DNA from: Halorubrum sp. BOL3-1
GTDB taxonomy: Archaea > Halobacteriota > Halobacteria > Halobacteriales > Haloferacaceae
Direction of reading: 5' to 3'
DNA length: 64,000 bases
NCBI RefSeq assembly: GCF_004114375.1
Contig: NZ_CP034692.1
Location: forward strand, 868,001-932,000
Positions 1 through 64,000 of the stretch are shown one piece after another. The notes below the pieces were generated by a model, which was given only the letters and a program-made list of their open reading frames with translations, had not been told where the DNA came from and searched no databases. Both the position numbers and the translations under genes were made by a program. Numbering within the stretch: position 1 is the stretch's first letter; every line of letters starts with the position of its first letter.

Positions 1-368
1 TGAAGCTCAAGGAGATCTCGTACGACCACGCCGAAGGGTTCGCTGCCGGCGAACTGAAACACGGCCCGCTGGCGCTGGTGACCCCTGAGACGCCCGTGTT
101 GGCCGTACTGACAGATGGCGCGCGCGCCGACGAGACAATGAACAACGTCACCGAGGCGCAGACGCGCGGCGCGCCCGCGATCGGCTGCGTGTCCGCTGGC
201 GACGAGTACGCGACTCTGGACGTGTCGCTGCCGGTCCCCGACGTCGGGATCGTCGAACCGCTCGTCGCGAACGTCTACCTCCAGCTGTTCGCGTACCACG
301 TGGCCGACGACAAGGGGCGGTCGATAGACAAGCCGCGGAACCTCGCGAAGAGCGTCACCGTCGAGTAG
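1..368 (+). CDS. glmS: Glutamine--fructose-6-phosphate transaminase, C-terminal end (partial)
   Basis: The frame is open from base 3 to a TAG stop at 366-368, and the start lies outside the window. The protein ends with the GlmS isomerase-domain signature LKEISYDHAEGF followed by GELKHGPLALV, and the last residues keep the ...RNLAKSVTVE tail typical of the family. GlmS makes glucosamine-6-phosphate from fructose-6-phosphate and glutamine, the entry to UDP-GlcNAc and hence to S-layer and lipid-linked sugars. That fits the neighbouring UDP-sugar dehydrogenase and S-layer genes. Only about 121 residues are visible, so nothing can be said about the glutaminase domain. Confidence 0.93.
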   Translation, partial: KLKEISYDHAEGFAAGELKHGPLALVTPETPVLAVLTDGARADETMNNVTEAQTRGAPAIGCVSAGDEYATLDVSLPVPDVGIVEPLVANVYLQLFAYHVADDKGRSIDKPRNLAKSVTVE

Positions 369-387
369 TTCGCCGCTGTCGTCGGCC

Positions 388-1698
388 TTACCAAGTCAGT
401 CCTTCGTAGGTAAAGCCGTCCCGCCGCTCGATGATTCGTCGGCCGTCAACGACGATCGGGTTCGCCATCGCGTCGAACTCCTCGTCTAAGGCAGCGAACT
501 CGTCCCAGTCGGTGACGACGACCGCGCCGTCGGCGCCGTCGAGCGCCGCGGCGGCCGAGTCGGCGTAGGTCACGTCGTCGACGTAGTCCGGCGCGTTGTC
601 CATCGCGACCGGGTCGTAGGCGGTCACGGTCCCGCCGCGCTTTTGCAGGTCGCGGATCACCGGGATCGCTCGGGAGTTCCGCATGTCGTCGGTGCCGGGC
701 TTGAACGCGAGTCCGAGGACGGTGACGCGGGCGCCATCGAACTCGCCGTCGAGATGCTCTGCGAGGAGGTCGACCAGCCGGCCCGGTTGCCGCTCGTTGA
801 GGTCGACAGCGGCGTTCAACACCGGCGGCTCGTACCCTCGTTCCTCTGCCGCAGAGATAATTGCGGAAACATCTTTCGGAAAACAACTTCCGCCCCACCC
901 CACGCCGCTCCGGAGGAACTGTTCACCGATGCGGTCGTCTAACCCGATCGCGTCGGCGACCTCGTAGGCGTCGATGTCGAACTGCTTACAGATGTTGCCG
1001 ATGTCGTTGATGAGGCTGATCTTCGCCGCGAGGAAGGCGTTGTTGGCGTACTTGATCATCTCAGCGGTGCGGGTGTCGGTCTCGACGACCGGCGCGTCGG
1101 CTTGGGCAACGAGCGGGTCGAACACGTCGTGTATGTCCGCGAGCGCTCGGTCGTCGTCGGCACCGAGGACAACCTTGTCAGGGTTCAGGAAGTCGTTGAC
1201 GGCCGTGCCCTCGCGGAGGAACTCCGGGTTCATCCCGACGCCGAACGCCTCGCCCGCCGTCGTGTCGCTCGCGTCTTCGAGGATCGGTGTGATGGTGTCC
1301 TCGGTGGATCCGGGTACGACCGTACTCTTGACGACGACGGTGTGCCAGTCCGACTTCTCCGCGAGCGTCTCGCCCAGCTGCGTCGCGCCCGCCTCCATGA
1401 TCGAGAGATCGATGCTGCCGTCGTCGTTCTGTGGCGTCGGCAGACAGAGGAACGTTACCTCGGTGTCGAGGACGGCCGCGTAGTCGGTGGTCGCCTTGAG
1501 GCGGCCGGTGCCGTTCGGACCGGCGTGTTTAGCGATGAGTTCCGGCAGGCCCTCCTCGTGGATCGGCGCTGTTCCGTCGTTGATCGCCTCAACGATTTCC
1601 TCGTCGATGTCCACGTTGACGACCTCGTGGCCAAGGTCCGCGAAGCACGCCGCGACGGTCGTACCCACGTACCCGCTGCCGATAATAGAGAGACGCAT
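388..1698 (-). CDS. ugd: UDP-glucose 6-dehydrogenase (AglM-type)
   Basis: 436 aa, cytoplasmic. It oxidises UDP-glucose to UDP-glucuronate with two NAD+. The N-terminus has the Rossmann motif GSGYVGTTVAACFADLGHE, and the active-site cysteine lies in GWGGSCFPKD near residue 260. A middle helical dimerisation domain and a C-terminal UDP-binding domain (VTVLGLAFKPGTDDMRNS) follow. I chose the ATG at 1696-1698 because the longer frame adds ten residues upstream of the Rossmann strand with no family support. It is convergent with glmS (19-bp gap). In Haloferax the homologue AglM supplies glucuronate to the S-layer N-glycan, and the S-layer gene is the next gene upstream, so the same role is likely here. 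Confidence 0.93.
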   Translation of the reverse strand: MRLSIIGSGYVGTTVAACFADLGHEVVNVDIDEEIVEAINDGTAPIHEEGLPELIAKHAGPNGTGRLKATTDYAAVLDTEVTFLCLPTPQNDDGSIDLSIMEAGATQLGETLAEKSDWHTVVVKSTVVPGSTEDTITPILEDASDTTAGEAFGVGMNPEFLREGTAVNDFLNPDKVVLGADDDRALADIHDVFDPLVAQADAPVVETDTRTAEMIKYANNAFLAAKISLINDIGNICKQFDIDAYEVADAIGLDDRIGEQFLRSGVGWGGSCFPKDVSAIISAAEERGYEPPVLNAAVDLNERQPGRLVDLLAEHLDGEFDGARVTVLGLAFKPGTDDMRNSRAIPVIRDLQKRGGTVTAYDPVAMDNAPDYVDDVTYADSAAAALDGADGAVVVTDWDEFAALDEEFDAMANPIVVDGRRIIERRDGFTYEGLTW

Positions 1699-1941
1699 GC
1701 TATGGCAGTATTCACGAGACCGGTACAAGAAACGTCTGATCAGGCGAACCTCTCCTTCGACGTTAGCCGTGTGCGAGTATCAATGCCTCCACTTTGAGAG
1801 TTTTTCCGGATGTCGCACCGAGGGGCATCGACTACGAGCGCCGCCGCTGGTCGAAGTGAGGCGCGATAAAAAAACCGCGTGTGGGGTCGGCCCGCGAGGG
1901 CCGATGGTTAGGAACTGCGAGTCGCGTCCGTAGCAGCGACG

Positions 1942-4650
1942 TTAGTCGTTGCGGCGGGTCGCGAGCAGCGCAGCGGCGATGAGCGCGACGAGAGCGACGA
2001 GCGCACCGAAGCCGGGCGTACCGTCGTCGGTGGAGCCGTCGTCACCGTCGGAGCCGTCGCCACCGTCGGAGCCGTCGTCACCGTCGGAGCCGTCGTCACC
2101 GTCGGATCCATCGTCACCGTCGGATCCATCGTCACCGTCAGATCCGTCGTCACCGTCGGAGCCGTCGTCACCGTCGGAGCCGTCCGCGGCTTCGAGGGTG
2201 AGCGTGGCGGTCGAGCTGTCGTCGTCGGTGAAGACGCCGTGCTCATAGTCACCGGCCGAGAGCGAGGACGTGTCAACGTCCGCGAACTCGACGGTGGTGC
2301 TGTTGCCACCCGCGAGGGTGACATCCTGACTGGCGACCGCGTTACCGTCAACGCGGAACTCGACAGTCTGGGTGGCCTCCTGCTCACCGGTGTTCTCGAC
2401 CGTGGCCGTCACGGTCAGCGCGTCGCCGACCGTCGCGGTCACGTCCTGCGGGTTCAGCTCCGAGACCGTGTAGGTCGCGGGCGTCTGAACCTCTTCGACG
2501 ACCGTGCCGTCGACTTCCGGCCCGTCGTTCAGATTGAGCTGGTTAGTCGTGAGGGTGTACTCGTTACCAACAGACGTGTCGCTGAAGTCGAACTCAGCGG
2601 ACAACGTACCGTCATCGTTTACGGTTACCTCATCGTCAGTCTTGACGAACGACGGCTGAGTTCCGCTGTCCGAGCGGGCACGAACGGTGAACTCCGTACC
2701 GGGAGCCACGTTCGTCGTACCCGTCACAGTCTGGCCTTCAGCGTTCGTGACGTTGTACGGATCCTCGTCGAGCGTGACGTCACGCTCGGAGAGGCTGAGC
2801 TCGGACGAGACCTGGTCGTACGAGTCTTCGAACTCACTCGTATCGACGTCATCTTCCGGGTTCAGGAGCCGTTCGTCCTGAACCGCGAACTCGACGTCGA
2901 ACGTGTAGTCCTCGTCGTCTGTGACGTTGTTGAAGTTGCTGGTATCGAGGACGATGTAGTACTCGTCGTTCTCATCGTCCACAATGACATCGTAGTTGGT
3001 AGGACCAACCGCTTCAGTAGTCCGGTCCGCGTTCGGACCCGCACTGTCGCGCGTCTCACGGATACGGAACTGAATCGCGTTGTCAGTGCTGCTCAGATCA
3101 CTGGAAACAACATGGCTCTCCGAATTGTCCAGATCATTGACTAGGTAATCGAACTGAGCGGCCGTGTCATCGTCAGAGACCGAACGGTTCGTGACGGTGT
3201 AGTCGAGCATGCCTTCCAGACCACTCGCGCTGATCTGATGGATGCTGTAGTCATCGTGCGCGAGGTCGGTCGTCTGCGATACAGTGCCGTCGTCGACGGC
3301 AGTCGTGAGCGTGTCAAGCTGATCATCCGCGTTGACGATGTCGTCAGCGTTCGAGTCGGAAGCAGTCCACAGCTGGACACCGTCCGTCGTACGCTCTTCG
3401 ATGAACAGCGTCGCCACGTCATCAGGCGCGTCAATAGTTTCCTGGGCATCCGAGTCCACGTCTCCACCCTCGACGGCGCTCGACTGAATGTCGTAGTCAC
3501 CGCTCGCTAGGACATTGTCGAGCGCAGTTTCGTTGTGGAGCGTGATAGCGTCGTCATCGTCAGCGTCGACGATAGACACGGAGTCCTCGCCGGCGAGACC
3601 CGCCGTGTAGGTGTTGAACGCCAGTGTGATCTGGTCGTCGTCACCGAAGTCGGTGACGCTCACGTTCGCCTGGTACCCGAAGTCGTCTTCGTTACCGACG
3701 ACGACGGTCCCAGTGCTTGCAGAGCCGTCACTCGTGACGTTGAACTCGACGATGTCGCCCTGCTGTTCGTTGAGGCTGGACTGCTCGATGTTCACTTCAC
3801 CGTCACCGACATCCTCGACGGTGATGGTGCCGGTGTCCTCGGCAGTCGAGTCTACGGCACTCACGTTGAACTGGTAATCCTCGGCGTCGATATCGGTGAA
3901 GTTCAGCGTGTGTTCCGTGTTCTCAGCGTCGAAGAGGGTGATGTACCCGTCTTCCTCGTGGAGCGCGTAGTCATCACTCAAGGCACTCCCGTAAGTCACA
4001 GTCCCGGTGTGATTGGAGACGTTGTAGCGGTCGTAGTCTTCACCGAGATCAATCTTATCGGTGTACCCGCTTTCATTGAAGATCTGTTCGAGATCTTCCT
4101 CGTCGAGGCCGTCGACCCGGACGTTGACGGCGTAGTTGTTACGCACCGAGGAGCTGATTTCGTAATCGACCGTTGCGTCGCTACCGGCGTCACCGACCGT
4201 ATCCTCGTCGAATTCGGTCGTTATTCCCTGGGTAGCGACTTCGAACCGCATGTCTCCCAGGGTAGTATTGACGTTATCACCACTCGACCGATTGGTGATC
4301 ACGTACTGACCGGTATCGAGGTCACTTGTGTCGACGATGTCGTAGTCTCCGGAGGAGCCGTTATCGAGCGCCTGCTCGAGGTTGCCGATAGTCGGAGAGT
4401 CGGTGCTAGTGTCGACTGTTCGTAGTTCGATATCTTCTGATAGGCCGCTCAAGTCGTAAGCGACTTCCTGGCCCTGAAAGAGCGTCAGGCCAGAATCATC
4501 GCTCGCGTTGCGGTCGTACTCGTCGGTGTCGCTGATGTTCACCGCGGCCGCCGGAGCGGCAGCGAATCCAACAGCGACCATGGAGATGACCATGACCGCA
4601 GCGAAGAAGACTGCGTTAGCCTTCTTGCGTGTGTTATTGTCGTTTGTCAT
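1942..4650 (-). CDS. csg: S-layer glycoprotein with PGF-CTERM anchor
   Basis: About 902 aa, exported, forming the cell-wall lattice. The start at 4650 gives MTNDNNTRKK followed by a hydrophobic stretch and an AAPAAAV cleavage region, a typical haloarchaeal S-layer signal peptide. The mature part is very acidic, all-beta looking and rich in N-glycosylation sequons (DNGSSG, TNRSSG, YNVSNHT, LNFTD). The C-terminus is PGFGALVALVALIAAALL followed by ATRRND, a PGF-CTERM tripartite tag recognised by archaeosortase A for lipid anchoring. The spacer before the tag is an aspartate/glycine/serine repeat, not the Thr-rich O-glycosylated spacer of Haloferax. Adjacent ugd, the STT3-like gene and glycosyltransferase genes suit glycosylation of this protein. 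Confidence 0.93.
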   Translation of the reverse strand: MTNDNNTRKKANAVFFAAVMVISMVAVGFAAAPAAAVNISDTDEYDRNASDDSGLTLFQGQEVAYDLSGLSEDIELRTVDTSTDSPTIGNLEQALDNGSSGDYDIVDTSDLDTGQYVITNRSSGDNVNTTLGDMRFEVATQGITTEFDEDTVGDAGSDATVDYEISSSVRNNYAVNVRVDGLDEEDLEQIFNESGYTDKIDLGEDYDRYNVSNHTGTVTYGSALSDDYALHEEDGYITLFDAENTEHTLNFTDIDAEDYQFNVSAVDSTAEDTGTITVEDVGDGEVNIEQSSLNEQQGDIVEFNVTSDGSASTGTVVVGNEDDFGYQANVSVTDFGDDDQITLAFNTYTAGLAGEDSVSIVDADDDDAITLHNETALDNVLASGDYDIQSSAVEGGDVDSDAQETIDAPDDVATLFIEERTTDGVQLWTASDSNADDIVNADDQLDTLTTAVDDGTVSQTTDLAHDDYSIHQISASGLEGMLDYTVTNRSVSDDDTAAQFDYLVNDLDNSESHVVSSDLSSTDNAIQFRIRETRDSAGPNADRTTEAVGPTNYDVIVDDENDEYYIVLDTSNFNNVTDDEDYTFDVEFAVQDERLLNPEDDVDTSEFEDSYDQVSSELSLSERDVTLDEDPYNVTNAEGQTVTGTTNVAPGTEFTVRARSDSGTQPSFVKTDDEVTVNDDGTLSAEFDFSDTSVGNEYTLTTNQLNLNDGPEVDGTVVEEVQTPATYTVSELNPQDVTATVGDALTVTATVENTGEQEATQTVEFRVDGNAVASQDVTLAGGNSTTVEFADVDTSSLSAGDYEHGVFTDDDSSTATLTLEAADGSDGDDGSDGDDGSDGDDGSDGDDGSDGDDGSDGDDGSDGGDGSDGDDGSTDDGTPGFGALVALVALIAAALLATRRND
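2034..2188 (-). repeat. In-frame 18-bp tandem repeat encoding DGSDGD units in the S-layer spacer
   Basis: About eight near-identical 18-bp units (reverse strand of gagccgtcgtcaccgtcg) encode a DGSDGD array just before the PGF-CTERM tag. Unit-to-unit synonymous differences (gga/gag, cca/ccg) show an old repeat. Copy number could change by slippage or recombination without breaking the frame. Confidence 0.9.
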
Positions 4651-4799
4651 TGTTGTGTTGTCTTGTCTGCGTCGCGACACCCTGCTTTATTCCACTCTCA
4701 ATCGCCCGTTCGTCATCGACCAACATCACATCGAGGGCACAACCGGACTCGACTGGGATTACTCACGTCGGCGTCGCATTCTGCATCGGCAGGGGTACA

Positions 4800-4835
4800 G
4801 CGAGTGTAAAATATGCCCTTTAGTATAAGTGCTTT
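4800..4835 (-). promoter_or_regulatory. Putative S-layer gene promoter
   Basis: In the 450-bp gap 4651-5102 the clearest archaeal promoter-like element on the minus strand is CTTATA at 4824-4829, within an AT-richer stretch. A start about 25 bp downstream would give a 5' leader near 150 nt, in line with the long leaders known for haloarchaeal S-layer mRNAs. The rest of the gap shows no gene I can support. Confidence 0.4.
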
Positions 4836-5102
4836 GTGACTGTCTAAAATCGTGTGAACGCCTCACACGGCGCGTAGCGGGCGTCAGACGGTCGTTTTCA
4901 AAGCTGAGAGAGACGACCGTAACAGGTCGTGATACAGTCGGTCTCGACCGAATCTGTGCGCACTGACCGACCGGAACATCTACATATCCGCTGTGATCTA
5001 ACTAAGATGGGTTTAGACCCCCTCAGGCGACTGGGCGCTGCTTTTCAGGTAGGGGACCTGCCTAGTCGTCTGCGTTCCCACGCACGCGCCAAAACCTCTC
5101 AG

Positions 5103-6665
5103 TTACGTGTCTGTCTCCTCAAACGCCGCGGCAGCCGCCTCGCCCCATGAGCCGAAGCGGCGCTGATACGTGGCGAGTCCGTACTCGCCCTCGCGAGCGA
5201 CATCCGTTGAGGTCGGTCGCTCACCGAGTTCGTCACGTAACCGATGGAGATCGGCGATGAGTTCGGCATCGGTAATCTTGTTTTGATCTGGCGGGTCGAG
5301 GTCGGCCGCCTCCACCGCGTCACTCCACGAATCAAAGCGTCGCATGTACGTGCTCGTGCTGTGGGACCCGTGTTCGCGCATGTCTTTCGAGGTGGGCGAG
5401 CGACCGAGCTCGTCAGCGAGCGCCCGGAGGTCAGCGAGGAGATCATCCTCAGACACACGCGGACTGGGGCCGGGATTGCCTGGTGACAAGTGTTCAGCGC
5501 TTTGTGACTCCCGAGCGCTGACCGGCGAGGTCACATCGTCGAAGGTCTCGGTGAGCGCGTCTGTCCATGATCTAAAGCGATTCTTGTACGTCGCCGACGC
5601 GTACGCGCCCTGCGCTTCCATCTCCGCGACTGTTGGTGGATGCCCAACCTCGTCGCGGAGCCGCCGGAGTTCAGCAACTAATTCCTCGTCCGAAATCGCG
5701 GTCCCACCCTGACGCGGCTCGAAGCCTGCCCGTTCGACACCCGCGTTCCACGACCCGAAGCGCCGGTGGATCGTGCTGTCTGCGATGTCGCTGTACTCGT
5801 CAAACTCCGAAATCGACGGCGCGCCATCGCTGTCGGCGACGTCGGCGACGCGACGAAGTTCATCGAGGAGCTCTTCGTCTGAGTGTGCCTTTGTTCCAAC
5901 CCCGTTGTCGGCCCTCTCGTCGACAGCATCTTCTGGAACGGTCTCGAACGCCGCGTCGAGCGCGTCGTCCCACGAGTCAAACCGGCCGTAGTACGTCTGG
6001 AGCGAATACGTGCCGTGTTCGCGCATGATTGTCGTTGTTGGTCTCCCCCCGAGTTCATCGTGAAGCCGGCGCAACTCCGCGAGCAACTCCTCGGTCGGCA
6101 CGCGCTGTGGTGGCGGTGGCTCGAACCCAGCTGCCTCAAGTGCGTCCCGCCACGACCCGAATCGGTACTCATAGGCTGTCCGAGAGTACGCACCGCGATC
6201 GCTGATATCCGTCGTTGTCGGCGGGTCACCATCGTCACCGGCGAGCCGCTGGAGCTCGGCAATGAGTTCGTCGTCCGAGATGTGTTTCCACTCCCGGTCA
6301 GGAACCTCACCAAAGACCTCCGCAAGCGCGTCCGTCCACGAGCCGAACCGCTCGTAGTACGTAATATAGGCGTACGCGCCATGCTCGTCCATCTGGTCGG
6401 CGGTGGGGATCTGGTCGAGTTCGTCACGAAGCCGGCGGAGTTCGGCAACAAGGTCGTCGCGCGGGATCTTGTCGGTCTCCGTGTTCGGGTCAAGCCCTGC
6501 CTGTTCAATCGCGGCGTTCCACGAGCCAAAACAACGTAGTACGGTAGATGATGAGATGTCAGCATACTTGTCGAACGCCTCTATACTCGGTGTCCCGTCG
6601 ACAGTGGGGAGATCCGCGACGCGACGAATCTCGTCAAGAATATCCTCGTCGCTGTACGAGGGCAT
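5103..6665 (-). CDS. Homing-endonuclease-associated repeat protein, eight repeats
   Basis: 520 aa built entirely from eight repeats of about 57 residues, each with a helix like EELLAELRRL, a Pro-Thr turn, GAYS..TY and a closing RFGSWTDAL. These match the HNH/homing-endonuclease-associated repeat (Pfam HNH_repeat), normally a DNA-binding module beside a nuclease. No HNH, GIY-YIG or LAGLIDADG catalytic motif is present. By subtype (A starts with ADISSST/SDIADST, D ends with GEYGLATYQ or similar) the order reads A-B-C-C-A-B-C-D, suggesting duplication of a four-repeat unit. The start MPSYSDEDIL lines up with the neighbour. Function unknown; I infer a modular DNA-binding protein. Confidence 0.8.
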   Translation of the reverse strand: MPSYSDEDILDEIRRVADLPTVDGTPSIEAFDKYADISSSTVLRCFGSWNAAIEQAGLDPNTETDKIPRDDLVAELRRLRDELDQIPTADQMDEHGAYAYITYYERFGSWTDALAEVFGEVPDREWKHISDDELIAELQRLAGDDGDPPTTTDISDRGAYSRTAYEYRFGSWRDALEAAGFEPPPPQRVPTEELLAELRRLHDELGGRPTTTIMREHGTYSLQTYYGRFDSWDDALDAAFETVPEDAVDERADNGVGTKAHSDEELLDELRRVADVADSDGAPSISEFDEYSDIADSTIHRRFGSWNAGVERAGFEPRQGGTAISDEELVAELRRLRDEVGHPPTVAEMEAQGAYASATYKNRFRSWTDALTETFDDVTSPVSARESQSAEHLSPGNPGPSPRVSEDDLLADLRALADELGRSPTSKDMREHGSHSTSTYMRRFDSWSDAVEAADLDPPDQNKITDAELIADLHRLRDELGERPTSTDVAREGEYGLATYQRRFGSWGEAAAAAFEETDT

Positions 6666-6761
6666 ACCTCGGAGAGGGCCGGCCGGCCGTATGAGTGTTC
6701 GGACAGACGCTCCAGCGGCAGGCGATTCGTCCGCTGTTGGCTGAACCCTCGTTCGTCGTCG

Positions 6762-7511
6762 CTACGCTGGAGGTTCAGTATTGTCGTCACGAGTGTCAAA
6801 CGCAACGTCAACTGCCTCACTCCACGAGCCGAAACGACGCTGATAGGTGGCGAGTCCATGTTTGCCCTCGCGCACGACAGCACTCGACGTCGGTCGTTTG
6901 TCGAGCTCATCACGGAGCCGATGGAGGTCGTCAATGAGGTCGTTGGTCGATACCACCCGTGTTGGTGGGTCAATACCAGCGGTTCCAAGCGCTCCCGCCC
7001 ACGACCCGAATCGCTTCATGTACGCGTGCGCCCGGTAACGTCCATGCTCCCGTACATCCTCGAAGCGTGGTGGCGCTCTATACTCGTCGGCGACGCGACG
7101 TAACTCGGCGAAGAGTTCCTGATTGGAGATGTGTTCGTCTGTCTCTCCCGTGTTTTCAAACGCCGCTTCGAGTGCGTCGGTCCACGATCCGAACCGTACG
7201 ACGTATGCCGATCGCGAGTACGCCCCGTGGTCGTTCATCTGGTCGCCGCTCGGGATACGGCCAAGTTCCTCACGGAGCTGACGGAGTCCTCGGATGAGGT
7301 CTCTGGTTAGTACCTCAGTTTCCGCTGCGTTCGGTTCAAACCCGGCGTTGGCGACAGCATTGTTCCATGAGCCGAATCGGCGCATGAATGTCGTATCGGC
7401 GATGTTGCTGTACTCGTCGAGTTGTGTGAGTGTGGGAGCGCCATCGGTATCAGCAACGTCAGCAACACGACAAATCTCTTCGAGGAGGTCTTTGTCGCTG
7501 TGTGTGCGCAT
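6762..7511 (-). CDS. Homing-endonuclease-associated repeat protein, four repeats
   Basis: 249 aa from the ATG at 7509-7511 (MRTHSDKDLLEE), chosen because it aligns with the start of the downstream paralogue; the longer frame adds seven unsupported residues. It has four repeats in A-B-C-D order ending GKHGLATYQRRFGSWSEAV, nearly the same as the last repeat of the 520-aa protein. Again there is no nuclease domain. An AT-rich box (taattaataag, 7533-7543) lies about 27 bp upstream, as expected for a leaderless mRNA that could continue into the next gene 97 bp away. Function unknown. Confidence 0.8.
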   Translation of the reverse strand: MRTHSDKDLLEEICRVADVADTDGAPTLTQLDEYSNIADTTFMRRFGSWNNAVANAGFEPNAAETEVLTRDLIRGLRQLREELGRIPSGDQMNDHGAYSRSAYVVRFGSWTDALEAAFENTGETDEHISNQELFAELRRVADEYRAPPRFEDVREHGRYRAHAYMKRFGSWAGALGTAGIDPPTRVVSTNDLIDDLHRLRDELDKRPTSSAVVREGKHGLATYQRRFGSWSEAVDVAFDTRDDNTEPPA

Positions 7512-7550
7512 ACGTGGCGGATCGTGACTCACTAATTAATAAGTCCGGTG

Positions 7551-7640
7551 TCAGCTACCCACGACTGGAGTCGTGGGCTTCCGGCCTTGTATCGCTGTGA
7601 TATACTCTCAACCCCGACAAACGGATTGCGTCTATCGACA
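7551..7640 (+). repeat. IS200/IS605-type element end (remnant)
   Basis: A 9-bp inverted repeat with a 2-nt loop, CCCACGACT-GG-AGTCGTGGG (7558-7577), is followed by gggcttccggcc and, near 7638, gacatcctcccc. The same hairpin type recurs at 41036-41066. No tnpB or tnpA remains, so this is a decayed terminus or a MITE-like derivative. Confidence 0.6.
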
Positions 7641-7657
7641 TCCTCCCCGCACTAAAT

Positions 7658-8311
7658 TCAATGGGTGATTGACGTCGCCTCGCCAGCGTTCTCGGTACTC
7701 GTGTCGTTGACGAACAACCCCTCAACGATCGTGTCGATCAGCGCTTGATCGACGCGCTGAGGCTCCATGGCAGTCTCAGGATCGCGCATCAACTCCTGTG
7801 AACGCGTCGTGAAGATCAGTGACGTGATCGCATCTCGAACGAGATCGGGGTCATCAAACCGGAACGACGGTAGCTGAACCCACCGGTCGGCATACCCGAG
7901 CGGCTCACCCGGGGGTTCAGCCGCCAGCGACTCCCGTTCGGACTCAGAGAGCTGGTTGAGCAGTGTTTGGAACTCATTATCGACAATCATCCGAGAAATA
8001 AGCGGGTCGGATCGCACCTCGTCGAATAGCGTTTCGAGCATCGTTCGAACCTCTTCACGTGGTGTCTCCGCGTTCACGACTGCGGCATCAACGCGATCGA
8101 TGAGCCGATCGCGTTCTTGCTTCAACACGGCCACGTACAGCATCTCTTTCGAGTCGTAAAACTGGTAGAACGTACTCGTTCCGATTTCTACGGCTTCGGT
8201 CACGTCCTTGATCCGCGTCCGCTCGAAGCCGTGTCTGGTAAACAACTCACGGCCCGCCTCGATCAACTCTCCACGGATCCGCTCGCGGTCCTCGTCGCTG
8301 AACCGAGTCAT
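7658..8311 (-). CDS. TetR/AcrR family transcriptional regulator
   Basis: 217 aa from ATG 8309-8311 (MTRFSDEDRERIR). The N-terminal TetR helix-turn-helix is clear: ELFTRHGFERTRIKDVTEA followed by GTSTFYQFYDSKEMLY. The C-terminal ligand-binding region is divergent. It is divergently transcribed from a COG1361-type protein and an RND-like transporter, the classic layout for a local repressor of an exporter. A perfect inverted repeat in the shared intergenic region (8374-8404) is the likely operator. The alternative upstream GTG at 8326 is less likely. Confidence 0.9.
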   Translation of the reverse strand: MTRFSDEDRERIRGELIEAGRELFTRHGFERTRIKDVTEAVEIGTSTFYQFYDSKEMLYVAVLKQERDRLIDRVDAAVVNAETPREEVRTMLETLFDEVRSDPLISRMIVDNEFQTLLNQLSESERESLAAEPPGEPLGYADRWVQLPSFRFDDPDLVRDAITSLIFTTRSQELMRDPETAMEPQRVDQALIDTIVEGLFVNDTSTENAGEATSITH

Positions 8312-8373
8312 TGACTTGGCCAACACATCAATTCAGAGTAGCGGTTCTGGATCGACATACGCTGGTCTATGAT

Positions 8374-8404
8374 TCCACGAACGAAAACATTATTGATTCG
8401 TGGA
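8374..8404. promoter_or_regulatory. Inverted repeat, candidate TetR operator
   Basis: TCCACGAA (8374-8381) and TTCGTGGA (8397-8404) form a perfect 8-bp inverted repeat with a 15-bp spacer. It lies between the divergent TetR gene and the exporter operon. Confidence 0.55.
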
Positions 8405-8512
8405 CTCTTCGAAGAGTGTGAAGCGATTTCGTTCTTACTGGCGTATTCCGACTCTCGTTCGATCGACAGCCGTCAGAATCAATCCGTGTCGCTCGGGTAG
8501 ACAGTACAGCAG

Positions 8513-10174
8513 ATGTCACAGTCTGGGGGTAGCGGTATGAGGGACCATCGTGCGCTCACCGCGCTCGTCGTCGTTTCCCTGTTCGTCTCCGGTACCGTAG
8601 CGGTCGCAGGTGCTCCAGTCGCGGCGCAGTCCACTGGCGCTGTACAACAGCAGGGCGGAACAACTCTCCGCGGTTCACCGGATCTAGCTGTTTCCGTCGC
8701 AGAGCCGACAATTAACGTGGGCGAAACGAACTCCGTCTCGCTCCAAGTTACAAACGACGGCGATCTCGATCTAGGGCCGTCCAGTTCGCGGGCAGTGGTC
8801 ACCACTGCACGGAACGTGCGCGTTGAGGCTGACGCCGATGACACGCCACTCACTGTTGAGACCGGGACCGTTGCGATCGGCTCGGTGACTGAAAATAAGC
8901 CCGGATCAGCACCGATCGGGGTCAGCGTCCCGAGCGATGTCGAACCCGGTACCTACGACGTTGATGTGGAGGTCCAGTACTCTCACACCGATCAGCAGTC
9001 GGGGAATGTCGTCTATGACCGAGAGGAGACTGTTGACACGGAGGTCACTGTTGAGGTAAGCGACGATGCTCGCTTCGAAATCACGAACGTGACGACTGAC
9101 GCGCGAGTCGGCGATCAAGGAACGCTTGAAGCCGAGGTTGAGAATATCGGCGCTGACACCGCCACTGACGCGACGGTCACACTGGAGTCAGCGAGTGCTG
9201 GACTTGCTTTCGGCGAGAGCCCACGGGATTCTGCTAGAATCAATCGACTCGAACCTGATGAGACGACAACCGTGATCTATGATGTCGGCTTCGCTCCCGG
9301 TGCACCCGTCCGCGACTACGCGCTTGATGGCACAGTCACCTTCGACACGAGCGAGGGGTATCAGCGCGTCGATGAGAGCCCATCCGCGAGTGTTCGCCCA
9401 GGTGCTGAACAGCAGTTCTCAATCGACAATGTCGAGTCCGACCTCTATGTCGGTGAGCAGGGCGATCTTCGGGGCACAGTCACCAACGACGGCCCTGCAT
9501 CCGCACGCAACGTCGTCGTCCAGTACGCTGAGCAGTCGCCAAACGTAGTTCCCATCGAACGTTCGGTCGCGGTCGGCACGCTTGACGCTGGTGAGTCTGC
9601 TGAGTTCCGGCTGCCGATCGAGATAGGTGATGAGGCAGAGGCGGTCGCCCGCACCGCAGATGTCGCAGTTCAGTATCGGACAGCAGAGCTTGAGCGACGG
9701 GCCTACCAGGATCTTGAATTCCTCTTTGACATCGCGCCCGAGCGTGATCAGTTCGACGTCACGGTCGCCAACCGTACCCTCGAGACGGGTAGCGATCGAA
9801 CCCTGTCGGTCGAGGTAACAAATAACCTTGATGAGACAGTGAGCGATGTTGAGGCCCGGCTGTTCGCCGACGATCCGATCGCAACCGGAAACACAGACAC
9901 AGGCTACGCACAGACGATCGAGCCGGGCGAGACCGTAACGATGACCTTCGATCTGAGTGCGACTGGGTCAGCCACCCCCGGGAGCACCTACCCGATCTCC
10001 TTTGATTTCCGGTACGACGATGTCAACGGCGACAGCCAGTTGTCCGACACGATTCGAGTACCGATCGACGTGACAGATAGCGAGGGCGGCGGACTGCCGA
10101 TCGGGCTCATCGCCGTTGCCTCGCTTGTCGTTGTGGCGGCTGGTGGCACAGCTGTCTGGTATCGGAGGCGGTAA
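8513..10174 (+). CDS. Exported COG1361-type (CARDB-like) membrane-anchored protein
   Basis: 553 aa. A signal peptide (ALTALVVVSLFVSGTVAVAG) is followed by several extracellular beta-sandwich repeats with the CARDB/NEW3 look: the SVEVTNN type, plus VTNDGPASARNVVV. One C-terminal transmembrane helix (GLIAVASLVVVAAGGTAVW) ends in a short basic tail. The start at 8513 could also be the ATG eight codons later (8537). It ends 3 bp before an RND/MMPL transporter start, so the two are translationally coupled. Such proteins next to archaeal HAE3 transporters probably act as the extracellular partner of the pump; this is inference. Confidence 0.8.
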   Translation: MSQSGGSGMRDHRALTALVVVSLFVSGTVAVAGAPVAAQSTGAVQQQGGTTLRGSPDLAVSVAEPTINVGETNSVSLQVTNDGDLDLGPSSSRAVVTTARNVRVEADADDTPLTVETGTVAIGSVTENKPGSAPIGVSVPSDVEPGTYDVDVEVQYSHTDQQSGNVVYDREETVDTEVTVEVSDDARFEITNVTTDARVGDQGTLEAEVENIGADTATDATVTLESASAGLAFGESPRDSARINRLEPDETTTVIYDVGFAPGAPVRDYALDGTVTFDTSEGYQRVDESPSASVRPGAEQQFSIDNVESDLYVGEQGDLRGTVTNDGPASARNVVVQYAEQSPNVVPIERSVAVGTLDAGESAEFRLPIEIGDEAEAVARTADVAVQYRTAELERRAYQDLEFLFDIAPERDQFDVTVANRTLETGSDRTLSVEVTNNLDETVSDVEARLFADDPIATGNTDTGYAQTIEPGETVTMTFDLSATGSATPGSTYPISFDFRYDDVNGDSQLSDTIRVPIDVTDSEGGGLPIGLIAVASLVVVAAGGTAVWYRRR

Positions 10175-10177
10175 GCG

Positions 10178-12646
10178 ATGCGACTCGGCGAGCGGATCGA
10201 GGCGAGAATACGACGGCTCAATAATCTCATCGTCGACCGCCCGCGTGCGGTTATCGTCGCATTCCTCCTGTTAACGGCCGTGTTCGCCGGCGGAATCGGG
10301 CTCGTCACCACCGCGACCGAGCCCACAGAAGGGTTCACCGAGGGACTCGACGAACAGGAGGCACTTGATGCGGTCAACGAGGAATTCGAGGACCCGTTCG
10401 CAGCTGACAGCGAGTCGACCCAGCTTATCCACGTCAGCGAGAATGTCCTCTCGAAGGAAGCGCTCGTCAGGAATCTCCGAACCATCGAGCGCGTCAACTC
10501 TCGGGAGTCATTGCGGATGGCGGACGCAAACGGCCCGGCGACGGCCGTCGCACAGGCGATCGACCCTTCAGCGACCACCATAACTGAACAGCGACAGGCA
10601 CTGGAGGGCGCGACCGAGACCGAGGTGCGCCAGACCGTGCGTCAGCTTGCCGGTCAGAGTCCGGCGTTTTCACGTAGCCTCGCGACAGATTTCAACCCGA
10701 CGAGTGTCTCGGCGTCCGCTTCGATTACGGTCGTCTCCCACAATGTACCGAGCGGGTTCGACGATCTGGCCGGCCTCCAGACGGAGGTTGCTTCCATCGC
10801 CGACGATGAGCCGGCCGACATCCGCGCGTTTGGAACCGGGATCATCAACACTGAGACTGGGCAGGTGATCGGTGACTCGCTGACGATTGTGATGCCCGTG
10901 GTAGTGGTGTTGTTGTTGTTGTTCCTTGTGGTCGCTTACCGCGACCCGATCGATCTTGCACTCGGGCTGCTGTCGCTTGTGATGACGATCGTCTGGACGT
11001 TCGGGTTCCTCGGCTACTCCGGGATCCCCTTCAACCAACAGATGATTTCTGTCCCAGTACTTTTACTCGCGGTCGGGGTCGACTTCGGGATTCACATCAT
11101 CAACCGTTACCGCGAGGAGACCGTTGAGGGATTCAAACCCGTTGAGGCGATGCGAACCGCGAACAACCAGCTGATGGTTGCGTTTATCATTGTCACCGTA
11201 ACCACCGTATTCGGGTTCGGAGCGAACGTCATCTCTGATCTTACCCCCATTCGAGATCTCGGGCTTGCGTCGGCGATCGGAATCATATTCACGTTTTTGA
11301 TCTTCGGGCTGTTCCTCCCCGCAACGAAGTTGGAGGTAGACCGGCTCCGCGACCGGTACAACGTCCCCGAATTCAACTCGAAACCGATCTCGTCTGAGGA
11401 CTCGACACTCGGTCGCGTCCTCACATTTCCCGCACGCGCAAGCCGGTACGCGCCAATCGCGTTCGTCGTAGTGTTACTACTGACCGGTGGGGTCGCGGCC
11501 GCCTACGGGAGCGGCGTCGACACGTCCTTCGAGCAGGAGGACTTTCTCCCGCCAGCAGAACAGCCGGAGTACATCACCTCGCTGCCGGAGCCGTTTGCAC
11601 CGGGGACCTACACCGTCACGGAAACGCTCGACTTGCTTGAAGACCGCTTCGCTACGAGTCAGGATCAATCAGTAACCATATACGTCGAGGGGAACTTCGC
11701 GGAGGATCACGCCTTGGCGGCACTTTCACAGCCGAACGAGGACCCGCCAGACGCACTTGCGGTCGGTGACGGCGGCAGCGCCCGGCCGACGAGTATTGCC
11801 ACCGTCATCCAGTCACAGGCTGAACAAAATCCGGAGTTCGGCGACCTTGTCGCGCGGAACGACCGCGATGGCGACGGGATTCCCGAACAAAACCTCGACC
11901 GGATCTACGACGAGCTGTTTGCGTCACCGGCTGGTGACCGTGCCGAGCAGTATCTCACGCCAGACCGCCGGAACGCTAAGATCGAGTACGCGATCGACGC
12001 GGACGCCTCACAGGCCGAGGCCGCCGCCGACGCCCGCGCGTTCGCTGATGACTTCCGGTTTGAAGCCACTGCGACCGGACAGCTCGTCGTCTTCGACGCG
12101 ATCACGGACATCATCTTTGATTCAGCGATCCAGGGGCTGATCCTCGCTGTGGGACTGACAGCCGGGTTCCTCGTCGTGGCCTACGCCGTGTTAGAGGGGA
12201 AACCGTTCCTCGGGATCGTGAACGTTTTCCCGATCTTGATCGCGATCGCGGTCCTCATCGGGACAATGCGATTGCTTGGACTGTCGCTGAACGCGTTGAC
12301 AGCGACAATCCTCTCGATTTCTATCGGGCTGGGGATCGCGTACTCAGTTCACGCAACCCATCGATTCATCGACGAGTATAACGACAGCGGGGATGCGTAC
12401 GACGCGATGATCACAACGCTATCCGGTACTGGGGGTGCACTCCTCGGGAGTATGCTCACGACATCACTTGGTACAGGCGCGCTCGCACTCGCAATCACCC
12501 CTGTACTCGGGAACTTTGGTCTTTTGATGGCACTGAGCGTGCTGTACTCGTTTGGGTTTACCATCGTTGCGTTGCCGCCCGCGGTGTTGCTATGGGAGCG
12601 CTACCGGGGTACATCAACAAGACAGACAATAGCACGTTCAGCTTAA
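10178..12646 (+). CDS. RND/MMPL-superfamily transporter (HAE3-like)
   Basis: 822 aa with two RND repeats: one TM near residue 25, a large extracytoplasmic loop, TM clusters at about 230-420 and 640-810. Sterol-sensing-domain-like segments include LLLAVGVDFGIHIINRYRE and ISIGLGIAYSVHATHRFID. It belongs to the archaeal and actinobacterial MMPL/HAE3 exporters, using ion gradients to move lipids or hydrophobic compounds. It is coupled to the upstream COG1361 protein and probably controlled by the divergent TetR. Substrate unknown; a cell-envelope component is plausible. Confidence 0.88.
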   Translation: MRLGERIEARIRRLNNLIVDRPRAVIVAFLLLTAVFAGGIGLVTTATEPTEGFTEGLDEQEALDAVNEEFEDPFAADSESTQLIHVSENVLSKEALVRNLRTIERVNSRESLRMADANGPATAVAQAIDPSATTITEQRQALEGATETEVRQTVRQLAGQSPAFSRSLATDFNPTSVSASASITVVSHNVPSGFDDLAGLQTEVASIADDEPADIRAFGTGIINTETGQVIGDSLTIVMPVVVVLLLLFLVVAYRDPIDLALGLLSLVMTIVWTFGFLGYSGIPFNQQMISVPVLLLAVGVDFGIHIINRYREETVEGFKPVEAMRTANNQLMVAFIIVTVTTVFGFGANVISDLTPIRDLGLASAIGIIFTFLIFGLFLPATKLEVDRLRDRYNVPEFNSKPISSEDSTLGRVLTFPARASRYAPIAFVVVLLLTGGVAAAYGSGVDTSFEQEDFLPPAEQPEYITSLPEPFAPGTYTVTETLDLLEDRFATSQDQSVTIYVEGNFAEDHALAALSQPNEDPPDALAVGDGGSARPTSIATVIQSQAEQNPEFGDLVARNDRDGDGIPEQNLDRIYDELFASPAGDRAEQYLTPDRRNAKIEYAIDADASQAEAAADARAFADDFRFEATATGQLVVFDAITDIIFDSAIQGLILAVGLTAGFLVVAYAVLEGKPFLGIVNVFPILIAIAVLIGTMRLLGLSLNALTATILSISIGLGIAYSVHATHRFIDEYNDSGDAYDAMITTLSGTGGALLGSMLTTSLGTGALALAITPVLGNFGLLMALSVLYSFGFTIVALPPAVLLWERYRGTSTRQTIARSA

Positions 12647-12754
12647 TTTCTGAGGTAGTGATCGGTGCTTTTGACGTGTCACGATAACGTGGCTGTGACT
12701 CTCGCCGAGCGCTGGTCAGCATGTAGAGACGGCACACCAGCAGGTACGGAGAAT

Positions 12755-12800
12755 TGAGGAGAACGCCCCGCGCTTCAGCGTGGGGAGGCTGTCAAAGTGG
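12755..12800 (+). repeat. IS605-type end remnant
   Basis: CCCCGCG-CTTCAG-CGTGGGG (12766-12785), an imperfect hairpin followed by gaggctgtcaaag, resembles the right-end hairpins of haloarchaeal IS1341-group elements. No transposase remains. The rest of 12647-12835 holds nothing I recognise. Confidence 0.45.
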
Positions 12801-12835
12801 GTTAGGACAGAGTTGTAGACGAACGCTATCTCAAT

Positions 12836-15303
12836 TCAGTCACGAGAGATCTGCGTTCGGTTGCCGTGGAGTACGTCCTCGTCAGTTACCATCACGGTCT
12901 GGTTGCCGATGGTGTACTCGCCGGGATGAGCGACCCGAAGCGTAGCGGTGCCGTCCGAGACGGCTGCGGTCCGGGTGTATGTGTGCGTCTCCCCCGCGAG
13001 CGTCACTGACGTGGTTGCTGTCACCTGCTCACCGGTCGGTTCGACCACCTCGATCACCGCCCCGGGTACGAGGGCGAACGTCCGCACGCCGTCGGCGGCC
13101 ACGAGCAGCCGGTAGTGGCCTGTCGGGGCGGTGTCGTTGGCGCCGACACCAAGGCCCTCGTGGAGAGCCGCGTACGTGGAGTTCGTCGCGGGCGCGCTCT
13201 CGCGATCGGTGATCACGACGTACCCGACCCGGTCTTTGAACCGATCGTACTGTGCGTCAGGGTCTGGAGACGCGAGGAACCCGTCGTGATTGCTTCGAGC
13301 GTAGCCGTACCCCTGTGACTCGCCGCTCACGAAGTAGTTGTACATCCGGTTGTCGCCCCACTGACTCAACACGAAGTTGGCTGGGTACTCCCGGTTAACC
13401 TGCTCGGCGTGTACGTTGACGGTCTGGGCGGCGTCGAACTGTGCGCGGTCGTGGGTCGTCTGCCCGACCAAGGAGGGCACGAGCAGCAGATTGAACAGCA
13501 ACACGACTAGAATCGTCGCGATGAGATATCCCCGGACACGAGCACCATCCGGAAGCGAAAGCGACGTGATCTCCTGCCCGTCGCTCGGTTGGTCGTCGTT
13601 CCGGGTGCGAACCGACTTGGAGTCAGAATCAGCAGTTCGACTGAGAACGGTAACGGGCCGTGCGATGTCGATCGCAGCGAGCAGGTAGACGAGCCCGACC
13701 CCGGCGGCCGGCGCGATGACGATCGCAAGCTGGCCCGCGAACCGTACCTGAACGGTCGCGAGTAGCGTATAGTACCACGCGAAACAGACAACGACGAGCC
13801 ACCCAGGCTCATAGCGGCGCGCGACCGCCCACGTCGCGACCGCGAGGACAGCAATCCCGAAGTAGAACCCCAGCCCGAGCTGGAGCAGCGGGCCGAACAC
13901 GACCGCGAAGTCCGGTGAGAACAGTGAGGCCGTCTCGGAGATCCCCTCACGGAAAAACAGGTCGTCCGCGCGCGTCTGGATTCGGTCGATGTCGCCCGGG
14001 CGGAGGCGTGCGTAGGCGAATAGGCCGCCGACGGCCACAAGGGTCTCGACCGCAACGAGCCCGAGGGGGGCAACGAGGCGCGACGCCACACCACGCCGAG
14101 GCCGACGACGACAAGCGCACCGCCAGCCACGAGGACGGGCGTGATTGCGGCGATCGACTCGTGCCAGCCTAACCCGAGATGTGCGGCAAGCGCCAGTCCT
14201 GCGCCCGCTACCAGCCCGCCAAGTAGCGGCGCGTTGGCGGCAACCGGTGGGATGTCGTGACGCACGTCAAGCTCGACTCGGAGGCCGACGACGGCCGCCA
14301 CGGGGACAAAGGTGAGCGGCGAACCGCCGTAGGCGTGTGCGGACGCGAACACAGCAACTGCGAGAACGAGCGCGATGGCCCACATACTCGTGTCGCGAGC
14401 GTGCGCCCGCGCTGCGGCTCGCGACTCAGTACGTGCGGTCCGTCTCGCGATGTCGGTCGCGAGCGCAGTCAGCGCAAAGACGAGAACCCCGAGCCACAGG
14501 TACTGGTGGGCTTGGTGATCAAGGAATCCGACAGAAGTGTACACGACGTTCGCGGGCGCAAGTCCATAAAAGAGGACCGCAGCGAGCGCAACGCGGATGT
14601 CCCCGGTGAGCAGACGTGTAAGCCGGTAGACGACGTAGCCGAGACAGACCGAGGCGACGACCGGGAGCCACGCGGCGACCGCGGGGGCGGCGTCTGGCCC
14701 GCCGACCAGCACGGTCACCCACCAGTTCGTCGCGTGCGCGAGCGGCCGTGCGCTCGCGGCCCCGCCCATATCGGCGAACAGTCCCAGATCGAAGATGCCG
14801 TCGGCGCGAGCGGCCAGTCGCTCCTGCCAGTAGCGGAAAAAGTACGTGTCGTTCGCCGGCGAGACGACGAACCCGTCGCGAAACACCGCGGGTGCCGCGA
14901 CGAGCCGGGCGGCGGCGACCGCGAACAGAGTTCCGATCAGTGCGGTGAGCGTGGCCGCGTCGGTGGCGGGAAGCGAGACCGAGCTGTCTGTCGCAGAATC
15001 GTCCACAGCGGTCGATGATGACGGCTCCACAGCGGTGGCGTCGTCGTCATCGGTTTCTGGACCGGCCTCGATCGCCACACGGATCGCGTCAGGGTGTTGG
15101 AGCCGATACCCGCCGTCGACGCTCGTCGCGAGGTCGCGGGCGACCAGTTCGCCGAACCGACCGGAGTCAAGGTCGGTGTCAGCGAATTCCCAGGGGTTGT
15201 CGCGTGCGTCGCGCTCGACGAGCGCCGCGAGCGCGTCCGTGGCCTCTGGATGGTCCGCGAGGAACGAGCGGGCAGCGGCGGTCGTCTCCTCGGGCGAGGG
15301 CAT
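12836..15303 (-). pseudogene. STT3-like oligosaccharyltransferase, single-base frameshift
   Basis: Two overlapping frames form one gene of about 820 codons. The first (from 15303, MPSPEETTAAAR) has a cytoplasmic N-terminal region, then many TMs with ANDTYFFRYWQERL (a DxD-like loop) and GFLDHQAHQ. The second carries further TMs and an extracellular C-terminal domain with VLSQWGDNRMYNYF at the place of the STT3 WWDYG motif. The join is at a run of six G (14065-14070; C on the coding strand): seven would restore ...RRASLPPLGLVAVETL. The family transfers lipid-linked glycans to Asn on secreted proteins. With the S-layer gene nearby it would be an AglB paralogue. Either a true mutation, a slippage switch or a sequencing error. 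Confidence 0.65.
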
Positions 15304-15425
15304 TGGCGTCACTCTGTGCGGGCCACCGATTAGCGTTTTCGATGCCACGCGTCGGGCCGGCAGTCGGATCGCGGTCCGGACGGGGGTAACCGCCCGTGTC
15401 GAACCGCTATCAGTCCGCGAAAACA

Positions 15426-15462
15426 GTGTATTTAACAGCGTCCGCGTATCAAGCGAGTGATA
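15426..15462 (+). promoter_or_regulatory. Leaderless promoter of the sugar transferase gene
   Basis: A TTTAAC box (15431-15436) is centred about 30 bp before the ATG at 15463 with no Shine-Dalgarno, the normal haloarchaeal layout for a leaderless transcript. Confidence 0.55.
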
Positions 15463-16905
15463 ATGGATACTGGATGGCGCTACCGGATCGCGAGCGTCTG
15501 CGGCGTCGCCGGGCTAGCGACGCTTGCGGTCGTCCTCGTGAACAACGGCGCCGTCCAGACGGCTGCCGCGTCGCTGCCCCTCTTGGAGCGGCTGCCGGCT
15601 GACCCGCCGGACGGTGCGGAGTCTGCGATCGAGGTCGCGCTGACGGCTGGGGTGGTCGCGGGCGCGTTCATTCCGCTGTATAAGCCGCGGCCGCGACGCA
15701 TTCTGGACATCGTCGCGCTCGCGCACAAGCGCACGCTCGTGGCCGTGTTCGCGTTGGCGACGATCGGGTACTTCGATTACACGTACAAGGTGCCGCGGCT
15801 GACGCTCGTGTTGATCACGCCCGTCCTCTTCGTCGTGCTCCCCGCGTGGTTCGTCTGGCTTCGGCGTCCCGAGACGCACAGCGACCGGGCGATCGTCGTC
15901 GGCGACGACCTCGACCAGATCGCTGCGATCGCGGGCCAGACCGAACTGGAGCTGCTCGGGTACCTCTGTCCGACACCCGCGGTGGCATGGGCGGACGGCC
16001 CGTCGGTGAGCGAAGGGCAGACCCCGAGTGTGGAGACCGTCTCCGATGGTGGTCGCAGACTCGACGCGGTCGAGCGCCTGGGCGGGCTCTCACGGCTGGA
16101 GGATATCCTCGTTGAGCACGATGTCGACACCGTCATTTTGGCGTTCGCGGAGGCCGACCGTGCCGAGTTCTTCGGCGCGCTCGACGCCTGCTACGAACAC
16201 GGCGTCGCCGCGAAGGTCCACCGAGACCACGCCGACACCGTGTTGACCGCGGACGGCGACCCGGGCGAGTCGCTCGTCGACGTCGAGATCGAGCCGTGGG
16301 ACCTCCAGGATTACCTGTTCAAGCGCGCGTTCGACGTTGCGTTCGTCGCGGTCGGGATCGTCGTGTTGTCGCCGGTGATCCTCGCGATTGCGCTCGCGAT
16401 TAAGGCCGACGACGGCGGCACAGTGTTGTATCGACAGGAGCGCACCGCGGTGTTCGGCGAGACGTTCGACGTGTTCAAGTTCCGGTCGATGGCGCCCGAA
16501 GGAGAGTCGGCGACGCCGGTCGACGACGAGGAAAACGACCGGATCACGCGTGTCGGACGGGTCATTCGGTCGACGCATCTCGACGAGGTTCCACAGCTGT
16601 GGTCGATCCTGCGCGGCGACATGAGCGTCGTCGGGCCGCGGGCGGTGTGGACCGAGGAGGAACACCTGCTCGAAGACGAGACCGACATGTGGCGCAAGCG
16701 CTGGTTCATCAAGCCGGGGCTGACCGGGCTAGCGCAGATCAACGACGCCAGCAGCGTCACGCCCGAGGCGAAGCTGCGGTACGATCTTCGGTACGTGCGC
16801 GAGCAGTCGCTCGCGTACGACCTGAAGATCGTCTCGCGGCAGATTTGGAAGGTCCTGGTGGACATATTAAAGACGGCTCTGGGTCAGGAAGGGGGGTCAG
16901 GGTAG
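15463..16905 (+). CDS. Polyprenyl-phosphate sugar-1-phosphate transferase (bac_transf family)
   Basis: 480 aa. The N-terminal half has about four TM helices and a CoA-binding-like region, as in WbaP/WcaJ proteins. The C-terminal half is the bacterial sugar transferase domain: FKRAFDVAFVAVGIVVLSPV, then LYRQERTAVFGETFDVFKFRSM, THLDEVPQLWSILRGDMSVVGPR and KPGLTGLAQI. These are the substrate- and Mg-binding motifs of phosphoglycosyl transferases. It should start lipid-linked glycan assembly at the membrane by moving a sugar phosphate onto dolichol or undecaprenyl phosphate. It is divergent from the STT3-like gene. A GTG two codons upstream (15457) is an alternative start. Confidence 0.9.
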   Translation: MDTGWRYRIASVCGVAGLATLAVVLVNNGAVQTAAASLPLLERLPADPPDGAESAIEVALTAGVVAGAFIPLYKPRPRRILDIVALAHKRTLVAVFALATIGYFDYTYKVPRLTLVLITPVLFVVLPAWFVWLRRPETHSDRAIVVGDDLDQIAAIAGQTELELLGYLCPTPAVAWADGPSVSEGQTPSVETVSDGGRRLDAVERLGGLSRLEDILVEHDVDTVILAFAEADRAEFFGALDACYEHGVAAKVHRDHADTVLTADGDPGESLVDVEIEPWDLQDYLFKRAFDVAFVAVGIVVLSPVILAIALAIKADDGGTVLYRQERTAVFGETFDVFKFRSMAPEGESATPVDDEENDRITRVGRVIRSTHLDEVPQLWSILRGDMSVVGPRAVWTEEEHLLEDETDMWRKRWFIKPGLTGLAQINDASSVTPEAKLRYDLRYVREQSLAYDLKIVSRQIWKVLVDILKTALGQEGGSG

Positions 16906-17241
16906 CCGATTATTGCGAGTCGCCTCAATCGTATCGTAGAGCTGGATGGCCTGCTTGATGAGCGAGGCTTGGTGCTCGTAGTACTCCCAGTCCTCTACGT
17001 CGTGCCGTCGCTGTCGGCGTTCGGCGGCCGAAATATCATCACCGACGGCCGCCCGGAGTTCGTCGGCAGACGCCACGTCGTATGTCTCCTTCCACCCGTC
17101 GATATCGTCCCGGATAGCGGCTAATTCGGCTGTGAGTTCGTCCTTCTGCTACTCGTTGATGCGGTCGCGGATCTGATCGAAATACTGGGTAACAGCCACT
17201 GAGGATGTCACCGACGAGCGGCGTTTCTGTTCGGTGTTGGA
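16897..17241 (-). pseudogene. DUF7342-like regulator remnant with in-frame stop
   Basis: Reading leftwards from about 17241, the frame gives SSVAVTQYFDQIRDRINE, a TAG at 17149-17151, then QKDELTAELAAIRDDIDGWK and ends with LIKQAIQLYDTIEATRN at a TGA (16897-16899). This is homologous to the C-terminal half of the DUF7342-type proteins at 36867-37424 and 52868-53482 in the same window. The N-terminal winged helix is missing and the frame carries a nonsense codon, so it is a relic. It marks the left edge of the accessory region. Confidence 0.65.
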
Positions 17242-17280
17242 CTTCTGCCCAACGCTTATGCCGTTGGGTGGTGTCCCAAC
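17236..17280 (+). promoter_or_regulatory. Twin palindromic operators around the TATA box of the TumE/TumA-like operon
   Basis: Two copies of GTTGG-N8-CCAAC (17236-17253 and 17263-17280) lie 27 bp apart with cttat (17255-17259) between them, ending 9 bp before the toxin-like gene ATG. Binding there would block promoter access, so autoregulation by the HTH partner is likely. Confidence 0.6.
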
Positions 17281-17289
17281 ACGTAAGGG

Positions 17290-17607
17290 ATGCCCCCAGA
17301 GCCGCTCTTCCAGTACACGCACGTCGAAACCGGTCTCGTCGAGAACGTCGTGCTTCGACCGACTGACGACACCGAGACGTACCCCTCGGGCTGGAAGTAC
17401 ACGCTCCATCTGGGCACCCTCGACGATCTCACGCTCGTCCGGTACGACAACTCCCACGAGGACACGAAGGGGCACGAGCATCACACCGCAGTTGGCAATC
17501 TCGACGGTGTCGAGTTCCCTGGGATAGAGGAGCTGCTCGTCGAATTCTGGGCGAGTGCGGACGAGTACTGGGACGCTGTCGGCGGCGACCCACCCCGACC
17601 ACACTGA
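17290..17607 (+). CDS. TumE-like (DUF6516) putative toxin
   Basis: 105 aa, cytoplasmic. The pattern KYTLHLGTLDDLTLVRYDNS then KGHEHH with a following acidic helix is typical of the DUF6516/TumE family of small toxins found beside HTH antitoxins. The RYDNS and GHEHH segments are the conserved part. It starts at ATG 17290 just after the twin palindromes and is followed 33 bp later by an HTH gene. The molecular target is not known from sequence. Confidence 0.7.
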   Translation: MPPEPLFQYTHVETGLVENVVLRPTDDTETYPSGWKYTLHLGTLDDLTLVRYDNSHEDTKGHEHHTAVGNLDGVEFPGIEELLVEFWASADEYWDAVGGDPPRPH

Positions 17608-17640
17608 TCGAACACCACCCGACCCACCGCCACCCCGACC

Positions 17641-18057
17641 ATGACCACACTCCACATCACCGTCGGCGATCAAGAACAGCTCCGTGAGAACGCACTCCAG
17701 TTCGTTCAGGACGTCGAGGACGACAAGCTCGACGACCAAGACGGAAAGGTGACGCTCCAGTTCGGAACCTACGACGACTTCGTCGACAGTCTCACCCCGC
17801 TCCGCCTGGAGCTCATCCGAGCGATCGCCGAGAAAGCTCCCGAAAGTATGCGCGAAGCGGCGCGGCTCGTCGAGCGAGACGTATCCGACGTCCACTCTGA
17901 CCTGAAGCAGCTGGAAGTACTGGGTATCCTGACACTCGAAGCGGGCGGTCCCAGCGGCGCGATACAACCGGTCGTCCCATTCGACCGCATCGAAGTCCAC
18001 ATCGACTACCCGCTCATCGATACCGGTGATGCCGACAGCGCCCCCGCGAGTGCGTAG
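17641..18057 (+). CDS. TumA-like winged-helix antitoxin
   Basis: 138 aa. After an N-terminal segment (TLQFGTYDDFVDSLTPLRLE) comes a MarR-like winged helix: LIRAIAEKAPESMREAARLV, then DVSDVHSDLKQLEVLGILTLE. This is the HVO_A0114/TumA type of DNA-binding antitoxin that pairs with DUF6516 proteins. It is in an operon with the upstream toxin-like gene and is the likely binder of the palindromes at 17236-17280. Confidence 0.7.
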   Translation: MTTLHITVGDQEQLRENALQFVQDVEDDKLDDQDGKVTLQFGTYDDFVDSLTPLRLELIRAIAEKAPESMREAARLVERDVSDVHSDLKQLEVLGILTLEAGGPSGAIQPVVPFDRIEVHIDYPLIDTGDADSAPASA

Positions 18058-18109
18058 TCGGTTCGTCTCAAACTGGGAGGATTCCCAGCGATCAATTCGC
18101 AGTCTTCAT

Positions 18110-19606
18110 CGACCGGCTGTTTCAGCATTATCAAGGTGGAGCCTCCGGCCTCAAGAAGCGAACGGAGTGAGCGAGTAGGCCGGAGAGGAAACCGACATGG
18201 TGCGTCACAACTGGCATACTATACCCGCCTGACTCCTGAATATTTAAGAAGCGTTAGCGGTACATCTGAAATATGGAGGTCCGACGTACCGCCCCTGTCA
18301 AACTCATCGTTCCCGGTGAGCGACGCGATGACCTCCACGAATCCGCCCGGCAGTTTCTTTATTGTGCCAACCGTGCCGCTGAGTTCTGTTGGTCCGACCG
18401 CTCCTACACCGAGTGCGTCACGGCCAACACAACCGCACGGGACGCGCTCTACGACGAACTCCGTGAGGAAACTGACCCTCACCGCAAACCTCGTTCAGGA
18501 AGCCATCCGACGCGGCGTTGAAGCCATCAAAGGATGTGTCGAACGATGGAAGAACGGGAAGCGAGTGAGTCAACCGGAGTTCACGTCGTGGAGTATGCTC
18601 TACGACAAGCGGAGCGCGACGTTCTACCGGAACAAGGTCTCACTTTCGACGGTCAACGGGCGTGTCGAGTGTGAGTTTGAACTTCCCTCGGATAGTCCCA
18701 CGCCGTACGAACGGTACGTGTTGTCCGAAGAGTTCGAGTTCCGAGCGAGCACGCTTCAGTACGACGCAGTGGACGACGAGTTCTACTTTCATATCACCAC
18801 CCGGAAGCACGACTCTGAAGGAGACGACGAGCCGTCTGAGGTTTTGGAAGATGCTGAGCACCAAACAGTCCTCGGTATCGACCTCGGCGTCAATAGTCTC
18901 GCCGTCGCCTCCACCGGGCGTTTCTGGCAAGGAGACGACTACGACAACTGGTGCCGTGAGTTCGAGAAGCGACGGGGCGAGATACAACAGCGCGGCACGC
19001 AAGCCGCACACAACGCCGTGCTTCGACTCGGAAAGCGAGAGGAAGCATGGCGGAAACAGTACATTCACACGGTCGCTGACGAGATCGTTACGGAGGCCGT
19101 CGAACACGATTGCGACGTGATCGTCTTCGAGGAGTTGACCGATATTCGAGAGCGGCTTCCACAGGCAAACTGGCACCATATCTGGGCGTTTCGACGCCTG
19201 TACGAGTACGTCTCCTACAAGGCCCCGGAACGCGGTGTTTCGGTGGAACAGGTCGAGCCGAACCACACGTCCCAACGCTGTTCTCGGACTGACTGCGGAT
19301 TCACGCACGACGACAACCGCCACGGAGAACAGTTTGAATGCCAGAAGTGTGGGTACGAAGTGAACGCGGATCACAACGCGGCGAAGAACGTTGGGAGGCG
19401 GTACGCTCGAAAGCGGGTACACAGACTCCGTTCCTCGCCCACGTCGGGGAGCGGAGACGCACCAGTAGACGTGCGTTTGAATGGGGGGACGTTGAACGGC
19501 GAGAGTTACCAGCCTCTTGCTGGCGACTGATTGCCGGGAGTCCACATCAAAGCCCCTCCCTCAAGGACCGAGGCGCGTAGCGCCGAGGGAGTAGGTGGGG
19601 TAGTTT
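18110..19606 (+). mobile_element. IS1341-type (IS200/IS605 group) element with broken tnpB
   Basis: The left part carries a hairpin region (ggcctcaagaagcg...gtaggccgg, about 18145-18187). The right end has cctccctcaaggaccg...gagggagtaggtggggtagtttac ending near 19606; the final GTTYAC is shared with the ends at 32925, 39804, 29915 and 53578. No tnpA is present, so movement would need a transposase in trans. The tnpB 3' end and downstream hairpin probably hold the omega RNA. Confidence 0.7.
18273..19530 (+). pseudogene. tnpB: RNA-guided nuclease TnpB, frameshifted
   Basis: The N-terminal frame from 18273 (MEVRRTAPVKLIVP) runs to DELREETD and then loses frame near 18470. Removing one C from the CCC there restores ...EETDLTANLVQEAIRRG and joins the long second frame. 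The RuvC residues are present: GIDLGVNSLAVAS, VIVFEELTDI and VNADHNAAKN, with a four-Cys zinc ribbon between the last two. A functional product is unlikely as sequenced. TnpB cuts DNA with an omega RNA made from the element's right end. Confidence 0.85.
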
Positions 19607-19705
19607 ACATAAGAACAGGTCTGAAGAATAGGATTTTAACGGATCCATCTCCGTTGAAATACTGGCTACCTAGAGTCTATTAGCCATCATACCTTAGCGT
19701 ACGGT

Positions 19706-19999
19706 ATGGGATCAACCGAGGATATCTCGACTCGGCTCGCACAGCTCAAGCCGCGGCTCGAGCAGGAGTATCCGATCAGCGAGTTGGGTATCTTCGGATC
19801 GTATGCGCGCGGCGAACAACGGTCAGACAGCGACCTCGACGTTCTCGTCGCGTTCGAGCGGCCAGTGACGTTGTTCGATCTCGTGCGGTTGGAAAACGAG
19901 CTGACGGGCGAACTCGGTGTCGAAGTCGACCTCGTGACAAAGGATTCGTTGAAACCACGGATCGAGTCGCAAGTTACTGACGATCTCGTCTTCGTATGA
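19706..19999 (+). CDS. Orphan minimal nucleotidyltransferase (MntA-like)
   Basis: 97 aa. A small polymerase-beta-type nucleotidyltransferase with LGIFGSYARGEQRSDSDLDV (GSx10DxD) and a third acidic residue in EVDLVTKDSL. Family members pair with HepT RNases and AMPylate them. No HepT-like gene follows (the next 290 bp have no RX4-6H reading frame), so this copy has lost its partner or acts in trans. It starts 100 bp downstream of the IS right end. Confidence 0.75.
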   Translation: MGSTEDISTRLAQLKPRLEQEYPISELGIFGSYARGEQRSDSDLDVLVAFERPVTLFDLVRLENELTGELGVEVDLVTKDSLKPRIESQVTDDLVFV

Positions 20000-20154
20000 G
20001 ATCGGTTGTTGACGGTTCGATATCGAGCCGTTGCCAGAACCCCCGAGATCGTACTCATCTCTTGGTCACTAACTGTGATCTCCTCGACCGTCATCCGTGA
20101 CCATAACCGTATCTAGAGAGGACACCGGATCGGGACTACCTCGTCCACAGAAAG

Positions 20155-20165
20155 TACTTATATCC
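20155..20165 (+). promoter_or_regulatory. Putative promoter of the RNA-ligase operon
   Basis: acttatatcct at about 20155-20165 is the only good TATA-type box before the three-gene run 20289-21919. The start codon is about 120 bp downstream, so the mRNA would have a leader. Confidence 0.35.
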
Positions 20166-20288
20166 TCTCTGTGACAATCAGATACGAACGTTCGATCGAC
20201 GGTCGGACGACCACGCACTCGGTGAGACGGTCCGTGCGACCGCCCCGCCGGGGCCGTAGCGGGCTGTGTTCCGATGCGTGGAAACGCC

Positions 20289-20525
20289 ATGAACGACGAC
20301 GAACTCCTCCGTCAGGAACTGCGCAGCGCTCGCGAAGAACTCGTCCGCAAACGTACATCTGAGGACCCAGCCGCCTCGGAGAGCTGTCTCCCGTTGATGC
20401 CGGAGCGCGACGAGGCGTTCCTTCGGCTCGCCCTGATGAGCGTCGAAGAGCTCGAAACACACATCGGACGACTCGAACGCGATCTGGCCGACCTCGAAGC
20501 GGGCGTCAAACGACCGGACGAATAG
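20289..20525 (+). CDS. Small acidic helical protein, first gene of the RNA-ligase operon
   Basis: 78 aa from ATG 20289 (MNDDELLRQE); an ATG at 20274 would add five residues. It looks like two charged helices, probably coiled coil: ELRSAREELVRKRT and then SVEELETHIGRLERDLADLE. No known family recognised. It lies 24 bp upstream of the next gene and shares its direction through to the RNA ligase, so a role with the ligase is suggested by context only. Confidence 0.6.
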   Translation: MNDDELLRQELRSAREELVRKRTSEDPAASESCLPLMPERDEAFLRLALMSVEELETHIGRLERDLADLEAGVKRPDE

Positions 20526-20549
20526 CTCGAACGATCGCGTCGGATACAG

Positions 20550-20819
20550 ATGGAACTCACAGAAAACACGATCTACCGACACGAGGAATTTGGAGACGTG
20601 CTGGTACTCGGCGTCCACCACGTCTTCGAGAGGTATGACTCGGACTCACGGGACGGGGATCTCCGATCGAGAGTCGTCCGGTATACCGCGAAGTGGGACG
20701 ACTACGGTCCGATGCCATCGAGTGTCCGAACCACCCCAGTCGACGAGTTTCGGACAGGCGTCGGCGATGCCGTTCGAACGTGGGATAGAGTCGAGCGAGA
20801 GATGAACGGCGAGACGTGA
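20550..20819 (+). CDS. Small SH3-like hypothetical protein in the RNA-ligase operon
   Basis: 89 aa (MELTENTIYRHEEFGDVLVL). The beta-rich start (HEEFGDVLVLGVHHVFERYD) followed by RVVRYTAKWDDYGPM and a C-terminal helix resembles small haloarchaeal SH3-fold proteins, but I do not recognise a named family. It is spaced 24 bp after the previous gene and 26 bp before the RNA ligase. Function unknown. Confidence 0.6.
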   Translation: MELTENTIYRHEEFGDVLVLGVHHVFERYDSDSRDGDLRSRVVRYTAKWDDYGPMPSSVRTTPVDEFRTGVGDAVRTWDRVEREMNGET

Positions 20820-20845
20820 CCGGCTGAATAACGAACTACTATTCG

Positions 20846-21919
20846 ATGAAAGTCTACCCGAAAATCCCGCGATACGATCATCCCGTCGTCCCGGAGTCAT
20901 TCTTCGACGCCGAGGACTTGGTGCTGCTCGAGAAGTTCGACGGGAGCTCATTCCGCTTCACGCTCTACGACGAGCATCACGCGTCGTCGTACCCCGATCC
21001 CGTCACGGACGCCGCCGATGGGGACGGAAGTCTCATCTTCGGAACGCGACGCTCAATTCGGGGCTGTCATCGCGACGATCTCGAGGCGATCGACGGGGCA
21101 CTCCACCGAGCCGTCCGCTGTCTTCGGGACGGGATCGACGCGGACGCCCTCCGTCAGTGTCACGACGACTACGGTGGCCCCTTGATCGTGTACGCAGAGA
21201 ACTTGGTGTACTCGACGCTAGACTACGGCTACACCGAACGCGATCTCCCCGCGTTGATCGGCTTCGACATCCTTCCCTACGCCGCCGTCGATTCGATGAC
21301 GCCGCCGGGAAACCCATACGCCGAAACCTTCGAGGGGTACCTCTCGTTCGAGGAGGCGTGGCGCGTCTTCGATCGGATTCGGATCGAGGACACCTCGCGT
21401 GACCGGGCGTTCGTTCCTGCAACAATCATCGACGACCCGGCGGCGTTCGATCCGGAGAGCTACGTCGTTCCAGAGTCGTCACTCGCAGACGACGTCCGCG
21501 CGGAGGGCGTGGTCATCCGCAGCGATCGTCAGGACCGACGCGTGAAAGTGGTCCGCGAGGCGTTCGAAGAGCTAAACCGCGAGCAGTTCGGTCGCGATCC
21601 AGACGACGCGGAGACGGGTGCTGAACGGATCGTCGCGATGTACTGTACGTCTGCCCGAATCCGCAAGACAGTGCGTTCACTCGTCGTCGAGGAGGATCGC
21701 GAGTTCGGTGTTCACCTCGTCGAGGACCTGTATCCCCGCGTCGTCGAGGACATCTGGGCCGAACACTGGCAAGAGATTATGCGACTCGAGGTCGAGTTCA
21801 CGCCCGCGGACGTCTACCCACTCGTCGCAAAGCGATGTGTTACGGAGCTCCGAAAGATGGAGACGAACGCCGAACTGAACGACGCTGATCCGACGACAAT
21901 CTGGCAACATCTTTCGTAG
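20846..21919 (+). CDS. ATP-dependent RNA ligase (Rnl family)
   Basis: 357 aa. The nucleotidyltransferase motif I is EKFDGSSFRF with the AMP-accepting lysine at residue 30. A motif-III-like segment is VYAENLVYSTLDYGYTER, motif IV is AEGVVIRS and motif V is RRVKVVREAF. These are the signatures of the Rnl2/RNA-ligase family (PF09414-like). A helical C-terminal domain of about 130 residues follows and may give substrate specificity. The enzyme seals nicked or cleaved RNA using ATP. Its place about 1.4 kb before a tRNA array and 4 kb before Ro60 suggests tRNA or Y-RNA repair; that link is inference. Confidence 0.85.
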   Translation: MKVYPKIPRYDHPVVPESFFDAEDLVLLEKFDGSSFRFTLYDEHHASSYPDPVTDAADGDGSLIFGTRRSIRGCHRDDLEAIDGALHRAVRCLRDGIDADALRQCHDDYGGPLIVYAENLVYSTLDYGYTERDLPALIGFDILPYAAVDSMTPPGNPYAETFEGYLSFEEAWRVFDRIRIEDTSRDRAFVPATIIDDPAAFDPESYVVPESSLADDVRAEGVVIRSDRQDRRVKVVREAFEELNREQFGRDPDDAETGAERIVAMYCTSARIRKTVRSLVVEEDREFGVHLVEDLYPRVVEDIWAEHWQEIMRLEVEFTPADVYPLVAKRCVTELRKMETNAELNDADPTTIWQHLS

Positions 21920-21992
21920 GCGGTCGTTCGTCCGAGATACGATTACTGTAGCCATTTTACCACTACTGATCGGTCTTCTCCAAGGCTGAGGC

Positions 21993-22077
21993 ACCCCTCG
22001 TACCGAGTGTACATCTGTCGGGTATGCCACGTCGAATTGGGGTGCTGGTCGAGCAGAGAAACCCCTCGTACCAAGTG
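21993..22077. repeat. Direct repeats ACCCCTCGTACCRAGTG, possible origin-binding motifs
   Basis: ACCCCTCGTACC(G/A)AGTG occurs at 21993-22009 and 22061-22077, 68 bp apart, next to an orc1/cdc6 remnant. Origin-binding repeats often sit beside orc1, but the sequence is not a recognised ORB, so the link is tentative. Confidence 0.35.
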
Positions 22078-22128
22078 AGTATCAACTTATCGGACCCGGT
22101 GGGTGGGCTAGCAGTTACTCGTCACCGG

Positions 22129-22375
22129 CTACTGGCCATCGAGCCCTCTTGTAACGATCTCGGGTGAGCGGAGCAGGCGATGGACTCGATAGCTTCCCTC
22201 GCCGTGGCCACTGCCCTTGTGTGTGCTCTCTGTGACGCCGAGAAACGCCTGCTCCTTGAGGAGACGTTGAACGCAATCGTAGCTCAACGGCGTCGTATCC
22301 GCCTGCTTGGCGACCCTCTGATATGCGTCATACACTTCGGCGGTGCGAAACGTTCGTGTATCGGCCTGTTAGTTC
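22129..22375 (-). pseudogene. orc1: Orc1/Cdc6 C-terminal winged-helix fragment
   Basis: The minus frame gives TFRTAEVYDAYQRVAKQAD, then PLSYDCVQRLLKEQAFLGVT and GEGSYRVHRLLRSPEIV before a TAG at 22129-22131. This is the winged-helix origin-binding domain of haloarchaeal Orc1/Cdc6. An in-frame TAA near 22365 cuts it off, and no AAA+ ATPase domain (Walker A or B) is present. It is the relic of a replication initiator and points to a plasmid or integrated replicon origin for this stretch. 22376-22800 contains nothing else I can support. Confidence 0.65.
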
Positions 22376-22804
22376 ACGGTCGCATCGGTCCAGTTTTCAC
22401 TCGGTACAGGGTGTGTGTCATCGATCCTGTTTCATCAGAGGTGGATTCGATATTCTCGCCAGAACACTCGACATGGAAGGGTGTGGAAGGCGTAGTTGTC
22501 CCGTGTCAAATGCGAGTCCTCCGAACCTCCGTTCCCAGTTCACTCGTTGAGCCGGTCGAGACCGTCACCGTTGATGATCGCTTCGCGTATCAGAGTCGCG
22601 ATCGCTCGTGTGATCACGATCGGACGCGTGGCTGCCTGAAGAAACGACGGCTCTGCCAGCCCGGCGTCCGGTGGTAAGTCGTCGGCAATGTTGCCGTCGA
22701 GGGATCTGGAGGAGTCATCCCCGAGGAATTGTCGCCCGCAGTGTCGAACTTCGCCTGAATGGACTGTGATTCACCGTGGGTGTAGCTAACACACCTGAAC
22801 TAAT

Positions 22805-22814
22805 TTTAATATAA
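22805..22814 (+). promoter_or_regulatory. Strong AT-rich promoter of the tRNA array
   Basis: tttaatataa at 22805-22814 in otherwise GC-rich DNA is the best archaeal TATA box in the region. It faces the array with a start expected near 22840. No comparable box precedes the Ro60 gene. Confidence 0.5.
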
Positions 22815-22958
22815 CTGCTACGATACCCGGTATTGACGTCCGAAACAACCCCGGTAAACGGAGAGTTCCCCAGTATGGTCGACACTCGCCTCAAATCGCG
22901 GCGTGCTCGTTCTCGCTTAGCCGCGAGCCGCGTGTTTGGCGAGTACCTACAAGACCAG

Positions 22959-23279
22959 CGTCCGGAGGGACCGGACGAGAATCGTCGGGTCTGCGTCGCC
23001 ATCGAATACGAGAGTGCGACGCACTCCGGCGCTCTCCGGACACCCTCACCCGCATAACCTGGCTCCCACGCGGATTACCCGTCAGGGGCTGGGGAACACG
23101 GGATTGTCGCCTGCTTTCGTCCAATACTCGCTTGGCTCACAGCCTCACGCGAGTACGGCGGCTAAAGCTCGTGGCAGTTTGGTCTGCGTTCGTTCCTGAC
23201 TGTGGGACGAACGAGCGATGCTGTGCGTGCTGAACGCACTAAGCGTCGCTGGTACGCGTTTCCGCAGCGATAGCTGCGG
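22959..23279 (+). other. Structured untranslated stretch with four hairpins at the head of the tRNA array
   Basis: No protein gene is supported in 22840-23287. Four strong hairpins can be read: CGTCCGG/CCGGACG (22959-22977), TGCGTCGC/GCGACGCA (22992-23023), CGTTCGT/ACGAACG (23187-23213) and CCGCAGC-gata-GCTGCGG (23262-23279). The last ends 8 bp before the first tRNA. These could be decayed tRNAs or processing structures of a long precursor. Confidence 0.4.
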
Positions 23280-23287
23280 CTACCACA

Positions 23288-23363
23288 AGCCCCGGAGTCT
23301 CCGCTGGCGAGAGACGCCGGACTTTGAATCCGGAGGTCGCCGATTCGATTCCGGCCGGGGCGA
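23288..23363 (+). tRNA. tRNA-Gln(TTG), divergent
   Basis: Acceptor AGCCCCG/CGGGGCG (position 1-72 is A-G, unpaired), D stem GTCT/AGAC, anticodon arm CCGGA-CTTTGAA-TCCGG with anticodon TTG, T arm GCCGA-TTCGATT-CCGGC with an A-C mismatch at the 53-61 pair. The overall fold is good, but the two mismatches show drift from chromosomal tRNAs. Confidence 0.75.
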
Positions 23364-23366
23364 CAT

Positions 23367-23439
23367 GCCGACGTGGTGTAATCGGCGATCATACGGTCCT
23401 GTCACGGCCGTGATCCGGGTTCAAGTCCCGGCGTCGGCG
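23367..23439 (+). tRNA. tRNA-Asp(GTC)
   Basis: Acceptor GCCGACG/CGTCGGC, anticodon arm CGGTC-CTGTCAC-GGCCG (GTC), T arm CCGGG-TTCAAGT-CCCGG, discriminator G. It starts 3 bp after tRNA-Gln. Confidence 0.9.
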
Positions 23440-23689
23440 TGGTGCGTGGCGTTGCCACGTGGGGATACTCATCGAGGTAGGCAGCCCGTTGGTGCGATCA
23501 TCTGGATCGCTCTCGCGGTGCTGGGCCCAGCAGGGTCTGTAACCTATCTGAGCCGGTGTGGTATTCCCGGGATCACCCGAAGTACGCCCCTGCGATGAGA
23601 AACGCAATCACGACTACTCGGTCGGGGTTGCGCAGTTGGAAACAGTCGTATAGAGAGAGAATCAACTGCCGAACGCTCGGTAGTCCCGT
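23440..23689 (+). other. 250-bp gap in the tRNA array, no assignable tRNA
   Basis: There is no TTCRA T-loop. A hairpin CGTGGC-gtt-GCCACG occurs near 23445. It may contain decayed tRNA pieces; nothing is supported. Confidence 0.3.
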
Positions 23690-23760
23690 GAGTCGAAGTC
23701 CAGCGGACGACATCTGTGCCTTGGACGCACAGGACCGAGGTTCGAAACCTCGTCGGCTCA
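23690..23760 (+). tRNA. tRNA-Pro(TGG)
   Basis: Acceptor GAGTCGA/TCGGCTC (one G-U), anticodon arm TGTGC-CTTGGAC-GCACA (TGG), T arm CGAGG-TTCGAAA-CCTCG, discriminator A. The D stem is short (GTC/GAC). Confidence 0.85.
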
Positions 23761-23764
23761 GTGT

Positions 23765-23851
23765 GCCGCGACTGGGTATCAGGGAACCCAGCGGCCTGCT
23801 ACGGCGTGGCCGTCTGCATTCGGCCTTCCGGTTCGAATCCGGGTCGTGGCG
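23765..23851 (+). tRNA. tRNA-Ser(GCT), class II
   Basis: 87 nt. Acceptor GCCGCGA/TCGTGGC, D stem GGGT/ACCC, anticodon loop CTGCTAC (GCT) on a weak stem with one mismatch, long variable arm GGCCG...CGGCC, T arm TCCGG-TTCGAAT-CCGGG, discriminator G as in Ser tRNAs. Confidence 0.8.
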
Positions 23852-23853
23852 TC

Positions 23854-23994
23854 ATGACAACGAATGTCTGTCCTGCCTGTGAGGAGGAAGCGTTCCGTCA
23901 CGTCCCGCTCGGTGAAACAACGTCGATCGACACGATTGGAAGCGTGAAAATCTGCGTCAGCGATGACGGTGCGTACTTCCACGGAACGAGGTGA
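23854..23994 (+). CDS. 46-aa CxxC protein between tRNA genes
   Basis: ATG 23854 starts 3 bp after tRNA-Ser(GCT). The product is MTTNVCPACEEEAFRH, then VPLGETTSIDTIGSVKICVS and DDGAYFHGTR, stopping at TGA 23992-23994. A CPAC knuckle and a later Cys suggest a degenerate or small zinc-binding fold; only three cysteines are present. No family recognised. It has no room for its own promoter, so it would be read from the tRNA precursor transcript. Confidence 0.5.
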   Translation: MTTNVCPACEEEAFRHVPLGETTSIDTIGSVKICVSDDGAYFHGTR

Positions 23995-24135
23995 TCGCCA
24001 TTCGTCCCTGTCGTGACTGGGTACTAATGGGCGCATTCGCCTCGAGAGCGAGAGTAAAAAGCTGAACAATACGCGTCTTCCGGCGTCCTGTGAGTAACGC
24101 GAAGCGGGACTATCGGAGCAAGCTTCGACAGTGAT

Positions 24136-24217
24136 GATGAGACATGCGGATAGGCGACCGCGCTCGGTTTGAAACTGAGAGCCGCGAGGCTTCGGAGTTC
24201 GACTCTCCGTCTCACCG
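24136..24217 (+). tRNA. tRNA-Ser(TGA), class II
   Basis: Acceptor GATGAGA/TCTCACC with an A-C mismatch at pair 2-71, D stem GCGG/CCGC, anticodon arm CTCGG-TTTGAAA-CTGAG (TGA), variable arm AGCC-gcg-AGGCT, T arm CGGAG-TTCGACT-CTCCG, discriminator G. The 140 bp before it (23995-24135) hold no assignable gene. Confidence 0.85.
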
Positions 24218-24219
24218 TT

Positions 24220-24305
24220 GGCGGGATTTCCCTAGCTTGGTCAAGGGACTGCGCTGGAACCGCAGCGTCCGCGAGGACACGAGTGTTCAAGTCGCTCTCC
24301 CGCCG
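24220..24305 (+). tRNA. tRNA-Ser(GGA), class II
   Basis: Acceptor GGCGGGA/TCCCGCC, D stem TCCC/GGGA, anticodon arm CTGCG-CTGGAAC-CGCAG (GGA), variable arm GTCC-gcga-GGAC, T arm GAGTG-TTCAAGT-CGCTC, discriminator G. It follows Ser(TGA) by 2 bp. Confidence 0.9.
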
Positions 24306-24352
24306 CTGCGTACCGAAGTGATTCGCAGAGTCGTTGGCGATTCTCGAAGTGC

Positions 24353-24434
24353 GCCGCCATGCCAGAGTGGTCAAACGGACACGGTCGAGGACCGTGTGGG
24401 CAGTCCTTCCCAGGTTCGAATCCTGGTGGCGGCA
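24353..24434 (+). tRNA. tRNA-Leu(GAG), class II, with C at position 33
   Basis: Acceptor GCCGCCA/TGGCGGC, anticodon arm CACGG-TCGAGGA-CCGTG giving GAG, T arm CCAGG-TTCGAAT-CCTGG, discriminator A as in Leu tRNAs. The nucleotide 5' of the anticodon is C, not the near-universal U33. Confidence 0.8.
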
Positions 24435-24476
24435 TCCGGCCATTATGCCGGGAAACAATTCCCGATCAAACGTTGC

Positions 24477-24559
24477 GTCGCCGTACCCAAGTGGTCAACG
24501 GGAAGCGGTTCAGAACCGCTGGCGTAGGTCCTTCCAAGGTTCGAATCCTCGCGGCGACA
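24477..24559 (+). tRNA. tRNA-Leu(CAG), class II
   Basis: Acceptor GTCGCCG/CGGCGAC, anticodon arm AGCGG-TTCAGAA-CCGCT (CAG), T arm CAAGG-TTCGAAT-CCTCG with an A-C mismatch, discriminator A. Confidence 0.87.
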
Positions 24560-24562
24560 TTT

Positions 24563-24634
24563 CTCCCTGTGGTCTAGCGGCTACGATGCCTCCCTGTAGA
24601 GGAGGAGACGCACGTTCGAGTCGTGTCGGGGAGA
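24563..24634 (+). tRNA. tRNA-Tyr(GTA)
   Basis: Acceptor CTCCCTG/CGGGGAG with the archaeal/eukaryal C1-G72 Tyr identity pair, anticodon arm CCTCC-CTGTAGA-GGAGG (GTA), T arm GCACG-TTCGAGT-CGTGT, discriminator A. Confidence 0.9.
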
Positions 24635-24638
24635 CTGC

Positions 24639-24763
24639 GGGACGGTGGAAGAGCCTGGTATTCACACTCTCACCGAGTTTTCACCGGAGATCCGGTACGA
24701 CGGGGAGAGCTCCTTCATCTCAGTTGTAACGAGAACACGCAGGTTCGAATCCTGCCCGTCCCA
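24639..24763 (+). tRNA. tRNA-Thr(TGT) with a 50-nt insertion at the anticodon stem
   Basis: Acceptor GGGACGG/CCGTCCC, T arm GCAGG-TTCGAAT-CCTGC and discriminator A are intact. The anticodon arm reads TCTCA-GTTGTAA-CGAGA (TGT). The 5' anticodon-stem strand TCTCA occurs twice, at 24668-24672 and 24718-24722, exactly 50 nt apart, so the extra 50 nt sit between direct copies of it. Either a non-canonical intron or a duplication. Confidence 0.65.
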
Positions 24764-24797
24764 CTGGCCGATGATCCTTCCCAGGAGAGGCCAACGC

Positions 24798-25204
24798 GCT
24801 CCAGTGGAGTAGTGGCCAAACTCACGGCCCTCTCACGGCCGAGCCCCCGGTACGACTTCGTGGTGAATATAGAGGATGAATTTGTCAGAATTCAGGTTAA
24901 AACTGGCAGAGTTCAAGATGAAAATGTCGTTTTTAATTGTTCCTCCACGAAATCGAACACGAAGGAGTGTCGTGACGAGCCTTATCGAAGTGATGAGATC
25001 GATGGGTTCGCAGTCTACTGTCCAGAGAATGATGGCTACTATTGGGTTCCGGTTGAAGAGACAGGGAATTACGAGAAGTGGCTAAGAGTTGAGGAAGCTA
25101 ACCACCCGAACAGCAACATCAACTGGGCAGAGGATTATGAGCTTGCTGAGCGATTTGCTTCCGCTCATGGTTGATTCATAGGGGTTCGATTCTCCTCGGG
25201 AGCA
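24798..25204 (+). tRNA. tRNA-Glu(CTC) split by a 330-nt insertion before the T arm
   Basis: The 5' part (24798-24846) has GCTCCAG, a D-arm region, and the anticodon arm CGGCC-CTCTCAC-GGCCG (CTC). The 3' part (about 25180-25204) has the T arm AGGGG-TTCGATT-CTCCT, the acceptor strand CGGGAGC that pairs with the 5' end (one mismatch), and A73. Between them lies a reading frame related to PD-(D/E)XK homing endonucleases. It must be spliced out or the gene is dead. Confidence 0.65.
24848..25174 (+). pseudogene. PD-(D/E)XK homing-endonuclease-like frame inside tRNA-Glu
   Basis: The frame reads RYDFVVNIEDEFVRIQVKTG, then NVVFNCSSTKSNT, YRSDEIDGFAVYCPENDGYY and WVPVEE, ending at TGA 25172-25174 just before the tRNA 3' part. 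This matches the PDDEXK_5 group (I-Ssp6803I-like, common in haloarchaea): the D of RYD and the QVK are active-site positions. The normal N-terminal 30-40 residues, including the first acidic residue, are missing. The frame instead runs back into the tRNA 5' exon without a good start (GTG at 24860 or 24863 possible). I read it as a truncated homing endonuclease or an ORF translated from the exon. Confidence 0.6.
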
Positions 25205-25207
25205 CTC

Positions 25208-25301
25208 GGGGCTGACAGTGACAGGCGCCCGTCGTACCATTGACTAGATTACAGGCAATAAGATGGAAACACGGGTCAGCGACGCTGTCATTGTCAGCCC
25301 C
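25208..25301 (+). ncRNA. Y-RNA-like long hairpin upstream of Ro60
   Basis: 25208-25224 (GGGGCTGACAGTGACAG) pairs with 25285-25301 as a continuous 17-bp stem with one G-U. Beyond a 5-nt bulge (GCGCC), CGTCG (25230-25234) pairs with CGACG (25280-25284), leaving a 45-nt loop. There is no reading frame and no tRNA arms. Y RNAs are about this size with base-paired ends, bulges in the stem and a large loop, and are usually encoded beside the Ro gene, as here. The Ro-binding consensus itself cannot be confirmed by eye. Confidence 0.5.
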
Positions 25302-25304
25302 CCA

Positions 25305-25462
25305 TGCGTGTGGTCGTCGAGGTGGTGTATTTCTTCAGCCTGTAAAGCATCACACCGGGAGTCATAGCCCGTTGCACCATCCGTTTCCCGACCACACGTG
25401 GCGACCGTCGAGTCGGGGCGCTGCTTCGCTAGGAACACGCAGGTTCAAATCCTGTCGGTGGC
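25305..25462 (+). ncRNA. Second long hairpin joined to a tRNA-like T-arm module
   Basis: 25305-25316 (TGCGTGTGGTCG) pairs with 25389-25400 (CGACCACACGTG) as 12 bp with two terminal G-U pairs and a 72-nt loop. Directly after it are GCGACCG (25401-25407), the T arm GCAGG-TTCAAAT-CCTGT, and CGGTGGC-A ending at 25462. GCGACCG and CGGTGGC pair except at one position. There is room for only one further arm, so no full tRNA fits. A hairpin plus tRNA-like module recalls bacterial YrlA-type Y RNAs. Confidence 0.45.
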
Positions 25463-25590
25463 ACTATCCATCGAAAACATCCCGGACAAAGAGCGCACGA
25501 GGGTGCTCTCGACACCGGTCCCGTCCCGACAGTTTTCCGGTCGCCATCACTCATCTCGTGGCCGTCGAGTTGGAGTCATCCGTCGCCTCA

Positions 25591-25676
25591 GGAGCCGGAA
25601 GTCCAGGTTCGAATCCCGGCGGTGGAATCCGCCTGATCCACCGTAGTGTACCTAGGTAGCACGCCGTTCTGGCTCC
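25591..25676 (+). tRNA. Candidate circularly permuted tRNA (3' half before 5' half)
   Basis: 3' half: GGAGCCGG (25591-25598), T arm CCAGG-TTCGAAT-CCCGG, acceptor strand CGGTGGA (25620-25626), A. Ten nt later comes a 5' half: TCCACCG (25637-25643) perfectly complementary to that acceptor strand, TA, D arm GTGT-ACCTAGGTA-GCAC, then CTGGCTCC (25669-25676) complementary to GGAGCCGG. No other sequence nearby completes either half. The anticodon cannot be read with confidence. Confidence 0.45.
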
Positions 25677-25699
25677 AGTAGTTTCCCGGCCACGTCCGT

Positions 25700-25830
25700 G
25701 TCTCCGTAGTTCAGGTAGGATAGAGCACTGTCAGAGCATGCTCGGACAAGCCCTCGTTCGGGTCCTCGACCCTCACGAGGACACCGGCCTTCGAGGCCGG
25801 GTGTCGCACGTTCGAATCGTGCCGGAGACA
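25700..25830 (+). tRNA. tRNA-Arg(TCG) with a 56-nt insertion between D and anticodon arms
   Basis: Acceptor GTCTCCG/CGGAGAC, D arm GTTC...GAGC, anticodon arm CCGGC-CTTCGAG-GCCGG (TCG), T arm GCACG-TTCGAAT-CGTGC, discriminator A. Between nucleotide 26 (25727) and 27 (25784) are 56 extra nt containing the hairpin GTCCTCG-accctca-CGAGGAC. TGTC/GACA near its ends could form the short helix of a splice motif. Confidence 0.7.
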
Positions 25831-25865
25831 TCGCTGCTTGCACTCCGTGTGAGCAGCACCGGTAT

Positions 25866-25896
25866 CGGAGTCGCCTGTTGCGGCTCCGGGTGATAG
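25866..25896 (+). promoter_or_regulatory. Hairpin and Shine-Dalgarno before Ro60
   Basis: CGGAGTCGC-ctgtt-GCGGCTCCG (25866-25888, 9 bp with one G-U) is followed at once by ggtgatag, complementary to the 16S 3' end, and the ATG at 25898. Leaderless mRNAs lack this, so Ro60 is probably read from a longer transcript. Confidence 0.55.
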
Positions 25897-25897
25897 T

Positions 25898-27427
25898 ATG
25901 GAATTCAATAAGCCACAGCAAACGGTCGCGGAGGCGACCCGAACCACCAACTACGAAGATGGAGAAGCGTTCGAGCCTGCCGACTCTCGACTCGCACTGT
26001 ACAAGCGCACGATCAACCAACTCCTAGAGGGTTCGTTCTACGAAAGCGATGATGAACAACTCGCGGCAGTCGTACAGCGCTTCGACACCGCGGCAGACGA
26101 GGACCCAGAATTCGTCCTGAAGCTTGCCGCGTACGCACGGCAAGAGCTCTACCTGCGGGACATTCCACAGGTGTTGCTCGTGCTGGCGGCCAACGACGAG
26201 CGATTCAAGGACGACTCTCCGGAGTCGCTGATCCGCGAGTGGGCGCCAGCGATCATCCAGCGGATGGACGAAACGGCGACAGCGCTTGCCGTCCACGATC
26301 AGTTGTTTGGCGGCACGGCCCCGTGGCCCCTCCGTCGTGGGATCGAAGACGCGCTCGTGGCGATGGCTGACGCCTACACGCTCGGCAAGTACGAACTGTC
26401 GCGCCGCGAGGTGACGCTACACGACGTATTCAACCGCATCCACCCAGAACCCGTAGATAACGAACAAGAGGCTCTGTTCGAGCGGTTCATGCGCGGCGAC
26501 CTCGACGACTATCCTGACATCGACCCGGTACCCTCGCCAAATACGTGGGATACGGTCATTTCCGAGCGCGGCAACACCCGAGACGCTTGGGAGACACTCA
26601 TCGAAGACGACGCGTACACGCTCCCGATCTTCGCGTCGATCCGGAACCTCCGGAACATGCTCGAGGCCGGCGTCGACGAGGACACCATCGTCGCTCACCT
26701 CGATCTGGAGGCGGTGCGACACGCGCCGCTGTACCCGTTCCGGTACTACCAGGCGTACACCGCACTGCAGGAAGCGGACATCCACGCACCCGCAGTCGAA
26801 CAGTGGCTGGAAGCCGCCATCGATGTCGCAGTTAAAACCGTCCCTGTCGGCTTCGGCGACACATTCGTTGCCGTGGACCTGTCGGGATCGATGGATCACC
26901 CGCTGTCAGCGAACAGCACGCTTCGACTCAAGGAGATCGGCGCGCTGTTCGGTGCGATACTGGCCGATCAGGGTGCCCAAGTCGGCGGGTTCGGAGACGA
27001 CTTCCAGACCGTTCCGATGCACGTCGACACGCCAGTCCTCCAGCGTCAAGACGCAGTGCTGGCCGCCGACGAGGATGTCGGCAACTCGACGAACGGCTGG
27101 AAGGCAATCGACCACCTCCGCGAGCGAGGTGAACCCGTTGAGCGCATCGTCATCTTTACCGACATGCAGATCTGGGACAGCACGCCGTTCATGGCGCGCG
27201 ATTCCCAGACCGTCAAGTCGGCGTTCGATGCCTACCGAGCGGAGGTCGCTGCAGACACGGCGTTGTATCTCGTCGACCTTGCCGCCTACGGCGATCTGGT
27301 AACACCGGAAGGCTACGAGAACGTCTACAATATCTCTGGCTGGACGGAAAACGTACTCACGTTCGTCAAGCACGCTGAGAAACCGGCGGAGGTTCTCGGC
27401 GAAATCGATGCGTTCGAGCCTGAATAA
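25898..27427 (+). CDS. rsr: TROVE-domain protein, Ro60/Rsr homologue
   Basis: 509 aa, close to the 530-540 aa of Ro60 and Deinococcus Rsr. The N-terminal half is helical HEAT-like repeats forming the TROVE ring (DEDPEFVLKLAAYARQELYL, IPQVLLVLAAND, then APLYPFRYYQAYTAL). The C-terminal von Willebrand A domain has a complete MIDAS: DLSGSM from residue 327 and IVIFTDMQIWD later. Ro proteins bind misfolded small RNAs in the ring hole and Y RNAs outside, and work with RNases or RNA repair enzymes. Immediately upstream are Y-like hairpins and a tRNA array, and downstream a further tRNA. Ro60 is uncommon in archaea. Confidence 0.9.
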   Translation: MEFNKPQQTVAEATRTTNYEDGEAFEPADSRLALYKRTINQLLEGSFYESDDEQLAAVVQRFDTAADEDPEFVLKLAAYARQELYLRDIPQVLLVLAANDERFKDDSPESLIREWAPAIIQRMDETATALAVHDQLFGGTAPWPLRRGIEDALVAMADAYTLGKYELSRREVTLHDVFNRIHPEPVDNEQEALFERFMRGDLDDYPDIDPVPSPNTWDTVISERGNTRDAWETLIEDDAYTLPIFASIRNLRNMLEAGVDEDTIVAHLDLEAVRHAPLYPFRYYQAYTALQEADIHAPAVEQWLEAAIDVAVKTVPVGFGDTFVAVDLSGSMDHPLSANSTLRLKEIGALFGAILADQGAQVGGFGDDFQTVPMHVDTPVLQRQDAVLAADEDVGNSTNGWKAIDHLRERGEPVERIVIFTDMQIWDSTPFMARDSQTVKSAFDAYRAEVAADTALYLVDLAAYGDLVTPEGYENVYNISGWTENVLTFVKHAEKPAEVLGEIDAFEPE

Positions 27428-27451
27428 TCTGGTTCTCTCATTTTTCACCAT

Positions 27452-27524
27452 GCGCGAGTGGTGGAGTTCGGTACCACGCGGTCCTGCCAAGACCGAAACG
27501 GGCGTTCGAATCGTCCCTCGCGTA
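27452..27524 (+). tRNA. tRNA-Gly(GCC)
   Basis: Acceptor GCGCGAG/CTCGCGT (G1-U72 wobble), D stem GTGG/CCAC, anticodon arm CGGTC-CTGCCAA-GACCG (GCC), T arm GGGCG-TTCGAAT-CGTCC, discriminator A. It lies 24 bp after the Ro60 stop, so it shares the transcript. Confidence 0.88.
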
Positions 27525-27584
27525 TTCGGAGCACAGCTCGTGGACTAATCAGCCCAGGAGGTGCTCCTCCATAGAGGTGATAGA

Positions 27585-27878
27585 ATGGCAGTAAGCAATA
27601 CCAACGAGTCAGCTTCGACAACAACTGCCGTCGTAACGATCCGTATTCCCTGTGGCGCAGACGGTGACCTCGTTACCGACGCCAGGGAGCGTCTCTCACA
27701 GGCGGCAGCTGTCGATGACGTACTGATAGACGAACTCCACAGTATCGAGCCAAAACTGTCGGCAACAGTCATTACCGTTAAAATCGCGCTTCGCTGGACT
27801 ACGACAGTGCCCCAAGGGGAGATCAGAGACCGACTTGCCGAGGTTCCAGGCCTTGAGTCGATCCAACGAATCGGATGA
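27585..27878 (+). CDS. Small hypothetical protein at the end of the Ro60 locus
   Basis: 97 aa (MAVSNTNESASTTTAVVTIR). It reads as a compact alpha/beta fold: VTIRIPCGADGDLVTDARER, then TVITVKIALRWTTTVPQGEI and a final helix. No family recognised. It is preceded by aggtgat (27574-27580), a very strong Shine-Dalgarno, and by the small hairpin AGGAG-gtg-CTCCT. It is likely co-expressed with Ro60 and tRNA-Gly. The remaining 27879-28045 shows no gene. Confidence 0.6.
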   Translation: MAVSNTNESASTTTAVVTIRIPCGADGDLVTDARERLSQAAAVDDVLIDELHSIEPKLSATVITVKIALRWTTTVPQGEIRDRLAEVPGLESIQRIG

Positions 27879-28045
27879 GATCAGGGTCTGGCTTGATGAC
27901 GTAGGCTACCACATCGTTTTGAGAAGGCGTTGCCGCCGGCAGGGAGGATGTTAATCTCCGGATTTGGTCCACGTTGTGATCTGGCGGCTGTAGGTATCGT
28001 ACACGCCGAGTCCGGTTTGGAGTGTTTCATCACCTGTAGAGCCGG

Positions 28046-28480
28046 TCAATGATCGAGATACGTTCGGACTTCACGACAAAAGACTGGAAACCACTGGAGG
28101 TCGTGTTGAAGATGGCCATACACTTGTTCATCGTCGAGATCACCTCCGTAATTATGTGCGAGCACGTTACGAAATCCCGCCGCGGCTCCCATGCGAGTCG
28201 CCGTCTTCTCGGAGAGCACGTCCAGTTGTTCGAGCCGATCAAACTTTTCGGCGTTGGTGGGAGGCATTTCTTCAGTCGAATCCCGGATGAGCAGCTCGGC
28301 AATGTCGGTACAAGCTTCGATGGCAACTTGGAACTCCCGTTCGACGATTGCCTGCTGTTCTCGATCGGCGAGATACTCCTCGCGCTCGAGTGATTGTTTT
28401 TGAGCAAGTAGCTTCGTTGCTTCCGCGACAAACTCGACTTTGTCGACGATTCGGTCGATCGTCTCTTTGTTATGCGCCAA
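28046..28480 (-). CDS. hepT: HepT-like RNase toxin (DUF86)
   Basis: 144 aa all-helical HEPN protein. The RX4-6H motif is RNVLAHNYG near residue 105, and DKVEFVAEATKLLAQ and ADREQQAIVEREFQVAIEAC are the conserved first helices. HepT cleaves tRNA and is blocked when MntA AMPylates the tyrosine of the RX4HXY motif, present here (HNY). It overlaps the upstream nucleotidyltransferase gene by 11 bp. Confidence 0.88.
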   Translation of the reverse strand: MAHNKETIDRIVDKVEFVAEATKLLAQKQSLEREEYLADREQQAIVEREFQVAIEACTDIAELLIRDSTEEMPPTNAEKFDRLEQLDVLSEKTATRMGAAAGFRNVLAHNYGGDLDDEQVYGHLQHDLQWFPVFCREVRTYLDH

Positions 28481-28910
28481 CCGTATCCTCCATCTCCGTT
28501 AACAGATCGTCAAACCGGTCGAGACGGTCGTCTCGGGTATATTCCGTCGTTCGATCACTGAAACGCTTTTGTAATTGATCGGCCCGTCGGGAGTTCCCGA
28601 CGAGAAGCACACCACCCTGAAGGGCCGCCACTCCGATCTCTGGTCGTACTCCATCGAGATCGGTCACGTCGACATCATTTGTCCCGAGTTCACGGGTCAG
28701 ATCCGCCATCACGTCGAGGCGAGCGCGGCGTCTATGCTCCGGCGAAAGTTCCTCATCGAACTCGACGGCGACATCAACATCGCTATCCGCGTGTGTCTTC
28801 CCAGTCACCTGCGAGCCGAAGAGGATACCGAGCCGGATCGGATACCGCTGGAGGACGCCACGGACCGCCTCGCCGTCGATCGCGTTTCCGTCGGCGTCAT
28901 CAGAAACCAT
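28470..28910 (-). CDS. mntA: MntA-like nucleotidyltransferase antitoxin
   Basis: 146 aa from ATG 28908-28910. The nucleotidyltransferase motif LGILFGSQVTGKTHADSDVD (GSx10DxD) and NDVDVTDLDG give the three metal ligands. The family neutralises HepT by poly-AMPylation. It is followed in overlap by HepT. The upstream 28911-29141 is AT-rich (tttttaatatc) with promoter-like boxes but no gene. Confidence 0.86.
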   Translation of the reverse strand: MVSDDADGNAIDGEAVRGVLQRYPIRLGILFGSQVTGKTHADSDVDVAVEFDEELSPEHRRRARLDVMADLTRELGTNDVDVTDLDGVRPEIGVAALQGGVLLVGNSRRADQLQKRFSDRTTEYTRDDRLDRFDDLLTEMEDTVGA

Positions 28911-29141
28911 GCGAGTCGGTAGACCCCCCATTCGTATAAAAGATGGCTCGTGTCATAGATATCGGTTCCTCGAGGATCGAGTTCCGAGCGGTGAGCGTCT
29001 CGTCAGGCGATGTTCCACGAACCCGAATCTCGTCCGCGATATTGGTGCGTGTTCAGAAACAGACGTGAATGGGACGGCGATCCTAGGAAAACTACTTTTT
29101 AATATCTTATTTTGAATGTTCGAAAGATATTATTCTTGTTT

Positions 29142-29541
29142 CTATCTATCGGACGGCGAGCGTGCCAGCGAATAGCCGGCCGTTGTGAGCGTGTAGAGGG
29201 CACTCGCGAATGCCGGGCCGGGGACGAGAACGTCCGCCTGATTGGCGTCCCAGGCGATAACGCCAGTTCGGATGAGCGGTGGGAGATGCGACCACTTGAG
29301 GTTCGTCCTGACTGTCCGTACTTGCGCGGTCGGGAGTGTCTGGTGTTCCGCATCCGCTTCCAAGAGTGTGAGCACCTCTGCGAGTTGTCGGAGGTGGACG
29401 CGACTCCATGGGGGCTGCGGCGAGCGTGAGCACGACAGCACGCTTGCGGTGGTAACTCAGCAGACAGAACAGATCCGTCTCGCGATACAGCGGGAGGTCT
29501 TTGGCCTCGCCTGGGCCGTCGTATAGATCGTCACCGCTCAT
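29142..29541 (-). pseudogene. DUF7344-like wHTH protein, frameshifted
   Basis: From ATG 29539-29541 the frame gives MSGDDLYDG, then TDLFCLLSYHRKRAVVLTLA. The rest of the domain (VHLRQLAEVLTLLEADAEHQ, then KWSHLPPLIRTGVIAWD and VPGPAFASALYTL) lies in another frame. The join is at a run of five G (29409-29413); four would fuse the frames as ...AAAPWSRVHLRQL. It overlaps the preceding 99-aa gene by 11 bp. Haloarchaeal DUF7344 proteins are presumed DNA-binding regulators. Confidence 0.6.
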
Positions 29542-29830
29542 GGGAAGTTCTCTGATCGCCTGATGTGATTCGGAGATCGACGTATTTAACGACTTTACGG
29601 CTGACTGGCCGCCAGCGAAAGCCGGTCCACTCGTCTTCGACGCGCCACCAGCTAGGGCCGCTCTGTCTGGGTTCGAACCGGAAGCGACGACGTGGCCCAC
29701 GCTGGATCGTGAACCGAATCTCGAACCCAGAGCCGTACTCAGGGTATTCCGCGTCCGGTCGAGTTGGATACGTACGGTACAGCTTATCGAGATCCACACT
29801 CGTTGTGGATGTGTCTCGTCGTCTCGTCAT
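29531..29830 (-). CDS. Small WRPV-motif protein, haloarchaeal family
   Basis: 99 aa. The C-terminal half is a compact beta domain: FEIRFTIQRGPRRRFRFEPR, then WWRVEDEWTGFRWRPVSRK and VVKYVDLRI. A clear paralogue lies at 36499-36822 (WWQLDEEWTGHRWRPVGRE). Both precede a small wHTH-type regulator, so the pair is a recurring unit. Function unknown. Confidence 0.65.
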   Translation of the reverse strand: MTRRRDTSTTSVDLDKLYRTYPTRPDAEYPEYGSGFEIRFTIQRGPRRRFRFEPRQSGPSWWRVEDEWTGFRWRPVSRKVVKYVDLRITSGDQRTSHER

Positions 29831-29914
29831 ATCTCACAGGAGCCCGAACTGCCAACTCCTGCACCCCCATCTAAAAACATAAACTGAACTGGAGCACCGG
29901 ACCCGACAACTCTG

Positions 29915-29950
29915 TGAACTGCCTCGGGATCACGCCCTGAGGCACTCGCC
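29915..29950 (-). repeat. IS605-type right-end remnant
   Basis: gtgaactgcctcgg followed by a ctgaggc hairpin partner (29915-29943) is the same terminus as at 32925 and 53578 in the same orientation. There is no tnpB next to it. Confidence 0.55.
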
Positions 29951-30078
29951 CTGCTTATTTGTAGAGGGTACAAAGAAGTGGGATGTCTCTGTCGGGTACC
30001 CTGTGTCGCTTCGACAATTTCGCATCGCAGTGTACAGGTTAAATGTGGGCCCGACCGCTAGGTTCTCGGAAGTGTACA

Positions 30079-30480
30079 ATGGGACTATACGATCGATTGA
30101 CGTTCGAAGACGGTCTAGATGTCGAATTCCCAGATATCGGTGCCGATCCATTCGAGATCACGTTGCAGACAAAATCGATCACCCGCCACCAGCCGATGCT
30201 GGAGAACTACAAGGTAACGTCAGCGGGGCACCTGTTGAAGCAAGACGCCGAGTACGAGCACGTCCCTGAAGAGGAACGCCCCGGGTACAACGAGGAGACG
30301 GGTGGATTCGACACCGAGATCGAACGGGCTCGAGGAAGTATGCGGAAGATCCACCACGGGTGGTCGGACACAGCATATCACGGCACATTCGAATTCCACT
30401 GGACTATCGATAGTGACTACGTCAGTCTCGATGCGAAATTCACAGACGGCCAGCTCGTCGAGATCTCACGCAACAAGTGA
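30079..30480 (+). CDS. Conserved hypothetical protein (MGLYDRLTFEDGL)
   Basis: 133 aa from ATG 30079. The regular acidic sequence includes EDGLDVEFPDIGADPFEIT, YEHVPEEERPGYNEETGGFD, MRKIHHGWSDTAYHGTFEFH and AKFTDGQLVEISRNK. I recall similar proteins across haloarchaea but know no function. It is probably soluble and beta-rich. It follows the IS remnant at 29915 and stands 94 bp from the next gene. Confidence 0.65.
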   Translation: MGLYDRLTFEDGLDVEFPDIGADPFEITLQTKSITRHQPMLENYKVTSAGHLLKQDAEYEHVPEEERPGYNEETGGFDTEIERARGSMRKIHHGWSDTAYHGTFEFHWTIDSDYVSLDAKFTDGQLVEISRNK

Positions 30481-30573
30481 ATCGAGTGTACGCCACCTAG
30501 CAGAGGAACGAGAACAGCTGCGAATCATCGAATCCGTGCTGGTTTACAATTCCCGCGAACGAGACCCACAATA

Positions 30574-31518
30574 ATGACATACAACACCCCTGAACCGGCT
30601 GAATTGCCACCGTTGAACGAGGACACGCCCGCACCGGATGACCCTGTAGCCGTTGAGTGGTGGCACAGATACGATGACGATGGATCTCCTGAGTTAGACA
30701 CGTTCCATGGGTTCCACAATGCCTTCGAGATCACAGACGAGGATCCGCCAGCTGTAGAGACGGGCGAACTCGTCACCCAATCCGGGGTACAAGTGACGAC
30801 AGCACAGCACTCTGGTGTCTCGACGGACTCACGATACCTCTATCTGACACACGAGGAAGCACTTGAACGGGACCTGTCTCCGTGTTCTGAGTGTTTCCCA
30901 GCGTACGCGACAGAGATGCGCCTAGCGAAAGAACAGGAAGACGGTGGACTATTGACCGAGTCGGGTGTCGAAGGTGCGGTGTTTCTCGTCCAGATACGAC
31001 GCGATATGAGCGCGTCTTGGAGAGTTGATTCCGTTCACGAGACGTACACGTCAATGCTGTATCGGGCACGCGCGATTCGTCAACAGGTCGGTTCTGCTGC
31101 AGATCGTCTTCGGCTCTCGTATATGCCGGTACGGCGGTGTGACTACGGATCGTTCGATGACGCGATGGGCTTTGAGCCCGCGGTACAACACGTCTCGGAG
31201 CTTCGTGAGATCCAACCCGAAGACCTACCGGCGGTACGTGAGTCTGTTGGTGAGGAAATCCTTTCAACACCGGTGGAGGTCGATAGTCAATATACTGCGG
31301 CACAGAAGTCAGGACCGTCGATCGTCCACCAAGCCGAGCATCCCCCCTGTGGGTATGAACGTGAGTTGGGATTCGATGTGTTCGGTGAGGCCGACGAGGA
31401 CCTGCGAGACCAACTACAGCGCGAGGCCCAGACGATCGCGGACGTGATTGAGCGCGGGATCGTAGTTGAATACTGTCCCGAGTGTTTTCCTGGACTCGCT
31501 AATTGGGACGCAAAATAG
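30574..31518 (+). CDS. Hypothetical protein with two CxEC knuckles
   Basis: 314 aa (MTYNTPEPAELPP). It contains CSECFPAYATEMRLA near residue 110 and EYCPECFPGLANWD at the C-terminus, a repeated C-x-E-C-F-P pattern suggesting paired metal-binding or a duplicated domain; HPPCGYERELGFDVF adds another Cys. No known family identified. Convergent with the HepT gene at 31527. Confidence 0.6.
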   Translation: MTYNTPEPAELPPLNEDTPAPDDPVAVEWWHRYDDDGSPELDTFHGFHNAFEITDEDPPAVETGELVTQSGVQVTTAQHSGVSTDSRYLYLTHEEALERDLSPCSECFPAYATEMRLAKEQEDGGLLTESGVEGAVFLVQIRRDMSASWRVDSVHETYTSMLYRARAIRQQVGSAADRLRLSYMPVRRCDYGSFDDAMGFEPAVQHVSELREIQPEDLPAVRESVGEEILSTPVEVDSQYTAAQKSGPSIVHQAEHPPCGYERELGFDVFGEADEDLRDQLQREAQTIADVIERGIVVEYCPECFPGLANWDAK

Positions 31519-31526
31519 CTCATCAA

Positions 31527-31970
31527 TCACAGCGCATCGATCTCATTGAGATACGAACGTACGTCGTGTAGGAAGTCCCGGTAGCGTTCGAGGTCCTGTA
31601 GTGCAGCGTATACATCGTCGTGATCAATAGCGTTACCGTAGGTGTGGGCGAGGACGTTCCGAAAACGAGCGGCTTGGACCATCTCTGCTGTCGTCGCCCT
31701 GTCAAAAACTCCTGCGGCGTCTAGTTCCACCATCGCTGCTGGATTACTCTCGGGCGGTGCTCCCCGTTCAAAAGCAACGAGTGTCTTCGCGATGTCGAGC
31801 GTTGCTTCAGTCAGTTTGACGAAGCGGCGTTCAACCACGTCGCGTTGCTCTCGATCGGACCGATACGTCTCACGGGAGAGCGACTGCTTCGCCACAAGGA
31901 CCGAGAGACTCTCCTCTATCGTCTCGACGGCACTCACGATCCGTTCGAGATCGTCTTCCGACAGCGTCAT
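31527..31970 (-). CDS. hepT: HepT-like RNase toxin (second copy)
   Basis: 147 aa HEPN protein with the catalytic motif FRNVLAHTYGN and the usual helices (AVETIEESLSVLVAKQSLSR, then SDREQRDVVERRF). It keeps the HXY tyrosine that MntA modifies. It overlaps the mntA stop by 4 bp. It is clearly diverged from the copy at 28046, so it arrived independently or duplicated long ago. Confidence 0.87.
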   Translation of the reverse strand: MTLSEDDLERIVSAVETIEESLSVLVAKQSLSRETYRSDREQRDVVERRFVKLTEATLDIAKTLVAFERGAPPESNPAAMVELDAAGVFDRATTAEMVQAARFRNVLAHTYGNAIDHDDVYAALQDLERYRDFLHDVRSYLNEIDAL

Positions 31971-32401
31971 GCGAGGTGGTCGTCGATGGCCGAGAGTGCG
32001 TCATCGAACCGCTTGGCCGGTGAACGTGGATCCTCGTCCGCGTCAGCGAGCAACTCATCACGAAGTCGGCGTGCGTCGACATCGCTACCAACGAGACGGT
32101 CGCCGTCGCGGAAAACTGCGCGGATGAGCGATGATGGCGCTGACCGAAGATCCACTAAGTCAACGTCGTCGGTCTGAAGCGCGAGTGCGAGGTCACTCCC
32201 GAGTGCCAGACGTTTGTCCATATGGTTCGGGTCACCGGGGGCAGTGTGTTCAAAGACGACGGCCACGTCGACATCACTTTTGTCGTGGAAATCGCCACGT
32301 GCCTGTGAGCCGAACAGGAATCCGACGCGAACAGGATGATCCGCCAGCGTGGCGGCCACCCTGTCTCGGAGCGTCGTATCATCGCCGTCCGGCAAAGTCA
32401 T
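31967..32401 (-). CDS. mntA: MntA-like nucleotidyltransferase antitoxin (second copy)
   Basis: 144 aa from ATG 32399-32401 (MTLPDGDDTT). The motif is VGFLFGSQARGDFHDKSDVD followed by TDDVDLVDLRSAP. It is translationally coupled to hepT. A divergent wHTH gene starts 150 bp away at 32551. Confidence 0.86.
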   Translation of the reverse strand: MTLPDGDDTTLRDRVAATLADHPVRVGFLFGSQARGDFHDKSDVDVAVVFEHTAPGDPNHMDKRLALGSDLALALQTDDVDLVDLRSAPSSLIRAVFRDGDRLVGSDVDARRLRDELLADADEDPRSPAKRFDDALSAIDDHLA

Positions 32402-32550
32402 ACACGGTTGTAAACCAATCTTGGATAAAAGCGTTCGGTGGGGACGCCCGTCTGTTCGGTTCACTGTCAAGGCGATCTACAAGAACGATTCATCCAGTCG
32501 GCGTCGACACTAGAAAGCCTACGTTCCTACAGCATTCCATCCTGATTGAT

Positions 32551-32928
32551 ATGGCGACCCCTGAAGAAGCCCTTCGCCGCAGTAATCTCCTCGACACAAC
32601 ACCAGAGACGGATACATACACGATTCTCAGCTTCCTTTGTGCGCACCGTGAATCGACAGTACCGCCGACAGCAATTGCCGATCGAACCGGCTGTCCGAGA
32701 TCAACTGTCGCGACGGTGTTGGATCGGCTCGAAGCTCTCGGAACTATCAGACGGCTCGCGGATGGGGTACAGATCGATACGGCTGCGGCTGAAACGATTG
32801 CCCGGCAGCTGAAGTCGCTTGATCAAGTCATGCGGCTGTTCGATGCCGCACCGGATGATGCCTACGCCAGAACAGATTGGGTATCTCAGGTTGGGACCAT
32901 CGACTGTGTGGACGAAGACGAGGAGTGA
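32551..32928 (+). CDS. wHTH antitoxin-like regulator, truncated by an IS end
   Basis: 125 aa. MATPEEALRRSNLLDTTPET then a MarR-like helix: TAIADRTGCPRSTVATVLDR and LEALGTIRRL. This is the haloarchaeal antitoxin type usually followed by a PemK/MazF toxin. The stop TGA is part of the IS terminus GTGAAC (32925-32930), so the true C-terminus and any following toxin were cut off by the TnpB element. Activity as a repressor could remain. Confidence 0.65.
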   Translation: MATPEEALRRSNLLDTTPETDTYTILSFLCAHRESTVPPTAIADRTGCPRSTVATVLDRLEALGTIRRLADGVQIDTAAAETIARQLKSLDQVMRLFDAAPDDAYARTDWVSQVGTIDCVDEDEE

Positions 32929-34370
32929 ACTGCCTCGGGGTCAAGCCTCGAGGCTTCTTCCTGCGGCTTAGCGTAATACTCCCGCGTCACTCTCGGTGTG
33001 GTGACCTCCAGCGAGTGACGGGGTCACAGTCGGGCGGTCCACACGCCCCGATGCCTCTCGTCGCACCTGCTGGAATCCCGGCAGGGTCTTGAGAAGAGGC
33101 ACATTTCTCTCTTCTTTCGACATCCACTTTTTCGCGATACTGATGCCAGCGCCACGATCCGCGTGGTCCTGACACCCGCACTCAACGCACTTGAACCGCT
33201 TTCCACGTCGATTCGCTTGAGCCCGATGTTCACACTCCGTTCTCGGACACTCCTGGGACGTGTATGCTGGATCAACCGTATCTGACGGGATACCCTCCCA
33301 TGCCGCCTTGTACGTGATGTACGACCGCAGTTTGGCGAACGGAAGCGAATGCAACCGCCGGTTCATTCGCGTCCCGTACTCGACATCCTCGCGAATGTCG
33401 GTCAAATCCTCGAAGACGATGATCGGGTTTTCGAGCTGGCTAACCCATTTCACAACGTCGTGTGAGACTTTGTGGAGCTGGTCGTGAACGTATCGCTTCT
33501 CACGGTCTTGGAGAACTGTCTCGAACGCGGTTTGTCCGTTCTGTTGCATCCGCTTTCGCATCGTGAAGAACTCGTGGCGACGCTCCTTGATACGTGTATA
33601 GTCGATGACAACGGAGTCGATGATGTCATCGGCGTCCAAGGCGGCGAGTGCGATACAGTCCTCGTTGATGTCTACGCCAACAATAGTCTGAGCGTCCTCT
33701 TTCCGATCAACGTCAGCAGTTGTCCGCGTGACGTTCACATGTAGTTCGTGGCCGTCGTCTACTGGGACGACTTCTGCGGTGCCGACACGCCATTCGTCAG
33801 CTTCGTCCTGGAGTGCGGTTCGTAGTTGCTCTTCGTGATCGGGACTGCCCTCGAGAGTGCCGCGAACGTATTTGTATTTGAGTGCGCTGACTCTGAAGTG
33901 GATGTCGTCGGTGTCCCCGTCAAGAGATAGGTCGTATCCCTCTTGATGATTCATCCGAATGGGGAATGGTTTGCGGACGTTGTTGTTCGGGCGTCCGTAC
34001 TCGTGGTCCTCGTCGCCATAGTATTCCTCAAGTGCGGTGGTCGCTTTGGCAACGAGTCGTTGGGTGGTGTTTTTCACGTGGTCGCTGCGGTCAACGACAG
34101 CATCCTCGATATCGTCCCAATCCCACCTTCCTTGTCGAGACGGAAGATCTCGTTGACGACTCGTCGGGATTCGAGGGTGCCGTCTGTCAGGAGGGATGGA
34201 TCACCTTCTCGAATGTTGAGCTGGAAATCGAGAGTGTGAGTGAGTCCATCCGCTTCCATGGTCAGTTATACGATATATTATTTTGTAAAACCACCGACTG
34301 CTGTGGTTTATTTAGTGTTCGTCGGCATTCACCCTCGGGGTCAAGCCCCGAGGCACTCTGCCTCGAACTC
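32925..34370 (-). mobile_element. IS1341-type element with broken tnpB
   Basis: The right end starts at GTGAAC (32925) with hairpin ctcggggtcaagcctcgag; the left part reaches ctcggggtcaagccccgag near 34330-34350. It carries tnpB only. It is inserted directly behind the wHTH antitoxin frame. Confidence 0.7.
32968..34259 (-). pseudogene. tnpB: RNA-guided nuclease TnpB, frameshifted
   Basis: The N-terminal frame starts at 34259 (MEADGLTHTLDFQLNIREGD) and runs into a wrong frame at GGIGTISRM. The rest resumes as WDDIEDAVVDRSDHVKNTTQ, so one base is missing around 34120-34126. The catalytic residues are in GVDINEDCIALAALD, IIVFEDLTDI and DHADRGAGISIAKK; the last departs from the usual D-N-A-A spacing. 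The four-Cys ribbon (CPRTEC, CVEC) is kept. Confidence 0.8.
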
Positions 34371-34431
34371 TGTAGACTCTCAAATGCGGCGGGGTTGGGT
34401 GTGAGTAGATCAGGTTGGCCTCTCTTGACGG

Positions 34432-34762
34432 GTGAGTAGTGTCTTCTCTCCTGTACAGTACACTAACTGGCAAGACAATCAGTCAGTAGTGTACTCAACC
34501 TACGCTCAGTACAATAATGGATGTGTGGACATCAGTACTGCCCAGGTGGCTTTGTTGAAAAACCCAGTCATGGACGAGAAATCGGATTCGGCCAATCTCA
34601 CGAATCGAGCGCGCGAGAACTCACGAGAAGTTCCCGGCGGTAACTCACAGACAGGCTCCGGAATCACAGGCCAGGCGCTGTGATGAGTAGCTGAGAGGCA
34701 TGCTGTGCGGCATCAAGATGATCTAGATCTAAGCGTATTTAGAAAAGTAGTGGGAATATAGC
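34432..34762 (+). other. Degenerate stretch, possible IS fragment
   Basis: ggctttgttgaaaaaccc at 34549-34566 resembles haloarchaeal transposon termini. The 83-codon frame around it has no recognisable domain. Otherwise empty. Confidence 0.25.
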
Positions 34763-36145
34763 CTACTGGGCAGAGTTGAACAAAGCAGTGAGTTCGTCCA
34801 ATCCGTAGAGAGACGTATCGGGGCGATCGTCAACGGCTTCACGCAACTCGTCGGTGAATCCGGACCGAGAAAAAAGCGCATACCGGACATCCCGATCAGT
34901 TCCCTGCCACCGAACCTCCGGCTCTAGTGCGGTGAGGTCATCGAACACCGTCCGGCCAACGGGCGTTGCGGTCCACTTACACTCGCCGAGGAGCAGCGTG
35001 TTCGTGTCTCGGTTGACCCCCACAATATCGATCTCATCACCGCCGTACCACCAGCGTCCGACCCGCGAGCAGGAGACGGGGAACCCGGTCGTGCGAACTG
35101 CCTGTTGACACACGGTTTCGAAGGTCCGACTCGTGTGTGTTGGTAATGTTTCGGCGATCGCCGCTCGGACCGGTGCCGTCTGTCCCTGTTCGAGCGTTCC
35201 TCGGTTCGGTGCCACGTACCGAAACCAGAATCGAAGGAAGTTGTCTGTGAGCCGATAGAGTCCACGCCCGTCCGGGTCCGTGACTGGATGCTCCCGCTCG
35301 AGGATCGCCAGCTGGGTGAGGTTCTGGAGATATCGGGAGAGGCTGCTGGCATCGCGTCCGATCTCGTTGGCGATCTCAGTGACACGGGTCGCTCCAGCGG
35401 CGATCGCTTCCAAAATAGCCAGATACGTGGCGGGTTCACGGAGTTCCTGTCGCAACAGAAACTCCGGTTCCTCGTAGAGGAACGCACCCTTCGAGAGGAT
35501 CGCCTGCTCGATGTTCTCAAAGAGAGATTGCTCCGGATCGAACTGTTCGAGATATGCGGGGACACCCCCTAAAACGCTGTACAGCTGGATCTGCGTCTCC
35601 AGATCGGTGTTCGGGAAAAACGCACGGACATCAGCGAATGGTAGCGGTGCGAGTTCCCATTGTCCCGTCCGCCGACCGTACAGGGGGCTCTCATAGCTCA
35701 ACACACCATCTTCCATCATCGAAATCGAAGAGCCCAACAGTACGAGCGAGATATCCGTCTCATCCAGTACATCGTCAACGATTGTCTGAAATACCGACGG
35801 AATCGTCTCATCGTTATCTACGAGATACGAAAACTCGTCAAGTGCCACCACGCATTGACCGTCAACACGGGCGGTGAGATATCGAAATGCCTCCACGAAG
35901 TCATCGACATCGGGAGTGATATCATCGAACGCGTCAGCACACTGTGACGCAAACCGTCGGGCGTTGTGGTTTGACCCTCGCTCGTCACAGAGATAATAAA
36001 TCGACGTGAGATCTAGCTCTTCAAGCGCGGTCGTTACGAGGGTCGTCTTACCGACGCGTCGTCTCCCGTAGACGACGAGCAACTGTCGCTCCTCTTGAGA
36101 GAGGTGTGACGTGAGCCACTCGAGTTCTCTCTTCCGGTTTATCAT
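34763..36145 (-). CDS. Archaeal DUF234-type ATPase (ATPase_2 family)
   Basis: 460 aa from ATG 36143-36145 (MINRKRELEWL). Walker A is VYGRRRVGKTTLVT, Walker B is CVVALDEFSYLVDN, with sensor-like LVLLGSSISMM. A winged helix (ATRVTEIANEIGRDASSLSR, YLQNL) and a C-terminal DUF234 nuclease-like region (EIDIVGVNRDTNTLLLGECK) follow. Such STAND-like archaeal ATPases are common in mobile islands and may be defence or toxin-like; the ECK suggests a PD-(D/E)XK fold. A 34-bp palindrome overlaps its start. A divergent relative is at 44923. Confidence 0.8.
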   Translation of the reverse strand: MINRKRELEWLTSHLSQEERQLLVVYGRRRVGKTTLVTTALEELDLTSIYYLCDERGSNHNARRFASQCADAFDDITPDVDDFVEAFRYLTARVDGQCVVALDEFSYLVDNDETIPSVFQTIVDDVLDETDISLVLLGSSISMMEDGVLSYESPLYGRRTGQWELAPLPFADVRAFFPNTDLETQIQLYSVLGGVPAYLEQFDPEQSLFENIEQAILSKGAFLYEEPEFLLRQELREPATYLAILEAIAAGATRVTEIANEIGRDASSLSRYLQNLTQLAILEREHPVTDPDGRGLYRLTDNFLRFWFRYVAPNRGTLEQGQTAPVRAAIAETLPTHTSRTFETVCQQAVRTTGFPVSCSRVGRWWYGGDEIDIVGVNRDTNTLLLGECKWTATPVGRTVFDDLTALEPEVRWQGTDRDVRYALFSRSGFTDELREAVDDRPDTSLYGLDELTALFNSAQ

Positions 36146-36177
36146 TATGTGTACGATAATATTATCGCACACATAAT
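36144..36177. promoter_or_regulatory. 34-bp near-perfect palindrome at the ATPase start
   Basis: ATTATGTGTACGATAAT (36144-36160) and its reverse complement (36161-36177) match at 16 of 17 pairs. It overlaps the start codon on the minus strand, so a bound protein would block the leaderless start. Confidence 0.7.
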
Positions 36178-36397
36178 AGCTATTCTGATTGATCAGGATC
36201 GCGGCTATGGTGAAACCAATGGTCTGCTCGTGGATCCGTTTGTACCACTCTGGCGGGCTTGGAGGGGTTCAAATGAGGAGTTGACCTCCACCAGATCCCG
36301 CTCAGGACTCTACAACAACTAGGATACCCAGCGAGCGTAGCTACTATCCACACAACCGACTCACGGTTCGTGTGGTAGTCGCACACGCGACACGACG

Positions 36398-36502
36398 TAC
36401 TACGAGGGACTCCGTCTTGACAGCAGCCAAGCTGAGTACTTCTTCGGTGACGATGAGGGCACTCCGGAAAGCGAGAAGTATCGGTCCTACGAAGCCGATT
36501 GA
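36398..36502 (+). pseudogene. C-terminal gene fragment of unknown type
   Basis: The frame YYEGLRLDSSQAEYFFGDDE then GTPESEKYRSYEAD stops at TGA 36500-36502. It looks like the intact acidic tail of a real protein but has no start. The stretch 36180-36397 otherwise shows only degenerate sequence, including tggtgaaacc shared with 42107. Confidence 0.3.
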
Positions 36503-36822
36503 GGCTGATCAGGAGGCGACGAGCGCTACTACTAGTTCGACCTCAACAACGGGGGGCTGACGAATCGGACGTCACATCCGACGAGAACGGTGAAGACGGA
36601 GAGGCAACGACGGTGCGTGACGGCGACGATCCAGATCTCGATCCTGAGACGATCAGCATCGAGTACACTCCAGCCAACGCGGATCGACGCCGGCTCCGGT
36701 TCGTCGAACGTGACGACAGCCCCGGCTGGTGGCAGCTCGACGAGGAGTGGACCGGCCACCGCTGGCGGCCGGTCGGGCGAGAGCCCGTAACCGACGTGGA
36801 TATCACTATCTCGCATATGTGA
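36499..36822 (+). CDS. Small WRPV-motif protein (paralogue of 29531-29830)
   Basis: Up to 107 aa. The conserved part is ISIEYTPANADRRRLRFVER, then WWQLDEEWTGHRWRPVGRE and PVTDVDITI. The first 40-50 residues are unsupported and the frame start is a TTG, so the true start may be the GTG near 36613. As at the paralogous locus, a small wHTH regulator follows (45 bp). Function unknown. Confidence 0.55.
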   Translation: MRLIRRRRALLLVRPQQRGADESDVTSDENGEDGEATTVRDGDDPDLDPETISIEYTPANADRRRLRFVERDDSPGWWQLDEEWTGHRWRPVGREPVTDVDITISHM

Positions 36823-36866
36823 GATTCATACAAAATTACAATAGAGTAGGGTGGCTACAAAGAGAC

Positions 36867-37424
36867 ATGACCGACCGTGGCCTCGAATCGTGGACTGATG
36901 GCCTCTCCGCCCGTGAACGTGTGAGAGAAATCGCGACGACGCTTACACAACCGCGTTCTGTCGAATGGGTACGTGAGCAGGCGCAGATCTCCTCCTGGCA
37001 GACTGCCAAAGACGAACTGGAGATGCTCGTCGAATTCGGTCAACTCCACGATATTGAGGGCGACGATGGGAACACCAAATACGCCCCGAACTACCAGCTC
37101 CGATACTTCACCGAAGTGACTGAGTTGATAAACACCCACACGCGTGAGGAACTCCGACAAGAGATCGCAACCATCCAATCAGCGATCGACGAGTGGAAGG
37201 CTGAATTTGACGTCGAATCACGCGATGCGTTAGAGTCGACGCTCTCAAATGAGGATCTCACTGCCGAAGCCATCCAAGATCGAAACCGAGTGCTTCGGCA
37301 GTGGGAAACCTACGTGGACAACAAACGCCTGCTTAAGCACGCGCTCGAACTCTACGATGATGCTCGGTCGCTCTATCCCGGTCAGTCCGATTCGTCGAAC
37401 TCCTCGCACCCACTTTCGCAGTAG
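36867..37424 (+). CDS. DUF7342-type winged-helix regulator
   Basis: 185 aa from ATG 36867 (MTDRGLESWTDGLSARERVR). An N-terminal winged helix (PRSVEWVREQAQISSWQTAK, DELEMLVEFGQL) and a long charged helical half (REELRQEIATIQSAIDEWKA, then LLKHALELYDDARSLY), probably coiled coil, match the family whose relics or members are at 16897 and 52868. Usually followed by a small partner gene; here 37434 begins 9 bp later. Confidence 0.75.
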   Translation: MTDRGLESWTDGLSARERVREIATTLTQPRSVEWVREQAQISSWQTAKDELEMLVEFGQLHDIEGDDGNTKYAPNYQLRYFTEVTELINTHTREELRQEIATIQSAIDEWKAEFDVESRDALESTLSNEDLTAEAIQDRNRVLRQWETYVDNKRLLKHALELYDDARSLYPGQSDSSNSSHPLSQ

Positions 37425-37433
37425 TCCCAGTCG

Positions 37434-37700
37434 ATGATTTTTCTCGCCAATCGAACCAACCTCGACAAACGAACACACCTCAGCCGTCTCCACAACCGAC
37501 TACAGACACAGACTTCCACAGCGGAGTCGCCGATTAAACAGATCTGGTATCACACCTCTGCGGGAAACAAGGTTGGTGTCCGAGCGAGAATTGACGCATC
37601 ACAATTTCTCGACCACGAGTATCCTGTTAGTAATGTAGAACTCTACGTGTCGTTTGTGTTCCCGTCAAACTACTCATATCACCGTGGCAAACGTTTATAG
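37434..37700 (+). CDS. Small hypothetical protein downstream of the DUF7342 gene
   Basis: 88 aa (MIFLANRTNLDKRTHLSRLH). The second half, YHTSAGNKVGVRARIDASQF then NVELYVSFVFPSNYSYHRGK, could be a beta-sheet with a basic end. No family recognised. It is 9 bp after the regulator, so probably in its operon. It may be a truncated form of the partner protein seen at other DUF7342 loci. Confidence 0.45.
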   Translation: MIFLANRTNLDKRTHLSRLHNRLQTQTSTAESPIKQIWYHTSAGNKVGVRARIDASQFLDHEYPVSNVELYVSFVFPSNYSYHRGKRL

Positions 37701-37726
37701 TTTCTAGTTTCGTAACTCTATACAAG

Positions 37727-38350
37727 ATGAGCTACGATACAGAACACGTGCGAAACGCGGGGGACACTCCGGGGATGATCACCGGAATTCCCACATTCAC
37801 AGAATTACTTGAGAATCCGTCCCTCGCGAGTCTCTATACTTCGATTAGACAGTCGGGAACTGCCACGGGTCCTGAACTCGTTGAAATAGCGACCGTTTCG
37901 AAGAAGACCGTATACGACTATCTCCATAAGCTGGAACAGGCGGGCCTGATCACCACCGTTAATGACGATGTCGGGACCACCCGATACACTGCTGAAGGGT
38001 TCGAACTGACGCTAACGGTCCGCGAGACGGAAGTCTCGATTACTCCCGAACTTATTGAGGTGATCGCACAGCAAAACGAGTACCCAGCGATTGAGCGGGT
38101 TCTCGACGATCACGGAATCGTCACGTTCGCACTCGCATACGATCTTGTAACGGCACATAGTAAGGGAGACGTCACAATTCGGCAGATTGCGAGCCTCACA
38201 GATCTGTCGTTAGGAACTGCGTATGATCTCGTCGAAGCACTCTACTCGATTCTTGATCTCGGAGACGACGAGTCAAGTCCGACGACGTACACACCGGCTG
38301 ATTCCGATGATGACGAAGGCGATCTTCTCGAGGAACTCACCGACCGCTAG
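37727..38350 (+). CDS. DUF7437-type wHTH antitoxin-like protein
   Basis: 207 aa. PTFTELLENPSLASLYTSIR, then the winged helix GPELVEIATVSKKTVYDYLH and KLEQAGLITTV. A second helical domain (TPELIEVIAQQNEYPAIERV) follows. It is a paralogue of 53645-54274. At these loci a PIN-domain gene follows in overlap; here it is separated by the TnpB element 38375-39806 and resumes at 39808. A fitting antitoxin/repressor of a VapC-like toxin. Confidence 0.72.
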   Translation: MSYDTEHVRNAGDTPGMITGIPTFTELLENPSLASLYTSIRQSGTATGPELVEIATVSKKTVYDYLHKLEQAGLITTVNDDVGTTRYTAEGFELTLTVRETEVSITPELIEVIAQQNEYPAIERVLDDHGIVTFALAYDLVTAHSKGDVTIRQIASLTDLSLGTAYDLVEALYSILDLGDDESSPTTYTPADSDDDEGDLLEELTDR

Positions 38351-38482
38351 ACCGCGTTACCAGAATTGAGGCGAGAATGCCCCTTCCTCAAGGAGCGACC
38401 ACCGGGAGCGAGTAGGGAGGGGATGAATCGCCGCACGCAGTACAAACCATTAACTGAACATATACCGAATCAGGAGACAGCG

Positions 38483-39788
38483 ATGGAATACAGTCACCGC
38501 TACCACGCGTATCCGACACAAGAGGTGGCGGAGGCTGTCGAACAGCACATTGACATTCATCGCCAAGCGTACAATTTCACGCGGTACGAATACACGAATC
38601 ACAGCGACGCCGACAACGTTGGGTCGGCGTACAAGCATCACGACCGCCTCACCGACTGGAAAGACAAGTTTCCCGTGTTCAAAAAGGTTCACTCGAAAGC
38701 TCTTCAACGAACCGTCACACGGTTTTATCAGAACCTCTCGAACCTCTCTCAAAAGAAACAGAACGGTCAGAAGGTCGGGATGCTAAAGTGGAAATCGCCG
38801 GGAGAGTTTCAGAGCATGACGTATTCGCAGTCCGGTCATCAGACTACGTCTGATGGGCAATCAGAAATCGGAGATTTCTGATGACGGCTTCGAACTCAAA
38901 AACACGAGTGGCCGCAAGGCGACGCTCTGGCTCTCCAAAATCGGTGAGATCCCGATTCGCTACCACCGCGAGATACCGGCCGAAGCGTCTATCAAAGAAG
39001 TCACGATCAAAAAGGAGACGACCGGCGAGTGGTTCATCTCCTTCGGACTCGAAACCGATGAGAAAGACCACCCCGAGAAACCCGATGTAGACTCGCTGGA
39101 TGCACACAACAGCGTGGGAATCGATCTCGGCATCCGCAACTACATCCACACCTCGGACGGGAAGGCTGTAGATTGGCTTGATCTTGGAGACGAGTACGAA
39201 CAACTCCGCCGCGAGCAACGCAACCTCTCTCGCAAAGAGCAAGGGTCGAACAACTACGAGAAACAACGACTGACGGTTGCGAAGATCAAGCGTCACATTC
39301 GGCGGAAAGTGCTGGACTACCAGCACAAACTCACAACGTGGCTCGTCCGAGAATACGACGCAGTGTTCGTCGAGGATTTGGACGTGAAGGGGATGTTGGA
39401 ACAGTCGCACAACGCTCGCAATAAGCAGGATGCGGCGTGGCGACAGTTCATCACCTTGCTCGAATACAAAGCCGACCTGTACGGGACGCACGTGGTTCAA
39501 GTCGAAGCACGAGGCACAACGAAAGAGTGCGCGTCGTGTGGCGTGGAGACGGCAAAGCCCATCTGGATTAGGGAGCATTCGTGTCCCTCGTGTGGGTTTG
39601 CGTGTGATCGTGACGCGAATGCGGCGATGAACGTCTTGCAGCGAGGATTTGCGGAATTAGGGCTGGGATGGCCCGAAGATACGCCTGCGGAGACTGCGCT
39701 CCCTACGGACACCCATCCGGTGTCTGCAAAGCGCGTCGTAGAAGCAGGAAACCCCACCCTCAAGGAAGCCGCACCAGCGGCTGAGTAG
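38483..39788 (+). pseudogene. tnpB: TnpB interrupted by a 52-bp palindromic insert
   Basis: The frame MEYSHRYHAYPTQEVAEAVE runs to EFQSMTYSQSG and is thrown out of frame by the insert at 38836-38887, then resumes FELKNTSGRKATLWLSKIGE. The RuvC residues remain: GIDLGIRNYIHTSDG, VFVEDLDVKGM, RDANAAMNVL, with ribbon CASCGVE...CPSCGF. Removing 52 bp restores the normal sequence. It belongs to a different TnpB subgroup (FVEDLDVKGM) from the other three copies in the window. Confidence 0.8.
38836..38887. repeat. 52-bp double-hairpin insert in tnpB
   Basis: Two perfect hairpins side by side: CATCAGAC-tac-GTCTGATG and ATCAGAAATC-gga-GATTTCTGAT. CGG flanks both sides. It looks like a minimal palindromic mobile sequence. 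Confidence 0.6.
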
Positions 39789-39807
39789 GGTGGGGTAGTT
39801 CACGAGG

Positions 39808-40365
39808 ATGTATACTGCGAATATTGCGGATACGGTGATGTTTCGGAATTTGGGGAAGTATCCCAATCCACGCATACAGTCGCTCAAGCGTGCCGTTGAG
39901 GAAGCCGGGACTGAAATTTGGGTGCCAACAGCGGTCTATCACGAACTGGCAGATACTGGGAGTACCGATTCGCCGACGAACCCGTACCTCGATACAGCTA
40001 TCGAAGAGGGATGGCTTCGGGTAGCTACACCGCTGCCAGGTGATCGCACCAAGGGGTTCGATAGTAGCGCTGGGCCGGTTGAGAAAGCACGGTTCGTTGC
40101 AGATGAATTTCTCAACCAGCAGAGCAAGTATCCAGAGACGAACAACTGGCAGGATGCAGCGGTAGTCGCGTTGGCAGTTCGATTGTTCGATACAAATGCT
40201 CGAATTCGGGTGATCACCCACACAGCGGACGAAAATCTGGTAGCGGCGTGTGCGCGTATTCCACCTGAATTCGGGTACTACGATATCAAGTCCCGATACT
40301 ACAACCCGCCCCAAACAGCGAAAGCTGAGTTCCCAACTGTTGACCGACTTACGTGGGGTGAGTGA
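39808..40365 (+). CDS. PIN-domain toxin (VapC-like), N-terminus altered by IS insertion
   Basis: 185 aa from ATG 39808 (MYTANIADTVMFRNLG). PIN features: VPTAVYHELADTG (first Glu region), NNWQDAAVVALAVRLFDTNA (acidic WQDAAV) and IRVITHTADENLVAAC. The usual opening strand with the first Asp (xxxDTN) is missing because the TnpB element ends 2-4 bp before; the start codon may be the one left after insertion. Activity is doubtful. Partner of the DUF7437 protein upstream. Confidence 0.65.
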   Translation: MYTANIADTVMFRNLGKYPNPRIQSLKRAVEEAGTEIWVPTAVYHELADTGSTDSPTNPYLDTAIEEGWLRVATPLPGDRTKGFDSSAGPVEKARFVADEFLNQQSKYPETNNWQDAAVVALAVRLFDTNARIRVITHTADENLVAACARIPPEFGYYDIKSRYYNPPQTAKAEFPTVDRLTWGE

Positions 40366-40551
40366 TTTTATTTATCCGACACACGGACACACTGTTGCTC
40401 GGCGAGTGTAGGTGGACATCAACGCCCGCCGGTCGAGCGCTATTTGAGAAGCTCACAGCGACTCCGTGGCGAGATTGTCAATCCCACCGCTGATCGGTAA
40501 CCAACTTGGATGACCCTAACTGTTACACTACCCTTCCTCGTACCGTCCAGT

Positions 40552-41055
40552 ATGAGCGAAACCGGCACTGGTGCGGCCGATGCGGGGCCGTTCGCGGAAC
40601 AGCAGCGGCTGTTCAAGCTATTATCCCAGAATACGCGCCACCTCATCATCCAAGAGCTGTTAGGCCATCCTTCTCATCTCATGTCGCTCGCCGAACTCGA
40701 GTATATGACCGGGAAGAGCCAGGCAGCAGTTAAGGACCAGCTGGAGACGCTGATCGACGCTGGGCTTCTCGCACGGTACACGTACGACCCAAGTGAGCGA
40801 AAACGAGATCTCCCAGCACAGTTCTACGGGTTCACAGGGCGAGGGATCGAAGTGCTTCACGACTACAAGTATCTCCGTGGCCTCCCAGTCGCACGTGCGC
40901 TCTACGAGAACACGCGCAAGACCGAGAAGATCGAACGGCATGAATCAGCTCCGCGCCCAGCGCTTCCCGACGCTGTTATGGAGGCCCTCGAATTCGACGA
41001 GCCAGATCTCGATACCGTTGATCTCGGCACAAACCGGTCAGTTACTCACGACTGA
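40552..41055 (+). CDS. ArsR-like wHTH regulator with IS-derived C-terminus
   Basis: 167 aa from ATG 40552. LFKLLSQNTRHLIIQELLGH, then LAELEYMTGKSQAAVKDQLE and TLIDAGLLARYTYD give the winged helix; FYGFTGRGIEVLHDYKYLRG is the family's second half. A paralogue is at 49075-49713, which is 45 residues longer. Here the last residues (SVTHD) and the stop come from the IS605-type hairpin at 41036, so the C-terminus is truncated. Confidence 0.7.
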   Translation: MSETGTGAADAGPFAEQQRLFKLLSQNTRHLIIQELLGHPSHLMSLAELEYMTGKSQAAVKDQLETLIDAGLLARYTYDPSERKRDLPAQFYGFTGRGIEVLHDYKYLRGLPVARALYENTRKTEKIERHESAPRPALPDAVMEALEFDEPDLDTVDLGTNRSVTHD

Positions 41056-41066
41056 AATCGTGGGCA
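41036..41066 (+). repeat. IS605-type end remnant
   Basis: gtcagttactCACGA-ctgaaa-TCGTGggcac matches the hairpin end at 7551. It truncates the 40552 gene and lies 6 bp from the end of the convergent PIN gene. Confidence 0.55.
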
Positions 41067-41071
41067 CAATC

Positions 41072-41629
41072 TCATGAAAGGTACTGCTGCCGCAGTTGGA
41101 CAATATACTGTGTATCCCACCCTTTGGTCTCGACGTAGTAGGTGAGTGCGGCCGCAACGTATTCCACGGGGAGAACGTCGTGAGTTGTGAGCGTACACAG
41201 GATATGTGGCGTCGTAAAGAGGATATTCCGGTCGTCAAGTGCGAGATTGATGAAGAGGTAGTTGGTTGTATTGAACTCATCAGTGAGAAAGAGATCCGCA
41301 CCCAACTCGTTGGCCAGCCAGATACATTCGGATTCTCCACGGTCGAGACTGTACTCAAGCGGATCAGCAATCCGATCGTCGACGTCATGGGTTGTCAGAT
41401 GCTGTGCAGCTTGGAGCACAAGGTCGGCAGCTGCAGATAGCAGATCACCACTCCCTGTTGCATCGGTGAGTTCCCCGAGAATACGTTCGGGAACGTGGAT
41501 ATCATACGCTACAAGGAGTGTTTTGAGGGGGTCTGCGCCAGACGGAGCGTTTGGTCGGCTATCAACAACGGGGAGTGCCAGATTCAGTAGTACGTTGGTA
41601 TCGACAACGGCGACGGCTTTCTCCGACAT
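41072..41629 (-). CDS. PIN-domain toxin (VapC-like)
   Basis: 185 aa. VAVVDTNVLLNLALPVVD has the first Asp, HVPERILGELTDATG the Glu region, LDRGESECIWLANELGADLF the second acidic pair and LTDEFNTTNYLF the last Asp. All metal ligands of an active PIN RNase are present. It follows the antitoxin gene by 2 bp. Confidence 0.87.
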   Translation of the reverse strand: MSEKAVAVVDTNVLLNLALPVVDSRPNAPSGADPLKTLLVAYDIHVPERILGELTDATGSGDLLSAAADLVLQAAQHLTTHDVDDRIADPLEYSLDRGESECIWLANELGADLFLTDEFNTTNYLFINLALDDRNILFTTPHILCTLTTHDVLPVEYVAAALTYYVETKGWDTQYIVQLRQQYLS

Positions 41630-41631
41630 CG

Positions 41632-42027
41632 TCAGGCGCGTGACTCGTCGTCCGCCGGATCAGCCGACTGAGAGTCCGTCCATTCAGGAATCTCGCCATT
41701 GTAGAAGACGTCTCCACTTGGGAGGCTGTCATCGAGGTGCGGTTCGGCGGGTGTCCGGTCGATCGATTCTCGCAGAAGTTTCATTCGGAGTGCTTCCTCA
41801 CGGCCAAGGACGGCTTCGACGGTGTCGTACCCGATACGGCCGTCATAGTAGGCGTCACTGAGCCGCCGGCGGAACTCCTCATCGGCCGCGAGCTCTTCAA
41901 GTTCGTCTTCTAGGGCATCAATGAGGAGTCGCGTTCGAGAGATATCGAGGATCTCGACGACGCTGTCGGCGCGCTCGACGAGGGACTTCGGGGCGTTGAA
42001 ATCAACGCGAGTTTTTTCTTCAGCCAT
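41632..42027 (-). CDS. Ribbon-helix-helix-type antitoxin of the PIN toxin
   Basis: 131 aa (MAEEKTRVDFNAPKSLVERA). The first 50 residues look like an RHH DNA-binding domain (beta strand KTRVDFNAP, helices SLVERADSVVEIL and SRTRLLIDALEDELEELA). The acidic C-terminal part would wrap the toxin. A 25-bp perfect palindrome lies 4 bp upstream of its start, a good autoregulatory operator. It forms an operon with the PIN gene. Confidence 0.82.
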   Translation of the reverse strand: MAEEKTRVDFNAPKSLVERADSVVEILDISRTRLLIDALEDELEELAADEEFRRRLSDAYYDGRIGYDTVEAVLGREEALRMKLLRESIDRTPAEPHLDDSLPSGDVFYNGEIPEWTDSQSADPADDESRA

Positions 42028-42030
42028 TTG

Positions 42031-42055
42031 ACTATGTGTAGACTCTACACATAGT
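42031..42055. promoter_or_regulatory. 25-bp perfect palindrome, operator of the PIN/RHH operon
   Basis: ACTATGTGTAGA-C-TCTACACATAGT, no mismatch, located 4 bp before the antitoxin ATG (42025-42027, minus strand). Confidence 0.75.
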
Positions 42056-42194
42056 TATATTCGTCGCCACTAGCGCTGTTGACCGGGCCACAGGTAGCCA
42101 CGCCGATGGTGAAACCCAGCAGGTGATAGGTGGATCGTTTGCGTCTTGAAACCAACAGGCCGCCTCGCTCGGCCTGACATCCTCTGGTGGGATT

Positions 42195-42214
42195 CCTCCG
42201 CGTTCACGCGGAGG
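42195..42214 (+). repeat. IS605-type hairpin remnant
   Basis: CCTCCGCG-ttca-CGCGGAGG, preceded by gacatcctctggtggg, the style of haloarchaeal IS1341 ends. No gene is attached. Confidence 0.5.
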
Positions 42215-42230
42215 AGGTGGTCAACGACGT

Positions 42231-42533
42231 CTACTCACCCGAAGTCGTAGTCGCTATCGTACGCACTGACGTACGTATCGTTCCCCGTCCGGTCGGGCAC
42301 GTAACATGGCCCTCGCCCAGCACCGATGAACACTGGCGACTCGATATCGAGGCCACTCCGTCGGTACAACGATCTGGCACCCTGTCTCGAAGCTCGCTCA
42401 CGTCCGGTTCTCTACGGGTACAGAGGGTTCCGGTGGGCGGCCCGTGTGCGGTCAGGGGTGGAAGCGACCCCTTGGTGAGGTCATCAATGGTGACGATCCG
42501 TACGTCGTCATCGATGCTCAATAAATAGTGCAT
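42231..42533 (-). pseudogene. C-terminal relic of an Mrr-like nuclease gene
   Basis: LPPLTAHGPPTGTLCTRREP then DVSELRDRVPDR matches the C-terminal part of the intact gene at 54372-55025 (LRPLTERRPPRGTLYARQEP). The last 30 residues lie in another frame, where they would read like ...GPCYVPDR and end YDFG. No catalytic core is present. The surrounding 42056-43016 also contains a short zinc-ribbon tail (CPKCGSHKIVASD, 42634-42669) but no complete gene. Confidence 0.5.
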
Positions 42534-43016
42534 CCGGTAGTTCGTCAGGCTCGAGCCGTCATCGACAACGAACCACGAATGCTGTCACTATGGATATCGC
42601 GTGGAGGAAACTAGCGACGAGTGTCCGAAGTGTGGGTCTCACAAGATTGTAGCCTCCGATCTCAAGTGATCGCTGAAGAGCTCACAGTTGGTAGGGAGGA
42701 TTCAGAACCTTATGTGTCATTTGGATACTGATATGGCTCCAATTGTCACATAAGGCACGAAGCAACCATCAGAACCAACCTCGCTACCGAGATATCTCAC
42801 AGCGGGACTTCTGATTGACCGCTTTTCACGCCTCAACTGTCGCAGCTACACCGTGAGTGCGCATCGGCGAAGTCAACGAGATACTGGTGAACCGCTTCAG
42901 CCAAATCGTCCATCGCCATCGCGAAGTCTCGACCAGGCCGATCTATCAGAATGAGCCTGCGAATTGAACGACCATGCCACCGATATCTATACCAGTATAA
43001 AAAAGTATGAATAGAT

Positions 43017-43286
43017 ATGCCCGAACACAAACGGAAAGTCGGAGATCGGGGGCAGGTGACGATTCCGAAGGAACTGCGGGATCGTCGTGGCATCGAAGGC
43101 GGTGATGAAGTTGAATTCGTTGAAGTGAATGACGAGATCATAATCAAACCGCCGACAGATGAGGAACGGCTTGCTGAAGGATATCGAAAGAGAGCCGAAC
43201 GGTCTCGTGAGTTGGCTGAAGAAATGGAAGAAGCATCCGCAGAAGCAACCGGGCATCTCGGTGACGCGCCCAGCTGGAGCGAGTGA
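43017..43286 (+). CDS. AbrB/MazE-type antitoxin
   Basis: 89 aa. GDRGQVTIPKELRDRRGIEG then GDEVEFVEVNDEIIIKPP is the swapped-hairpin SpoVT/AbrB DNA-binding domain. The charged tail (YRKRAERSRELAEEMEEASA) is the toxin-binding part. It is followed 15 bp later by mazF. tataaaaaag just before it (43001-43008) serves as TATA. Confidence 0.85.
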   Translation: MPEHKRKVGDRGQVTIPKELRDRRGIEGGDEVEFVEVNDEIIIKPPTDEERLAEGYRKRAERSRELAEEMEEASAEATGHLGDAPSWSE

Positions 43287-43301
43287 ATTCTGGAGTCACG
43301 T

Positions 43302-43500
43302 GTGCAGGTACGCCGCGGCGACATTGTCATCGTTGAACTGAATCCCACGAAAGGAAGCGAGCAGCAAGGAACGAGCCGGCCCTGTATTATTATCCAGAAC
43401 GATGTTGGGAATCAGTACTCACCAACAACAATCATCGCTCCATTCACAAAGCAGTACACGTCCGGAGACACGTACCCGTGTCAACTACCCGACCCTACTT
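43302..43500 (+). pseudogene. mazF: MazF/PemK toxin truncated by a TnpB element
   Basis: GTG start. VRRGDIVIVELNPTKGSEQQ then GTSRPCIIIQNDVGNQYSPT and TIIAPFTKQ are the MazF core (R of SRP, conserved PFT). After YPCQLPDP the frame is IS sequence, and the C-terminal third with the conserved DQIR segment is missing. An open frame continues to 43622 but is not MazF. Confidence 0.75.
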
Positions 43501-44910
43501 CGCTCACCCTAACGGGTTCGCTCGTTGAGGGGGGCTTGTCCATGAACTCGGCCTCGAACCCTTCCGGGTGGGCGGTAAATCCGCCACTTGGTGTCACCGT
43601 TCCGGACTTCAGGGCAAGCTGACTGTTGCCCGTCCGCCGAGACGACTGTTGGCCTCGACGGACATACCGCATACCAATGTTCTTCGCCGCGTTGTAATCC
43701 GCATTCGCTTCTGATCCGCACTTCACGCACCCGAAGTCGTTGCGCGACGGACGATTCTCGTCTGCCGTGAATCCGCACTCGGAACACCGCTGCGACGTGT
43801 ACGCTGAGCCGACTTGCTTCACCGAAACGCCCACTGATTCGGCTTTGTACTCCACCTGTTCGTACAGCGTTCTAAAGGCCCATCTATGCCCCCACGACGC
43901 GCCGGTTTGCTCGCGGATGTCTGTCAGGTCCTCGAATGCGATCACGTCGCACTCATACCGAAGTGCTTCATTCACAATCGCATTCGACGCCCGGTGGAGT
44001 ACGTCACGGACGTAGCGGAGTTCCCGGCCACTCACTTGTTCAAGCGTCCGGTGAGCGCTTCGCGTTCCGGTCTGGTGGAGTCCACCACGCACTCTCTCAA
44101 ACTCGCGGAGATTGTGGGTTAACTCCCGACCGCTGACGAAAGAGGCGGTGCTTGTGACAGCGAGGTTTTCGATACCGAGATCAACCCCGAGAACCGTTCC
44201 GTCCTCGGCGGTATTTCGTTCAGCATCGTTCTTGTGTCGGCGGAAGCCGATATGTAACAAGTAGTCGCCGTCACGAGCGGTGAGCGTACTTTCCGTAACG
44301 CTCCATGTGTCTGAATCGATGTACTGCCGTTGGTAGCCATCGTCGGCGGTGGGGAGCGCAAGCTGACATCGGACACGACTCTCCGTTGTGGAGAGCGACA
44401 CAGTATCGTCATCGAACAGCGTCATGGTCCGAGTGTCGTACGTCACCGTGGGTGCGGTGAAGGTGGGCTTGCTCACCCTCTTACCGTTTGACCGGCGTTC
44501 GATACAGCCGGTGATGGCTTGAGCGGCTTGGTGGGTGGCGAGAATCGCGTGCTGACTACCGAGGTCGGTGTGTTCGCGCACATCGTCGTAGGCGAGGGGC
44601 TGTACATCGCTTTTCGCGTTACACTTGTCCCACGCCATATCCGTGGCGAGTTGGCACCCACGCTTCCACTCGGAGATCGTCTCTTCGAGAAGGTCGCGTT
44701 GCTCGTCCGTAACCTCAAGACGAGTGATTGCCGTCCGACGCACGTAGTCGTCTGCCACAGTTTCAATGTAGAAGATTAGCTATTTATAATCTGGTGTTTG
44801 TGACCGATGCGAACGCGCTCCTCCCCTCCCTACTCGCTCGCGTTGCTCGCTCCTTGAGGAAGGGGACTCCGCGCTACCGCACACCTGAGAACGGCTGGAC
44901 ACTGAACCGG
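43470..44910 (-). mobile_element. IS1341-type element with intact tnpB, inserted in mazF
   Basis: tnpB is on the minus strand. The left-end hairpin is at about 44820-44870 (ctccctactcgctcg...gagcgagtccttgagga pattern). The right end lies in the mazF frame around 43495, so an omega RNA would run from the tnpB 3' end into the toxin gene. No tnpA. Confidence 0.65.
43481..44758 (-). CDS. tnpB: RNA-guided nuclease TnpB, intact
   Basis: 425 aa (MADDYVRRTAITRLEVTDEQ). It has the helical N-terminal REC/WED region, GVDLGIENLAVTSTASF (Asp), CDVIAFEDLTDIREQTG (Glu), ribbon CSECGFTADENR...CVKCG, and ANADYNAAKNIGMRYV (Asp). It is the only uninterrupted tnpB in the window. TnpB makes target cuts at sites matching the omega-RNA guide and favours element retention. 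The last 40 residues are low-complexity and overlap the omega-RNA region. Its right flank is the mazF remnant. Confidence 0.9.
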   Translation of the reverse strand: MADDYVRRTAITRLEVTDEQRDLLEETISEWKRGCQLATDMAWDKCNAKSDVQPLAYDDVREHTDLGSQHAILATHQAAQAITGCIERRSNGKRVSKPTFTAPTVTYDTRTMTLFDDDTVSLSTTESRVRCQLALPTADDGYQRQYIDSDTWSVTESTLTARDGDYLLHIGFRRHKNDAERNTAEDGTVLGVDLGIENLAVTSTASFVSGRELTHNLREFERVRGGLHQTGTRSAHRTLEQVSGRELRYVRDVLHRASNAIVNEALRYECDVIAFEDLTDIREQTGASWGHRWAFRTLYEQVEYKAESVGVSVKQVGSAYTSQRCSECGFTADENRPSRNDFGCVKCGSEANADYNAAKNIGMRYVRRGQQSSRRTGNSQLALKSGTVTPSGGFTAHPEGFEAEFMDKPPSTSEPVRVSEVGSGS

Positions 44911-44922
44911 TGTACAACGGGT

Positions 44923-46353
44923 TCACTCCTCAATTTTGTTCTCGAGTACGGAAACAATCTCAGACAGATCGAAGAGGCGAAGCGTATCCCGCTTGTCTGC
45001 GGCTTCTACAACAGAGCGTTTGAACCCAGAGCGACTGAAGAGGGCGAATTCATACGTCGGATCGCCATTTCCGGACGGTGGCCAGTCGATGTGCGCGATG
45101 TCGTCTTCAAGACCGGAGAGGACATCATAGCCAAGCGGCGTGTTGGTGAATTTCGCTTCACCAACGATCAGCGTTGACTCGTCAGTTGGGGCGACGACGT
45201 CTATTTCTCGCCCCTTGTGCCACCACTGGCTTGGTACTTGTGTGAGCTGGTAGTCTGGATAGAGTGCTGGCACCGCTTGCTGACAGAGCGATTCAAATGT
45301 CTCGCTGACGAAATCGGGTAATTCAGGTTTGATACGGTCCTCGTAGACGTTCTCGCCGTAGAGTTCGTACTGTCCCTCGCGGCCGTAGAGATATCGAAAG
45401 TAAAACCGGAAGACAGGGTCTTGAATCCGGTATCGCGTTCGCTTGCTCCGTGCTGGGTCGGCAAGTGCCGGATGATGTTTCTCGATGATCTCGAGCGTTT
45501 CCAACCGGTCGAAGTAGTACGACGTGTTGGTGCTCTCGATGCCGGCTCCCTGTGCGATCTCATTTCGACTACGGTTTCCGCTGGCCATCGATTCCAGCAC
45601 GGAGAAATACGTGTGTACCTCGGTGAGTTCCATCTGGAGAACCGCTTCGGGCTCGTCATGGAGTGAGCCATTTGGATCACACAATAGTCGCGTAATGTTC
45701 TCGCCCAGGCTCTGTGATGGGTCAAGCGGCGAGAGATATCGAGGTGTACCACCGAAGACACCATAGGTGAGCACCCGTGCTTCGGGATCGTAGGACGGCA
45801 CGAACTCGTGGATCGAGCGAAACGGCAGCTGGGTGAGTTCGAGGCGGCCATTCGGTGTCTGTGACACGCGGCCGTAGAGTGGTGCGCCGCCATCAAGAAC
45901 GTGAGTATGTATCATTCCAATTGCAGAGCCTGTGAGCACGAGCGTCGCCTGGCTCTCATCAACAGCCGTGTCCCAGAGATGTTGAATGATCGACGGCAGC
46001 CCCTCGTTTGATTCGATGAGATACGGGAACTCATCGATGACGATGATAGCGTCTCTGTCAGTGAGGTACCGCAGAAGTGGTTCCCACTCCGTTTTAATAT
46101 CGGTAATGGCTGGATACGTCGTTGCTGCTGTCTCGACGAACCGTCGAAGTTGTGTCGTCGCGGTTCCTTGAACTGCTTGGTAGTACACGGCATCATCGCG
46201 GTCAATAATCGATTGCCGGACGAGTTCGCTCTTGCCGATTTGTCGGCGTCCATAGATGATTGCGAGTTCTGTAGTATCACTCTCGTAGAGCGTCTGTAAC
46301 CGATTGAGTTCCTCAAGGCGATTGACGAACTGGTCCATATCTCCAGTCGTCAT
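44923..46353 (-). CDS. Archaeal DUF234-type ATPase (ATPase_2 family), second copy
   Basis: 476 aa. IIYGRRQIGKSELVRQSI is Walker A, DAIIVIDEFPYLIESNEGLP Walker B, LVLTGSAIGMI the sensor. A winged helix (NRSRNEIAQGAGIESTNTSY) and the nuclease-like REIDVVAPTDESTLIVGEAK (D...E-x-K) end follow. A distant relative of the 34763 protein. The start may be the inner ATG at 46338 (MDQFVNRLEE). Divergent from the SWIM-domain gene at 46625 across an AT-rich intergenic region with an inverted repeat. Confidence 0.8.
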   Translation of the reverse strand: MTTGDMDQFVNRLEELNRLQTLYESDTTELAIIYGRRQIGKSELVRQSIIDRDDAVYYQAVQGTATTQLRRFVETAATTYPAITDIKTEWEPLLRYLTDRDAIIVIDEFPYLIESNEGLPSIIQHLWDTAVDESQATLVLTGSAIGMIHTHVLDGGAPLYGRVSQTPNGRLELTQLPFRSIHEFVPSYDPEARVLTYGVFGGTPRYLSPLDPSQSLGENITRLLCDPNGSLHDEPEAVLQMELTEVHTYFSVLESMASGNRSRNEIAQGAGIESTNTSYYFDRLETLEIIEKHHPALADPARSKRTRYRIQDPVFRFYFRYLYGREGQYELYGENVYEDRIKPELPDFVSETFESLCQQAVPALYPDYQLTQVPSQWWHKGREIDVVAPTDESTLIVGEAKFTNTPLGYDVLSGLEDDIAHIDWPPSGNGDPTYEFALFSRSGFKRSVVEAADKRDTLRLFDLSEIVSVLENKIEE

Positions 46354-46388
46354 GGACGGTACATATGCATTCCGATATTATTGGATAG

Positions 46389-46414
46389 ACTATTGTATTT
46401 TCAACTATAATAGT
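46389..46414. promoter_or_regulatory. AT-rich inverted repeat upstream of the second ATPase gene
   Basis: ACTATTGTA (46389-46397) and TATAATAGT (46406-46414) are inverted with one mismatch and an 8-bp spacer, 35 bp before the ATPase start. TATA and operator functions could overlap. Confidence 0.45.
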
Positions 46415-46624
46415 TTAGACTCTAAATATTCTACGACACACAGTCATGCAGTCTCTCGAAGCGTTGGTCACACGTGCCGTCCTCACACGTTGGCAGATCG
46501 CCTACCACACAGACTCGTTTCAATCACTCAACGCGGGTCTCTCCGCCTTGAATCGTTTCGAGGCTTAACCCAGAGTCACTCTAGAATCGAAACACTATTT
46601 CTGGGTACCTCCCTCACTGCAGGC

Positions 46625-48043
46625 GTGCCCACCTTCGCTCGCACCGGGACCGGCAAATGGCACCTCGTTGGCCCTGACGGCTGCCGGTACGGGGACGCAT
46701 TCACAGCCGAGACCACACCTGACGAAACAGTTACTGAGACGGATATCATCGCCTACGATCCGCCGGACGAACCGGAGAGGAGTTCTGCTAGTTCGGTATC
46801 GATTTCGCTGTCGACAGGTGGCAGTTCCTTCCCCCGTGGTGAGCCACATCAACAGCGCCTCGTCTTGCCATCGGCAATCGAAGACAGCAATACGGATCTG
46901 TGTGGTTCATGTCGAACCACGCTTGAGAGTCAACAAAAGCGGCGATCGACGGTCATCACTGGTCTCAAGCAGGTTACGACCCGACGTGAGATCGAGTGGG
47001 AGCAGGCCGATCATCCAACGCCCCATGCCTGTGATTGGTGTCGTGCTAGCGAGGCCACGACATATACGGGCTTCAACGCACGCGTCTGTCCGGCCTGTCG
47101 GCGACTCTTCGAGACGCCATTCGGCGAGCCGAGCAACGATACGGCACCCGAGACGGATAGACTACCGCATACGCCGGAAGACACCGTCACACCGATCGTG
47201 TTTGGAACGACACTGCCGGAGTATACGCCGACTGATCTCGTCGGAAGCAACCGGCCACTGATCAAATACCGAGAGAAACAGAAATACGCTGAACTCATCT
47301 TCGAACTCGAACGAACTGGACATGGATTCACAGTCGATGGGCTCGATGCGTTTGCGGAGATCCGAGCAAAGTATGCTGATTCGGTATCGGATCTTGAGGA
47401 GCACCAGACATCGGTGTCACTACAACCGGGGCTGACCCCACGTACGGTGACGCTTGACGGGATCCTCCCTGCGGATCACGGTGATCTGATCGCTTCTTGT
47501 TGGGATATTGTGAGCGATCCCACATACTGGTTTCCGCTCGGCTGGCCACAGCAAGGTTTCATCCATCGACGTGGAGTCAAGCCTTCCATTCCGGGCGATG
47601 TTCCAGTTGCTGAGGAGTTCCCACGGCTGAAAACGCAAGAATCGTCCACAGGTGTGGATACGGAGACACTCCGATCAGTCACTGATCCCGGTCGCTTTGA
47701 ACGTGGCGAGCGATACTACGAACGCGGCGCAGTGACGGCTATCGACTGCGTCGACGACCAACTCCACGCGACGGTCCAAGGAAGCCAGTCGTATACTGTT
47801 GCGGTTACACTCTCGAACGGAAGCTACGTCGAGGGTGACTGTAGCTGTCCAGATGACGCGGCTACATGCAAACATATCGTTGCGGCCGTCCTCGCAAGCG
47901 GTGATGTCGACACCGTCGGGAACGAGCACTCAGTGTCGACGCTTCTCGAAACAGCCGATATCGACGAACTGCAATCGCTCCTACAGACGCTTGCCGACGA
48001 ACACATCGAGGTTCGAAAACGCATCTACGAGGAGCTCTCTTGA
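46625..48043 (+). CDS. SWIM zinc-finger protein
   Basis: 472 aa from GTG 46625 (VPTFARTGTGKWHLV); longer frames upstream have no support. It contains Cys pairs near 95 (LCGSC), 140 (ACDWC) and 155 (CPACRRLFETPFG), then a C-terminal SWIM motif CSCPDDAATCKHIVAAVL, a zinc-binding CxCxnCxH module for DNA or protein binding. Between them is a domain I do not recognise. It is divergent from the ATPase. Confidence 0.7.
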   Translation: MPTFARTGTGKWHLVGPDGCRYGDAFTAETTPDETVTETDIIAYDPPDEPERSSASSVSISLSTGGSSFPRGEPHQQRLVLPSAIEDSNTDLCGSCRTTLESQQKRRSTVITGLKQVTTRREIEWEQADHPTPHACDWCRASEATTYTGFNARVCPACRRLFETPFGEPSNDTAPETDRLPHTPEDTVTPIVFGTTLPEYTPTDLVGSNRPLIKYREKQKYAELIFELERTGHGFTVDGLDAFAEIRAKYADSVSDLEEHQTSVSLQPGLTPRTVTLDGILPADHGDLIASCWDIVSDPTYWFPLGWPQQGFIHRRGVKPSIPGDVPVAEEFPRLKTQESSTGVDTETLRSVTDPGRFERGERYYERGAVTAIDCVDDQLHATVQGSQSYTVAVTLSNGSYVEGDCSCPDDAATCKHIVAAVLASGDVDTVGNEHSVSTLLETADIDELQSLLQTLADEHIEVRKRIYEELS

Positions 48044-48120
48044 TATTCCCTCCATAATGGACCGCTTCGGAGCCTCGAAAGACTTTGCTTTGAGTTCTGC
48101 CGATCGATATATCCTGTATC

Positions 48121-48960
48121 TCAACTATCGCGGAACAGCCCGATATCAAATTCCGTTTCCCACTGAGGACGTTCTGGTCCCGGCATCTCATCAACACGTT
48201 CTCGTAGTTCGGCTACTGTTGTCCAAGGGTAGCACTGGTCTATCACCTCAAACCGTTTGTAGAAGCTCAGATGGACCCAGCTGTATTCGGCGGGTGGTTC
48301 ATCGATATCGCTTTGGCGCTGTTTGATATCGTCAGTCAGTTCTCTCTCTGACATATCAATACCTTCCTCTTGAGCTGCTGTCAGCAGAGATGCGATCTCC
48401 CGTTTCTTTTTTTCGGCGACTCGCTGTTCACTCTCAATCTGATCGCAATCAGCGTAGTATATTGCCAGAGCGGCCTGAACGACATCTTCTCGCGTTTCCA
48501 AGCTATCACGCGAGAGGCCAGTGTAATCGCGGGGGAACACGAACGTCTTATTCACAAAAAGCGCTCTGACAACGCCAAGTTCTGGGCTTTCACCTCCGCT
48601 CTCCTTCTCATAGACACCTGCGATGTAATCTGCGGCCTCTCCGAGGAGGTTGATCTTAATGTCGAATTCAGGGATGACTGCGGTATCCAAGTCGAGCGTG
48701 TCCCCGAGGACGACTGATTCAGCGTTTGTTGGCATGTTGAGGCAGTTAGCGAACTCTCGGAGGTGTCGTCCGTACGCGTCACGATAACTGCCAAGAACGA
48801 GGTAGCTACTATTGGCTTGTTCGAACCGGGGTAGTTCTGTGTTCATGTACCTGATAACTTCATGATAGTCCCTTTGTGGTGGAGCGCTAATACCTTCGAA
48901 AATTCGGTTGACAGCCCGATAGATGGCATATGAATTGCGTGGAACCCGTGGATCGTTCAT
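48121..48960 (-). CDS. Hypothetical protein, lower-GC gene
   Basis: 279 aa from ATG 48958-48960 (MNDPRVPRNSYAIYRAVNRI). Mostly helical with a charged stretch (RVAEKKKREIASLLTAAQEE). DTAVIPEFDIKINLLGEAAD may be the core. No family recognised. GC content is visibly below the neighbours, a sign of recent transfer. It is convergent with the SWIM gene and divergent from the 49075 regulator. Confidence 0.6.
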   Translation of the reverse strand: MNDPRVPRNSYAIYRAVNRIFEGISAPPQRDYHEVIRYMNTELPRFEQANSSYLVLGSYRDAYGRHLREFANCLNMPTNAESVVLGDTLDLDTAVIPEFDIKINLLGEAADYIAGVYEKESGGESPELGVVRALFVNKTFVFPRDYTGLSRDSLETREDVVQAALAIYYADCDQIESEQRVAEKKKREIASLLTAAQEEGIDMSERELTDDIKQRQSDIDEPPAEYSWVHLSFYKRFEVIDQCYPWTTVAELRERVDEMPGPERPQWETEFDIGLFRDS

Positions 48961-49074
48961 ACTTCTGAGTACAAAATTATTTGTCTTAAACATTTATATA
49001 CAGGTTGGAAAATATCGATATTTCCAATTTGCTAGCCCCGAACAGTTACATGGGTGGCACCAGAACAGAGACGT

Positions 49075-49713
49075 ATGAGCGATAGTGCGGGAAGCCCACA
49101 AAATCCAGGCGGCAGCGCAACAGATCCATTTGGCGGTGATGATGTGCTGCCGATCGAGAAACAGCGGCGGGCACATCAGTTTCTCACTCAAGAAACCCGC
49201 TATCACATCATCCAAGCCGTACTTGGACATCCAAAACACCTCGCGACACTCGACGAACTCGAATACCTCGTGCCGAAGAATCGCTCCACCATTCGAGAAC
49301 ATCTCGACCGACTTACAGAAAAGCAGTTGATGACGAAGTACACATACCGTGGGGACGAGGCCGGCCAGCACGACCCACGAGAGTTCTGGGGATTCACCAA
49401 CTATGGTGTCACCCTCTTAGATGAGTACAGCTACCTCCGGTATGTTCCAGTTCTGCGTGCTCTCCAAGAGAATCTCTATCTCACCGAGAAAATCGAACGA
49501 CATCGTGATGCGCCACGAGCAGATCTGCCTGATAGCGTCCATGAAGCCCTCACAATCCCTGACATAGACGACGAAACAGCGGCAGTTATCGATGAGACGC
49601 TTGCTACCCGGAAACATGGTGAGGGCCGTCTCTTCGATGCTCCACCTATTGAGCCAGATGAGGACGTCGAGACTGAACCAGGTGGAGACCGCCCTCTTGA
49701 CGAACTCTTCTAG
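49075..49713 (+). CDS. ArsR-like wHTH regulator
   Basis: 212 aa from ATG 49075. RRAHQFLTQETRYHIIQAVL, then TLDELEYLVPKNRSTIREHL and DRLTEKQLMTKYTY form the winged helix, followed by FWGFTNYGVTLLDEYSYLRY as in the truncated paralogue at 40552. The acidic tail (PPIEPDEDVETEPGGD) is complete. At both loci the regulator is followed by a convergent PIN gene, so a link with PIN toxins is likely. Confidence 0.75.
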   Translation: MSDSAGSPQNPGGSATDPFGGDDVLPIEKQRRAHQFLTQETRYHIIQAVLGHPKHLATLDELEYLVPKNRSTIREHLDRLTEKQLMTKYTYRGDEAGQHDPREFWGFTNYGVTLLDEYSYLRYVPVLRALQENLYLTEKIERHRDAPRADLPDSVHEALTIPDIDDETAAVIDETLATRKHGEGRLFDAPPIEPDEDVETEPGGDRPLDELF

Positions 49714-49761
49714 CGTTCTGGCTACCATCGTACCCATATTTAATTGACATTTTTTGCGCGC

Positions 49762-49965
49762 TTAGGCGCGAGAAGAGGTCCAGTATCCCTGTTGCTCTGA
49801 GACTTCTTCCACAACATCCGGAGTCAGGTAGAGGTGGACACCCTCTGTTTTGACGTACTGAATGAAGGTCTGATAGGCGTCACTCCCAGTCCCACCGATG
49901 GTTCGGAGGAAGCTAGTATCAAAAAGAAGGGCTGTCGGGAACGGTGACGGATGTGGCTCACTCAT
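49762..49965 (-). pseudogene. PIN-domain toxin, N-terminal fragment
   Basis: MSEPHPSPFPTALLFDTSFL then RTIGGTGSDAYQTFIQYVKT and LYLTPDVVEEVSEQQGYW give the first Asp and Glu region of a PIN domain. The rest is missing after 67 residues. Nearly identical first 15 codons occur at 53605-53652. The gene overlapped a DUF7437 gene, of which only the last ~15 codons remain (49958-50005). Confidence 0.6.
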
Positions 49966-50005
49966 CGGCGTGCTGGTATGGTCCTTCTTCGAGTGCCCGC
50001 TCGTG
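49958..50005 (-). pseudogene. DUF7437 gene tail
   Basis: HERALEEGPYQHADE and stop, identical in all but one residue to the end of the intact gene at 53645. It marks an eroded DUF7437/PIN operon. Confidence 0.55.
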
Positions 50006-50059
50006 AGTTCTACGGAGCTGACCCGAAGGGTTTTCACAATATACAATTAATTGGCTATT

Positions 50060-50740
50060 ATGAAAAGAACAAGAGTAGTCTTGGACTTTCCATTTCCCGA
50101 AGAGCGGGTGTTCCGCTATCAGGCAATGCAGGATATCCTTCATCACCTCGTGAACAACCCGTTCGAGGAGTTCACACAGCAGGAACTCGCATCGATCACA
50201 GGAGCGGATGTCTCGTCGGTTTCCCGGTCAGTCACCCTCCTTGAGAAACTCGGTGTAATCGCTGTGAGTGGCCAACGACCTGCTCAGATCACAGTCGATG
50301 CCGATCATCTTCAGCGATCAGATCCCATTTTTTCGATACCACAGCCGGAGTTCCGGACGCCGATCCAGTCCTATCTTGATGATCTCGAGAACCGCATTCA
50401 AGCGAGTGAGGAGATTGACGAGCTCCTCGGGACTATTCTCTTCGGGAGTGTTGCTCGTGGAACAGCAGACCGACGAAGCGACATTGACTTACTTGTCATT
50501 ATTGATGGGAATCTCACCTACGGACGGCGCATCGGTACATCACTCGCGCGTGAGATTGAAGACAAATCATTCGACGGTCATCGATACGAGTTTGAGGTTC
50601 TCGTTGAAACACCGGAAACAGCGATCTCACACGGATCTGAGCTCTCCGATCTCTTCAATGAGGGATTGGTTCTCACCACTTCTCCCCAACTACAGGACCT
50701 ACAGCAAGACATCTATGCCCAATCTCAAGGAGGTGCGTAG
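50060..50740 (+). CDS. wHTH-nucleotidyltransferase fusion protein
   Basis: 226 aa from ATG 50060 (MKRTRVVLDFPFPEERVFRY). An N-terminal winged helix (FTQQELASITGADVSSVSRS, VTLLEKLGVIAV) is fused to an MNT-type nucleotidyltransferase with TILFGSVARGTADRRSDIDL (GSx10DxD) and YEFEVLVETPE. It may combine repressor and modifying antitoxin in one chain. A 59-aa gene starts 2 bp after its stop and is the probable partner. Confidence 0.8.
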   Translation: MKRTRVVLDFPFPEERVFRYQAMQDILHHLVNNPFEEFTQQELASITGADVSSVSRSVTLLEKLGVIAVSGQRPAQITVDADHLQRSDPIFSIPQPEFRTPIQSYLDDLENRIQASEEIDELLGTILFGSVARGTADRRSDIDLLVIIDGNLTYGRRIGTSLAREIEDKSFDGHRYEFEVLVETPETAISHGSELSDLFNEGLVLTTSPQLQDLQQDIYAQSQGGA

Positions 50741-50742
50741 AG

Positions 50743-50922
50743 ATGCCAATTGATCACGAGGATATCGAACCTCGGTTATCGAACGCACAAGAAGCGTTCC
50801 GCCGTGGCGGCCAAGTCTCTGAACAGGGACTAGATGTTGCTAGTGCCGACCTCGTCCAACTACGAAAGGCGTGCCGACTGCTTTCTGGAGCGGAGCAGCT
50901 GTGTGAAAATGAGTGGAATTAA
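50743..50922 (+). CDS. 59-aa partner of the wHTH-nucleotidyltransferase
   Basis: MPIDHEDIEPRLSNAQEAFR, then RGGQVSEQGLDVASADLVQL and RKACRLLSGAEQLCENEWN, stop TAA at 50920-50922. It is preceded by aaggaggtgcg, a strong Shine-Dalgarno inside the upstream gene's end. It looks like two helices and resembles a shortened HEPN-type N-terminus but lacks RX4-6H, so a complete toxin is not visible. Confidence 0.5.
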   Translation: MPIDHEDIEPRLSNAQEAFRRGGQVSEQGLDVASADLVQLRKACRLLSGAEQLCENEWN

Positions 50923-51067
50923 TATTATTTGATAAACAGAGCGATGAACGAGTTCTAGGCGAGAGTATTTCGTAGAGAAAACACTCACCAAACCCGTTAC
51001 TGGATAGCTAGTTTGTCAACCTAAATCTAGTAACCTATATATAGGGTTAGGCTTGTAGTATACACGT

Positions 51068-52018
51068 ATGATTTCAAATGCCGGGCTTGCTGTGATCGAC
51101 GCACTGAGCACCGGCTGCGAAGCGACACCAGCCGAACTCGCGACAGAGACCGAGTATTCACAGGCACACATCTACGAAGTGCTCGATACGTTACACGCAG
51201 CGGGACTCCTCACCGAAGCCCGTGGCCCAAACAACTTGCGTCGCGTCTCCGTCACAGATCATCCGGTTATCGAAGCATATCGTCGGCTACAGGCGAAACT
51301 CGGACACGTCGAGTGGACTGACCTCCTTACACCCGCCACCCTCCGAGTGTGCTGGTTTCTCGACGAACCACGTCGCGTCACAGCCATTGCAGAACGACTG
51401 AATATCACTCGGCAGGCGGTCCACAAAGCGCTGTCCCCGCTCAAGGATCGAGCGATGCTGTCCCCGTCCGGTCCCGAGTACGCGGTGAGTGATGATCTCG
51501 CGCCACTGCTGTCGTTCACTCAGGCCGTCGTGACCTTCGAACACCGATCACGGGCACGAGAGATCGCCCCCAGTGCGACTGTCGAATGGTGTGACCCAAA
51601 ACGAGCACTCATCCGCGTACAGACCACGGAAGATACAGCGGCGCTGCTCGACGCACCTGATTGGCAGGTAACTGGACTCGGTCGATTCGAGGAGTACGGA
51701 CTCCAGTTTTTCCTCGCAGGTGAACCTGCATTCTGGTATACACCCAACAAAAAACTCACGCTAGTCGATATTGTGTGTCATACGCTCGTCCTCGATAGTG
51801 GATCTCGCCGCATCAGTTATGCGATGTTGTTGATCGACAAGTTGGATATTGTCCGAGAGAAACTCACAGACACAGCAACGTGGTATGATCTAGAGGCGAC
51901 AGTCGCTACAATGTGCCAGGCAGTTCAGGGCGAGTTCGACGGTTCACAGGATCCTCCCGTCGTCTTGCCGAGTGAATCAAAATATATCGCGCTCAAAGAA
52001 CAGTATGGTGTAGTATGA
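51068..52018 (+). CDS. Two-winged-helix regulator (AbiEi-like)
   Basis: 316 aa. Two HTH units: TPAELATETEYSQAHIYEVL with DTLHAAGLLTEARG, then VTAIAERLNITRQAVHKALS with PLKDRAMLSPSG. A beta-rich C-terminal domain (ALIRVQTTEDTAALLDAPDW, then YTPNKKLTLVDIVCHTLVLD) recalls AbiEi-type antitoxins that pair with nucleotidyltransferases. A short upstream box (gtaacctatatatagggtta, 51030-51049) is palindromic around tatata and would hold the promoter. No nucleotidyltransferase follows; a PIN relic lies on the other strand. Confidence 0.65.
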   Translation: MISNAGLAVIDALSTGCEATPAELATETEYSQAHIYEVLDTLHAAGLLTEARGPNNLRRVSVTDHPVIEAYRRLQAKLGHVEWTDLLTPATLRVCWFLDEPRRVTAIAERLNITRQAVHKALSPLKDRAMLSPSGPEYAVSDDLAPLLSFTQAVVTFEHRSRAREIAPSATVEWCDPKRALIRVQTTEDTAALLDAPDWQVTGLGRFEEYGLQFFLAGEPAFWYTPNKKLTLVDIVCHTLVLDSGSRRISYAMLLIDKLDIVREKLTDTATWYDLEATVATMCQAVQGEFDGSQDPPVVLPSESKYIALKEQYGVV

Positions 52019-52092
52019 TCTTCGGTGAGTCCGATCGCAAGAATATTCACGTCCGTGAGTATCGTCACTGCTGTCGGGAGTGGGTCAGCCAT
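51925..52092 (-). pseudogene. PIN-domain toxin, N-terminal fragment
   Basis: MADPLPTAVTILTDVNILAI then GLTEDHTTPY is a PIN start (D-V-N). After about 28 residues the frame becomes antisense to the 51068 gene, so the rest is lost. It follows the AbrB gene by 9 bp, making a broken AbrB/PIN module. Confidence 0.55.
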
Positions 52093-52101
52093 CAGTGTCG
52101 A

Positions 52102-52371
52102 TCACTTATCCATCGGTCCAAAGAGCGTCTCTCCTGTATTGGTTGGCGTCGTGTGGGTCCAGTCATCTCGGCCAGCCGTTGCGAGCTCTAATTTCGAACT
52201 CGGCTTGGGGTTTACCTTAAGGACGGAGCCAACAAGTGTTGCTGGGAGCTCATCGTTCGATTCGATTCCTAACTGCTCTCGAACATCTTTTGGGAGAGTA
52301 ACACGCCCTTTCTCATCGACCGTGAGCGTCAGTTCTTTTCTGTGATTTTCGTCAACTACTGGGTCTTCCAT
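52102..52371 (-). CDS. AbrB-type antitoxin
   Basis: 89 aa from ATG 52369-52371 (MEDPVVDENHRKELTLTVDE). The AbrB domain is KGRVTLPKDVREQLGIESND with ELPATLVGSVLKVNPKPS. The tail (TTPTNTGETLFGPMDK) resembles antitoxins of PIN toxins. Its toxin partner is only a fragment. Confidence 0.78.
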   Translation of the reverse strand: MEDPVVDENHRKELTLTVDEKGRVTLPKDVREQLGIESNDELPATLVGSVLKVNPKPSSKLELATAGRDDWTHTTPTNTGETLFGPMDK

Positions 52372-52423
52372 CTGTTCTCGCTCGACATACCCTACTGTGC
52401 TGTTATACAAAACTGTTGACCAA

Positions 52424-52867
52424 TTACGGTGGGTTCTCAGCCGTGTTGAGAGCGGTTAGCTTTCCCGTTTCGTAGGCACGCCGCCAGAGTTGGTGGACGG
52501 CCCGTGTCACGACTCTCGGTTCCGTTACCTCGATACACGAACTCGTGACGGAATCAGCGTCGGGCGGGTGATGGAAATGTCGATCTGGAGCATCGGGTTT
52601 CGGGTGATGGTCGAATCGGAAGTCGAGCCCGTTTTCGTCCGTATGATGGACACTGTAACATCCCGTCTGGTACCACTGAACGTCGAACCGACACCACATC
52701 GCGTCGCCGATACCATCGTCAATGTGGACTTGTAGTTCGGTTGGGTCAAGCAGGCTGTCGAAGTCAGCGTGACTGATGAGTCCGTCACACGCGAGGAACT
52801 CCTCTCGAATCTCTTCGAGGGCCGTGACATTTAGTGACCCGACGTCTCCTTCGATGTCTTCGTCCAT
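52424..52867 (-). CDS. Hypothetical partner of the DUF7342 regulator
   Basis: 147 aa (MDEDIEGDVGSLNVTALEEI). The core YQTGC-YSVHHTDENGLDFRFDHH, DRHFHHPPDA and PRVVTRAVHQLWRRAYE is a pattern I recall from haloarchaeal accessory regions. The His-rich middle could bind metal. It overlaps or abuts the DUF7342 gene (52868) and is translated with it. Function unknown. Confidence 0.65.
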   Translation of the reverse strand: MDEDIEGDVGSLNVTALEEIREEFLACDGLISHADFDSLLDPTELQVHIDDGIGDAMWCRFDVQWYQTGCYSVHHTDENGLDFRFDHHPKPDAPDRHFHHPPDADSVTSSCIEVTEPRVVTRAVHQLWRRAYETGKLTALNTAENPP

Positions 52868-53482
52868 TTACGCTGAGGATTGTGAGGCGTCGTCACCGAA
52901 CGCGCCGCGTTCTTGCTGCTCGGTTGTCGACTCGCCGGTACGTACGGTAGCTGTATGGCTGTCATCAGGATCAAATCCATAGAGTGCGAGCGCTGCCTGT
53001 GCGATCTCAAGATTCTGTTCGATCTGACGCCACCGCGCGACGTCTTTCCACCCCTCGTCGCCGGCCTCAAGATCGAGTGTAAGTTCGTCGATAGTCCCTA
53101 CCTCGTGAGTCTTCGTGAGGTTCGCGCGTTCCTCTTTGAGTTCCCTGATCGAGTCGCGGATCTCGTCTTTCGTGTGTTCGCGGTGGATCGCAGCGATACG
53201 GCGCATCGCGAGTGCCTGGGGGGCACGCATATACTGACTGCCGGTGTCAGTACCGATTCGTTTGACACGCCCGTCTTCAGCCATCGTTGAGAGATACTTG
53301 CGCGCCGTCGGCGGACTAACGCGTGCGCGGTCCGCGATCTCCGCGACGGGTTGCGGCTCAGTTGTGACGTCGACGACCTGGCGCACTCGGTCGAACGCCG
53401 TCGTCTCGTCGGTCCACTCCTCAACGACAGCCTGGTTTAGGTTACCTTCCCAGAGGTTCTCTGGCGGATCGCTGGTGGTCAT
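52868..53482 (-). CDS. DUF7342-type winged-helix regulator
   Basis: 204 aa (MTTSDPPENLWEGNLNQAVV). Winged helix: QPVAEIADRARVSPPTARKY with LSTMAEDGRVKRIG. A charged helical half follows (DEIRDSIRELKEERANLTKT; LEIAQAALALYGFDP). A 10-bp perfect inverted repeat lies 25 bp upstream (53508-53537), a probable autoregulatory site. With the next gene it forms a two-gene unit, probably regulator plus effector. Confidence 0.75.
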   Translation of the reverse strand: MTTSDPPENLWEGNLNQAVVEEWTDETTAFDRVRQVVDVTTEPQPVAEIADRARVSPPTARKYLSTMAEDGRVKRIGTDTGSQYMRAPQALAMRRIAAIHREHTKDEIRDSIRELKEERANLTKTHEVGTIDELTLDLEAGDEGWKDVARWRQIEQNLEIAQAALALYGFDPDDSHTATVRTGESTTEQQERGAFGDDASQSSA

Positions 53483-53507
53483 ACTTGTAGCTACGAGTGA
53501 GTGTGTG

Positions 53508-53537
53508 AAAATAGCTTTGATAGAAATAAGCTATTTT
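53508..53537. promoter_or_regulatory. Inverted repeat upstream of the DUF7342 operon
   Basis: AAAATAGCTT (53508-53517) and AAGCTATTTT (53528-53537), perfect, 10-bp spacer, 25 bp from the start codon. Confidence 0.6.
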
Positions 53538-53577
53538 TGTGACTAACCCAGATATCTCGCTGGAGAGCAAGGCTACT

Positions 53578-53608
53578 GTGAACTGCTTTGGGGTCAAGCC
53601 CCAAATCA
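53578..53608 (-). repeat. IS605-type right-end remnant in a PIN gene
   Basis: gtgaactgctttggggtcaa with hairpin TTTGGGG-tcaag-CCCCAAA. It interrupts the PIN gene after codon 16. Confidence 0.6.
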
Positions 53609-53652
53609 AAAAGAAGGGCTGTCGGGAACGGTGACAGATGGGGCTCACTCAT
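53605..53652 (-). pseudogene. PIN-domain toxin, first 16 codons only
   Basis: MSEPHLSPFPTALLFD, then IS sequence. It overlaps the DUF7437 stop by 8 bp, as at 49958. Compare 49762-49965. Confidence 0.55.
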
Positions 53653-54274
53653 CGGCGCGCTGGTATGGCCCTTCTTCGAGTGCCCGCTCGTGAACGTCTA
53701 CTGCGAACGTCACGTCGCTGAGCGTCGGGTCGAAGTTCCTCACGACAGCAAGGATCCGCTCAATTGCTTGGGTAACCGCAATGGCTTCAACAGCGGGAAT
53801 GTTGAGATCGTCGGCAACACCGCGGCGGGTCGTCTCGCCCTGTAGGTAGGTGATCGTGCCCATCAGCGCTGGTGCCAGTGCCGCCTTCCCGTGGCGATCA
53901 ACGTAGAGTTCGAGGTCGTCGTCAACGCTGGTTGCACCGTAGACGGCGATGATAGCAGGCCCGAATTCGAGGGTGATCTCATCGGTCCAATCGCCGCTCA
54001 CTGGGTCGGCACGCCAGAGTGCTGAACCGTCCTGGTATTCGTCCAGTTCCTCCGCGACGCCGAGCTCTTCCAGCATATTAGCGTACTTGTACGCAGTACT
54101 CTTCGAGAAGTTCTGGCGCTCACGGGCAGCGGTGATCGTCGTCAGGGCGTTGATCATAATGTCCGTGTAGAACCGGGCCAGCTCTGGCGTCCCTAGTAAT
54201 TCCTGGATGACGAAGAACCGGTGGGCGGTGTGTCCTGCATCTGGCGGCTGAACAGAGGGTGAGGCATCCGACAT
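53645..54274 (-). CDS. DUF7437-type wHTH antitoxin-like protein
   Basis: 209 aa. FFVIQELLGTPELARFYTDI, then TTITAARERQNFSKSTAYKY and ANMLEELGVAEELDEYQDG give the winged helix. DDLNIPAVEAIAVTQAIERI is the second domain. Paralogue of 37727-38350. The upstream region has catagtccatagtacgcgaactatgta (54273-54299) with two inverted atag/ctat pairs that may be its operator. Its PIN partner is destroyed. Confidence 0.72.
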   Translation of the reverse strand: MSDASPSVQPPDAGHTAHRFFVIQELLGTPELARFYTDIMINALTTITAARERQNFSKSTAYKYANMLEELGVAEELDEYQDGSALWRADPVSGDWTDEITLEFGPAIIAVYGATSVDDDLELYVDRHGKAALAPALMGTITYLQGETTRRGVADDLNIPAVEAIAVTQAIERILAVVRNFDPTLSDVTFAVDVHERALEEGPYQRADE

Positions 54275-54371
54275 AGTCCATAGTACGCGAACTATGTACT
54301 AAGTATTTGGAGTAAATCAAGACAATGGAGTGACGTGGCGTCGTTCGCGTTGTTGAGCTACCGACGCCTAC

Positions 54372-55025
54372 TCACCTGAAGTCGTACTCGCTCTCGCGGG
54401 CGTTGACGTACGTCGTGTTGCCCTCGCGATCAGGCACGTAACACGGGCCTCTATCACTGCCATTGAATACGGGCGCTTCAATATCGAGTCTTGTTTTCCG
54501 ATGGAGCAAGAGCGGTAGCCGGTCTCGTAAGTCCCGGATAAACGGTTCCTGCCGCGCGTAGAGTGTGCCCCGTGGTGGTCGGCGTTCCGTTAACGGTCGG
54601 AGGCGATCTTTCCAGAGATCCGATCCGGTGAGGATCCGGACATCGAGTTGCTGGGCCAGCTTCCACGCGCCCGCGGTCACGTGGCGGGCGATCGCGAGGA
54701 CGGGCATCGCTCTCGCGAGGGCGGCCCGGAGGGCGATCGCTTCGACGGCGTCACGCTGGACGGGCGTGGTATGCCAGTCTTTACACTCGACGACGAGGAA
54801 GTCCGTCGGATCACCACGGAACTCGTCGCGGCGTGCGATTACGTCGGTTTCGAGCCCGAAGAGCTGCTCGTTGCGAGCCGTGGTGTACCCCCACTCCTCG
54901 AGGGTGTCGGCGACTTCCGTCTCGAACCAGCGCCCGTTGGTTGGATCATGGTCCGGATCGGTCGTCTCGTCGGGCGTGCCGACGGTGTCGATTTGGTCTG
55001 TCAGATCGCGAGTGTGGTCACTCAT
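54372..55025 (-). CDS. Mrr-like restriction endonuclease-fold protein
   Basis: 217 aa. ETEVADTLEEWGYTTARNEQ, LETDVIARRDEF and FLVVECKDWHTTPVQRDAVE carry the E...D...ExK catalytic set of the Mrr/PD-(D/E)XK fold. The C-terminal half (RPPRGTLYARQEPFIRDLRD, GPCYVPDREGNTTYV) is family-specific, and a relic of it lies at 42231. It is the last gene of the plasmid-type operon and overlaps the 81-aa gene by 8 bp. Possibly a type IV-like DNA nuclease. Confidence 0.75.
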   Translation of the reverse strand: MSDHTRDLTDQIDTVGTPDETTDPDHDPTNGRWFETEVADTLEEWGYTTARNEQLFGLETDVIARRDEFRGDPTDFLVVECKDWHTTPVQRDAVEAIALRAALARAMPVLAIARHVTAGAWKLAQQLDVRILTGSDLWKDRLRPLTERRPPRGTLYARQEPFIRDLRDRLPLLLHRKTRLDIEAPVFNGSDRGPCYVPDREGNTTYVNARESEYDFR

Positions 55026-55263
55026 CGGCTTGCTCCTCCACGATGGCGGCTGGTTCGGCGTCGACGGCTGCCTCTTCGAGGGCGGTGGCTATCCGTTTGG
55101 CTTCTGCTGGGGACAACACGGCGTAGATGACGTCACGGTCGTCGCCAAAGCTGAGCGTCACCCGCGTGTCATCGTCGACCGTGTCGACTTGGATGCTCCC
55201 GAGCGCCTCTGGCGGGCGATCACGTCTGATGACCGTCTCCAGATCGAGTGTAGGCTCGCTCAT
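55018..55263 (-). CDS. Small hypothetical protein of the plasmid-type operon
   Basis: 81 aa (MSEPTLDLETVIRRDRPPEA). VDTVDDDTRVTLSFGDDRDV then IYAVLSPAEAKRIATALEEA forms a short sheet plus helix. It overlaps the preceding 946-aa gene by 4 bp and the following nuclease gene by 8 bp, so all three are coupled. No function known. Confidence 0.65.
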   Translation of the reverse strand: MSEPTLDLETVIRRDRPPEALGSIQVDTVDDDTRVTLSFGDDRDVIYAVLSPAEAKRIATALEEAAVDAEPAAIVEEQADE

Positions 55264-58100
55264 TGCTGGGGGCCTCCCTCAAGGTGGGTCGGCTGTGGCG
55301 TTGCGGCTGCTGTTGTTGGCGTAGTAGTCGGTGTCATTGTGTGGGTTTGGTGGTGCGGTTGGCAGTGGCTGTGCGGCTGTCGGCTGTCAGTGGATGTCAT
55401 CGGAAGGGTGGTGTCGGTGGGTGCGGTGGCGATCAAAATGGGTGGACGTCTGTCCCGGCCAGCGCGGGAGTGCCACCGCATGTGCGTGAGTGTCGGATTG
55501 GTTGACCCAGTGGCGATGGGTGACTGTCGATGCATCGACGACGCGGTCGCGGGCTGGTCGCTATGGTACGGAAGCCACGCTGTTACCGGTGGTGTCCGCT
55601 GATCTGGTAGGACTGGCTCCGTCGTGGTCCACCGGCGATGGCCGTCCACCTGGACGGCGTGAACGCGGTCGAGAGCTTGGACGTCTTCCAGCCGGCGGTC
55701 ATAGCTGCTCGCGGAGATATCGGCCTGCTCGATCAGCGTGGTCCGACCGAGCGGGCCATCGGCTCGGAGCAGGGTAGCGTACAGCTTGGTCGCTGTCGGC
55801 GTGAGCTCTGGTCGGAAGCGTTCGGGCGGCAGGATGGCTGCGGCGCGTTCGACGTCGGCCGGTGTCGGCGTTTGTGCCTCGGAGAGCGCCCGCAGGAGAC
55901 TCACCACGACATCGTATGGACACGCCCGTCGGGTGGTCTCCGACGGGCCGAACGAGCGGAGACACAGCCGGACGAGCCGCTGTTTTTGACGGGCCGACCA
56001 CTGGACATCGTGGGCCGTCGCGAGCTCGTCGACCACCCGTCGGATGGCCGGGTAGGTCGTGCCGTCGACGACGGGGATCTCGAGGGTGGGTGCGGCCTCA
56101 GTTCCGTCGGCGATCGCGTCTCGGACAGTGGTGAGTTCCTCGCTGAGGGCCGTGGTGATTGCGTCCTGGAGCGCCGTGGCCGTCGGGCCAGCGATGACCC
56201 ACGACATCGTGAGATCGAGTTGTTCGTCGGACTCGACCTCGTAGGGGAGCCGCCGGCACAGCTTTGCGGGCCGGTCTTCGAACAGCAGCCGGTACCCTGA
56301 GTGGATCCCGTAGACGGACTGTTTGGGGACCGTCTTGGCGAGAAACTCACAGAGGTTCTGGAGGCGGGTTGTGGAGCGTGCGAGCGTGGCGGTATCTGGG
56401 ACCCGAAGCGTGGTGGTAAGATCGATTCCGGCTGCGTGATACAGCTGGGTGGCCGACGCGATGAGCCCGTGGAGATCTCTGAAGAGCTCACTGCGGGCAG
56501 CGGTGGTGTCGTGCTCCGTGACCTCGGCGACACGGGCCAGGAGCCGATCCCGGACGGTCGTGATTCGCTCGCGCCACGCCTCGTACGTGGTCTCAGCGTC
56601 GCTACACCACCCAATTTGGCGGCCGCGACGCAGCTGGCGGCCGACAGCGTACTCGTGGGTGTCCTCGTTGAGGTGTTCGAACTCTCGGCCGAGCCGTTCT
56701 GGGGTGAGGATCTCGGCGAGTGCTTTTTCGCTCAGTAAGGCTCCCGCGAGACGTCCCAGGGTGGCTACGGGCCCGCCCCACTGGAGGACGACGAGCGTCT
56801 CTGTCTCGGTGTGGCTGAGGTACGCGACACGGCCGTCCTCGAAGGTCGAGGAGTGGTTGTCGACGAGAGTCACGGCGTCGTCGTGGGCAACCGTGGCGAA
56901 TCGCTCGTGGAGCCGGCTGGCCGGAGTGTCGTCTGGGCCGGTGAGCCACTGGACGTAGTCCGCGTCTGTGTCCGGAGTGCCGGTCGAAGCGACCCACTCG
57001 TCTAGCGGTGTCGCCTCCGGGCCCCCCGTCCGCCGGGGAGACACTGTACTTGTAGCGTCGTGAGGGGTCGCGGTAAGACGCTCGTCGAGTCGGCGCTGAT
57101 CCGGGTGGACGAGCTCGTAGTCGTCGTCGAGACACGATCTAACGGCCTGCTGGCCCAGATCGGTGAGCTGGACCGTATGTTGCTGGCCACGACGGTTGAC
57201 AGTGACCAGCCCGCGTGTTTCGAGATCGAGGACGTACCGGCTGACGGTTCCGGCTGCGATATCGATCGCGTCGTCGGCGCTGAGGTCGTCATACCGGCGG
57301 GCGTGCGTTGTCGTGAGGGTGCCCAGCAGTCGGCGTTTCCCTGGTTCGGTGTCGAGATCACGGACAGCGTCCCAGGCGGCCTCGAGAGTCTGTTCGCGGC
57401 GGGTGGTGTGGGGAGACCGATCCCGGCTCGCAGTAAGACCGAGATAACACTCCGTCCAGTTGGGATACCGCCTCGACAGGTGGCGGTGGAGTGCGGGTGA
57501 GACGACGATGCGAACGTCGAACCCGGCGGCAAGCACGGCGATCGCCGCGAGTGCGCGGACGCCCGTGCGACGGTCGGCTACCTCGGTCCAAGCTTCGCCG
57601 TCCAACTGGAGGGTGAGCACGGTGGGCCGGGCGTCGAGTTCGCGATGGAGTGCAACTGGGCCCTTCGCGAGCGCGCCGAGGCTGGCGTTCACTGGGCCGC
57701 GGCCTGTGCCGATTGCGGTGACGGTCTCGGTGAGGTCCGCGTGGCGCTGGTGGTGGTACTGAGAGAGGATCTCGGTGTCCGTGTCGTAGGTGAGCGCACG
57801 CGCGGTGATCGCGCGGATGTACGCGACGGCTTCGGCGACGTCGTCGGTCCACGTGTTGTCTAGGTTTGGCCACTCCGGGTGGAGGCGGTTGAGGAGTTGT
57901 GAGCTCGCCCGCCACGGATCCTCGGTGGTGCTGTCGCGGATGGCGCGTTCGGTGTGCGGCGCGAGCTTGCCGAGGAGGTCCGGAAGCCATTCGGTCAGGC
58001 GGGGTGACACCGAGGGCAGGCTAATTCCGTCGGTAGGAACACCTGTAGGGCTGGCGAGCCGAACCTCTCGGCTAGGGGCCGCGGGCTGGCGGGAGCACAT
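55260..58100 (-). CDS. Large haloarchaeal plasmid protein with internal wHTH
   Basis: 946 aa. The N-terminal 230 residues resemble a PLD/helical accessory region (VSPALHRHLSRRYPNWTECY). A winged helix lies near 255-320 (LLGTLTTTHARRYDDLSADD, SRYVLDLETRGLVTVNR), and another near 830 (LYATLLRADGPLGRTTLIEQ). The long helical middle has no motif I know. The last 90 residues are disordered Pro/Thr/His-rich. Orthologues occur on haloarchaeal plasmids and integrated elements next to the same small genes. Function unknown; DNA binding is inferred. Confidence 0.65.
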   Translation of the reverse strand: MCSRQPAAPSREVRLASPTGVPTDGISLPSVSPRLTEWLPDLLGKLAPHTERAIRDSTTEDPWRASSQLLNRLHPEWPNLDNTWTDDVAEAVAYIRAITARALTYDTDTEILSQYHHQRHADLTETVTAIGTGRGPVNASLGALAKGPVALHRELDARPTVLTLQLDGEAWTEVADRRTGVRALAAIAVLAAGFDVRIVVSPALHRHLSRRYPNWTECYLGLTASRDRSPHTTRREQTLEAAWDAVRDLDTEPGKRRLLGTLTTTHARRYDDLSADDAIDIAAGTVSRYVLDLETRGLVTVNRRGQQHTVQLTDLGQQAVRSCLDDDYELVHPDQRRLDERLTATPHDATSTVSPRRTGGPEATPLDEWVASTGTPDTDADYVQWLTGPDDTPASRLHERFATVAHDDAVTLVDNHSSTFEDGRVAYLSHTETETLVVLQWGGPVATLGRLAGALLSEKALAEILTPERLGREFEHLNEDTHEYAVGRQLRRGRQIGWCSDAETTYEAWRERITTVRDRLLARVAEVTEHDTTAARSELFRDLHGLIASATQLYHAAGIDLTTTLRVPDTATLARSTTRLQNLCEFLAKTVPKQSVYGIHSGYRLLFEDRPAKLCRRLPYEVESDEQLDLTMSWVIAGPTATALQDAITTALSEELTTVRDAIADGTEAAPTLEIPVVDGTTYPAIRRVVDELATAHDVQWSARQKQRLVRLCLRSFGPSETTRRACPYDVVVSLLRALSEAQTPTPADVERAAAILPPERFRPELTPTATKLYATLLRADGPLGRTTLIEQADISASSYDRRLEDVQALDRVHAVQVDGHRRWTTTEPVLPDQRTPPVTAWLPYHSDQPATASSMHRQSPIATGSTNPTLTHMRWHSRAGRDRRPPILIATAPTDTTLPMTSTDSRQPHSHCQPHHQTHTMTPTTTPTTAAATPQPTHLEGGPQQ

Positions 58101-58132
58101 TAGTGATCACCAGGCAGTGGCGGTCTGGTGGA

Positions 58133-58603
58133 TCACTGTGGCCCCTCGTGGGATGCGCCACCATCAGAGCGAGCGCGCTCGTGGACGGCACTGAGGAGTG
58201 AGGGTGGCTCCTCCGGTGGGGAGTGGGTTGGGTCCCGTGGGGTTGGGGCGTCCGCGTGGACGTGTGGGGTTGTACTCGTCGTGGGGCTCGTGACGACAGC
58301 GGTCGGATCCAGTAGGACGAACGTCGTCGATTGGGTGTGGGTGTTCGTACACATCCCAATGTGGCCCGTGAGGACGTACTCGCGAACACCGCGGGTGAAG
58401 ACGGTCGGGTGTTCGTGGGTATCCGACCCGCACATAATGTAGCCGATCGCGTACGCGGGCTCGCCCGCAGCCCGGTAGGCGTAGGCGGTGATGTCGTCGC
58501 CCTCGTTGAGGGTGCGGCCACAGACTTGGCAGGCGAGATGGGTGTCCAGCGGGATGCGTGCGAGCTGCTGGCGATCTGGCAGTTCGTCGGCGAGGCGGGT
58601 CAT
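58133..58603 (-). CDS. Zinc-ribbon protein of the plasmid-type operon
   Basis: 156 aa from ATG 58601-58603 (MTRLADELPDRQQLARIPLD). LACQVCGRTLNEGDDITAYA, IGYIMCGSDTHEHPT and MCTNTHTQSTTFVLLDP give a treble-clef-like Cys/His set. The C-terminal 50 residues are low-complexity. The start overlaps the stop of the upstream wHTH gene (ATGA). Confidence 0.7.
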   Translation of the reverse strand: MTRLADELPDRQQLARIPLDTHLACQVCGRTLNEGDDITAYAYRAAGEPAYAIGYIMCGSDTHEHPTVFTRGVREYVLTGHIGMCTNTHTQSTTFVLLDPTAVVTSPTTSTTPHVHADAPTPRDPTHSPPEEPPSLLSAVHERARSDGGASHEGPQ

Positions 58604-58923
58604 TCTGATCCTCCCTCGCTGGTGGTGGTGAGCGTGCCAGCTTGCCACGCTTGCCGGGCGGAGAGTGCGCGTCGGGCCGATTCCGTAAGGTGGTATTTTT
58701 TCTGGCCGTCGGTGGTGACAAAGTCGCGTTCAGTGAGTGCTTCGAGTGCGTCGCAGACTTGGCTGTGGTTGATGCTCTCGGAATAGTAGTCGGTGAGTGC
58801 TTGGTGGAGTAGGTGACTCTCACAGGGGCCTGTCCGTGCGAGTACCCAGAGCAGGTCGCGGTGGATGGCTGAGAGTTCGGCGACCGAGTAGGTCGTGTCG
58901 GGGTTGGTGCGAGGGCTACTCAT
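58600..58923 (-). CDS. wHTH protein of the plasmid-type operon
   Basis: 107 aa. LSAIHRDLLWVLARTGPCES, YYSESINHSQVCDALEALTE and RDFVTTDGQKKYHLTESARR form a PadR/MarR-like winged helix. It overlaps both neighbours by a few bases (58916 and 58603). Likely local regulator or DNA-binding partner of the 946-aa protein. Confidence 0.75.
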   Translation of the reverse strand: MSSPRTNPDTTYSVAELSAIHRDLLWVLARTGPCESHLLHQALTDYYSESINHSQVCDALEALTERDFVTTDGQKKYHLTESARRALSARQAWQAGTLTTTSEGGSE

Positions 58924-59101
58924 TGTTCCCCTCCGCGGTGTTCTCGTTAGTGCTGCGTGTCTCAGCGCATGTCGTACAGAGCGGGGCGTCTAGGGCAGCG
59001 TCGTACCCGTCGGCCTCGGTGGTACAGAGAGCACAGGTGGTACTATTCGATCCGTCAGTCGTCTCGCAGGGCTTAAGCCCCGCAGTTGCCAGGGTTAGCA
59101 T
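58916..59101 (-). CDS. Small double-CxxC zinc-finger protein, first gene of the operon
   Basis: 61 aa from ATG 59099-59101 (MLTLATAGLKPCETTDGSNS). CALCTTEADGYDAALDAPLC then TTCAE has two CxxC knuckles 15 residues apart, a compact zinc ribbon. Two strong inverted repeats occupy the 60 bp before its start. It overlaps the wHTH gene by 8 bp. Confidence 0.65.
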   Translation of the reverse strand: MLTLATAGLKPCETTDGSNSTTCALCTTEADGYDAALDAPLCTTCAETRSTNENTAEGNNE

Positions 59102-59159
59102 GGTTCTGTGTTCGGGCACAGAACCCGTCCCGGCTGGGTGTTGGAGCACCGCAGCCGGG
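59102..59159. promoter_or_regulatory. Two inverted repeats at the head of the plasmid-type operon
   Basis: GGTTCTGTG-ttcggg-CACAGAACC (59102-59125) and CCCGGCTG-N15-CAGCCGGG (59129-59159), both perfect, adjoin the first start codon on the minus strand. Either operators or leader hairpins. Confidence 0.55.
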
Positions 59160-59323
59160 TTTTCTACACTTTCTCACGAGCCGAGAGTTCATCACTCGGG
59201 TTCCGTATAACAATGATTAGCCCCTGGTAACATATAAGTAACGGTGTGATTCTAAATGTGCTTTAGTTATTGTATAAGTGCTATCCGTCCGTAATATAGA
59301 CTGTGATAGATAATATGTGCTCA

Positions 59324-59650
59324 ATGAGGCATTCGGGTAAGTGGATGACTTCTGTTGATGATCGGATTTTGGAATATCTTCATGAAAATAAACCAACAAC
59401 ACCGACAAAAATGACTACAAAAGCTTCCCTACCCTACTCTCGACAGCACGTCGATAGAAGGTGTAAGAAACTGGATGAGGAGGGTCTTGTTGAAAGTTTA
59501 GGAAATGGGGTCTACATGATCACTGAAGATGGTGGGGCCTATCTCGAGGGTCGGTTAGACACAGAATCTTGGGAGTATATTGACAGAAAGAGTAACGAAA
59601 CAGACTCCAATGATACTCTTGGAGACGCTGCCAACAAAAAAGATCGATAA
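59324..59650 (+). CDS. PhiH1-type repressor-like wHTH protein
   Basis: 108 aa from ATG 59324. MRHSGKWMTSVDDRILEYLH, PYSRQHVDRRCKKLDEEGLV and ESLGNGVYMITEDGGAYL is the winged helix of the halovirus PhiH1 repressor family, a marker of plasmids and proviruses. GC content is low. Divergent from the plasmid-type operon, with tataagtgctatcc and gtaatatag promoter-like boxes between. 59651-59936 contains no supported gene. Confidence 0.8.
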   Translation: MRHSGKWMTSVDDRILEYLHENKPTTPTKMTTKASLPYSRQHVDRRCKKLDEEGLVESLGNGVYMITEDGGAYLEGRLDTESWEYIDRKSNETDSNDTLGDAANKKDR

Positions 59651-59936
59651 CAAACTCCGAACGTGGATAATTTTTCACTTACCGCAAACATCGAAAAATA
59701 CCTCCTCGTCACGGATTAGTTTGTGAATATAGATGTGGAACATCTCTCGCTGAGAGGGATTATACGATCAGATCTGTTTCGGATGAATCTATGGTAGTTG
59801 GTGGGTTACTGTGTGATCAACTCGGATCCGTCTCGTGTACTCAGAGGATGTTCAAATGGTACTTAACCCTCGTGGATGACGATCTCCTCACTTACGGGTG
59901 AGACATATCCAAATCTGATAGTTATTCTCACCAAGC

Positions 59937-61139
59937 TCAACCGATTTTCCTAATTACTTCCGCGACACGGGTACCCAATGTCGGCCACCGGTGCTGTTCG
60001 TCAATATAAGAAACCGCGTCCTTACCCATTTGCTCTCGTCGTTCGGGATCCTCTAGAAGCATCTGAATCGCCTCTGCCACGGCGCCTGGATCGTTCGGTG
60101 CCACAACCCCACCATTGGATTCCTCCGAAACTCGTCGCAATTCCCGTATATCGCTTGCGACATACGGCGTACCGACCGCCATACTTTCTAAGAGCTTGTT
60201 GGGCCGTGCATAATCCAATTGGAAATCCTGTTGAAGTGGAACGATACTTAGTGCCGAATTCTGAAGCCGCCGGGCAACTTCCGATCGGTCGACAAATCCG
60301 GAGAATTGGATACGATCAGCGATGCCCAGCTCAGCGGCGAACGTCTCGAGTTCATTTCTCCGTTTTCCATCACCGACTAATTCCAGCGTGTACCGTTCGG
60401 GGAGCTGCTGAAACGCCTCGAGAAACGGTCGGAGAGCATGCGAATCACCCATGTTTCCGACGTAGAGAACACGGTTCGAATCCGTCGTTTTCGGTGCCGG
60501 CACAAACAGATCACTGTCGACTCCGAACGGAAGGAGAGTGAATTTCCCCCTCGAGACATCGAATTTGTCTACGTACGCTTGTGCCATCGTTTCCGTGATG
60601 ACTGTAATGGCGTCGGATTTGGTGATTGCGAGCCATTCGAGTGTCCAGATATATCGATACGGGATAGTTCCCTCCTCAACATATCCCATATCTTCGGCGT
60701 TATCCAACCACAGATCGAAGATATCCACGATCCAAGCACATCCGAGAAGCTTCGCGACTGCGCCCGGGAGGAACGTCGTGTGCGGAGAAGAGACGGTGAC
60801 GACGCTGTCGTATCTCCAGAAATTTACCAGTACGTACAGCGACGCAAACAGGGAGAATATCACATAATTCAGGATACGACCGAGGTTCGACTGATGCGCC
60901 CTACTGTCCTCTTTGGGCTGAAGCGTCCAGAGCCGAGTTACCGGGACCCCGTCGATCTCTTCACGTTTGATCGGGCGGTGTGTGTTCTCAAATTCTCCAT
61001 ATGGATACGCTGGCGGTGGACAGAGTACGCGACACTCCATCTTGTCGGGGAGTTCCGAGATAAGTCGCTGCCATCGATGGGCACCGCCCATCGATTCCGG
61101 CGGAAAAAAGTGAGAAATGACGAGTGTCTTAGTGCTCAC
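59937..61139 (-). CDS. GT4-family glycosyltransferase
   Basis: 400 aa, cytoplasmic face of the membrane. The N-terminal GT-B half begins LVISHFFPPESMGGAHRWQR; a membrane-associated patch is VIFSLFASLYVLVNFW. The C-terminal half has RVLYVGNMGDSHALRPFLEA and the nucleotide-sugar binding run RPNKLLESMAVGTPYVASD. It probably adds a sugar to a lipid-linked glycan. Its start overlaps the wecC stop by one base, as the last gene of the operon. Confidence 0.88.
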   Translation of the reverse strand: MSTKTLVISHFFPPESMGGAHRWQRLISELPDKMECRVLCPPPAYPYGEFENTHRPIKREEIDGVPVTRLWTLQPKEDSRAHQSNLGRILNYVIFSLFASLYVLVNFWRYDSVVTVSSPHTTFLPGAVAKLLGCAWIVDIFDLWLDNAEDMGYVEEGTIPYRYIWTLEWLAITKSDAITVITETMAQAYVDKFDVSRGKFTLLPFGVDSDLFVPAPKTTDSNRVLYVGNMGDSHALRPFLEAFQQLPERYTLELVGDGKRRNELETFAAELGIADRIQFSGFVDRSEVARRLQNSALSIVPLQQDFQLDYARPNKLLESMAVGTPYVASDIRELRRVSEESNGGVVAPNDPGAVAEAIQMLLEDPERREQMGKDAVSYIDEQHRWPTLGTRVAEVIRKIG

Positions 61140-62416
61140 TATTCTGAAAGCGGGTTCGTCGTCGACGCCGAGTCGCCGAAGCGGATCAGTTCGATCTGAT
61201 TCTCGTCGATCCAGCTCCGTACTTCCTCGATCTCACTCGATGTCGTGTCGTGCGGAACGAGCTGTATTACCACATCCGGCTCCGCTCTCTCAAGCAACGC
61301 ACGGAGGTCGTCGTCGTAGCCCATGCCGTCTACGTGGCGGTCGTAATGATCGATATCGTACCCATCGAGCAGCAGTGAGTCAACGATCGCCTGTGCCGGA
61401 CTGTTCCGCTGATCGTAGGTGTTCGGTTTGTACGTCGCTCCGAGAGCGAGGATCTTCGGATTCTCGTAGCTAGCCACCGCACGTCGGATCTGTTTTGCGG
61501 TGACATCCGGCATTTTATCATTAATTCGACGGGCCGTGGTGATCAGGTTCGTGTGTTCTGGGTCAACCTCGTTGAGGAACCACGGATCGACGGGAAGACA
61601 GTGGCCTCCGACACCGATTCCCGGATTCAAGATGTCTACCCGCGGGTGATTGTTGGCCAGCCCGATGACGTGATTCATGTCGACACTCATGTCCTCCCCG
61701 ATCAGCGCGAACTCGTTCGCGAGAGCGACGTTCACATCTCGGAAGGTGTTCTCCATGAGCTTACACAGCTCCGCGGAAACAAGGTCAGTGAAGTAGATGT
61801 CACCTTCCAAGAACGGCTCGTAGATCTTCGCCGCCCGATGAGCGCTTTCTGCGTCGATTCCACCGATCACGCGATCGTTCGTCACGATCTCTTCGAAGAC
61901 GTTGCCGGGAAGGATGCGTTCCGGCGAGTGGGCGAGTTGGACATCGGTCCCGACCTCCAGTCCGGCATCCTCTAGGATCGGTACGATATGCTGTTCGCAG
62001 GTGAGCGGCGGGATCGTCGATTCGATATTTATCAGCTCGCCGCCCTCGATGTACGGCAATATCGACTCGACGGCCGCTTCGACGTAGGACAGGTCCGGGC
62101 TCTTCGACGGTTCTTGGAGAGGAGTTGGAACTGAGATGACAAATGCGTCGCCAGTCCGGGGCTCAGTGCTCGCTTCGAGGTTAGCTTGGACCGTCTCGTC
62201 TTCCAGCCGTGAGTGGAACTCACCACTCTCGAGTTTGAGGGAGGCGTCGTTGATCGCCTCCACGAGGTTCTCGTCGATATCGACCCCGTACACTTGCTTC
62301 CCTCGTTCGGCAAGCACCAGCGCGAGGGGGAGACCGACGAACCCTGTCCCGATAACGACGATCTCGTCGACCGGATCGACGTCGCTCGCCTGCTCCGAGA
62401 TCGTCCTACTCGACAT
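61139..62416 (-). CDS. wecC: UDP-N-acetyl-D-mannosamine dehydrogenase
   Basis: 425 aa. IVVIGTGFVGLPLALVLAER is the Rossmann motif, GIGVGGHCLPVDPWFLNEVD holds the catalytic Cys, ILALGATYKPNTYDQRNSPA is the C-terminal UDP-binding domain. It oxidises UDP-ManNAc, the product of WecB, to UDP-ManNAcA. wecB is encoded two genes upstream. It overlaps the epimerase gene by 11 bp. The start MSSRTISEQ may instead be an inner codon nearer the Rossmann strand. Confidence 0.88.
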   Translation of the reverse strand: MSSRTISEQASDVDPVDEIVVIGTGFVGLPLALVLAERGKQVYGVDIDENLVEAINDASLKLESGEFHSRLEDETVQANLEASTEPRTGDAFVISVPTPLQEPSKSPDLSYVEAAVESILPYIEGGELINIESTIPPLTCEQHIVPILEDAGLEVGTDVQLAHSPERILPGNVFEEIVTNDRVIGGIDAESAHRAAKIYEPFLEGDIYFTDLVSAELCKLMENTFRDVNVALANEFALIGEDMSVDMNHVIGLANNHPRVDILNPGIGVGGHCLPVDPWFLNEVDPEHTNLITTARRINDKMPDVTAKQIRRAVASYENPKILALGATYKPNTYDQRNSPAQAIVDSLLLDGYDIDHYDRHVDGMGYDDDLRALLERAEPDVVIQLVPHDTTSSEIEEVRSWIDENQIELIRFGDSASTTNPLSE

Positions 62417-63323
62417 CGTAGTAGTCCCGCATCCACTCGATCGTCTTCGGGATACCTTCTTCGAGCGACATTTGCGGGTCGTGATCGAGATCGCGTTCTG
62501 CTCTTTCGACGCTTGCGCGTTTGTTCAGCGTATTGTGCTCTTCAGTACCGCGATATTCGACCTTCTCGTCGTCTTTTCCGAGGTAGTCGAGGATCAGGTC
62601 CGACAGTTCCTTGATACCGTGATACTCGGTGTTCGCGATGTTGTAGACTTCTCCCGCTATGAAGTTGTCGACGATGTTCGCGAGCGTGTTGACGGTGTCA
62701 CCGACGTAGGTGAACGACCGGTGGTGATCCTCGTACACGTGATACGGTTCGTCGTGGAGCGCTCGATAGCAGAACTTGGCGACGACGCTCCGGTATTCGC
62801 TGTATTTCTCGCCCGGCCCGTAGGTGTTGAACAGGCGGACGCGAACCGTCTCGGTCCCGTGACGGTCCGCCGAGTTCATGATCTGTTGTTCGTTGACCCA
62901 CTTCGAGATAGCGTAGTCGTTGAGCTGTCGAATGCTCTTTTCGTGCGGAACGGACTCCTCCATCACGCCGTCGTGGTCTCCATAGACCTCGCTGCTGGAG
63001 GAGAAGATCATCTTGAACCCGTGTTCCTGTTGGAGCCGGAGCATGTGTTTCGTTCCGGTGGCGTTCGACCGCCACATCGTCTCGTAGAAGTTCTCCCCGT
63101 TCATTCGGCCGAACTCGGCCGCGAGGTGATAGACGAAGTCGAACTCCCGGTCTTCGAAGATACGAGCCAGCTGTCGGTACTCACCGACGTCACACCGGTA
63201 GTACTTCTCGCGTTCCGACCACGGGAGGTCGGCGACCCAGACGTCGTGCCCACGGGCCTCGAGTTCGTCAACGAGCGGAGCCCCGACACTTCCTAAGCCA
63301 CCGGTAACCAGAATTGTCGCCAT
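62406..63323 (-). CDS. NAD-dependent sugar epimerase/dehydratase
   Basis: 305 aa from ATG 63321-63323 (MATILVTGGLGSVGAPLVDE); the frame extends 109 codons upstream without family support. Extended SDR: VTGGLGSVG binds NAD, SSSSEVYG and YAISKWVNEQ give the catalytic Ser/Tyr-x3-Lys, LFNTYGPGEKYSEYRSVVAK binds substrate. Product sugar cannot be told from sequence; a UDP-hexose 4-epimerase or dehydratase role is likely. Overlaps wecC by 11 bp. Confidence 0.88.
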   Translation of the reverse strand: MATILVTGGLGSVGAPLVDELEARGHDVWVADLPWSEREKYYRCDVGEYRQLARIFEDREFDFVYHLAAEFGRMNGENFYETMWRSNATGTKHMLRLQQEHGFKMIFSSSSEVYGDHDGVMEESVPHEKSIRQLNDYAISKWVNEQQIMNSADRHGTETVRVRLFNTYGPGEKYSEYRSVVAKFCYRALHDEPYHVYEDHHRSFTYVGDTVNTLANIVDNFIAGEVYNIANTEYHGIKELSDLILDYLGKDDEKVEYRGTEEHNTLNKRASVERAERDLDHDPQMSLEEGIPKTIEWMRDYYDVE

Positions 63324-63351
63324 TATCGGCGACGATGCGGCGGGCATATGA

Positions 63352-64000
63352 CTATCTTTTGTTTTCCGTGTGAGATGACAGGACGATATCGAGGGTCCGT
63401 TCCGCGGCGTCTCCGTCACCGAACGGAGCGTCCCAGTCCGTTGGTTTATCCAACTGTGTTCGGACTCCCACAACAATATCATCGGGTTCCGTTCCCACGA
63501 CGGTGTTTGCCCCGACTGAGACGGTCTCGGGACGCTCAGTTGAGTTCCGTACTGTAACACACGGCGTCTGTAGAATACACGTCTCTTCTTGGACGCCGCC
63601 CGAATCGGTGACAACGAGGGATGCCGTATCCTCGAGCCGCAAGAAGTCAAGGAAGTCGAGCGGCTCGATGAGCCGGATCATCTTCGGGACCGAAACGCCG
63701 AACTCCTCTATGCGTTCACGAGTTCGTGGATGGATCGGGTAGACGACCGGTTGATCGAGTTCCGACGCGATGCGATCGATTCCGGTGAGGATATTGACGA
63801 GTCGATCGCGATTGTCGACGTTCTCGGCCCGGTGCGCCGTCATGAGGATGAACCCGCCGGCGGTAAGATCGTACTCGTTTAGGACAGCACTCTTCTCAGC
63901 AGCGAGAGACCGGTTCGCTTTGACGGCATCTACGATGGTGTTTCCAGTTACATAGATGCGTGATTCATCGATTCCTTCGTCCCTGAGCAAGTCGGCGCTC
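63352..64000 (-). CDS. wecB: UDP-N-acetylglucosamine 2-epimerase (partial, start outside window)
   Basis: At least 216 residues. YVTGNTIVDAV, GGFILMTAHRAENVDNRDRL, VVYPIHPRTRERIEEFG, LVVTDSGGVQEE and RNSTERPETVSVGAN are the conserved WecB/MnaA segments, including the catalytic His/Asp/Glu region. It converts UDP-GlcNAc to UDP-ManNAc for WecC. It is the most upstream gene visible in the minus-strand glycan operon; 28 bp separate it from the epimerase. Confidence 0.92.
   Translation of the reverse strand, partial: SADLLRDEGIDESRIYVTGNTIVDAVKANRSLAAEKSAVLNEYDLTAGGFILMTAHRAENVDNRDRLVNILTGIDRIASELDQPVVYPIHPRTRERIEEFGVSVPKMIRLIEPLDFLDFLRLEDTASLVVTDSGGVQEETCILQTPCVTVRNSTERPETVSVGANTVVGTEPDDIVVGVRTQLDKPTDWDAPFGDGDAAERTLDIVLSSHTENKR

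Follow-up and report, generated by a model that had tools for sequence, protein, structure and literature searches.

A probable recombination scar joining two tRNA-Glu genes and a broken PDDEXK_5 nuclease gene in a Halorubrum tRNA array

The interrupted tRNA-Glu(CTC) of Halorubrum sp. BOL3-1 is most probably (about 0.8) a recombination scar and not an intron-bearing tRNA gene, derived from a tRNA-invading nuclease of the I-Ssp6803I family with a later deletion. In the 64,000-nucleotide stretch of DNA analyzed here (the window), comparison with related arrays shows that the sequence between the T arms of tRNA-Glu(CTC) and of a second gene, tRNA-Glu(UUC), is replaced by the 3' three quarters (~325 bp) of a foreign PDDEXK_5 gene. 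On the same comparison, the result is a chimera of two tRNA genes together with a broken nuclease. This reading removes a tempting but wrong claim, namely that an archaeal tRNA gene carries an endonuclease intron.

Structure of the chimeric tRNA-Glu locus

ARAGORN called a tRNA-Glu(ctc) at 24798-25205 when introns were allowed and made no call there when they were not. As the preliminary description had stated, the two tRNA parts pair well. Read from the sequence, the acceptor strands (GCTCCAG/CGGGAGC) pair at six of seven positions, and both the anticodon arm (CGGCC-CTCTCAC-GGCCG) and the T arm (AGGGG-TTCGATT-CTCCT) are good. The open frame at 24623-25174 does end 5 nt short of the T arm at 25180; its upstream part is tRNA sequence, common to relatives without any nuclease. 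The resemblance of the insert to PDDEXK_5, also noticed at that stage, was borne out by the PF11645 profile (positions 34 to 137 of 138; E = 5e-25; 88.6 bits against a cut-off of 26.1), which places a relative of a homing endonuclease inside tRNA sequence.

The further claim of one tRNA-Glu gene with an intron did not hold. Many genomes of the family share the conserved tRNA array, and sister arrays were compared in ten relatives (L003 to L009 and L014 to L016). In blastn alignments with these ten, homology breaks sharply at window position 24855 and returns at 25180, with 170 to 705 bp between the matching breakpoints in the relatives. The search for an uninterrupted tRNA-Glu proposed in the preliminary description had a twofold outcome: all ten sister arrays contain a complete tRNA-Glu(CTC) (...CCCCCGGTTCGAATCCGGGCTGGAGCA), but the 3' part in the window is the end of a separate downstream tRNA-Glu(UUC), GCTCCCGGAGTCTCC...CGGGAGCA. 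In L003, for example, it corresponds to nt 52-77 of a tRNA-Glu(ttc) at 1450-1526. A spliced archaeal tRNA intron was rejected because the two tRNA-Glu genes are complete and separate in all ten relatives. The acceptor ends of the chimera pair by paralogy, since both Glu genes begin GCTCC, and the single mismatch, A against G, is the position at which tRNA-Glu(CTC) and tRNA-Glu(UUC) differ.

Table 1. Features of the chimeric locus and its surroundings, in window positions
Feature	Position	Strand	Basis
RNA-ligase-like gene near the tRNA array and the TROVE gene	20846-21919		PF09414, 24.7 bits, just below cut-off
Conserved upstream tRNA array: Gln, Asp, Pro, Ser x3, Leu x2, Tyr	23288-24635	+	ARAGORN; order kept in relatives
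5' part of tRNA-Glu(CTC), ~54 nt, into the start of the T arm; 3' end lost	24798-24851	+	Sister arrays
5' joint, where the tRNA T arm (CGGTTCGA) and the nuclease codons (CGGTACGA, R-Y-D) share microhomology	24848-24855	+	Comparison with L003
Fragment of a PDDEXK_5 gene truncated at its 5' end; 108 codons, TGA stop codon at 25172-25174	24848-25174	+	PF11645 profile match
3' joint: 5 nt past the nuclease stop, then T-stem of the second tRNA	25175-25180	+	Homology to relatives restarts at 25180
3' part of tRNA-Glu(UUC), last 25-26 nt; first ~51 nt lost	25180-25204	+	Sister arrays
TROVE/Ro60-like gene of the same island	25898-27427	+	PF05731, E = 1.6e-20

A true tRNA intron, with the nuclease-bearing insert spliced from a tRNA-Glu(CTC) precursor to give a working tRNA, is thus extremely unlikely. 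It would agree with the pairing of the halves, with their acceptance by ARAGORN and with the phage EFP01, in which a related nuclease splits one tRNA into exactly matching halves. Against it, the halves are two genes in every sister array, the nuclease is truncated, and the two joints do not match up, with the 5' part entering the T arm while the 3' part picks up again at the T stem. In addition, no bulge-helix-bulge, the structure that the preliminary description had suggested looking for at the insert ends, was evident in minimum-energy folds, and positions 22500-28500 gave no Rfam intron match, group I included, up to an E value of 1.

The nuclease fragment has a GC content of 45.5%, compared with 60.5% in the tRNA array. 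In an alignment of homologs, it keeps the core D and QxK (RYD and QVK) and lacks profile positions 1-33, including the GxxxE region and the catalytic Glu; G7 and E11 are invariant in the six aligned homologs. Because the N-terminal GxxxE active-site helix is missing, the fragment is a broken PDDEXK_5 member, predicted to be inactive. A simple disrupted pseudogene, named in the preliminary description as the refuting case, comes closer to the truth than an intron. Other tRNA-Glu(ctc) and tRNA-Glu(ttc) genes exist elsewhere in the same genome, so the loss of both genes here would be tolerable. A chromosomal tRNA-Glu(ttc) at locus L171 (G000:C3:413978-414086) was called with a 34-nt intron from the anticodon region.

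The scar is known from one assembly, and an assembly or sequencing artefact is accordingly conceivable; its probability is minimal. The open frame is clean, the joints are sharp, the fragment occurs nowhere else in the genome, and the assembly is coherent, with four contigs and 99% completeness.

Origin of the scar

The 5' joint shares the microhomology CGGT-CGA between the T arm of the relatives' tRNA and the nuclease R-Y-D codons of the window (Table 1), and the 3' joint has no clear microhomology. The source would be a tRNA-gene-invading homing nuclease from the I-Ssp6803I family, without an intron, and it would have entered the array, probably in or beside tRNA-Glu(UUC). A subsequent deletion, with one end in the T arm of tRNA-Glu(CTC) and the other in the CGGT-CGA stretch that matches it within the nuclease gene, would have taken out the intervening tRNAs, the 3' end of tRNA-Glu(CTC) and the N-terminus of the nuclease. 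We infer this order of events; the microhomology at the 5' joint fits a deletion through which the tRNA lost its 3' end and the nuclease its N-terminus. A full-length nuclease intermediate was not found in this array.

The region between the two Glu genes differs by relative and contains either tRNA-Lys and tRNA-Asn or tRNA-Met and a small gene. The latter pair (small gene: MGLFDTVELYDD...) occupies the interval in L007, L008, L009, L015 and L016, which points to a variable cargo site. Between its Glu genes, L003 bears an apparent fusion of two neighboring tRNAs, read from the sequence and independent of the window, which suggests that the region recombines readily.

Array decay by deletion is common, and ordinary illegitimate capture would explain the scar by a stray piece of a nuclease gene pasted in during such decay, without involvement of nuclease activity. 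The tRNA-tRNA fusion of L003 is in line with this explanation, as is the abundance of tRNA pseudogenes in published archaeal clusters (PMC6333295). No close donor of the nuclease was found in the same genome or in plasmids, phages or viral contigs, which also favors capture; the fragment is the only copy in its own genome, and its nearest homologs are only ~50% identical. However, the fragment belongs, of all families, to one whose nearest relatives lie at tRNA genes, and we regard illegitimate capture as rather unlikely. A direct and precise homing insertion between both joints, with no later deletion and an N-terminus that was never present, is highly unlikely. In viral contig L046 and in EFP01, the nuclease does lie directly 3' of a tRNA 5' part, but both copies are full-length, and the EFP01 insert is precise with nothing lost, whereas in the window ends are missing from the nuclease and from both tRNAs.

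Several other unusual tRNA-like sequences were observed in the array. The tRNA-Arg(TCG) at 25697-25832 has a structured insert of ~56 nt between the D arm and the anticodon arm, which is present in L003, L007, L008 and L009, while L004, L005, L006, L014 and L015 have a plain tRNA; the insert is possibly a noncanonical intron with presence/absence variation. A tRNA-like gene at 24640-24764, possibly Thr(TGT), has an enlargement of ~50 nt around the D loop and is ~90% or more conserved in relatives, and its isotype assigned by ARAGORN differs per genome. Further tRNA-like remnants were found upstream of the TROVE gene at 25300-25465 and 25565-25628, and a weak match to YrlA (Y RNA-like; E = 0.3) at 25580-25698. 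The remnants could be Ro-bound RNAs.

PDDEXK_5 homologs at tRNA genes

The general idea that such nucleases invade tRNA genes was supported at other loci. Among 29 haloarchaeal homolog loci, each taken with 1.5 kb on either side, 20 contained tRNA genes, and at 14 of the 29 the nuclease lay between two tRNA-Asp genes of the same orientation. The genome of Halorubrum sp. BOL3-1 has an empty tandem tRNA-Asp pair ~30 bp apart; the tRNA-Asp pair is therefore probably older than the nuclease, and formation of such pairs by the nuclease was unsupported. Named genomes and viral contigs were then scanned with the nuclease alone as the query, and a locus was counted as tRNA-linked when a tRNA lay no further than 400 bp upstream or 150 bp downstream of the nuclease. 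Linkage was found at 33 of 46 named-genome loci and at 24 of 28 viral-contig loci. The loci are not all independent: L107, L108 and L111, as well as L113 and L114, look like near copies, some genome loci repeat those of the earlier homolog search, and inheritance may account for the tRNA-Asp and tRNA-Pro groups. The figure for viral contigs is a raw count, and the argument there is carried by nuclease-tRNA overlaps and the empty site of EFP01. All nearby tRNAs counted (41 in genomes and 37 in viral contigs) were on the nuclease strand, and they represented at least ten isotypes.

The nuclease frame extends into the tRNA at 14 loci, and in half of these (L095, L109, L115, L118, L119, L124 and L130) it terminates at a TAG belonging to the tRNA itself, T8-A9-G10, at about nt 8-10. 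Membership of PF11645 was confirmed for eight phage and viral proteins. Haloarchaeal nuclease frames at L071, L074, L084, L089, L091 and L094 extend to ~265 amino acids and are mostly linked to tRNA-Pro, and the frame extension at L045 resembles a second, degenerate nuclease domain. In Streptomyces phage Jada, a PDDEXK nuclease, an RNA ligase and a polynucleotide kinase adjoin tRNAs.

Comparison of close relatives revealed two defined phage target sites at which the nuclease is present in one phage and absent from another. In Enterococcus phage EFP01, an insert of 463 nt with the nuclease lies exactly between T36 and A37, in the anticodon loop of tRNA-Asn(GTT). In EFDG1 and iF6 the tRNA-Asn is uninterrupted, nothing being lost or duplicated in comparison with EFP01, and about 30 siblings of EFP01 match the same flanks. 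The second case is Escherichia phage 241, which carries the nuclease exactly where Sa157lw has tRNA-Asn. In viral contig L046, the nuclease follows a tRNA 5' part, and the matching 3' part lies 0.7 kb further on. Neither EFP01 nor L046 gave an Rfam intron match up to an E value of 0.5. A group I intron was rejected for the EFP01 insert, which ends in C and not G, has only ~46 nt (36 + 10) outside the ORF and has no Rfam match; the split tRNA-Asn is thus a non-group-I insertion in a phage tRNA gene. In a predicted fold of EFP01 (L047, 2332-2869), the insert ends pair together and lengthen the anticodon stem.

PDDEXK_5 is probably a family of tRNA-gene homing nucleases, usually intronless, of which the window contains a decayed copy; DNA cleavage and homing are presumed for its members. 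We lean towards the broader view that these mostly intronless nucleases form a class specialised on tRNA genes that crosses domains (haloarchaea, bacteria and phages), several with the T8-A9-G10 stop, and that the window copy helped to rearrange the tRNA array. The habit of adjoining or entering tRNA genes is seemingly unreported, as no literature joining PDDEXK, homing endonuclease and tRNA genes was found within an incomplete coverage of the literature.

Comparison with known systems

In the PDB, the aligned homologs matched only 2ost (E = 3.5e-11), which we take to be I-Ssp6803I, the PD-(D/E)XK homing endonuclease of a cyanobacterial tRNA-fMet group I intron. By this match, I-Ssp6803I and the PDDEXK_5 homologs belong to the same family. 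I-Ssp6803I is housed in a group I intron that splices itself, in contrast to the truncated and intronless copy of the window, and the phage relatives EFP01 and L046 show no group I core. Known from one intron-borne enzyme, the family seems to parasitize tRNA genes generally, across three kinds of genome. A 2014 review placed all phage group I introns then known in protein-coding genes, despite the many tRNA genes of phages (PMC3984707).

Archaeal bulge-helix-bulge introns likewise interrupt tRNA genes, but here the halves come from different genes. Published haloarchaeal tRNA clusters are the same kind of island as the window, with a TROVE gene in 20 of 29 and tRNA pseudogenes in almost all, as given in passages of PMC6333295; those passages contain no tRNA-tRNA chimera made by a nuclease.

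SegB of phages T4 and T6 is a free-standing GIY-YIG homing endonuclease that occurs in tRNA arrays and cuts within tRNA genes, and microhomology between tRNA-Tyr and segB was proposed to drive a recombination that truncates segB (PMC13096335). A T4 SegB study is cited as reference 16 in PMC10448857. SegB resembles the nucleases described here as a free-standing gene in tRNA arrays, and its truncation by microhomology resembles the 5' joint of the window. It differs in fold, in being described in phages and in a truncation that is C-terminal; moreover, the role of SegB has direct experimental proof, whereas that of free-standing PDDEXK_5 nucleases is deduced computationally. PDDEXK_5 looks like an unrelated counterpart of SegB that is also found in archaea and bacteria. 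If this is true, parasitism of tRNA genes would help to explain the shuffling and breakage of tRNA arrays, as SegB does in T-even phages.
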